In this document: piece by piece, positions 1 to 35,533 of the stretch | How the letters are laid out: every line of letters begins with the position of its first letter | Numbering within the stretch: position 1 is the stretch's first letter | Assembly (NCBI GenBank): GCA_937863605.1 | Contig: CALMGN010000285.1 | Span: 1 to 35,533, forward strand | Reading direction: 5' to 3' | DNA length: 35,533 nucleotides | From: an uncultured Anaerolineaceae bacterium | Lineage (GTDB): Bacteria; Chloroflexota; Anaerolineae; Anaerolineales; Anaerolineaceae | Notes under the pieces: model-generated | Databases searched by the model: none | Seen by the model: only the letters and a program-made list of their open reading frames with translations | What the model was told of the DNA's origin: nothing | Made by a program: the position numbers and the translations under genes

Positions 1-32
1 GCACCGATCACGACCACATCATATTCAGCCAT
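1..32 (-). CDS. Dihydrolipoamide dehydrogenase (E3)-like N-terminus, truncated by window edge
   Basis: Reverse complement reads ATG GCT GAA TAT GAT GTG GTC GTG ATC GG = MAEYDVVVIG, a typical FAD Rossmann N-terminus; it lies directly downstream of the E2 gene. Confidence 0.6.
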   Translation of the reverse strand, partial: MAEYDVVVIG

Positions 33-162
33 ATTTTCCTCATTCCAATTTTCATTATTGCCCAGGTTCGCCTGGACAGAATAGTATGTATCCTTGCATA
101 ATTTTACACCGGCTCAGCCAACACAGCCTAAACCAGCCGTGCCGGGTAAAATGCGATCACCG

Positions 163-1572
163 TTACTCCGGCCAGTTGTCCAGGATCTCGACAATTTTCG
201 CCAGGAAGCCGTCTGCCGAAGCGCCGTCCAGGATGCGGTGATCAAAGGTCAGCGAAAGATAAACCATGGGGCGCACGGCGATGGCATCCCCTTCCACAAC
301 CACAGCGCGCTTTTTGACCGCACCCACGCCAAGAATGGCGCACTGCGGCTGGTTGATCACCGGCGTGGCAAACAGCGAACCGCTGGTGCCGTGGTTGGTG
401 ATCGAAAAGGTGCCGCCGCGGACTTCATCAGGATTTAACTTGTGGGCACGCGCGCGGGAGGCGATGTCATTGATGGCACGCGCCAGACCGAGCAGCGATA
501 ACCTGTCCGCGTTGGAGATGACCGGCACAATCAAGCCTTCCTCGCCGAGCGATACTGCAATGGATAAATTAACCTGCGGGTGGATGACTACGCCGTCATC
601 CGCCCAGGATGAGTTGACCAATGGGAAAGCACGCAGCGCAGCGGCTGCAGCAGTTGCGAAATAGGCGGTATAGGTCAATTTGACCCCGTCACGCGCGAAG
701 GCTTCTTTGTTTTTCTCGTAATGCGCTACCACCCGCTTGAAATCCGATTCCATCACAGTAGTAACATGCGGCGAGGTGCGTTTGCTCAACACCATATGCT
801 CGGCGATGCGTTTGCGCATGGTCGTGTGGGGGATTAACTGCCCAGCGGCCTTCGCTGCCTGAGTTTGGCGGGCTTCGGCAGGCTCAGCCACCGGCTGTCC
901 TGTGCCCTGAGTTTGTCGTAGGGCAGTGGGTCCGGCGGCAGGCGGTTTTCCGGCGGAAAATTGCAGTTCGGTGGGACGGAACAAATCGCCCTCGCCCGGG
1001 GTTTCCCAGGGAGCAGCGGCGGCTGGCTCAGCCTTTCCACCGGCTGCCAGATACTCGAGTACATCCTTCTTGGTGATGCGTCCACCCTGACCGGTTCCTT
1101 TGACCTGGTTCAGGTCCACCTTTTTGTCGTTTGCCAGTCGGGCAACTACTGGAGAGATAAAGCCAAGGTCGTGGCTTTCGACAGGAGCGGTTGCGCCCGC
1201 AGGGCGCTCTGTGAGCGAGCTAGTCGAAGTGCCAGCAGGCTCGGCCAACGGGGCAGGGGCCGCGCCCGCCCGCAGGGCGCTCTGTGAGCGAGCTTGTCGA
1301 AGGGTGCCAGCAGGCTCAACCGGTAATGCCTCGCCAGGCTGCCCAATCCACGCCAGAATCGTCCCGGCGACTACTGTTTGACCTTCGGGCACGACGATCT
1401 TTAGAATTGTGCCGCCAGCCGGGCTGGGGATTTCGGTATCCACCTTGTCGGTATTGACCTCCAGCAGCGACTCGTACTCTGCAATGGTTTCACCCTCTTT
1501 TTTCAGCCAGCTGGTGACCGTCCCCTCAACGACCGATTCGCCTAACTGCGGCATGATAACCTTGGTTGCCAT
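163..1572 (-). CDS. 2-oxoacid dehydrogenase dihydrolipoamide acyltransferase (E2)
   Basis: N-terminal lipoyl domain (EVNTDKVDTEIPSP), peripheral subunit-binding domain (SPVVARLANDKKVDLNQVKGTGQGGRITKKDV), catalytic HxxxDG (DHRILDGASA). Confidence 0.95.
   Translation of the reverse strand: MATKVIMPQLGESVVEGTVTSWLKKEGETIAEYESLLEVNTDKVDTEIPSPAGGTILKIVVPEGQTVVAGTILAWIGQPGEALPVEPAGTLRQARSQSALRAGAAPAPLAEPAGTSTSSLTERPAGATAPVESHDLGFISPVVARLANDKKVDLNQVKGTGQGGRITKKDVLEYLAAGGKAEPAAAAPWETPGEGDLFRPTELQFSAGKPPAAGPTALRQTQGTGQPVAEPAEARQTQAAKAAGQLIPHTTMRKRIAEHMVLSKRTSPHVTTVMESDFKRVVAHYEKNKEAFARDGVKLTYTAYFATAAAAALRAFPLVNSSWADDGVVIHPQVNLSIAVSLGEEGLIVPVISNADRLSLLGLARAINDIASRARAHKLNPDEVRGGTFSITNHGTSGSLFATPVINQPQCAILGVGAVKKRAVVVEGDAIAVRPMVYLSLTFDHRILDGASADGFLAKIVEILDNWPE
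851..926. repeat. Inverted-repeat element (CCCTACGACAAACTCAGGGC / TGAGCCTGCCGAAG...CAAACTCAGGC family) inside the E2 linker
   Basis: gcctgagtttggcgggcttcggcaggctcagcc ... ccctgagtttgtcgtagggca; resembles the dispersed 'PFDKLRAQG/LSLSKG' type repeat. Confidence 0.65.
1195..1320. repeat. Two direct copies of gcccgcagggcgctctgtgagcgagct[a/t]gtcgaag...gccagcaggctc inside the E2 linker
   Basis: Copies begin at 1195 and 1268 (73-bp offset, not a multiple of 3). Confidence 0.85.
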
Positions 1573-1607
1573 GGTTTACTCCTTGTCAAAGAGCAGCCCG
1601 CAGGCTG

Positions 1608-2591
1608 CTAGTAGGCGGCCAGTTCGCGCATAGCCTGGGCAATTTTGTCCGGGTTAGGCATGAACCAATCCTGCAGCGGATGGCTGAAGGGTACCGCGGG
1701 CACATCCGGACCGCACAGGCGGCGCACCGGGGCGTCCAGGTCGGTGAAGGCCTCCTCGGCAATGATGGCAGCGATCTCGCCGCCATAACCGCCGGTCAGG
1801 TTGTCTTCATGCACAATCAGGGCTTTGCCGGTCTTGCGCACCGACTCAAGCACGGTTTGCTTGTCCACTGGATAGAGGGTGCGCAGGTCAACCACTTCCA
1901 CGTTAACACCCTCGCCTGCCAGTTTGTCAGCCGCCTGCAGCGTGTAATAATGCATCATGCCGTAGGCGTACACACTCAGGTCAGAGCCCTGGCGGGTGAC
2001 CTTAGCCGGCCCGATCGGTACGGTGTAATCACCCTCGGGCACCTCTCCGCGAATTAAGCGGTAGCCTTTTTTGGGCTCCAAATAAATTACGGGGTTGGGG
2101 TCGCGTACCGCAGCTTTGAGCAATCCCTTGGCGTCATACGGGTTGGACGGGACTACAACTTTCAAACCGGGGACGTGGGCAAAAAAAGCCTCCACCGATT
2201 GCGAATGGTACAGCCCGCCGCCAATACCGCCGCCGTACGGGGCGCGGATGACCATGGGCACCGTCCACTCGCCGTTGGAACGATAGCACATCTTGGCGGC
2301 TTCACTGACAATCTGGTTGAAGGCCGGGTAAATAAAATCGGCGAATTGAATTTCACAAATCGGGCGCATGCCGTACAGGGCTGCGCCGATGCCGACGCCC
2401 ACAATAGATAGTTCAGCCAGCGGTGAATCAATGACCCGTTCTTCCCCGTATTTGTCAAATAACCCGACCGTGGCGCGGAACACGCCGCCGCGCTTGCCAA
2501 CATCCTCTCCAACAATGAAAACATTTTCATCGCGCGCCAGCTCTTCATCCATCGCCTGGCGAATGGCATCGATCAGGGTGATTTCAGCCAC
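1608..2591 (-). CDS. 2-oxoacid dehydrogenase E1 component beta subunit (BCKDH/PDH type)
   Basis: VAEITLIDAIRQAMDEELARDENVFIVGEDVGKRGGVFRAT...; the ORF track extends to 2660, but a GTG start at 2591 preceded by GGAGG and overlapping the E1 alpha stop is more plausible. Confidence 0.93.
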   Translation of the reverse strand: MAEITLIDAIRQAMDEELARDENVFIVGEDVGKRGGVFRATVGLFDKYGEERVIDSPLAELSIVGVGIGAALYGMRPICEIQFADFIYPAFNQIVSEAAKMCYRSNGEWTVPMVIRAPYGGGIGGGLYHSQSVEAFFAHVPGLKVVVPSNPYDAKGLLKAAVRDPNPVIYLEPKKGYRLIRGEVPEGDYTVPIGPAKVTRQGSDLSVYAYGMMHYYTLQAADKLAGEGVNVEVVDLRTLYPVDKQTVLESVRKTGKALIVHEDNLTGGYGGEIAAIIAEEAFTDLDAPVRRLCGPDVPAVPFSHPLQDWFMPNPDKIAQAMRELAAY

Positions 2592-3567
2592 GGCGCACCT
2601 CCTCGGCGTACACCGGGAACATTGCATCGGCAACATCCGGATATGGCGCCTGCTCGGCAAACTTTACCGCGTCGTCGACCATTTCTTTTACGCGTGCTTC
2701 CATTTCGTCGATCTTGGCTTGATCGAGTAACCCGGCCTCTTCCAGAATGCGGCGGCCAACGATCAATGGATCTTTTTTCTTGTGCTCATCGACCTCTTCC
2801 CTGGAGCGGTAAGTGCGGTCGTCATCATCGGAGGAATGCGGGGTCAATCGGTAAGCGCGGGCCTCGACCAGGGTTGGCCCTTTACCTGCCCGTGCATCAG
2901 CGACTGCCTCGGCGACTGTGCGGTAAACCGAGTAAACGTCGGTCCCATCAACTGAAATTCCGCGCAGTCCCATGCCGCAGGCTTTATCTGCCGAACTGGC
3001 AACCGCCATTTGTTTATCAGCCGGCACCGAAATGGCGTACTGGTTGTTTTCTACCATAAAGATAACCGGTAAATGGTGAATAGCTGCCCAGTTAACCGCT
3101 TCATACCACTCCCCCTGCGAGGTGGAACCTTCACCCAAAGTGGCCAGCACCACCTTGTCTTCCTTCCGCATCTTGATCGCCAACCCGATTCCAGCGGCAT
3201 GCGAGCACTGGGTAGCAACCGGCGCCGAATGACTGACGGCATTGGCTTTGCGCATGCTCCAGTGACTGGGCATTTGGCGCGCGCCTGAAGTGGGCTCACC
3301 TTGCTTGCCGGTCAGCGCCAGTAAGAAGTCGCGCGGGGTGTATCCCAGGCAAATCATTAATGCCAGATCACGGTAATAAGGCGTAACCCAGTCCTCGCCG
3401 CGTCGCAGTGCAAAAGCCGCTCCTACCTGGGCGGCTTCCTGCCCAATGCCTGAGATATGGAAAGCGATTTTTCCCTGGCGGTGCAGCATCCAGGCGCGTT
3501 CATCCAAACGCCGGGAAAGCAGCATCATCCAGTACATTTCCAATTGGGTGTCGTTGGACAATTCCAT
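2584..3567 (-). CDS. 2-oxoacid (2-oxoisovalerate-like) dehydrogenase E1 component alpha subunit
   Basis: TPP-binding GEGSTSQGEWYEAVNWAA...ENNQYAIS; YYRDLALMICLG; GRQMPSHW-like segment; GGAGG upstream of ATG. Confidence 0.93.
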   Translation of the reverse strand: MELSNDTQLEMYWMMLLSRRLDERAWMLHRQGKIAFHISGIGQEAAQVGAAFALRRGEDWVTPYYRDLALMICLGYTPRDFLLALTGKQGEPTSGARQMPSHWSMRKANAVSHSAPVATQCSHAAGIGLAIKMRKEDKVVLATLGEGSTSQGEWYEAVNWAAIHHLPVIFMVENNQYAISVPADKQMAVASSADKACGMGLRGISVDGTDVYSVYRTVAEAVADARAGKGPTLVEARAYRLTPHSSDDDDRTYRSREEVDEHKKKDPLIVGRRILEEAGLLDQAKIDEMEARVKEMVDDAVKFAEQAPYPDVADAMFPVYAEEVRRG

Positions 3568-3600
3568 GCTTTTCCACCTCCATTGTTTGTTCTGGACGGC

Positions 3601-3622
3601 TCATTATTTCTAGAAATAATGA
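3601..3622. promoter_or_regulatory. Perfect 22-bp palindrome TCATTATTTCTAGAAATAATGA upstream of the E1 alpha gene (candidate operator)
   Basis: Sequence equals its own reverse complement; located 34-55 bp upstream of the E1 alpha start codon. Confidence 0.6.
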
Positions 3623-3686
3623 CCTGTTCCAGCTTCTTCATCCTGGCAGCTGTCTTTGAAAGGCGCTGCGCGTAAAGTATTTTTTA

Positions 3687-3724
3687 ATACAAAAGGAAAG
3701 GGGATTCAGCCCTTTCCTTGTATC
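3687..3724 (-). terminator. Rho-independent terminator-like hairpin downstream of the flavoprotein gene
   Basis: AAGGAAAGGG-GATTCAG-CCCTTTCCTT stem; the minus-strand transcript continues TTTTGTATTAAAAAATAC. Confidence 0.6.
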
Positions 3725-3808
3725 TCCGAACCAATGGAACCATTCCGGCGGTGCCCGGCCAATCCTTACTGTCGAACTTCCCGAAACATTCCTTGACCAT
3801 CATTCACC

Positions 3809-5155
3809 TTACGGCGTAACCCCCATCAAGCCCATGGCTTCCAACATTTCTGCATTCGAACTGAATTTAAATTCTTCCACCCCGAGAAGCCGCGCACGAT
3901 CCTGTTCGGCATTTTCCAGGGCAGCCAGGGCATCCTTGCTAACCACCGGATGGGATAGTGCCTGGACAGCTTGTTTCAATTTGCCGATTGCGTCGCTGGT
4001 ATTCAAAGGGTGGGCGCGTAAATATTGCATCACAGCCTTCGAGCCGTTGACCCCGTCTTTGCGCGCCAGGCCGACCAGTCCGTTGCTGGCATTGCGCGAC
4101 CATCCCGCTACAAACACGCCTTCAACGGGTCTGCCGTCATCCTTAGAGTAAGCTTCAAAGGAGTCGCCGTCCACCGGATACTTCGGATTTGGGTTTTTGT
4201 CAAAGGCCGAAGCATGTACCGGCAAGCCCAGATTTTCATCGACTTTATCACCAATGGCAAATATCACCGTATCAACGTCCAATATGTGATAAGTACCCAA
4301 TCCGCGCGCCTTGGTATCATCTCCCGCGGCGACCAGCGTGTTTTCTTCCACTTCCAGCCCACCGACAGCACCGCTGCCGTTATCCAGCATGCGGGTCGGC
4401 GAGGATAAAAACCGCAGGCTGAAAGTCGCATGACCAATAGGTGCGGTCGCTTTTTGCTTGGCCTCATGATAAAAAGCCTTGGCCGCCACAGGATTCTGGC
4501 CGAGGGAGGTCATAATATGCGCCACCCGGTTGATTTCGTATTCAATCGCCCGAACATCCAGGTTGCCAATCACATAATCCAGTTCCTTGCGATCAAATTT
4601 AATTTCCTGCGGGCCGCGTCGGCCAACTCCAATGACTTCATCGATGTTTCGGTCGGCAATCAGATAATGGGCGATGTCCAGCATAACGTTGCCAACCCCA
4701 ATCACCGCCACTTTCTTGCCGATGGCCAGGTGGTGCTGGCTGAAAGGAGGCAGCTTGTTGTAGTGGTAAACCACCTCTTTGGCGTGGTAAACCCCGGACA
4801 AATCTTCACCGGGTAAACCGAGCCATTTGGTTCCCTGGGCCCCTGCGGTCACCAATATCGCGCTGAAACCCATACTTTGCAGTTCAGCCAACGAAAGATC
4901 GGCATTGTTGCCAATCGTGACATTGCCGTAATATTGGATGTTGGGATGGGCGAGAACCTGCCGGAACTGTGCACGCAGTCCATTTTTCATTTTCAACTTG
5001 GTGGGATAAATCCCGTATTCTGCCAGTCCCCCGGGCTTGATATCGCGATTAACCAATGCTACTTTTATGCCCTGGGTTGCCAGTTCCTTTGCTGCAAACA
5101 GGCCGGCGGGACCGGCGCCTACGACTGCAACGGTTTGGTTCAATGATCCATCCAT
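3809..5155 (-). CDS. FAD-dependent pyridine nucleotide oxidoreductase, ferredoxin-NADP+ reductase (FprA/adrenodoxin reductase)-like
   Basis: VAVVGAGPAGLFAAKELATQG FAD motif; KVAVIGVGNVMLDIAHYL NAD(P) motif; VFVAGWSRNASNGLVGLARKDG. Start taken as MDGSLN. Confidence 0.8.
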   Translation of the reverse strand: MDGSLNQTVAVVGAGPAGLFAAKELATQGIKVALVNRDIKPGGLAEYGIYPTKLKMKNGLRAQFRQVLAHPNIQYYGNVTIGNNADLSLAELQSMGFSAILVTAGAQGTKWLGLPGEDLSGVYHAKEVVYHYNKLPPFSQHHLAIGKKVAVIGVGNVMLDIAHYLIADRNIDEVIGVGRRGPQEIKFDRKELDYVIGNLDVRAIEYEINRVAHIMTSLGQNPVAAKAFYHEAKQKATAPIGHATFSLRFLSSPTRMLDNGSGAVGGLEVEENTLVAAGDDTKARGLGTYHILDVDTVIFAIGDKVDENLGLPVHASAFDKNPNPKYPVDGDSFEAYSKDDGRPVEGVFVAGWSRNASNGLVGLARKDGVNGSKAVMQYLRAHPLNTSDAIGKLKQAVQALSHPVVSKDALAALENAEQDRARLLGVEEFKFSSNAEMLEAMGLMGVTP

Positions 5156-5312
5156 GTCTCTTCTCATTAATGTGGATTATTTTATTGTCCTGCCAGGAAC
5201 AATATTATACCGTGTTTTCAACCTATGTTTATCCGAGTTATGCTATAGTGGTTGTCAAGGGTTTTCGTTGGCTGCACGCCTGCCAGCTGCAAAGCGACTA
5301 CCAGGAGAACCA

Positions 5313-6608
5313 ATGACGTCCGAACCGTGTCTCAAACTGCTGCCAAACGGCCTGGCCATTTATCTCAAGGAAATTCACACGGCTCCGATTATCAGCCATT
5401 GGGTCTGGTACCGGGTTGGTTCGCGTAATGAGGTCGCTGGATCCACCGGCATTTCACACTGGGTGGAACACTTGCAGTTCAAGGGGACGCCGCGGTTTCC
5501 TGCCAGCCAGCTGGACAAGGCCATTTCCCGCACCGGCGGCGTCTGGAATGCGTTTACCTACCTGGACTGGACCACCTTCTACGAGACATTGCCCGCCAGC
5601 CAGATCGATTTGGCGTTGGATCTGGAATGCGACCGAATGACGGGCAGCCTTTTCGACCCGGCGGATGTTGAGTCCGAACGGAATGTTATTTTGGCTGAAT
5701 TAGAAGGCAACCAGAACGAACCGCGCTTCCGCCTGGGTGAAGCGGTTCAAAAAACTGCTTTCGACATTCATCCCTACCGCAACGAGGTCATCGGCTCGCG
5801 GGAGGATCTGAAACAAATCCAACGCAGCCACTTATTTGCCCATTATCAGCGCTTTTACCAGCCTGCAAATGCCGTTATCGCTGTCGCAGGCGATTTTGAC
5901 GCCGACGAGATGTTCGCACGGATCGCAGGCCGGTATACCGACATCCCTGCCGGCCCAATGTTAACCGACCGAGTCCCGCCCGAGCCGCCGTTGACTGCTG
6001 AACGAAATGTCGAGGTAACCGGCCCTGGAAGTACCACCTACCTGCAACTGGCCTACCGCGCTCCAACTGCCAGGGAACCCGATTTCTTCCCTTTCACCAT
6101 CCTCGATTCCTTGCTGGGCGGTCCAACCAGTTTGAACATGTTTGGCGGCGGCGGCACCACCAACAAAACTTCTCGGCTGTACAAAGCCCTGGTGGAAACC
6201 GAATTGGCGGTCAGTGTACGCGCCGGTTTGCAGGCAACCATCGATCCCTTCCTCTACGAAATTGCAGCTACCCTGCGGCCGGAACGCACACCGGCCCAGG
6301 TTCTGGCAGCGATAGATGTTCAAATTTCACGGTTGCAGGATGAACTCATACCTGAAGCCGAGATCGCCAGGGCAGCCAAACAGGCGCGGGCGATGTTTGC
6401 CTACGGCAGTGAAAACATCACCAACCAGGCATTTTGGCTGGGATATGCCGAGATGTTTTCCAGGTACAGCTGGTTCACTGGTTATATCGAAAGCCTGGCG
6501 CAGGTGACCCCGGCGGACGTGCAGCGGGTAGCCCGCATCTATCTTCAGCCGCAGCGGCGGGTGGTTGGAATGTATCTCCCCGAGGGGCCGCAGGAGGGGG
6601 TGCCATGA
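5313..6608 (+). CDS. M16 family zinc peptidase, catalytic-type subunit
   Basis: HxxEH motif in GISHWVEHLQFKGTPRF; later ExxxxxxE region LECDRMTGSLFDPADVESERNVILAELEG. Start MTSEPCL at 5313 after a GGAGAA SD; the upstream part of the 523-aa ORF is spurious. Confidence 0.93.
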   Translation: MTSEPCLKLLPNGLAIYLKEIHTAPIISHWVWYRVGSRNEVAGSTGISHWVEHLQFKGTPRFPASQLDKAISRTGGVWNAFTYLDWTTFYETLPASQIDLALDLECDRMTGSLFDPADVESERNVILAELEGNQNEPRFRLGEAVQKTAFDIHPYRNEVIGSREDLKQIQRSHLFAHYQRFYQPANAVIAVAGDFDADEMFARIAGRYTDIPAGPMLTDRVPPEPPLTAERNVEVTGPGSTTYLQLAYRAPTAREPDFFPFTILDSLLGGPTSLNMFGGGGTTNKTSRLYKALVETELAVSVRAGLQATIDPFLYEIAATLRPERTPAQVLAAIDVQISRLQDELIPEAEIARAAKQARAMFAYGSENITNQAFWLGYAEMFSRYSWFTGYIESLAQVTPADVQRVARIYLQPQRRVVGMYLPEGPQEGVP

Positions 6609-7903
6609 GCTTGCGCCAAAGCCTAGCGCGCCACTCGCTACCCGGTCCTGAAGACATTTTTCGTACGGTTCTGCCTAATGGCATCACAATTCTGACGCGG
6701 ACTAACCAGACCAGCCCATCCGTAGCGTTCAGCGGCTACCTGCCAGCTGGCAGCGTTTTCGATCCGCGCGAAAAATTGGGCCTGGCTGCCTTTACCGCAG
6801 CCGCGTTGATGCGAGGCACCGCCTACCGCAGCTTTCAGGAAATTTATGATGACCTGGAAACCGCTGGCGCTTCGTTGGGATTTAGCGCCAGTACCCATAC
6901 GGTCGGGTTTGGCGGTCGCAGCCTGGCTGAAGATTTACCCATGATGCTGAAGTTGCTGGCAGAATGTCTGCTTCAGCCCGTTTTCCCGGCCGAACAGGTC
7001 GAAAGGCTGCGTTCACAGGCCATGACCAGCTTTGCCATCCGCGCGCAGGACACTGCCGAGATGGCATCGCTTACCTTCGATGAAATCCTCTTTGCCGGTC
7101 ACCCCTATGCGCTGCCTGAAGAGGGTTACACCGAAACGGTCGCTGCAATTCGCCGCGAAGACCTGACTGCTTTTCACCAGCGGCATTATGGCCCGCGAGG
7201 TTTGGTTTTTTCTGTGGCAGGCGCTGTGACCCCGCAGCAGGTGGTCGATCAGGTTGCAGAAGCCCTTGGCAGCTGGACCAACCCTGACCAGCCGGTTGAG
7301 CCGGTCCTTCCGGAAGTCCATCCGTTGTCAGCACCGGTGCGCCGGCATCTTTTCATCCCCGGCAAGACCCAGATCGATCTGGTGCTCGGCTCCCTCGGAC
7401 CAAAACGCACGGATGCCGACTACCAGTCAGCATCGCTTGGCAATAATATTCTGGGGCAATTTGGTATGATGGGGCGAATTGGCGACATCGTGCGTGAAAA
7501 ATCCGGGCTGGCCTACTCTGCATCCACCAATCTGAACGGCTCGAGAGCTGCTGGATCCTGGGAGTTCGCAGCGGGTGTCGCTCCGGAAAACCTAGATCGG
7601 GTGATTGAATTAATGATGGCGGAGGTTAGCCGTTTTACCTGTGAACCCGTGAGCAGAGAAGAGCTTGATGACAGTCAGTCCAGCTATATTGGTGGATTGC
7701 CGCTTTCATTAGAATCGAATGCCGGGGTATCCAGGGCAATTTTGAATATCGAGCGTTACCAACTCGGTCTGGATTATTTACTGAATTACGCAAGTATGAT
7801 CGAAAAGATTACACCGGAGCAAATCCTGGAGACCGCGCAGCGGTATCTAAATCCGGCTCAATTTGTCACTATTTCAGCTGGGCCACAACCAACAGAGGTA
7901 TGA
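6605..7903 (+). CDS. M16 family peptidase-like protein, non-catalytic partner subunit
   Basis: M16 fold with GRIGDIVREKSGLAYS (R/Y motif); no HxxEH. ATGA overlap with the upstream M16 gene. Confidence 0.9.
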   Translation: MSLRQSLARHSLPGPEDIFRTVLPNGITILTRTNQTSPSVAFSGYLPAGSVFDPREKLGLAAFTAAALMRGTAYRSFQEIYDDLETAGASLGFSASTHTVGFGGRSLAEDLPMMLKLLAECLLQPVFPAEQVERLRSQAMTSFAIRAQDTAEMASLTFDEILFAGHPYALPEEGYTETVAAIRREDLTAFHQRHYGPRGLVFSVAGAVTPQQVVDQVAEALGSWTNPDQPVEPVLPEVHPLSAPVRRHLFIPGKTQIDLVLGSLGPKRTDADYQSASLGNNILGQFGMMGRIGDIVREKSGLAYSASTNLNGSRAAGSWEFAAGVAPENLDRVIELMMAEVSRFTCEPVSREELDDSQSSYIGGLPLSLESNAGVSRAILNIERYQLGLDYLLNYASMIEKITPEQILETAQRYLNPAQFVTISAGPQPTEV

Positions 7904-8313
7904 TGATTTTACGAACAGGTGTTGATATTCTGGAAATTGACCGGCTGGATTCGGTCTCGCCGGCTATTCGTAAACGATTTATCCAGCGGGTTTATACTCC
8001 CGCTGAACGAGAAATCCTCGGCGAGGATAATGAAGCCCTGGCAGGCCGTTTCGCTGCCAAAGAGGCTGTCTCCAAAGCGCTTGGCACGGGCATCGGCTAT
8101 GTGCGCTGGCAGGATATCGAGATTCTCGACGGCCGGTACGGTGAACCCGTGCTCAATCTGTATGGAAATGCGGTTAAAATAGCAGAACGACTGGCACTGG
8201 ATACCTGGTCTGTCAGCATTAGCCATTCACGCAACCACGCGGTGGCAGTAGCAGTTGCCTTGGGTCAAAGCGGACCAGTCGCGGATATGCATGAAAATCC
8301 TGGCAGTCAGTGA
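7900..8313 (+). CDS. acpS: Holo-[acyl-carrier-protein] synthase
   Basis: ILRTGVDILEIDRL...RFAAKEAVSKALGTGIG...WSVSISHSRNHAVAVAVAL. Confidence 0.93.
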   Translation: MMILRTGVDILEIDRLDSVSPAIRKRFIQRVYTPAEREILGEDNEALAGRFAAKEAVSKALGTGIGYVRWQDIEILDGRYGEPVLNLYGNAVKIAERLALDTWSVSISHSRNHAVAVAVALGQSGPVADMHENPGSQ

Positions 8314-8965
8314 TATTGAACTAGGCTACATCTACAACTTACAAATTTCGCAGCGTTTCAAAGATGCAGAGCTGCTGGTCAGCTGCGGCGATTTGCCGTA
8401 CTTTTACCTTGAGTTCATGATCAGTATGCTGGATCGCCCGCTGTATTTCGTCCGCGGAAACCATGCCCACGAGATCGAAATTACAACCGCCGGCGAGCGG
8501 CGCGCTCCCTGGGGTGCGGTTAATTTGCACCGCAAGGTAATGCGAACCGAAAGCGGCTTGCTCCTGGCAGGAATTGAAGGCTGCAACCGTTATAACAAAG
8601 GTCCATATCAATATACCCAGTCCGAGATGTGGCAAATGGTGTTTGAAATGGTACCCGCCCTGCTCTACAACCGTATCCGTTATGGACGCTTCCTGGATAT
8701 CTTCATCAGCCACGCGCCCCCCTGGAAAATCCACGACATGGATGATCCGACCCATCAGGGAATCAAAGCCTTCAGCTGGTTGATCCAGGTCTTTCAGCCG
8801 CGTTATCATCTTCACGGGCATATTCATGTTTACCGCAATGATAGCGTGCGGCAAACCCAGGTTGGCAAGACCACCGTGATCAACTGTTACGGTTACCATG
8901 AATTAAATGCTGAAATTTTGCAGGAAGAGTTGGTCCAACCTGAAAAGGACAAGTCTCTCGCCTGA
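8291..8965 (+). CDS. Calcineurin-like metallophosphoesterase
   Basis: MKILAVSDIE...VSCGDLPYFY...VRGNH...ISHAPPW...HLHGHIHV metallophosphoesterase motifs; start at 8291 overlaps the acpS 3' end. Confidence 0.85.
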   Translation: MKILAVSDIELGYIYNLQISQRFKDAELLVSCGDLPYFYLEFMISMLDRPLYFVRGNHAHEIEITTAGERRAPWGAVNLHRKVMRTESGLLLAGIEGCNRYNKGPYQYTQSEMWQMVFEMVPALLYNRIRYGRFLDIFISHAPPWKIHDMDDPTHQGIKAFSWLIQVFQPRYHLHGHIHVYRNDSVRQTQVGKTTVINCYGYHELNAEILQEELVQPEKDKSLA

Positions 8966-8977
8966 AGGTAAGAAAAT

Positions 8978-10021
8978 ATGTCTGATCCGAACGAATTCAA
9001 TTCATCTTATTTGAAGCAAGTTGCCCACAGCGAGTATGAAACTGCGCTGCGGCGCGGGTTCTGGCGCAGTGTCATGGGTTGGCTTACCCAGAAAAATAAC
9101 AAATTGCTGCCGTTCGATGAGGTCCGGCGGGTTTTGCCAGTCCACGGGCAGTATGATGCCGGATTGCACGTCATTCCGGTAGATAAAATTGTGGGCAGCG
9201 TGGCGCGTTACAATGACTTTGACCGTGCATTTATACCCCGGCAGCGGCACACCCGTTCGCGCTGGATCAGTATCGACATGGCCAAACTCCAAGAGGTGAA
9301 TTTGCCACCGATCGAAGTTTATAAAATCGGTGAAATTTACTTTGTCAAGGACGGTAACCACCGCGTATCCGTCGCCCGTGAAAAAGGGCAGGTGTTTATT
9401 GACGCCAATGTCATAGAAATTATCACCGAGGTGCCCATCACCGCCGCTACGGATATCAATACCCTTATCCGGGAAGAAGAACGGCTGAATTTTTACCATA
9501 AGACGCTGCTGAAATCTGTGCGACCGGACGCCAGGATTGAACTGACCATCCCCGGACAGTACGATAAGCTATTGGAACACATCAGCGTCCACCGTTGGTT
9601 CATGGGTGAACGCGTCCAGCACGAAGTCCCATATCCGGAGGCGGTGGCTGGCTGGTACGATGAGGTTTACCTGCCGTTAGCTAAAGTAATCGAAGAACAA
9701 AAAATCCTCAAGGAGTTCCACGGCCGTACTGTGGCTGACCTTTACCTATGGGTGATCGAGCATTTATGGTACCTGCGTGATCAATTTCAAAAAGAGGTCA
9801 GTCTTACCGAAGCCGCATCACACTTTGCGCTGAATTTTTCAAGAACTCCGCTTGCCCGTCTGCACCGGTTGTTCGGCCATTTGGCTGAAATTGTTGCCGA
9901 TGTACCGCCCGTTGAGCCTGGCATAATGCCGGAAGATCTGATGGTTGACGGTGGCGAGAACCAGCCAAAGGTCGAAAAGCCAACTGAAGAATCGGACTCT
10001 TCAGAGGTAAAACCGGGCTAA
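8978..10021 (+). CDS. DUF4032-like protein with ParB-like N-terminal module
   Basis: YFVKDGNHRVSVAREKGQVFIDANVIEI (ParB-like) and HEVPYPEAVAGWYDEVYLPLAKVIEEQKILKEFHGRTVADLYLWVIEH (resembles DUF4032). Confidence 0.6.
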   Translation: MSDPNEFNSSYLKQVAHSEYETALRRGFWRSVMGWLTQKNNKLLPFDEVRRVLPVHGQYDAGLHVIPVDKIVGSVARYNDFDRAFIPRQRHTRSRWISIDMAKLQEVNLPPIEVYKIGEIYFVKDGNHRVSVAREKGQVFIDANVIEIITEVPITAATDINTLIREEERLNFYHKTLLKSVRPDARIELTIPGQYDKLLEHISVHRWFMGERVQHEVPYPEAVAGWYDEVYLPLAKVIEEQKILKEFHGRTVADLYLWVIEHLWYLRDQFQKEVSLTEAASHFALNFSRTPLARLHRLFGHLAEIVADVPPVEPGIMPEDLMVDGGENQPKVEKPTEESDSSEVKPG

Positions 10022-10242
10022 TCGGTCTTGCCAATCCAGAAATGGTGCGGCAATACCCGGGTGTTGGTGCGGATTTCAATTCCATTGCGTCCGTCCCGGT
10101 CCGTCTTGACCATGGTGGGGTGCACGAAACACAGGTCGGGTTTGATGCCGTACTTTTTTTGATAAAAATCAACCGCCCGCAGGATTTTGCTGTTCAGGTC
10201 TGATTTGGGATCGTTATCGAACCATAACATTCCGGTAACCAT
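10018..10242 (-). CDS. Small conserved-looking protein of unknown function (74 aa)
   Basis: Complete ORF MVTGMLWFDNDPKSDLNSKILRAVDFYQKKYG...; sits immediately downstream of the P-loop ATPase on the same strand; AGGAGG SD-like sequence upstream. Confidence 0.65.
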   Translation of the reverse strand: MVTGMLWFDNDPKSDLNSKILRAVDFYQKKYGIKPDLCFVHPTMVKTDRDGRNGIEIRTNTRVLPHHFWIGKTD

Positions 10243-10257
10243 GGTGTCCTCCTAAAA

Positions 10258-11079
10258 TCAACCCAGTGATTCGGGCAGGTAAAATTGCAACCAATTCTGC
10301 TGGATGCGAACTGTGAACCGCCGGTTGACCCCTTCAGCGGATCGTTTTTGTAATCGCGGGGGCAGCAAACGCGCTGCCGCCTGAGGGTCGCTGACCGCAC
10401 CGGTGATGCGCGTCCGGAACAAGTCGGCGTAATAGCGCTGTTCCAGCATGGAGGCTGGATCCAAAGTTGCCGCCGTCCAGACTTGTTGGCGAGCGCCGTA
10501 ACGCACCAGCCACTCAAAATTTGCGCGCAGGTCAAAATCCATATGCGGCAGGACGTCCAAGCCGTCGAAGAGTAGAACATACGACGTGCCAACATGACCG
10601 CCGTTTTGCCGCCCCTCCACCAGGTCGCCAAGTTGATAGATCAAATCGACAGCCGCGTTGTCAATATTGGATGTGATTTTCATAAAATGTTGCGAATAAC
10701 GCGCTTCTTCCTGTGCCCATTCTTCCGGTTTGGCGGTGATCACAGCGAAGCGCACATCCTCGGGTTTGTTTTGCCGCGCCAGAGAATTCACCAGGGTTTT
10801 CAGCAGTGCGGTCTTGCCGGCAAAGCGATCTGCCATCACCAGCAGCGAGGCGGGCTGAGGATCAGTCAGGTTGAACAGCAGCGGCAATCCGTTGGCGCTG
10901 GCCCCCAGCAAACCCGTGCGTTTAGGCAATGGTGGAAGGCGCCTTAAAATATCGCTCAAGGTATAAGGTTCAACTTGGATGGACGAGTCCTCGGTGACCC
11001 GCCGATTCAGCTTCCAATCCTGCGTGGGGTGGAGTGAAGCTTTTTGAGTATTTGATCGGACAATCGGAATTTGTAACAT
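10258..11079 (-). CDS. P-loop NTPase of unknown function (FtsK/HerA-like core)
   Basis: Degenerate Walker A ADRFAGKTALLKTL; Walker B-like YVLLFDGLDVL; FtsK-like LLVMADR...KPEEW. Confidence 0.65.
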   Translation of the reverse strand: MLQIPIVRSNTQKASLHPTQDWKLNRRVTEDSSIQVEPYTLSDILRRLPPLPKRTGLLGASANGLPLLFNLTDPQPASLLVMADRFAGKTALLKTLVNSLARQNKPEDVRFAVITAKPEEWAQEEARYSQHFMKITSNIDNAAVDLIYQLGDLVEGRQNGGHVGTSYVLLFDGLDVLPHMDFDLRANFEWLVRYGARQQVWTAATLDPASMLEQRYYADLFRTRITGAVSDPQAAARLLPPRLQKRSAEGVNRRFTVRIQQNWLQFYLPESLG

Positions 11080-11117
11080 TGCTGCCGCCTTGTTCTATTG
11101 AGTCATATCAGAAATAT

Positions 11118-11142
11118 TGTTCTATGTCCATATTATAGAACA
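11118..11142. promoter_or_regulatory. Inverted repeat TGTTCTAT-N9-ATAGAACA overlapping the -10 element
   Basis: Perfect 8-bp arms at 11118-11125 and 11135-11142; an additional TTGTTCTAT half-site at 11090-11098. Confidence 0.65.
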
Positions 11143-11159
11143 TAATTTCAATTTGTCAA
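11132..11159 (-). promoter_or_regulatory. Consensus sigma70-type promoter for the P-loop ATPase gene
   Basis: Minus strand TTGACA (11159-11154), 16-nt spacer, TATAAT (11137-11132). Confidence 0.75.
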
Positions 11160-11334
11160 TAATCAATCTCTAATTCGTGCGTTTTTCACTTGAAGCGCTG
11201 TAGCGTACCCAGGCGGTAAAATCGTGGCTTTTTTTATAATTTTGCGGTATCCTTAACCTTGTTCTAAACCTTTCACGCCGGAACGGGAGGCATTCACCAT
11301 TTTCACCCCGCCCGTCATTATCAAGGAGGCTGCC

Positions 11335-11892
11335 ATGATTAAAGAGACTGTAAAAGACGCCGAAAACCGGATGAAAGGCGCGATCCAAAGTCTGGAAGAA
11401 GATTTGGGTGGAATTCGAACCGGACGGGCAACTCCTGGTCTGGTCGAAAAACTCCCGGTTGAGTATTACGGCGCCCCCACCCCCCTCATGCAGTTAGCCT
11501 CCATCAGTGTTCCTGATCCGCGTACGCTGCTCGTCAAGCCGTTCGACCCCACCACCCTGAAAGCGATCGAACGCGGCATCATTGTCTCCAACCTTGGCCT
11601 GACCCCCAATAACGACGGCAAAACCATCCGCTTGAATCTGCCTCCGCTGACGGAAGAACGCCGCCGCGAGCTGGTAAAAGTCGTCAACCACCGTCTGGAA
11701 GAAGCCAAAGTAGCAACCCGTAACATTCGCCGCGACATTATCAAAGAATTGCGCGAGTTTGAAAAAGAGAAACTCATCTCAGAAGACGATCTCAAGAAAG
11801 CCGAAGAAGAGCTGCAAAAACTGACCGACCACATGGTCAGCGATATTGAAGGTATCGGCGAGAAAAAAGAAAAAGAAATCATGGAAGTCTAA
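11335..11892 (+). CDS. frr: Ribosome recycling factor
   Basis: MIKETVKDAENRMKGAIQSLEEDLGGIRTGRATPGLVEKLPVEYYGAPTPLMQLASISVPDPRTLLV. Confidence 0.97.
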   Translation: MIKETVKDAENRMKGAIQSLEEDLGGIRTGRATPGLVEKLPVEYYGAPTPLMQLASISVPDPRTLLVKPFDPTTLKAIERGIIVSNLGLTPNNDGKTIRLNLPPLTEERRRELVKVVNHRLEEAKVATRNIRRDIIKELREFEKEKLISEDDLKKAEEELQKLTDHMVSDIEGIGEKKEKEIMEV

Positions 11893-11902
11893 TTTCCTTT
11901 TT

Positions 11903-12649
11903 ATGATCCCCGAGTCTTCCGCTCAACCGCTCGAACCCATTCAAAAGGTCCCAGGCCATATCGCTATTGTTATGGATGGTAATGGCCGTTGGGCTGTTTC
12001 CAGAGGGCTGCCTCGCATGGCGGGTCACCGGGCGGGAACGGAAAATCTGCGTCGCGTGATTCGCGCCTGCGTCGATTTTAAAGTTCAATTTCTTACCATT
12101 TACGCCTTTTCCACTGAAAATTGGGGACGCCCCAGGGATGAGGTGGAAGGTTTGTTGATGATCCTGGAAGATGTCATCGACCGCGAGCTGGACGAATTGC
12201 ACGCGGAAGGTGTTTGCCTGCGCCATATTGGCCGCCTTGACCGCCTCAATCCGCGACTGCGGGAAAAAGTCCTCCATGCGGTGGAACGCACAAAAAATAA
12301 CAAGAAATTGGTGCTGTGTATCGCCTGGAATTACGGCGGCCGCGACGAGATCATTTGCGCCATCCAGAATTTAATCGCTGACGGCATCAAGCCTGAGGAA
12401 ATTGACGAAAATTTGGTGAGCAGCTACATGTTTACCACTGGCATCCCAGACCCGGATTTGATCATACGCACCTCCGGCGAAATGCGTATCAGTAACTTCC
12501 TTATCTGGCAGTCGGCGTATTCAGAGTGGTACATCACCCCCACGTTTTGGCCCGATTTCAACCGCGAGGAATTGCACAAAGCGCTGGAGGCCTACAGTCA
12601 GCGCGACCGCCGTTTTGGAAAATTGCCCGATGCCTGTGAAAAGGACTGA
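11903..12649 (+). CDS. uppS: Isoprenyl transferase (undecaprenyl pyrophosphate synthase)
   Basis: HIAIVMDGNGRWAVSRGLPRMAGHRAG...LTIYAFSTENWGRP...DLIIRTSGEMRISNFLIWQSAYSEW; start MIPESS at 11903. Confidence 0.95.
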   Translation: MIPESSAQPLEPIQKVPGHIAIVMDGNGRWAVSRGLPRMAGHRAGTENLRRVIRACVDFKVQFLTIYAFSTENWGRPRDEVEGLLMILEDVIDRELDELHAEGVCLRHIGRLDRLNPRLREKVLHAVERTKNNKKLVLCIAWNYGGRDEIICAIQNLIADGIKPEEIDENLVSSYMFTTGIPDPDLIIRTSGEMRISNFLIWQSAYSEWYITPTFWPDFNREELHKALEAYSQRDRRFGKLPDACEKD

Positions 12650-12654
12650 ATCGG

Positions 12655-13461
12655 ATGCTGGCAAGCCGGCTTAAAGTTGCCATTGTCCTGATCCCAATCG
12701 CCGTCACCTGTGTGGTGCTTGGCGGTTATTTTTTCCTCGCACTGATCCTGTTTATGCTTGGCCTGGCGGCCTGGGAATTTGGCCGTCTCTTTAAGCTTGG
12801 TGGGTTTTCCCCGGCGCTTTGGCTGCTCGTTCCCGGCGTGATTCTGATTACGCTCGCGCGCTATTTCTGGGGCTTCGAACACAGCGACGCCGTCCTGGCT
12901 GGACTGGTTCTGGCAGCCATGACCTATCACACCATCCAATGCGGCAAGCGCTGTCAGACTCCGGCTACTGATTTTGCGATTACCACCGCCGGGTTGATGT
13001 ATATTGGCTGGCTCGGCAGCTATTTTATCTCGCTGCGGAATTTGCCGGACGGCACGTGGTGGACGCTGCTGGCGATCCCGGCAATAGCGATTGGTGATAG
13101 CGGGGCATATTTTGTCGGCCGCCATTTCGGAAAACACAAGCTTGCTCCGCACATCAGCCCAAATAAAACTGTCGAAGGGTTGATTGGCGGCATCGTAACC
13201 ACCACTCTGAGCGGAGTTTTACTTGCGCTGATCTGGGGCTTGCGCGCGTCAGCTGTCGGCTGGCAGCAGGGTCTCATTATTGGGCTGGTTTTGGGATTGC
13301 TCTCCCCGTTAGGCGATCTGGGTGAGAGCATGCTCAAACGCCAGTTCAACGTCAAGGATTCCGGAAAAATATTTCAAGCCCACGGTGGCATGATGGACCG
13401 CATGGATTCGTGGATCTGGGGAGCAGTCATCAGTTATTACCTGATTACCTGGTTATGGTAA
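12655..13461 (+). CDS. cdsA: Phosphatidate cytidylyltransferase
   Basis: Polytopic membrane protein with signature SPLGDLGESMLKRQFNVKDSGKIFQAHGGMMDRMDS. Confidence 0.93.
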   Translation: MLASRLKVAIVLIPIAVTCVVLGGYFFLALILFMLGLAAWEFGRLFKLGGFSPALWLLVPGVILITLARYFWGFEHSDAVLAGLVLAAMTYHTIQCGKRCQTPATDFAITTAGLMYIGWLGSYFISLRNLPDGTWWTLLAIPAIAIGDSGAYFVGRHFGKHKLAPHISPNKTVEGLIGGIVTTTLSGVLLALIWGLRASAVGWQQGLIIGLVLGLLSPLGDLGESMLKRQFNVKDSGKIFQAHGGMMDRMDSWIWGAVISYYLITWLW

Positions 13462-13522
13462 TCCAGTTGGTCCCCCCTGCCAGCTGTTTGAATCCCATTT
13501 TAGAAGTTGACCACAAGGAGGT

Positions 13523-14515
13523 ATGGATATGATCGAAAGCCAGCCAACCCGCAACCTGGCTCTTGAACTTGTCCGTGTAACAGAGGCTGCTGCACTGGCC
13601 GCCGGGCGATTCGTTGGGCGTGGTGATAAATATAACGCCGACAAAGCTGCTGTGGATGCCATGCGTCTGATCCTGAACACGGTGCAAATGGATGGAGTCA
13701 TCGTTATCGGGGAAGGTGAAAAGGACAAGGCGCCCATGCTGTTCAACGGTGAACACCTGGGCACCGGTGAACCTCCGCTGGTCGACATCGCCGTCGATCC
13801 GATTGACGGCACGCGGCCAACCGCCTTCGGCCTGCCCAATGCGATTGCCACTGTCGCGCTTGCGCCTCGCGGTACCATGTTCAATCCCGGGCCTATCGTG
13901 TATATGGATAAAATTGCGGTCGGACCTGAAGCCAAAGACGTGATCGACATCGAAGCGCCGGTGGAAGACAACCTCAAAAAGGTTGCCCAAGCTACCGGCC
14001 AGGATGTCGATGATTTGCTGGTGGTGATCCTCGACCGGCCGCGCCATGCCGAATTAATTGCCCGTGTTCGTGAAGTCGGCGCCCGCATTACACTCATCCC
14101 GGATGGCGATGTTGCAGGCGCGCTGATGACCGCCATGACCAATTCGAAGATCGACCTGCTACTGGGAATTGGCGGCACCCCCGAAGGCGTAATAGCGGCT
14201 TGTGCCATGCGCTGCATGGGCGGCACCATCCAGGGAAAACTTTATGCGCGCAATGAAGAGGAACGGCGGCTTGGAATCGAGCTGGGCTTTGATTTCAACA
14301 AAGTGTTGACGCTGGATGACCTGGTATCGTCCGAAGATGTATTTTTTGCCGCCACCGGCATCACCGACGGTGAATTTCTGGCCGGCGTGGATTACTTCGC
14401 GGACGGCGCAACCACCGAGTCGGTCATCATGCGCGGCCTGACCGGCACCAGCCGCCGGATTATTGCTACCCACCGCCTGACGAAGCTGTCGCAGATCAGC
14501 CTGATCCCTTATTAG
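13523..14515 (+). CDS. glpX: Fructose-1,6-bisphosphatase class II
   Basis: NLALELVRVTEAAALAAGRFVGRGDK...IVIGEGEKDKAPMLFNGEHLG...DIAVDPIDGTRPTAFG. Confidence 0.95.
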   Translation: MDMIESQPTRNLALELVRVTEAAALAAGRFVGRGDKYNADKAAVDAMRLILNTVQMDGVIVIGEGEKDKAPMLFNGEHLGTGEPPLVDIAVDPIDGTRPTAFGLPNAIATVALAPRGTMFNPGPIVYMDKIAVGPEAKDVIDIEAPVEDNLKKVAQATGQDVDDLLVVILDRPRHAELIARVREVGARITLIPDGDVAGALMTAMTNSKIDLLLGIGGTPEGVIAACAMRCMGGTIQGKLYARNEEERRLGIELGFDFNKVLTLDDLVSSEDVFFAATGITDGEFLAGVDYFADGATTESVIMRGLTGTSRRIIATHRLTKLSQISLIPY

Positions 14516-14533
14516 TTCTAAATTTTAAAACAA

Positions 14534-14565
14534 AACGAGACCGGGCACGACCGTCCGGTCTCGTT
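14534..14565 (+). terminator. Terminator hairpin after glpX
   Basis: AACGAGACCGG ... CCGGTCTCGTT 11-bp stem followed by ATTATT; probably serves both convergent genes. Confidence 0.75.
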
Positions 14566-14587
14566 ATTATTGACCCGGGTTTCCGGG

Positions 14588-15310
14588 TTATTTGATCGCG
14601 TACGACAGGCTGGCTTCCATCTGGATAACCATTTGTCCAGCAGCAATCGGGGTGGTGGAGGCCAGTGCGCTGCCGCCCTTGGCTTCATACACCGGCTGAG
14701 GGCCGCCGGAGCTGTAAACGTTCACCGAGTACAGTTGGCCCAGGGTGACTCCCGTCAGGCCTGCCAGTTCTTCGGCTTTGGCTTTAGCATCTTCGATCGC
14801 CAGGCGTCGGGCTTCTTTTTCAGCCGCAACATGGTCTTCGACATCGAAGCTAATGCCATTGATCGTGTTGGCGCCGGCCCGAACAACTGCGTCAAGCAGC
14901 GTGCCAAGGTTATTCAGGTCGCGGACCTTGATGTAAACCGTGTTTTCGACCACATACACGGTCTCCATCGGGGTACCCTCGGGGCTGTAGTTTTGCTGCG
15001 GGTACACATTGAAAGCCGTGGTTTGAATATCCTCAGCAGCAACACCTTTATCCTTCAAGGTTGTAGCGATGGCGGTTGCCTGTGAATTATTCTGGCTCAA
15101 TGCGGTTCCAACGTTGTCTGCCTGGCTGCGGACGCCGATGTAAACATTGGCGATGTCCGGCGCCAGATAGACTTTGCCTGTACCGGAGACACTGATCATG
15201 GGAATCTGGTTATAACCACCATTACCACTCACGGCTGCTCCTCCCTGGCAAGCTGCCAAAAGGCCTACAATCATTAATCCTGCTAAAACGACGAAAAGTT
15301 TGTTTTTCAT
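14588..15310 (-). CDS. SIMPL-domain (DUF541) lipoprotein
   Basis: Signal with lipobox MKNKLFVVLAGLMIVGLLAAC; ISVSGTGKVYLAPDIANVYIGVRSQ...DIQTTAFNVYPQ. Confidence 0.88.
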   Translation of the reverse strand: MKNKLFVVLAGLMIVGLLAACQGGAAVSGNGGYNQIPMISVSGTGKVYLAPDIANVYIGVRSQADNVGTALSQNNSQATAIATTLKDKGVAAEDIQTTAFNVYPQQNYSPEGTPMETVYVVENTVYIKVRDLNNLGTLLDAVVRAGANTINGISFDVEDHVAAEKEARRLAIEDAKAKAEELAGLTGVTLGQLYSVNVYSSGGPQPVYEAKGGSALASTTPIAAGQMVIQMEASLSYAIK

Positions 15311-15419
15311 TCTTCCTCCTATGCTCGAGGCATAATTTTTGATTATACGCCTGAGACGGAATAGGTGGACCATTTGTTCCCGTGGATTTCGAGAACTTTA
15401 CAGCAAGTAGAAATCGGCT

Positions 15420-16475
15420 TTATTTCACCACGACCAGAGAGACCAGTCCAACCGGCTGCTCCACGGACAGCCGAATTTTGGCGTTGGATGCGGTCGCGTT
15501 GGGTGAATAGATCACTTTTCCAAGTTTTACAAAACCAGTAGGCACGTTATGGGTGGAAATAGCTGTATCCAATCTGATCTCTACCAGCGCCCCTTCCGGA
15601 ATATAGATGGTAATCCTTCCGACAGGATTCGAAAGCTTGCCCTGCAATTCGTCCTGCGGGTCAAGCGTGATTTCCAGCCAACCGACCGCAACCGTGGCAT
15701 TTAATTCTTCCACATCCAGGCCCGTCAAATCTAACGCAAGGCTGCCGGCAGCAGTCTCAGCGCGAAGGTTAAGCGGAATATCGTTGGTCAACTCCAGCGC
15801 CCAGAGCGGCTCAGCCAACCCGCCGGACCAGGTTTCCCAGCCCTCCCCGCTAGTCGAAAGGTTGAGACTGCCGTGTTTTGACTGAACATCATAGTCCTGC
15901 GCCAGGCTGACCTTGCTGGGAACCTCTGCAATCCCCTCCAGCAGCAAATCGCCGCTGGCGCCGCTGGTCAGTTCCATGCGCCCCACCGGGTCCGAGATGC
16001 GCACATTGGCACTGGTCGCGCCCTCCAACGGCTGGGTAATCGAAAAGGTTCCAAGCATGGCTCCAGGTGAATTGGCAATCGCGAACCAGGCTACTCCAGC
16101 CATGATAACCAGCGCTATTAGCACCCCGATGATGTTTGCCCTCGCTGAACGCCCCTCAAAGATCAAGTCAAGCCCAAGCGCCACCAGGATCAACGGCCAC
16201 ATGCGCAGCAGCAGACTCCAGGAGTCCCACGCCAGATAGCCGAAATTTGCCAGCAGGAAAACGGTGCCAAGACCTAATGAGATGACTGCCCAGACCCACC
16301 CGCGTCCCTGGACGATATTGTCCAGGCCGCCAATAATGAACAGCAAAGGCCATAGTTTGAGCATCAGGTCGATGACATTGCCGGGCAGAATGCCCATGGT
16401 GTTCAGTAAAAGCACTGCCCCAGCGATAATTAAAATGAGCGCCCAAAATATACTATGTCTGCGATTCTTTTCCAT
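15420..16475 (-). CDS. LiaF/DUF5668-type transmembrane protein with beta-rich C-terminal domain
   Basis: Repeated TM hairpins (FWALILIIAGAVLLLNTMGILPG...WPLLFIIGGLDNI) and a C-terminal adhesin/LiaF-like beta region. Confidence 0.7.
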   Translation of the reverse strand: MEKNRRHSIFWALILIIAGAVLLLNTMGILPGNVIDLMLKLWPLLFIIGGLDNIVQGRGWVWAVISLGLGTVFLLANFGYLAWDSWSLLLRMWPLILVALGLDLIFEGRSARANIIGVLIALVIMAGVAWFAIANSPGAMLGTFSITQPLEGATSANVRISDPVGRMELTSGASGDLLLEGIAEVPSKVSLAQDYDVQSKHGSLNLSTSGEGWETWSGGLAEPLWALELTNDIPLNLRAETAAGSLALDLTGLDVEELNATVAVGWLEITLDPQDELQGKLSNPVGRITIYIPEGALVEIRLDTAISTHNVPTGFVKLGKVIYSPNATASNAKIRLSVEQPVGLVSLVVVK

Positions 16476-16493
16476 GTTGAGCCTCTTTCTGCT

Positions 16494-17129
16494 TTAAGCT
16501 TTGGACCGTATCGCCCGCAGCACCAAAAACAGGCCTATTCCGATCACAACCACTGGCATGATATAACCTGCCCAATCGTTCGCGCCTATTCCCACGATCA
16601 GCGCCACCAGGAGCAATCCGCCAGCAGGGAATAGCGGCCAGTTGGTCCGTTTACCGTTGTTGATCGGCAATAATGCCAGAACACCGAAGGTAGCCGCCAG
16701 CCCAAGGAAAAAGATAACCACCGATTTAGACATGTACGGTTCCAACAGGATGAGCGCCACCAGTGAGAACATGACGCCCATGGGAATGATCGCCCACCAA
16801 AAGTTGCGATTTAGAAAATAAACCACCAGGAAACTGACGCCGATACCCGCAAGAACCAGCGCACCACCGATCTGGTCGGAAGCTTGAGGTGCGATCTCTT
16901 CAAGCCCAATCAGCGCGCCGATGCCAAGCAGGGTAAAACCGGGAATAGCTGCCCACCAATTGCTGCGGTCGGACGCCATCACGTAAATAAAAGCCAGTCC
17001 GCCTAAGATAAACAGTACTGCCCAGACAAAACCGCCCAGGTCAATCCCGGTAATGGTATTGACCAGTGCAATTACACCTGCCAGAATGAGCAGTCCTCCG
17101 ACTAAAATACGCCATCGCGTAGGGTTCAT
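16494..17129 (-). CDS. DUF5668-like multi-TM membrane protein
   Basis: ILVGGLLILAGVIALVNTITGIDLGGFVWAVLFILGGLAFIYV and further TM helices; shares the motif pattern of its neighbours. Confidence 0.65.
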   Translation of the reverse strand: MNPTRWRILVGGLLILAGVIALVNTITGIDLGGFVWAVLFILGGLAFIYVMASDRSNWWAAIPGFTLLGIGALIGLEEIAPQASDQIGGALVLAGIGVSFLVVYFLNRNFWWAIIPMGVMFSLVALILLEPYMSKSVVIFFLGLAATFGVLALLPINNGKRTNWPLFPAGGLLLVALIVGIGANDWAGYIMPVVVIGIGLFLVLRAIRSKA

Positions 17130-17150
17130 TTCTTCTTCCTCTCTATGGTT

Positions 17151-17954
17151 TTACGCGCTTATGATTTCGATCGAACCAACGCCGGCTTCAACCAGAATTT
17201 CTACCCGGTTTGCAGCGCTGTCGTACCCTGCAGTTTCATAGGTAGTTCCGTTGAACGGGAAGCGGACATTGTCGATTTTAGTCCCAACCAGCCCGCTCTT
17301 CATCGTAATCCGGCCTGCCACGTCCTGCGGCACTCGCAGTACTACCGATGCTGCCCCGGCGTGGACATCCACAGCGGTAAAGCCGGCATTGGCTGGCAGA
17401 GTGATAATCGTCGAACTGGCCCCAGTTTCCAGAGTCAGCTTGCGCACACGCAGCGCAACCAGGTCAACCCGGGCTTCTCCCGCTCCGGTGTGCAGACGCA
17501 CGTCCAGCGGAATCGCATCCGTCAGGCGAAAATTCCAACGGAATCCTTCTCCGCCAAAGCCGCCGGGAAAACCCCACACCACATTCGTGGGGGGATTCAG
17601 CGTCAGGCTGCCGCCGTGGCCAATCTTCTCCATACGTGATTCAACCCCGCCGGCGAAGACGCCCGTCATCAACTGAGCCGGACCAGCCCCGCCGCTGATG
17701 TCCAGCGTACCGGCACCGTGGTTAACGTCAATCACCGCTTCCTGGATCAATTCCAGCGGGATATCCAGGTTGACCACTTCCTGCTTTCCTTTGTTGACTG
17801 CTGGACCGAGCAGCATCCACACTCCAGCCAAAATCAGAATCGCTGGCCAAAAAAACAGCCAGACATTCCAGGTGATGATCCCCAGACTCCGTAGCAGCAA
17901 GAGCCCTCCAAGCACCACCAGTATTACGCCCCAAAACAAACGACTCGAACGCAT
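17151..17954 (-). CDS. LiaF-like TM protein with toast_rack/DUF2154-type beta domain
   Basis: MRSSRLFWGVILVVLGGLLLLRSLGIITWNVWLFFWPAILILAGVWML, then LDISGGAGPAQLMTGVF...; start MRSSRL at 17954 chosen over the 385-aa ORF. Confidence 0.7.
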   Translation of the reverse strand: MRSSRLFWGVILVVLGGLLLLRSLGIITWNVWLFFWPAILILAGVWMLLGPAVNKGKQEVVNLDIPLELIQEAVIDVNHGAGTLDISGGAGPAQLMTGVFAGGVESRMEKIGHGGSLTLNPPTNVVWGFPGGFGGEGFRWNFRLTDAIPLDVRLHTGAGEARVDLVALRVRKLTLETGASSTIITLPANAGFTAVDVHAGAASVVLRVPQDVAGRITMKSGLVGTKIDNVRFPFNGTTYETAGYDSAANRVEILVEAGVGSIEIISA

Positions 17955-17989
17955 ATTTTCCTCACTATCTTTTACGATTACAGACCCAA

Positions 17990-18418
17990 TCATCCCAAAA
18001 CAATCTGGGCGATTTCTATGAGACCATCTTCCCTGGGGTATATCATGTGAAGTTGGTTGGAATTGGCGGAAAGAACCAAACCAGACGCAGAGAGCATGGA
18101 TAACCTCAACGTCAGTGCTCCGCCTCCCAAAATTAAACCGTAGCTTAGCCGCCGAGTGAAGCGCCAACCCTGCCCGCGGGAGATTTTCACCAGCATCCCC
18201 GCACCTGCCAGAGCAAATGGACCTGAAACCGCAGCATGCCAGCCGAATATAATTAACCCCATACTTGCCACCCCCAGGGAGATTGGCATCGATACCGGCG
18301 TCCGCCATCCAGGTTGAGATGCTATTGCAGCCGAGGTAAAACGCCAGGCCTCAACCACCAGCAGGACTGACAAAGCAGTCAACCAGATGGTCTGCCGGCG
18401 GGTCACGGCTGCCCTCAC
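17990..18418 (-). CDS. Hypothetical membrane protein (142 aa)
   Basis: ORF with several hydrophobic segments at the head of the LiaF-like cluster; its extent excludes the overlapping 385-aa frame extension. Confidence 0.5.
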   Translation of the reverse strand: MRAAVTRRQTIWLTALSVLLVVEAWRFTSAAIASQPGWRTPVSMPISLGVASMGLIIFGWHAAVSGPFALAGAGMLVKISRGQGWRFTRRLSYGLILGGGALTLRLSMLSASGLVLSANSNQLHMIYPREDGLIEIAQIVLG

Positions 18419-18666
18419 AAGCGTGAAGGCTGGGTATCAATGACTAAAGTAGTGGACAATGATTCTACATCATTATACGGTATCATGGTCTTTACATAAC
18501 GAGGAATCCTGAGCAAAGTTGCGATATTATTATTGAGAAACCAGTATTACATCTCGCACAAATCTTGTATAATTACGATTAATTCCTACGTTCAAAGGAT
18601 TTAAACCCGATAAAAATTAAATAGGGTGTTTTTGGACATTGGTTAACGGTGGTCAGGGGGGTTAAA

Positions 18667-21600
18667 ATGAAATTCAAGGTTAACGGTAAAAACCGCATTT
18701 TTAGTACGACACTAATAGTACTGGTCATTATTACCAGTCTAGGGGTATTCTCAGGCCCGGTACATGCCGGAAATATCCAGGTTCCAGGAAATTATCCCAC
18801 CATCCAGGGGGCCATTAATGCAGCCGTATCTGGGGATGTTGTCATCGTCTCCCCGGGCACATACAACGAAAACCTGTTGATTGCAGGCAAGACCATCACA
18901 CTTACCTCCCTGTATTACACCACAGGCGACCGCCAATACATCGACTCTACAATCATCGACGGGCAGTTGTTAGGGCCTGTTATTCAGGTCGATAGCACCT
19001 CGGGTCCAGAAACTACCATTCAAGGTCTTTCTATCCATAACGGCTTGGATGGTATTCGAGCTTCTGTAAAACTGAATATTTTTGACAATCACTTTATAGG
19101 GAACGATGATGGCATCGATTTCACCAATAGCGGAGGTGTCGTTCGGGGAAATATTTTCGAGAACAGCATCGATGACGGAATCGATTTTGATATGTTTTCG
19201 GAGGGGTTGGTTGAATACAATATCATTCGCAATAACCATGAAGACGGGATCGAAATCCGTTTCCAGGATTATACCGGTCCGATGCTCAATTTCACCATTC
19301 GGAATAATCAAATAACTGGGAATGGTCAAAACGGCATTCAACTAATCGGTTACCCGACCACAACCAACCGGGTCATCAACATCGAGCATAACCTGATCAA
19401 GGATAATGCAAGGGTTGGTGTCGGCCTGATGGACAATGCCCAAAGCGGCGAGGATTATCGCGCAGCCAGTCTACTGGAGCGGATTAATCTATTTAACAAT
19501 ACCTTTGTTGGAAATAAGTATGCAGTTACCGGCGGCGATAATCTTGTGGCAGTCAATAATATCTTCGCTGGATCAACAACATTAGGGCTTAAAAACATCG
19601 ATGGAAACTCAGCGATCGCCTATAACCTTTTTTGGAATAATACTAGTGATTTTTCTGGCAGCAATGTAGATCTGAATAAGACCTTGTTTGGTAATCCTTT
19701 GCTGGATCCGGATTTCTATCTACAATACGGCAGCCCAGCCATTAATGCTGGCACAACGCATTACGATTTCCAGGGCAGCCCGGTTCTGGATTATCCGCCA
19801 GGCACTTATTTCGGGGCAGCGCCTGACCTGGGATGGGTTGAGAGCAATTACCTCAACGAGCCGACCGCTGCCAACACGCCGACGATCACACCAACCTCCA
19901 CCCCACGGCCTGGAGATACATTTACCTTTGCCCCGCTTGACGATGCATCGATATACAACGCCTATCCGAGCAACAATTATGGCTCAGCCGCCACCATCAA
20001 CGTGGACAATTCACCCATCCAACATTTCCTAATAAAATTCCAGGTGGATGGCCTTGGAGGGCGTCAAGTCACAAAGGCTACTTTGCGGCTTTATAACATC
20101 AACGAATCCAGCAAGGGCGGAGATTTTTACCGGGTTTTAGATCAATCCTGGACCGAGGAAACCGTCAATTGGAACAACGCGCCAGCCTCCGATGCGACTA
20201 TGGTTGCTTCGCTCGGGACAGTCGCAGTCGGTAACTGGTACTCCCTGGATTTAACTTCGTTCATCACCAGTGATGGGTTTTACACCTTCAGAGTTACTTC
20301 CACGTCCACCAACGGTGCCGATTACTCTTCAAAAGAAGGTGCCAACCCGCCGCAGTTGGAAATCATTGTATCCAACGATCCGACGTCTACTCCAGGGACC
20401 ATTACACCATCCACTACACCCACAATTACCAGCACGCCTACCCGAACCATTCCTCCCACCAACACTTTTACACCGGGACCCTCTGCCACACCATTACCCC
20501 TTGGGACCTCTCGTTTTGCCGTCATTGGAGATTTTGGAACACACGACCAGGCCGAAGCCGATGTAGCGGCATTGGTAAATAGTTGGAATCCTGATTTTAT
20601 TGTAACGGTCGGGGACAATAATTATCCATTGGGTGGTGCTGACACGATCGATGTGAACGTCGGAAAGGATTATCACGCATACATTTATCCCTATACGGGG
20701 ATTTATGGCGCCGGCGCAACCACCAATCGCTTCTTCCCAGCACTCGGGAACCACGATATGGATACCGGTTTGGGACAACCCTCCATTGATTATTTCGCTT
20801 TACCTGGGAATGAACGTTATTACGATTTCGTCCAAGGACCGCTGCACTTTTTTATTCTGAACAGCGATCCGCGCGAGCTGGATGGAACCTCCAGCAATTC
20901 GACACAGGGGCAATGGCTGCAGAGCCGTATGGCCGCTTCCACGACTCCCTGGCAAATTGTGGTTTTCCACCACGCACCGTATTCTTCAGGGGCGCATGGT
21001 TCCTCTACATTTATGCGCTGGCCGTTCAAGGAATGGGGTGCAGATGCAGTTTTTTCAGGTCATGATCATACGTATGAGCGATTGATCGTTAATGGATTGC
21101 CATATTTTGTTAATGGACTTGGCGGGGCGTCAATTTACAATTTCCCCACGCAACTCCCTGAAAGCCAGGTACGGTACAACAGCGATTGGGGTGCGATGTT
21201 GGTCGATGGCAATTCCAATCAACTGACCTTCCAATTCTTCTCGCGGGCAGGGGTCTTGGTGGATTCTTATACCCTTACGAACAGCAGCCCAGCAACGCTA
21301 ACACCCACAAGCACCTCGACAGCCACAAACACTCCCGCTGGAACTCCGACCGGTACATTTACACTGATGCCTACCAGCTCAGCGACCTCAACGGCAACCG
21401 CAACGGCAACGAATGTTCCGACGGCCACGAATACCTTCACCTCAACTCCGACGTCTACACCAACCCTGACACTGACCAACACATCAAGCCCCACTGCCAC
21501 GGCTACCCAAACCCGGACACCTACTCCCACCCCGTCTGCCATCCCAGATTTGATCTTCGCTGACGGGTTCGAATCCGGACCATTATCAGCCTGGTCCAGC

Positions 21601-22179
21601 GCTCAAATCGATGGCGGTGACCTGGGTGTATTAAGCGGCGCCGCATTGACCGGTCAATTCGGTCTGGCAGCGTTGATCGATGACCGGCGAGCAATTTTTG
21701 TGACTGACAGCCTGCCAGACGCAGAAACCAGCTATCGAGTCCGGTTTTATGCGGACCCTAATTCGCTTACAATATCCTCCACACCTCTGGTCGTTTTTAA
21801 CGGCATCTCCGGATCTTCTACCCAAGTAATCCGCATCGAAATGCGTAAGTCGGGCGGCAGTTTCCAGTTACAGGCTGGTTTGCGAAACGACATCAATACC
21901 TGGTATTCGACCGGGTGGACTACGATCACGGATGCGAGCCACTCGATTGAGATTTTCTGGCTGGCTTCCACTGCCCCCGAAGCCAATAGCGGGGAAATAA
22001 CCTTTTGGATTGATGGAACCCAGGCTGGGAGATTAACCGGCATCGACAACGATAAGCGCCACATCGACCTGGTCCACCTGGGTGTCTTGGCTGGAATCGA
22101 ATCCGCTACCCGCGGCACCGTATTTTTCGATGCATTTGAATCCCACCGCAGCACGTATATCGGACCCGCAGCTCCTTAA
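18667..22179 (+). CDS. Large secreted multidomain protein: signal peptide, parallel beta-helix, DNRLRE-like domain, calcineurin/purple-acid-type phosphatase, C-terminal LamG-like domain joined by TPT-rich linkers
   Basis: Signal [41 protein letters not shown] beta-helix repeats; [25 protein letters not shown]; phosphatase motifs [41 protein letters not shown] terminal module. Confidence 0.85.
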
Positions 22180-22188
22180 CTTAAACCC

Positions 22189-22216
22189 TTGACAAACCCA
22201 TTTTTCGGTCTATAAT
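22189..22216 (+). promoter_or_regulatory. Consensus sigma70-type promoter for the cysK leader
   Basis: TTGACA (22189-22194), 16-nt spacer, TATAAT (22211-22216). Confidence 0.85.
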
Positions 22217-22222
22217 CAGACA

Positions 22223-22461
22223 ATATTATGAGATATATGATAAATATTGAGGAATTCGAAATGCAACATTGCATGTGTCTGAGGCGGGGTTGGCGAGCAC
22301 CGCTGCCTTAGACTGAACCGATAAAATTATCGTCAGCCAGCAGACTTAGGCAGTGGACTGCAGCCCCGCAGGGATTTTGGTTTTGCGCGGCAACCGTCCG
22401 CTGTTTTTAATTCTGCTGGCTTTTGTTTTTAATCACACTTTATTCGTCTGAGGAGTTTTGA
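22223..22461 (+). promoter_or_regulatory. Structured 5' leader of cysK, candidate cysteine-responsive transcription attenuator
   Basis: 22300-22315 pairs with 22341-22356; alternative perfect 10-bp pairing 22335-22344 (AGCCAGCAGA) with 22412-22421 (TCTGCTGGCT) followed by TTTGTTTTT. Confidence 0.6.
22261..22311 (+). CDS. Candidate 16-aa leader peptide MQHCMCLRRGWRAPLP with Cys codons 4 and 6
   Basis: SD GAGGA at 22249-22253, 7-nt spacing to ATG at 22261, TAG stop at 22309-22311; an in-frame ATG at 22228 would give 27 aa but lies ~5 nt from the predicted TSS. Confidence 0.65.
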   Translation: MQHCMCLRRGWRAPLP

Positions 22462-23394
22462 ATGAAAATCGCTAATAATGTTACCGACCTGATCGGCAAT
22501 ACCCCACTCGTCCGCCTTAACCGCATCACCGATGGAGCTGTAGCCCAGGTCGTCGCGAAACTTGAGTTCTATAACCCGGCCCACTCGGTCAAAGACCGCA
22601 TCGGTGCATCCATGTTGGACGCCGCGGAACGCGAGGGCAAGATTAACAAAGATACCATCATCCTGGAACCAACCAGTGGTAATACCGGCATCGCGCTGGC
22701 GTTCGTGGCGGCTGCCCGCGGGTACAAAGCCACCATGGTGATGCCCGAATCAGCCAGCAAAGAGAGGCGCATCCTGATGCGCGCCTACGGCGCTGAACTT
22801 ATTTTGACACCTGCCAGCGAAGGCATGGCTGGAGCCATCCGCAAAACTGAGGAATTAGCTGCCAGCGACCCGCGCTACTTCGTCCCGCAGCAGTTCCAAA
22901 ACCCGGCTAATCCCGAAATTCACCGCCGCACCACAGCAGAGGAAATATGGAATGACACCGACGGCAAAGTGGATATTTTGGTGGCCGGCATTGGAACGGG
23001 CGGTACCATCACCGGGGTCGGCGAGGCTATTAAAGCCCGCAAGCCGTCCTTCCGTGTGGTAGCCGTCGAACCGGATGCGTCCGCAGTGCTTTCAGGTGAA
23101 CCGAAGGCCCCACACCCGATTCAGGGTATTGGAGCGGGTTTTATTCCGGAAATTCTGAATACCAAAATATACGACGAAATCGTCCGCGTCAAAAATGAAG
23201 ACGCTTTCCGCACCGCCCGCGATGCCGCTTCCCGCGAGGGCTTGCTGGTGGGCATCTCTTCTGGCGCCGCCATTTGGGCAGCGATTCAGGTCGCCAAACG
23301 CCAGGAAAACGCTGGCAAAATGATTGTGGTCATTATCCCATCCTTCGGCGAACGCTACCTGAGCACCCCATTGTTCGCCGATCTGGTTGACTGA
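22462..23394 (+). CDS. cysK: Cysteine synthase A
   Basis: [16 protein letters not shown]...[19 protein letters not shown]...[16 protein letters not shown]...[13 protein letters not shown]. Confidence 0.96.
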
Positions 23395-23437
23395 TCCCTC
23401 TTGCCGCCGCGCCAAAGAGCGAGAAGGAAGGTGAAGT

Positions 23438-24202
23438 ATGGTACGTTTATTTAACAAAGCCAAGTCCGATATTCAATCCGCATTTGACCGTGACCCGGCA
23501 GCCCGCCGGCCCCTGGAGATCCTGCTAGCCTACCCCGGCGTGCACGCCGTCTGGGGGCACCGGCTGGCTCACTGGTTGTGGGTCCATCGCTTTAAGCTGA
23601 TCGCCCGCTGGCTGTCGCATGTCAACCGCTTCCTGACCGGAATCGAAATTCACCCCGGCGCCGTGATCGGTGATAAGTTGTTCATCGACCACGGCATGGG
23701 CGTGGTCATTGGCGAGACCGCCCAAATTGGCAACAACGTGACCCTGTATCATGGGGTCACGCTCGGCGGCGTCAGCCTGGAAAAGGGCAAGCGCCATCCG
23801 ACCATCGAGGATGACGTGGTGATCGGCGCCGGCGGCAAGGTGCTCGGCAATATCACCGTTGGACGCGGCAGCCGGGTGGGTGCGAACGCGGTTGTAGTGC
23901 ATTCCGTTCCGCCGAACTCGGTAGTCGTGGGTGTTCCCGGGCAGGTAATGGTGCGCACCAAGCCGCAGCACCAACCCGACCTGGATCACGACAAGATGCC
24001 GGATACTATAGGGCTGACCCTGGAATCTGTGATGGCGCGGCTTGAAGCCCTGGAGACCCAGGTTCACACGCCTCATTTGGAAAGTAACGGCGGTAATGGA
24101 CATGCCAAATCCGGATCACGCGAATCGCACATCCTGGAGCACCCGGTATTGATCCATGCTCCTGAGCACGGCGTATGGCGCGGAGACGATTTTTCGATCT
24201 AA
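23438..24202 (+). CDS. cysE: Serine O-acetyltransferase
   Basis: LeftH hexapeptide repeats: [72 protein letters not shown]. Confidence 0.95.
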
Positions 24203-24209
24203 AACAGCC

Positions 24210-25199
24210 TTAGGATTTTTTTTGCAGCGAGGAAAGCACCACCATTAATAGGCCTATGCCGCTGATAGCGATAATGCTGATCCCCAGCGTATTGCGCCCA
24301 ACCTGATCTGGCAGCGTCAAGTTGAATAACGGGTGGGGCGTGGCGGTTGGCGTCAGCGTAATGGTTGGGGTGACCGTAGGTGTGCGTGGTGTGGCAGTTG
24401 GCGTCGGTGTACGGGTTGGCGGGCGCGGCGTCATAGTGACGGTCGGCGAGACCGTGGGTGTAAAGGCCTGGCGCACGATGATTTTTTGACCAATCGACAG
24501 CACCGGCGTCGCTGCCAGTTGATTCAGAGCGATCAAATCGGCAATTTTGACGCCGTAAGCAATGGCAATGCTCCACAGTGCCTGTCCAGGCTGCACCTCA
24601 TGAATAACGGATCCGTCAACCCCCGGCGTGGCAGTGATGACCGGCTGGACGACCGCGCCCGTTGCTATGGGCTGGCTCGATCCTGATGTGGTGGGGGCTA
24701 CCGGCGCAGAACGATACGAACCGCCCGAAGTGTACGCGGCGTGGATGACATAAAAGGTTCGCCCATCGACAACAGTCACTCCCCCGCCAATATGGGTGTA
24801 CTTTGGGTCGGTCATAGGCATCATGTGGGTGGCATCCGCCCAATACTGATAGACGACAGTCTCGACTGTCATGCTGATGCCGCAGGCAATATTCTCGGTG
24901 GCAAAGACGGTTGCCCCGCCGCCGTATCCGGCAGCAGCTATCCGTCCACTGGCATTGCCAATATGGGAACAACTGCCGCTGGCAGCCATCACATCCGAGG
25001 TCGCCTGAGCAGTCCCCATCAAAATGCCATCAACTTCGAGTGCTGGCAGTCCGTTGGCTGTCCGGACGGCGTTTACTGTCGCCACCAGGTCATAGGCAGT
25101 ACCAGACTGAGCTTGCACGCCTGAAGCCTCTGGCAAAACGCCCAGGGCTAAAATCACGATCGTCAGCAGTATTCTGGAAATTAATAAGTAACGGCGCAT
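24210..25199 (-). CDS. Secreted CAP (SCP/PR-1) domain protein with LysM domain, TPT-rich linker and C-terminal TM helix
   Basis: CAP: NAVRTANGLPALEVDG...; LysM: HEVQPGQALWSIAIAYGVKIADLIALNQLAATPVLSIGQKIIV; C-terminal TM LGISIIAISGIGLLMVVL + KKS. Confidence 0.85.
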   Translation of the reverse strand: MRRYLLISRILLTIVILALGVLPEASGVQAQSGTAYDLVATVNAVRTANGLPALEVDGILMGTAQATSDVMAASGSCSHIGNASGRIAAAGYGGGATVFATENIACGISMTVETVVYQYWADATHMMPMTDPKYTHIGGGVTVVDGRTFYVIHAAYTSGGSYRSAPVAPTTSGSSQPIATGAVVQPVITATPGVDGSVIHEVQPGQALWSIAIAYGVKIADLIALNQLAATPVLSIGQKIIVRQAFTPTVSPTVTMTPRPPTRTPTPTATPRTPTVTPTITLTPTATPHPLFNLTLPDQVGRNTLGISIIAISGIGLLMVVLSSLQKKS

Positions 25200-25249
25200 C
25201 GCGCTTATTATAATCGATGCGCCGGTGGGGCTATTTTGTCAAGGAATGG

Positions 25250-25678
25250 CTAGTGGAGCGTTCGTTCGCCGTTGCCGTGCCCCAGCTGCTCTGCCACGAC
25301 CAGGAAATCGTTTGCTGAAATCATGCCAACAATTGTCCCGTTGGCGTCCGCGACCGGCAGGTGGTGAATGCGGCGATCTTTCATCACTTTAGCGCATTCG
25401 ACGATCGTCATCTGGGTAGTGACGGTGATCAAGGGTGAGCTCATAATCTCGTGGACTTTAACCATGGAGGGATCGCGTCCCTGGGCAACAATCTTGTCGC
25501 AAATATCGATCGAGGTGATAATGCCGTATTCAGGCGATTCCTTGGTCATCTTCGCGATCAAGTTGTTGACATACCTTCTGCGCATGATACCCAGTGCTTC
25601 AGTTATTGTGCTGTTGGGATCGACGAATACGACCAGGTCGTTCATCCAATCGCGCACGGTATTTTCCATGACACCCAC
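25250..25678 (-). CDS. CBS domain-containing protein
   Basis: Two CBS-like units: STITEALGIMRRRYVNNLIA...GIITSIDICDKIV and MTIVECAKVMKDRRIHHLPVADANGTIVGMISANDFL. Confidence 0.9.
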   Translation of the reverse strand: MGVMENTVRDWMNDLVVFVDPNSTITEALGIMRRRYVNNLIAKMTKESPEYGIITSIDICDKIVAQGRDPSMVKVHEIMSSPLITVTTQMTIVECAKVMKDRRIHHLPVADANGTIVGMISANDFLVVAEQLGHGNGERTLH

Positions 25679-25830
25679 TCCTTGAGAAATCTTAGGATAG
25701 TCGTACTATTGCGGAATTGCGACGATCTGAATGCAAACAACAATCATTCCTTAAATCAGTATAGCATATGGAAAATAAAAGGCAACCTGTTGAAAATCAA
25801 CTTTAAGGCGGGCAAATTACACAGGCGAGC

Positions 25831-26607
25831 TTATCCCACCTTGTGCCAATCCCAGGCGCGAATAGCTTCAAGCGAGCTGTGGGCGGTGAAATCCAGCTGT
25901 ACCGGGCAGATGGATACAAAATTTCCCGCTAACGCCCCAATATCCGTGCCTTCCTCTGGAACGCCGGTTGGAGCTTCTCCACCGATCCAGTAATAGGGCT
26001 TGCCGCGCGGGTCTTCACGCGAAACCAGCACATCCCGGTAAATCCGCAGGCCGAGTCGGGTCACCAGAGAACCCTTGATCTCACTCATGGGCAAATTTGG
26101 CACATTCACGTTGAGGAGCACATTCTGGGGCAGCCCATTTTTCTGGACCACTTCCACTACGTGCGCTGCAGTGGCTGCTGCCGAGTCATAGTAGGACATC
26201 GATGGGCCATTTTCGCGTATATCGAGTGAAAACGCCAGGGATGGCAGCCCCCAGATCGCGCCTTCCATGGCTGCGGTCACCGTACCGGAGTAGGTCATGT
26301 CGTGGCCAACATTGGCACCTGGGTTTATCCCGGAGACAACCAGATCGACTGGTTCAGGCAGAATGCCAAGCACCGCCAACGCAACGCAATCCGAGGGTGC
26401 TCCGTCGGTTGCCAGAGCGGGGTAACCATCAGCCAGTTGAGTCTTGTTGACCCGCAGCGGGCGGTGCAAGGTCTTGACATGGCCGGATGCGCTCCAGTTG
26501 CGGTCAGGCGCCAGCACCGATACCTTGCCGAGCGGCTGCATCGCCTGAGTTAAAGCCAGCAAACCTGGGGCGTTCACCCCGTCATCATTGGTCACCAAAA
26601 TATGCAT
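25831..26607 (-). CDS. surE: 5'/3'-nucleotidase SurE
   Basis: MHILVTNDDGVNAPGLLALTQAMQPLGKVSVLAPDRNWSASGH...VSGINPGANVGHDMTYSGTVTAAMEG. Confidence 0.96.
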   Translation of the reverse strand: MHILVTNDDGVNAPGLLALTQAMQPLGKVSVLAPDRNWSASGHVKTLHRPLRVNKTQLADGYPALATDGAPSDCVALAVLGILPEPVDLVVSGINPGANVGHDMTYSGTVTAAMEGAIWGLPSLAFSLDIRENGPSMSYYDSAAATAAHVVEVVQKNGLPQNVLLNVNVPNLPMSEIKGSLVTRLGLRIYRDVLVSREDPRGKPYYWIGGEAPTGVPEEGTDIGALAGNFVSICPVQLDFTAHSSLEAIRAWDWHKVG

Positions 26608-26844
26608 TGTTTACCCCGGAATAGCTAGTTTTTTCTTCCAATAATTCCACTTGAACGAATTGGATTATGCTTGATTATATACCGCGCGTATATCTTTGGC
26701 TCATTGGCCATAGATGTGGGTTGGATTGCCCGCAGGGCACTCTGAGAGCAAAATACCGTTGTTGGGTTTCGGGGCTGCATGGATGTCTGTTATACCTGGT
26801 GATCCTACCGCCCTCTACCCAACCTGCGAAGAATAATGATAAAA

Positions 26845-26872
26845 AAAACCGCGGCATTCCTGCCGCGGTTTT
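26845..26872 (-). terminator. Terminator of the radical SAM gene
   Basis: AAAACCGCGGCA-TTCC-TGCCGCGGTTTT; minus strand ends in TTTTTTTT. Confidence 0.85.
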
Positions 26873-26876
26873 CACG

Positions 26877-28664
26877 CTAGTCATCACGTAAAATTTTTGC
26901 CCGGTCGTGCCACCAGTCACCGGCTACGCGGGCAGCGGCCTGGAATAAATTAATCGTCGGTCCGTGCATCGGAATTTCAAGCTCGCGCTTGTCGCAAACC
27001 GTCGAGAGGTTGGCGTCATCCACATGGTGTTTAAGTTCATTAAGATGCACCTGGCGCTGCTCCAGATCGGGAACCGTTTGTACGATTCGGTCGATTTCGC
27101 CCATCAGCTCCACCGCGCGTGTAATGCGTTGGTCAGTAGCCTGCACCTGGGCAGCATTAAGCACGCCAAACTCGCCCTTCATCAGATTCAACTGACGGCC
27201 GGACTCATACGTGGCATCAACAATCTGATCGCGGTTCATCCAGATGGTCTCATAATTGAGCACGTACTTCCAGGAAGGCGCCAGCAATTGGCTACGGTGC
27301 TCTTCGAGGGTGCGGGCGAACAGGCGGTAGCCGTGTTTCTCCGGTTCCTCAAAGGCGCGGCTGCCAGGATCAACAAACGGCGCCAACGGCGAGATGAAAG
27401 GAATGACCCGGTGTTCACCGCCGCGGTCATAGCGTTTCAGCATCTCCCGCGAATATTCGACCGTTCCCATCACTGATTCATAGGTTTGCCCTTTCAGGCC
27501 AACCATGAAGAACAAATCCAGGCGTTTGCAGCCGGCATCCAGGGCATCGTCCATGCTGCGCTCGATGTCAACGGTGGAATACGGACGGCCAAAGGCTTTC
27601 CGCACCGGCTCATCATGCGATTCCATCGATATTTCGACGGTGAAATTGGGCATCGCTTTGGCCACATCCTGGAAGAACTTTTTGGGGGCAGCATCGAACA
27701 ATTCGATGAAAACCGGCTTTTTGTACCCGGAAATGGCGTCCAGGAAACGGCGGGTGTAATCTTCGCCCGGCTGCCGAATATCGCCAAGAATGAAAACGGG
27801 ACCCTTGGAGTATTCGCCGATGCGGCGAATATCCTGCGCCAACAGTTCCGGTGAGCGGTACGCCGGTCGCTGACGGTTGTGAATGCCGCGGAAAGCGCGA
27901 GCCGATCCACCGCAGGTGGTGCAGTTATAGCGGCAGCCGCGGGTCGTTAGCGCCGCAGTAATGGGATACTTCATCCAGTTGCGGAAGGGTTTGTAGCTGG
28001 CCAGGTCGCGGTAGCGTACCACCGAGCGCAGTACATGGGTGTAATCTAGCAGCAAATCGTCCAGGTTATCCGGGCTGTACGAGATCGGGTTGGTGTGCAT
28101 CTCGCCGTCGCTGGTTTTGTATACCAGGTTGGGGATGGCCTCCAGCCGGCTGGCACCCAGTGAAAGGGGGTCAGGTCGCGCCTGGCCGCCCGCCCGCAGG
28201 TACTGCATCAACATCAAAAGCGGAAGCTCGGTAGAATCGCCTCGAATGATGAAATCCACCGTTGAGTAGCCGATTAATTCTTTATAGAAATAACTCGACG
28301 AGAAACCTCCAAACAAAACCGGCGATTTTGGATGGTAGCGTTTGACAATTTTTGAAATTTCAATCGATCCGTGGGCATGCGGCAGCCAGTGCAGGTCAAT
28401 TCCGTACACCAGCGAATCCAGTTTCTGGATATAGTCTTCGACGTCAAAGTTGATATCATCCAGCATACGGACGGCCAAATTGACGATTCGGGTTTGCAAA
28501 TCATGGCGTTCCAGGTACTCCGCCATGGTGGTAAAACCAATCGGATACATCTCAAAGACAGGAGTAGAAGGCACCAGATCGCTGACCGGACCGTACAGGA
28601 TCGATTCCCGTCGGAAATCATAAACACTTGGAGCATGCAATAATGTCAAATCAGGGGTCGCCAT
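26877..28664 (-). CDS. B12-binding domain radical SAM protein
   Basis: Radical SAM CxxxCxxC in TTRGCRYNCTTCGGS; N-terminal cobalamin-binding-like region VYGIDLHWLPHAHGSIEISKIVKRYHPKSPVLFGGFSSSYF. Confidence 0.85.
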   Translation of the reverse strand: MATPDLTLLHAPSVYDFRRESILYGPVSDLVPSTPVFEMYPIGFTTMAEYLERHDLQTRIVNLAVRMLDDINFDVEDYIQKLDSLVYGIDLHWLPHAHGSIEISKIVKRYHPKSPVLFGGFSSSYFYKELIGYSTVDFIIRGDSTELPLLMLMQYLRAGGQARPDPLSLGASRLEAIPNLVYKTSDGEMHTNPISYSPDNLDDLLLDYTHVLRSVVRYRDLASYKPFRNWMKYPITAALTTRGCRYNCTTCGGSARAFRGIHNRQRPAYRSPELLAQDIRRIGEYSKGPVFILGDIRQPGEDYTRRFLDAISGYKKPVFIELFDAAPKKFFQDVAKAMPNFTVEISMESHDEPVRKAFGRPYSTVDIERSMDDALDAGCKRLDLFFMVGLKGQTYESVMGTVEYSREMLKRYDRGGEHRVIPFISPLAPFVDPGSRAFEEPEKHGYRLFARTLEEHRSQLLAPSWKYVLNYETIWMNRDQIVDATYESGRQLNLMKGEFGVLNAAQVQATDQRITRAVELMGEIDRIVQTVPDLEQRQVHLNELKHHVDDANLSTVCDKRELEIPMHGPTINLFQAAARVAGDWWHDRAKILRDD

Positions 28665-28997
28665 TAAGATACCTCATTGGATGGCTGGCACTATCGGGGA
28701 ATAACCAATAACGAATGCTGTTATTAAAAAGCGTTCGTCCGAACGCATCTACAATTTCACCAGGCGTAAATGGAGCGGCTGGTCTGCAGTGCTCCGCGAT
28801 TCTTGAAATACCAACAAAGCCAGAAAATGGCTAGGAGTTGGTAATTCTTTTCACAAACGAAATTCATTATACCATTGTCAAATTGCTATAGATTAGTATA
28901 TGCGAAACTTAGGAAAAAGATACTATCGGGAGTATAACAAATTGCATGAATTTTATCGGGATTAATTTGACTTTCTTCACCCGGTTTTTATAAAATA

Positions 28998-29021
28998 AAC
29001 AGCCGCTTGCGAGCGGCTGTT
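28998..29021 (-). terminator. Terminator of the 61-aa ORF
   Basis: AACAGCCGCT-TGCG-AGCGGCTGTT followed on the minus strand by TATTTTATAAAAA. Confidence 0.75.
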
Positions 29022-29082
29022 CGATACCGGTAATTAAGTGCCTCGGGCACCAATAAACATATGATCTTAGGACGGTGTTCTG

Positions 29083-29268
29083 CTAGGCGGTTTGGCGCAG
29101 CGAAACCAGTTCCTGCTCGACGACAGTAATCTCGGCTTTCAGGTCGCGCAGGTAATTCTCCAGGCGGACGACGTATTCGTCGCGGGAAAGTTCAACAACA
29201 TCCGTCTCTAATTCGGCAGTCTGGCAGCCGCACGATCCGCCACAGGCACATTCATGGTCACTGGACAT
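29083..29268 (-). CDS. Small Cys-rich/coiled-coil protein (61 aa), unknown function
   Basis: MSSDHECACGGSCGCQTAELETD...RLENYLRDLKAEITVVEQELVSLRQTA; AAGGAGA SD upstream and a terminator downstream. Confidence 0.7.
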   Translation of the reverse strand: MSSDHECACGGSCGCQTAELETDVVELSRDEYVVRLENYLRDLKAEITVVEQELVSLRQTA

Positions 29269-29429
29269 GGCGTAGTCTCCTTTGTTGGTCAGTTTGAGTT
29301 CTTCGTCCTTATTATAACCAACTTTACCATATTTGTAAAATTAATAATCAAGCATCCTTAATCACCCATTACAATTAAGGCTGATGAAGCATATTCCGAT
29401 AATTTGACAGGGACAGGAAGGAGTCAAAA

Positions 29430-30620
29430 ATGAACCCGGTGTCTGAAAGTTTCCGCCAAACAATCCACACCACCGCTTCCCCAGCGGAAGCGTTCAGGTT
29501 TTTCCGGCATGAGACCGCGCTGCGGGATTGGCTGTGCGATCGGGCATATCTTAATGCCCGGATTAATGGGGAGCTCTATTTTCTTTTTCCCAATGGGTAC
29601 ACCGTCCAGGGAAAGTTCATCGATTACACCCCAGACAAACACCTGGAATTCAGCTGGCTGACACTCCCCGACCGCGGCCAATCCACGGTCGAGGTTACGG
29701 TATCCGAAACCGGTGCTGGAACCGAGGTTGCCTTCACTCATCAGAACCCGGACGAGACTGCCAGGTTGAAATGGCCTGATTGGTTGGAAAATTACCAGTC
29801 GGTGCTGGAGGACGGTATCGATTTACGCATAGCCCGCCGCCCGCGGTTGGGAATCATGATCGAGGAATTCAACCCGGAAATCGCTCAGAAGATCGGAGTC
29901 CCGGTGCAGCAAGGCCTGCGGTTGGGCGGCACCGTAGAAGGCACCGGCGCACGGGCAGCCGGGCTGCTCAAAGATGATGTCATTTTCAGCCTTAACGGTC
30001 ACCCGGTTAGTGACTTTGATTCGCTCGGCGTACCGTTGCAGGAGCTGCACGCCGGTGACCAGCCTGAGGTTGTTTTCTACCGGGGCTCCACCCAACAGTC
30101 AGTGCCGTTGACCTTATCCTCATTCCCGATCTTCAAAGCCCCGCCGCCGGCAGAATTAGCCAGCCAATACCGCAAGAATGCGAGCGAAGTCCTGGCAGCC
30201 TGGGCTGATCACTTGTCCGGGGTAACGGAAGAACAAGCCGCGCTGCAGCCAGCCGAAAAAGAGTGGAGCGCCAGGGAAATTCTGGCACATTTTACCCTGT
30301 GTGAGCGCGATTACCAGGGCTGGGTAGCGGATATGGTTAACGACACGCCAGTTGAGGATTGGCTGCAAATGCGCCCCAATGTAATTACCCGGATCCAGTC
30401 GCTGGTCAAGTGGCTGGGCAGCCTGCCCGCTTTGCAACAGGAACTGTCAGCCGCCCAGGTAGAAACCGCTGATTTCCTGGAGAACTTACCTGAGTCATTT
30501 GTCAATCAGCGCAAGCACCTATACCGCCGCGCTGCGCAGTGGGCGCTGGAAGTCGTGCCGTCGCATTATTATGATGAGCACAAAGAGCAGATCGAAAAAA
30601 CCCTGCTGGGCGCAAATTGA
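29430..30620 (+). CDS. SRPBCC (AHSA1-like) - PDZ - DinB-like three-domain protein
   Basis: N-term TIHTTASPAEAFRFFRHETALRDWL...; PDZ LRLGGTVEGTGARAAGLLKDDVIFSLNGHPVSDFDSLGVPLQEL; DinB-like EWSAREILAHFTLCERDYQGWVADM... Confidence 0.75.
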   Translation: MNPVSESFRQTIHTTASPAEAFRFFRHETALRDWLCDRAYLNARINGELYFLFPNGYTVQGKFIDYTPDKHLEFSWLTLPDRGQSTVEVTVSETGAGTEVAFTHQNPDETARLKWPDWLENYQSVLEDGIDLRIARRPRLGIMIEEFNPEIAQKIGVPVQQGLRLGGTVEGTGARAAGLLKDDVIFSLNGHPVSDFDSLGVPLQELHAGDQPEVVFYRGSTQQSVPLTLSSFPIFKAPPPAELASQYRKNASEVLAAWADHLSGVTEEQAALQPAEKEWSAREILAHFTLCERDYQGWVADMVNDTPVEDWLQMRPNVITRIQSLVKWLGSLPALQQELSAAQVETADFLENLPESFVNQRKHLYRRAAQWALEVVPSHYYDEHKEQIEKTLLGAN

Positions 30621-30705
30621 CCTGAGTAATTTCAGCTATTTCTGGATTCTCTGGTGCTTTTGTGTTAGAATTGTCCGGCTTTGCAACTGGCAAAGTAATT
30701 TCACA

Positions 30706-30765
30706 CGCTCCCCGACCAACCCTGGCGTGCCGCCAATGCGGTTCAGGCACGGGAAGACGGGAGCG
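30706..30765 (+). promoter_or_regulatory. Candidate structured rpsB 5' leader
   Basis: Outer stem CGCTCCC (30706-30712)/GGGAGCG (30759-30765); inner CGTGC (30726-30730)/GCACG (30747-30751) and CGC/GCG around a CAAT loop; directly precedes rpsB. Confidence 0.5.
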
Positions 30766-30796
30766 GAGGATCTAACGCAAAGGAGAATTTAATACA

Positions 30797-31936
30797 ATGG
30801 CGTCAATTATTTCCATGAAAGCTTTGTTGGAAAGTGGTGTTCATTTCGGGCACCGCACCAACAAATGGAACCCGGCCATGCGCCCGTTCATTTTCACCGA
30901 GCGCAACGGCATTCACATCATCGACCTGCAGCAGACGGTTAAATCTCTCACCCAGGCCTATCAATTAGTTTCCAAGACCGTATCCGAAGGCGGAACGGTT
31001 CTTTTTGTTGGTACCAAGCGCCAGGCGCAAGAAACCATCAAAGAAGAAGCCACCCGCTGCGGTATGCCCTACGTGACCGAGCGCTGGCTGCCCGGGACAC
31101 TCACCAACTGGGTCACCATCTTCGACCGCATTCAGGAAATGGAGCGGCTTGAACGCATGCACGAGACCGGCGAAATCGACCGCATCACCAAAAAGGAAGC
31201 GCTGTTGATCGACCGCGAGATTTCCCGCCTCAATATCCGCCTGAACGGCATCCGCGGCATGAAACGTCTGCCCGAACTGGTGTTCATTGTGGACGTCTTG
31301 CGCGAAGATACCGCAGTGCTCGAAGCCAATTCCAAGAAAATCCCGGTGATTGCCCTGGTTGACACCAACTGCGCTCCCGGCGGCGTTGACTATGTAATCC
31401 CTTCCAATGATGACGCCATTCGCGCCATCAAACTACTGGTTGGCAAGATCGCCGACGCCGTTCTGGAAGGCAAAGCGATGCGCAAGGACGACGAGCTTGC
31501 GGCTGAAGCCCTTGAAGCCGCTGGCCCATCAACTCCCGCTGCCCGCGTTTCGCGCCGCCAGATGCTGGAAGAAGAAGTGGACGATGAAAGCCTGCTTGGC
31601 GCCTCCACCCTGGCCAAACTGAGCCCCCGCACCGAAGCGGTTGAAGAGACAGTCGAAGCCGTTGAGACAGTCGAGGCGGTCGAGACAGTCGAAACAGTCG
31701 AGACACTCGAAACCGTCGAGACACTCGAAGCCGTCGAGGTTGTCGAAACCACTGAACCAACAGCTGAATTAGTTGAAGAAACCACTGAAGTCCCGGTTGA
31801 AGTAACCGAAGAAGCCAGCGAACCCGTAGCTAAAAAGGCAAAAAAAGTCAGCAAAACCGCAGTTAAACCGGTTGAAGAAACCAGTGAGACTGCAGCTGTA
31901 TCGGCCGAAGAAGCTAGCGAAGAAGCAAGCGAATAA
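30797..31936 (+). CDS. rpsB: Ribosomal protein uS2 with long acidic repetitive C-terminal extension
   Basis: MASIISMKALLESGVHFGHRTNKWNPAMRPFIFTERNGIHIIDLQQT; extension with ETVEAVETVEAVETVETVETLETVETLEAVEV. Confidence 0.96.
   Translation: MASIISMKALLESGVHFGHRTNKWNPAMRPFIFTERNGIHIIDLQQTVKSLTQAYQLVSKTVSEGGTVLFVGTKRQAQETIKEEATRCGMPYVTERWLPGTLTNWVTIFDRIQEMERLERMHETGEIDRITKKEALLIDREISRLNIRLNGIRGMKRLPELVFIVDVLREDTAVLEANSKKIPVIALVDTNCAPGGVDYVIPSNDDAIRAIKLLVGKIADAVLEGKAMRKDDELAAEALEAAGPSTPAARVSRRQMLEEEVDDESLLGASTLAKLSPRTEAVEETVEAVETVEAVETVETVETLETVETLEAVEVVETTEPTAELVEETTEVPVEVTEEASEPVAKKAKKVSKTAVKPVEETSETAAVSAEEASEEASE
31640..31760 (+). repeat. Imperfect ~9-nt tandem repeat (GAGACAGTC-like, encoding ETV/EAV) in the rpsB 3' part
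   Basis: gttgaagagacagtcgaagccgttgagacagtcgaggcggtcgagacagtcgaaacagtcgagacactcgaa... Confidence 0.8.
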
Positions 31937-31984
31937 TCTGGTTGCTATTAAAGCGATCGAACCTGACAAAGAAGGAACTCTTGA

Positions 31985-32596
31985 ATGGCAACAATCACAA
32001 CTGAAATGATCAAGAAACTGCGTGAAGCGACCAGTGCTGGAATTCTCGACTGCCGCAAAGCACTCGAGGCCGCTGACGGCGATTTCGACAAGGCCCTCGA
32101 TTTTTTACGTGAAAAAGGTCTGGCCACCGCCGCCAAGCGCGCTTCCCGCCAAGCCTCGGAAGGTGTCATCGACGTCTATTCCCATGGCGCCGGCCGCGTG
32201 ACCGTCATGGTAGAAGTGAACTGCGAGACCGATTTCGTTGGGCGCAGCGATAAATTCCGCGAATTTGCCCACGAAGTCGCCCTGCAAATTGCCGCTACTG
32301 CCCCGCTGTATACCCGCGAAGAAGATGTCCCCCAGAGTGTGATCGATCACGAAGCCGAAATCGCCACTGCCAAAGCGCGCGAAGACGGCAAAAAAGATGC
32401 GATCATCCCCAAGATTGTCGAAGGCGCTGTTTCCAAATTCAAGGACGAATTCGTCCTGATGCGCCAAAAATACATCCGCGATGACAGCAAGACCATCCAG
32501 GATCTGATAAACGAGACCATCGTCTCGACTGGCGAGAACATTGTGATCCGGCGTTTCGCCCGATGGGCGCTCGGTGAGACCACAAGCGAAGCGTAA
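31985..32596 (+). CDS. tsf: Translation elongation factor Ts
   Basis: ITTEMIKKLREATSAGILDCRKALEAADGDFDKALDFLREKGLATAAKRASRQASEG. Confidence 0.96.
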   Translation: MATITTEMIKKLREATSAGILDCRKALEAADGDFDKALDFLREKGLATAAKRASRQASEGVIDVYSHGAGRVTVMVEVNCETDFVGRSDKFREFAHEVALQIAATAPLYTREEDVPQSVIDHEAEIATAKAREDGKKDAIIPKIVEGAVSKFKDEFVLMRQKYIRDDSKTIQDLINETIVSTGENIVIRRFARWALGETTSEA

Positions 32597-33373
<777 letters not shown>

Positions 33374-33391
33374 ACCATTCTTTTGCTAACT

Positions 33392-33424
33392 AAAAATTGG
33401 CAGCCATCCTGGCTGCCAATTTTT
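33392..33424. terminator. Bidirectional terminator between convergent pyrH and dnaK
   Basis: AAAAATTGGCAGCC-ATCCT-GGCTGCCAATTTTTTT, T-tracts on both strands. Confidence 0.85.
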
Positions 33425-33437
33425 TTTGCGTTATAAG

Positions 33438-35327
33438 TTATGCGTCTTTGAAGTCACCTTCGACCACTTCGCCTTCAGGGTTCGTGTCGACGCTGCCGCC
33501 ATTGTGACTGCTGCCGTTTGCGCCGGCTTGAGGGCTGCCAGACTGCTGGATGCGTCCAAGCAGCTGCTGGGCTTGCTGCGAAAGGGTGCGGATGCGGTTA
33601 GTCTCGCTGCCGGTCGCAGCCTGCCGCAGCTGGTTCACCAGGCTCTCAGCCTCGCCGCGCAGGTCCGGGGGCACATTGGCGCCTTTCTCGTTGAGTTCTT
33701 TTTCCACCTGGTAAGCCAGGTTGTCAGCCATGTTGCGCGCCTCCACCAGCTCGCGCTGGCGGGCATCATCCGCTTCGTGTTGTTTAGCCTCGTCCACCAT
33801 CCGGTCGATATCGCTGCGCGACAGGTTGGTCGAGGCGGTGATGGTCACTTTCTGCTCGCGCCCTGATGCCTTATCCTTGGCGGTCACATTCAGGATTCCG
33901 TTGGCGTCCATATCAAAGGTGACCTCTACCTGAGGTGTTCCTCGCGGTGCGGCTGGAATGCCATCCAGGCGAAAACGCCCAAGGCTGATGTTATCGGTCG
34001 CTGCTGTGCGTTCACCCTGCAGCACATGGATATCCACCGCGGACTGGCTGTCCTCGGCTGTCGAAAATACTTGCGAACGCCGCGCCGGGATGGTTGTATT
34101 ACGCTCGATGATCGGGGTCATCACGCTGCCCAGGGTTTCAACACCCAGCGACAGCGGCGTGACGTCCAGCAGTAGAACATCCTTCACTTCGCCGCCAAGA
34201 ACGCCGGCTTGAATGGCCGCCCCGACAGCAACAACTTCATCCGGGTTGACGCTCTTATTGGGTTCTTTGCCAGTCAACTGGCGTACCAGTTCCTGTACCA
34301 TCGGCATACGGGTCGCGCCGCCGACCAACACAACCTCATCCAGCTGGCTGGCTTTGAGTCCGGCATCTTTCAAGGCAGTTTCAAACGGCGTGCGGGTGCG
34401 CTCCAGCAAATCTTTGGTCATCTGCTCGAAGCGGGCACGCGTCAGCCGCAGCTGCAGGTGCTTGGGACCGCTTGCATCCGCGGTGATGTACGGCAGATTG
34501 ATTTCGGTTTCCATCATGCTGGAAAGCTCAATTTTGGCCTTTTCCGCAGCTTCGCGCAATCGCTGCAAAGCCTGGCGGTCTTTGGTCACATCCATTCCCT
34601 GTTCTTTTTGGAAAGTTTCCACCGCCCAGTTGACAATGCTCTGATCCCAGTCGTCACCACCCAGGTGCGTGTCGCCGGAAGTTGACTTGACCTCGAATAC
34701 ACCGTCGCCGACCTCCAGAATGGAAACATCGAAGGTACCGCCGCCCAGGTCGAAGACCAGGATTTTCTCGTTCTTTTTCTTGTCCAACCCGTATGCCAGT
34801 GCAGAGGCGGTCGGTTCATTGATAATTCGCAGAACTTCCAGTCCGGCAATTTTTCCGGCATCCTTGGTGGCCTGGCGCTGGCTGTCATTGAAGTAAGCCG
34901 GAACCGTGATCACAGCCTGAGTAACCGGTTCGCCAAGGTAAGCCTCGGCATCCGCTTTGAGCTTGCCAAGAATCATAGCGGATATTTCCTGCGGGGTGTA
35001 TTCGCGGTTATTGATGGCGATTTTGACCCGCGCATCGTCGGATGGACCGCTCACCACCTGGAACGGCGCATTCTTGCGCTCCGTTTCGACCTCGTTAAAA
35101 TGGCGTCCCATAAACCGCTTGATGGAATAGATGGTGTTCTCCGGGTTGATCACCGCCTGCCGTTTGGCGGTTTGCCCAACCAGGCGCTCGCCATTTTTAT
35201 TGAAAGCCACCACCGACGGCAGCAAGCGCGAACCTTCAGCCGTGGTGATGACGGTTGGCGACCCGCCTTCCATAACCGCAACGACGCTGTTCGTCGTTCC
35301 TAGATCAATGCCAATAATCTTAGACAT
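33438..35327 (-). CDS. dnaK: Chaperone protein DnaK (Hsp70)
   Basis: [22 protein letters not shown]...[42 protein letters not shown]; start at 35327 with GGAG 7 nt upstream. Confidence 0.97.
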
Positions 35328-35533
35328 TTTCATTCTCCTTCCCCTCCCGAGGGCGGGGTATTTATAATTTCGGTTTGGGTCGCAGCCGCTTGGTAATAAC
35401 CGAATACGGACATGCCATGCGCAATGTTCTCGCACGGAACCCAAACATACACCCTTAAAAATAACGCATGAATACAAGAACTCCATTAACAGATCATCGG
35501 AATCATATTAGCGCCTGACCGGGATCGTTCATT

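Follow-up and report, generated by a model that had tools for sequence, protein, structure and literature searches.

The leader of the cysK-cysE operon in the window, i.e., the complete 35,533-nucleotide stretch of DNA from an uncultured Anaerolineaceae bacterium that was analyzed here, very probably controls transcription by ribosome-mediated attenuation in response to Cys-tRNA(Cys). This reading is supported by a computed ORF, a promoter, a terminator, covarying alternative helices and a conserved spacing between Cys codons, helix strands and stop codon; translation of the upstream ORF (uORF), stalling of the ribosome and the response to cysteine are predicted from the sequence. A first-pass annotation of the same DNA had already proposed a cysteine-sensing attenuator in a Chloroflexota-like genome. 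The genome indeed belongs to the Chloroflexota, and to the family of Anaerolinea, and the proposed attenuator gains support from the sequence comparisons below, including the recurrence of the element before other cysteine and sulfur genes.

A sigma-70-type promoter (TTGACA-N16-TATAAT) is located at positions 22189-22216 of the forward strand, on which all features of the operon lie. Its TTGACA (22189-22194) and TATAAT (22211-22216) boxes are separated by a spacer of 16 nt and match the consensus at 12 of 12 positions, which makes it the sole perfect match between 21000 and 25000. The promoter had earlier been placed ~240 nt before cysK; this distance holds for the expected transcription start at ~22223, but the -35 box lies 273 nt upstream of the gene. 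Sequence inspection identified a Shine-Dalgarno sequence, GAGGA (22249-22253), 7 nt from the ATG at 22261, and the short ORF expected for a ribosome-mediated attenuator is therefore present, with predicted translation. The uORF encodes the leader peptide MQHCMCLRRGWRAPLP (22261-22311) and ends with the stop codon TAG at 22309-22311. The sensor codons TGC ATG TGT (Cys-Met-Cys) occupy 22270-22278, with the Cys codons TGC at 22270-22272 and TGT at 22276-22278. Upon re-inspection, all previously given coordinates of the Shine-Dalgarno sequence, the uORF and the Cys codons proved correct. Downstream, a second Shine-Dalgarno sequence recognized by inspection (GAGGAG, 22450-22455) precedes cysK (22462-23394), which is followed by cysE (23438-24202) as the second gene of the operon. 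As had been claimed, these genes make cysteine: NCBIfam models identified them as cysteine synthase A (TIGR01139, 461.7 bits, cut-off 350.95) and serine O-acetyltransferase (TIGR01172, 243.9 bits, cut-off 210.65), both exceeding the cut-off.

The fold of the window leader had a z-score of -4.9, and none of 200 shuffles folded equally well. In the minimum-energy fold, GTCTGAGGC (22277-22285) pairs with GCCTTAGAC (22305-22313), forming a 1:2 protector hairpin (22277-22313). Segment 1, GCGGGGTTG (22284-22292), is the 5' strand of a long-range helix, P1, of which CAGCCCCGC (22361-22369) is the 3' strand, and this pairing is supported by covariation. Segment 1 therefore has two alternative partners, segment 2 in the 1:2 hairpin or 22361-22369 in P1. 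Segment 2, CCGCTGCCT (22300-22308), is located directly 5' of the uORF stop codon and forms the 5' strand of the antiterminator helix P2, in which its alternative partner is segment 3, AGGCAGTGG (22348-22356); in the OFF state, segment 3 lies within the inner terminator stem. The terminator 5' arm, AGCCAGCAGACTTA (22335-22348), is enclosed by P2 in the antiterminator state. Together with the 3' arm (22408-22421) it forms a 13-pair stem, followed by the U tract TTTGTTTT up to 22430, so that a strong intrinsic terminator is positioned closely upstream of cysK-cysE. The first-pass annotation had called the leader attenuator-like and left the RNA undescribed; a terminator and mutually exclusive helices are now found in it.

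In the proposed mechanism, RNA polymerase would start at ~22223 and a ribosome would begin translation at 22261. At low levels of charged tRNA(Cys), this ribosome would stall at UGC 22270 or UGU 22276 and open the base of the 1:2 hairpin, by which segment 2 would be freed. Free segment 2 would pair with segment 3 in P2, which would be closed by the long-range helix P1 (22284-22292 with 22361-22369), and polymerase would read through into cysK-cysE with the terminator 5' arm enclosed by P2. When cysteine is plentiful, the ribosome would proceed to the stop codon and cover segment 2 (in most relatives segment 1 as well). The antiterminator could then not form, and the terminator (22335-22421 plus the U tract) would halt transcription. 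If this mechanism is true, the bacterium most likely makes cysteine only under cysteine shortage.

The absence of the uORF or its Cys codons from related genomes had been named among the observations that would speak against the attenuator, and an alignment of related leaders had been proposed. A search for cysK was positive in 109 of the 147 genomes of the family, and the regions upstream of 90 cysK copies were inspected. The core, consisting of Cys-x-Cys, a 5-nt spacer and GCGG, was retained in 81 of these, and the position of the cognate codons with respect to the RNA switch is thus constant. Cys-Met-Cys is also retained in two of the remaining nine regions (L020 and L031), where the RNA is built differently. 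When these two leaders were read by eye, GGGAGCA was seen to pair with TGCTCCC, and a separate GC-rich terminator was recognized; they constitute a putative second Cys attenuator design in the family of the window. For one of the other seven (L023, genome G032), the element precedes cysE elsewhere in the genome (L272), and in genomes G116 (L273) and G142 (L271) cysK leaders are atypical and the element precedes cysE.

A wider set, assembled from all searches, comprised 188 distinct leaders. In 187 of these, an ATG upstream of the first Cys codon is in frame with it and separated from it by no stop, compared with 4 and 24 for the remaining frames. ATG combined with a stop codon 5-30 nt from GCGG was found in 178 leaders (1 and 18 in the other frames). 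The pattern and the model used for collecting the leaders imposed no upstream ATG. Judged by these counts, the uORF of the cysK-cysE leader is a conserved element and no chance ORF. Its frame, stop position and both Cys codons are conserved, while the N- and C-terminal residues of the leader peptide vary, which is the outcome that the proposed alignment had been expected to give. Promoters matching at least 10 of 12 positions were detected in 169 of 186 related leaders, at a median distance of 46 nt upstream of the first Cys codon, compared with 4 of 186 after shuffling. A simple rule recognized an SD-like motif in 96 of the 188 leaders, and some related leaders may start leaderless. Among the 78 family leaders having a terminator, 65 carry the stop codon 7-13 nt past the start of GCGG, and a terminating ribosome would therefore cover segments 1 and 2. 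The stop codon of the window and of its nearest relatives in the genus is found at +25 from GCGG, within reach of segment 2.

The alternative helices were analyzed in a structure-blind MAFFT alignment of 68 leaders. The covariation score of P1 and P2 was 0.232 compared to a shuffled mean of 0.154; it was reached by none of 500 shuffles, and the best slid version scored 0.143. P1 was 90% paired and P2 64% paired in this alignment. A set of 96 sequences gave 0.271 compared to 0.157, with an alignment that was fitted to the structure. Examples of the pairings are GCGGAGATA:TATCTCCGC, GCGGAATAG:CTATTCCGC and GCGGGATGA:TCATCCCGC. A P1 pairing score of at least 18 was obtained for 96% of the leaders and 8.7% of the shuffles, and a terminator score of at least 25 for 72.5% of the leaders and 0.5% of dinucleotide shuffles. 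Mutually exclusive helices are thus present, as judged by covariation for P1 and P2 and by the shuffle test for the terminator.

Ribosome positions were simulated by masking footprints during equilibrium folding of a transcript truncated just past P1. With the ribosome masked on either Cys codon, ~13 P2 pairs remained in the truncated transcript, compared with 2.3 (1.5-4.5 across three footprints) when the stop codon was masked. In this equilibrium model, the antiterminator was permitted with the ribosome on a Cys codon and forbidden with the ribosome on the stop codon in 180 of 184 leaders (178-181 of 184 across footprints +8, +11, and +14), as expected when ribosome position sets the outcome. 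Equilibrium folding without a ribosome also permitted the antiterminator. For the full leader with its terminator, equilibrium folding failed to separate the ribosome states and favored the terminator in nearly all cases, and the switch would therefore depend on co-transcriptional order.

Cys-x-Cys was present in all 188 leaders of the wider set, which was partly selected by a pattern or model containing TGC/TGT. The first Cys codon is TGC in 181 and TGT in 7, and the second is TGT throughout, including 22276-22278 in the window. Since long ORFs of the same loci favor TGC (1079 TGC and 471 TGT, ~7:3), the invariant second TGT is not explained by codon usage. GCGG is nearly invariant as well, and nucleotide conservation goes beyond the needs of codon sensing and pairing. 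An extended version of the attenuator, in which the Cys-x-Cys/GCGG core is a dedicated sensing module beyond codon counting, is conceivable but unlikely. The invariant UGU and the near-invariant GCGG would then imply that codon identity, or a direct contact of the RNA with the ribosome or with tRNA(Cys), is read, and the module would have spread class-wide, building a cysteine regulon in which the untranslated RNA is ON and the terminating ribosome is the OFF signal.

The same conservation could also point to a metabolite-binding riboswitch for cysteine, O-acetylserine or a similar compound, in which GCGG/CCGC and TGC-N3-TGT are aptamer nucleotides and the ORF is incidental. The strongly conserved nucleotides of TGC-N3-TGT-N5-GCGG and a second codon that never exchanges TGT for TGC in 188 leaders would fit such an aptamer. 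However, the frame statistics of the ATG and the stop codon just past GCGG argue for a translated ORF, as do the seven leaders in which the first Cys codon has changed from TGC to TGT and the codon between the two Cys codons, which varies and is never a stop. Moreover, the outer P1 pairs and the whole of P2 are conserved as pairing rather than as sequence, and Rfam returned nothing credible for the window leader, either at the gathering threshold or at E up to 10. A riboswitch is therefore considered very unlikely.

Alternatively, the position of the ribosome on the uORF could expose or hide the Shine-Dalgarno sequence of cysK. Such translational control is known for mycobacterial Cys uORFs (cited in PMC13236596), as in M. 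smegmatis, and 15 of the 188 leaders are under the terminator threshold. For the leaders studied here it is highly improbable: nearly all of the cysK Shine-Dalgarno sequence is unpaired in the minimum-energy fold of the window leader, and all of it in the centroid, and 173 of the 188 leaders have an intrinsic terminator with U tract (score of at least 20) ahead of the gene.

There is hardly any probability that the leader, instead of reading the Cys-tRNA level, senses a general slowing of translation or an antibiotic, or that the ribosome is stalled by a nascent arrest peptide (Cys-x-Cys-x-x-Arg). The third codon after the second Cys encodes Arg in all leaders, as in some arrest peptides. Yet this Arg is explained by its CGG codon, which forms a strand of P1, the L020 and L031 leaders retain Cys-Met-Cys without the Arg context, and the downstream genes are cysteine and sulfur genes.

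T-box and SAM elements control cysteine and methionine genes in other phyla. S-box control of such genes is cited in PMC1262725. The T-box, the SAM riboswitch and a chance ORF in a constitutive leader were rejected, with next to no probability left to them, since Rfam matched neither a T-box (specifier loop and antiterminator; gathering threshold or E up to 10) nor a SAM (S-box) aptamer in the window and returned at E up to 10 only chance microRNA/sRNA hits, SAM riboswitches are readily detected elsewhere in the family, and frame, codon and stop are conserved.

The attenuator element was searched for in further genomes with a covariance model, R1, which is absent from Rfam. R1 matched in 100 of the 147 family genomes. 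Among 298 genomes sampled from the class Anaerolineae it matched in 51, and among 400 sampled from the phylum Chloroflexota in 37; all 37 belong to the Anaerolineae, and the element was not found by R1 in other Chloroflexota classes among these 400. A pattern scan of 84,980 species yielded 110 stretches; 77 of the 80 matches listed are from Chloroflexota, and the isolate Anaerolinea thermolimosa IMO-1 is among those listed. The three listed matches outside the phylum (Modestobacter, Gemmataceae, and Streptomyces) were rejected as chance; no sulfur gene of the reference set lies downstream of them. The genome of the window has one detectable copy, the leader at 22189-22461.

Genes downstream of the element encode cysK, a second OASS-like synthase, CBS-like paralogues, cysE, PLP enzymes of Cys/Met metabolism, nitrite/sulfite reductase, a rhodanese/mercaptopyruvate sulfurtransferase-like protein, DUF4395, a Cons_hypoth698 membrane protein and, as a candidate judged by sequence look alone, a peptide-type ABC substrate-binding protein. 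The cognate amino acid is thus made or used by downstream genes. On the strength of this gene content, the element-bearing genes are taken to be a class-wide cysteine/sulfur regulon in Anaerolineae. At four loci (L277, L282, L283, and L284; three with weak model scores) the element lies upstream of genes for proteins resembling ABC transporter substrate-binding proteins, which suggests that cysteine regulates the uptake of a peptide or a compound similar to glutathione. Its position upstream of DUF4395 membrane proteins at six loci (L103, L114, L137, L280, L286, and L287) suggests that this family of unknown function is linked to the cysteine/sulfur economy.

Several loci showed further arrangements. 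One (L122) contains tandem model matches at 1501-1611 and 1848-1962 on the minus strand, the second being weak (23 bits), which are possibly double attenuators. One genome (G005, contig C6) carries two cysK copies ~56 kb apart (L044 and L045) with identical leader cores. SAM-I riboswitches (RF00162, 84-90 bits) were detected just 3' of cysK and on its strand, which is the minus strand of the locus, at L022 (1195-1297), L023 (1361-1462) and L031 (1329-1429); leaders for cysteine and for methionine may thus be adjacent to each other.

The recurrence of one conserved RNA element in front of many different genes would be unusual for a leader-peptide attenuator, and it allows a covariance model and a regulon to be built for a poorly studied class. 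The element offers a testable cysteine-control circuit, names DUF4395, a rhodanese and a peptide-type ABC transporter as candidate genes of the cysteine economy, and is a clean system in which to study the invariance of one Cys codon (UGU) and a possible role of the terminating ribosome itself as the OFF signal.

The leader resembles the E. coli trp/his-type attenuators in having a leader peptide led by a Shine-Dalgarno sequence, cognate codons, mutually exclusive 1:2, 2:3 and terminator helices, a U tract and a biosynthetic operon downstream. It differs from them in its amino acid, cysteine, and in the additional long-range helix P1, which closes the antiterminator and whose 5' strand is coding sequence directly following the Cys codons. 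A ribosome terminating on the uORF would cover both P1 and P2 in most relatives, and, in contrast to the trp attenuator, equilibrium folding predicts read-through as the untranslated default. With T-box and S-box leaders it shares terminator-based control of sulfur amino-acid genes, but according to Rfam it has no tRNA- or SAM-binding domain.

Among Cys leaders, the uORFC-8-2 motif, located before cysS in Rhodobacterales, likewise combines a uORF containing two Cys codons with an intrinsic terminator and is predicted to attenuate transcription through the ribosome at these codons (PMC8632094). That motif has tandem Cys-Cys at positions 14-15 and two stems, and is found in alphaproteobacteria in front of cysS only (PMC8632094), whereas the present element has Cys-x-Cys, the long-range P1 and many cysteine/sulfur genes in Anaerolineae. 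Membership in uORFC-8-2 was rejected, as tandem Cys codons and cysS are replaced here by Cys-x-Cys and by cysK or other sulfur genes. Cys leader peptides were predicted in 2005 in Mycobacterium, Propionibacterium, and Bifidobacterium, without a recognizable conserved terminator (PMC1262725), and polycysteine leaderless ORFs of M. smegmatis are described as controlling cysteine genes by translation attenuation (Canestrari 2020, as cited in PMC13236596). These actinobacterial leaders also place a Cys-codon uORF upstream of cysteine genes; as described in PMC1262725 and cited in PMC13236596, they have runs of Cys codons near the stop.

The first-pass annotation had considered that the leader may be undescribed. 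This holds for the Chloroflexota, for which neither Rfam nor the searched literature, with thin coverage of subscription journals, contained a Cys leader-peptide attenuator, but not for Cys leaders in general, which are known from Mycobacterium cys operons and Rhodobacterales cysS. As far as this literature shows, it would be the first cysteine leader-peptide attenuator described in the phylum. Leader-peptide transcription attenuation is a known principle; the taxon, the long-range closing helix P1 and the breadth of the regulon appear to be new.
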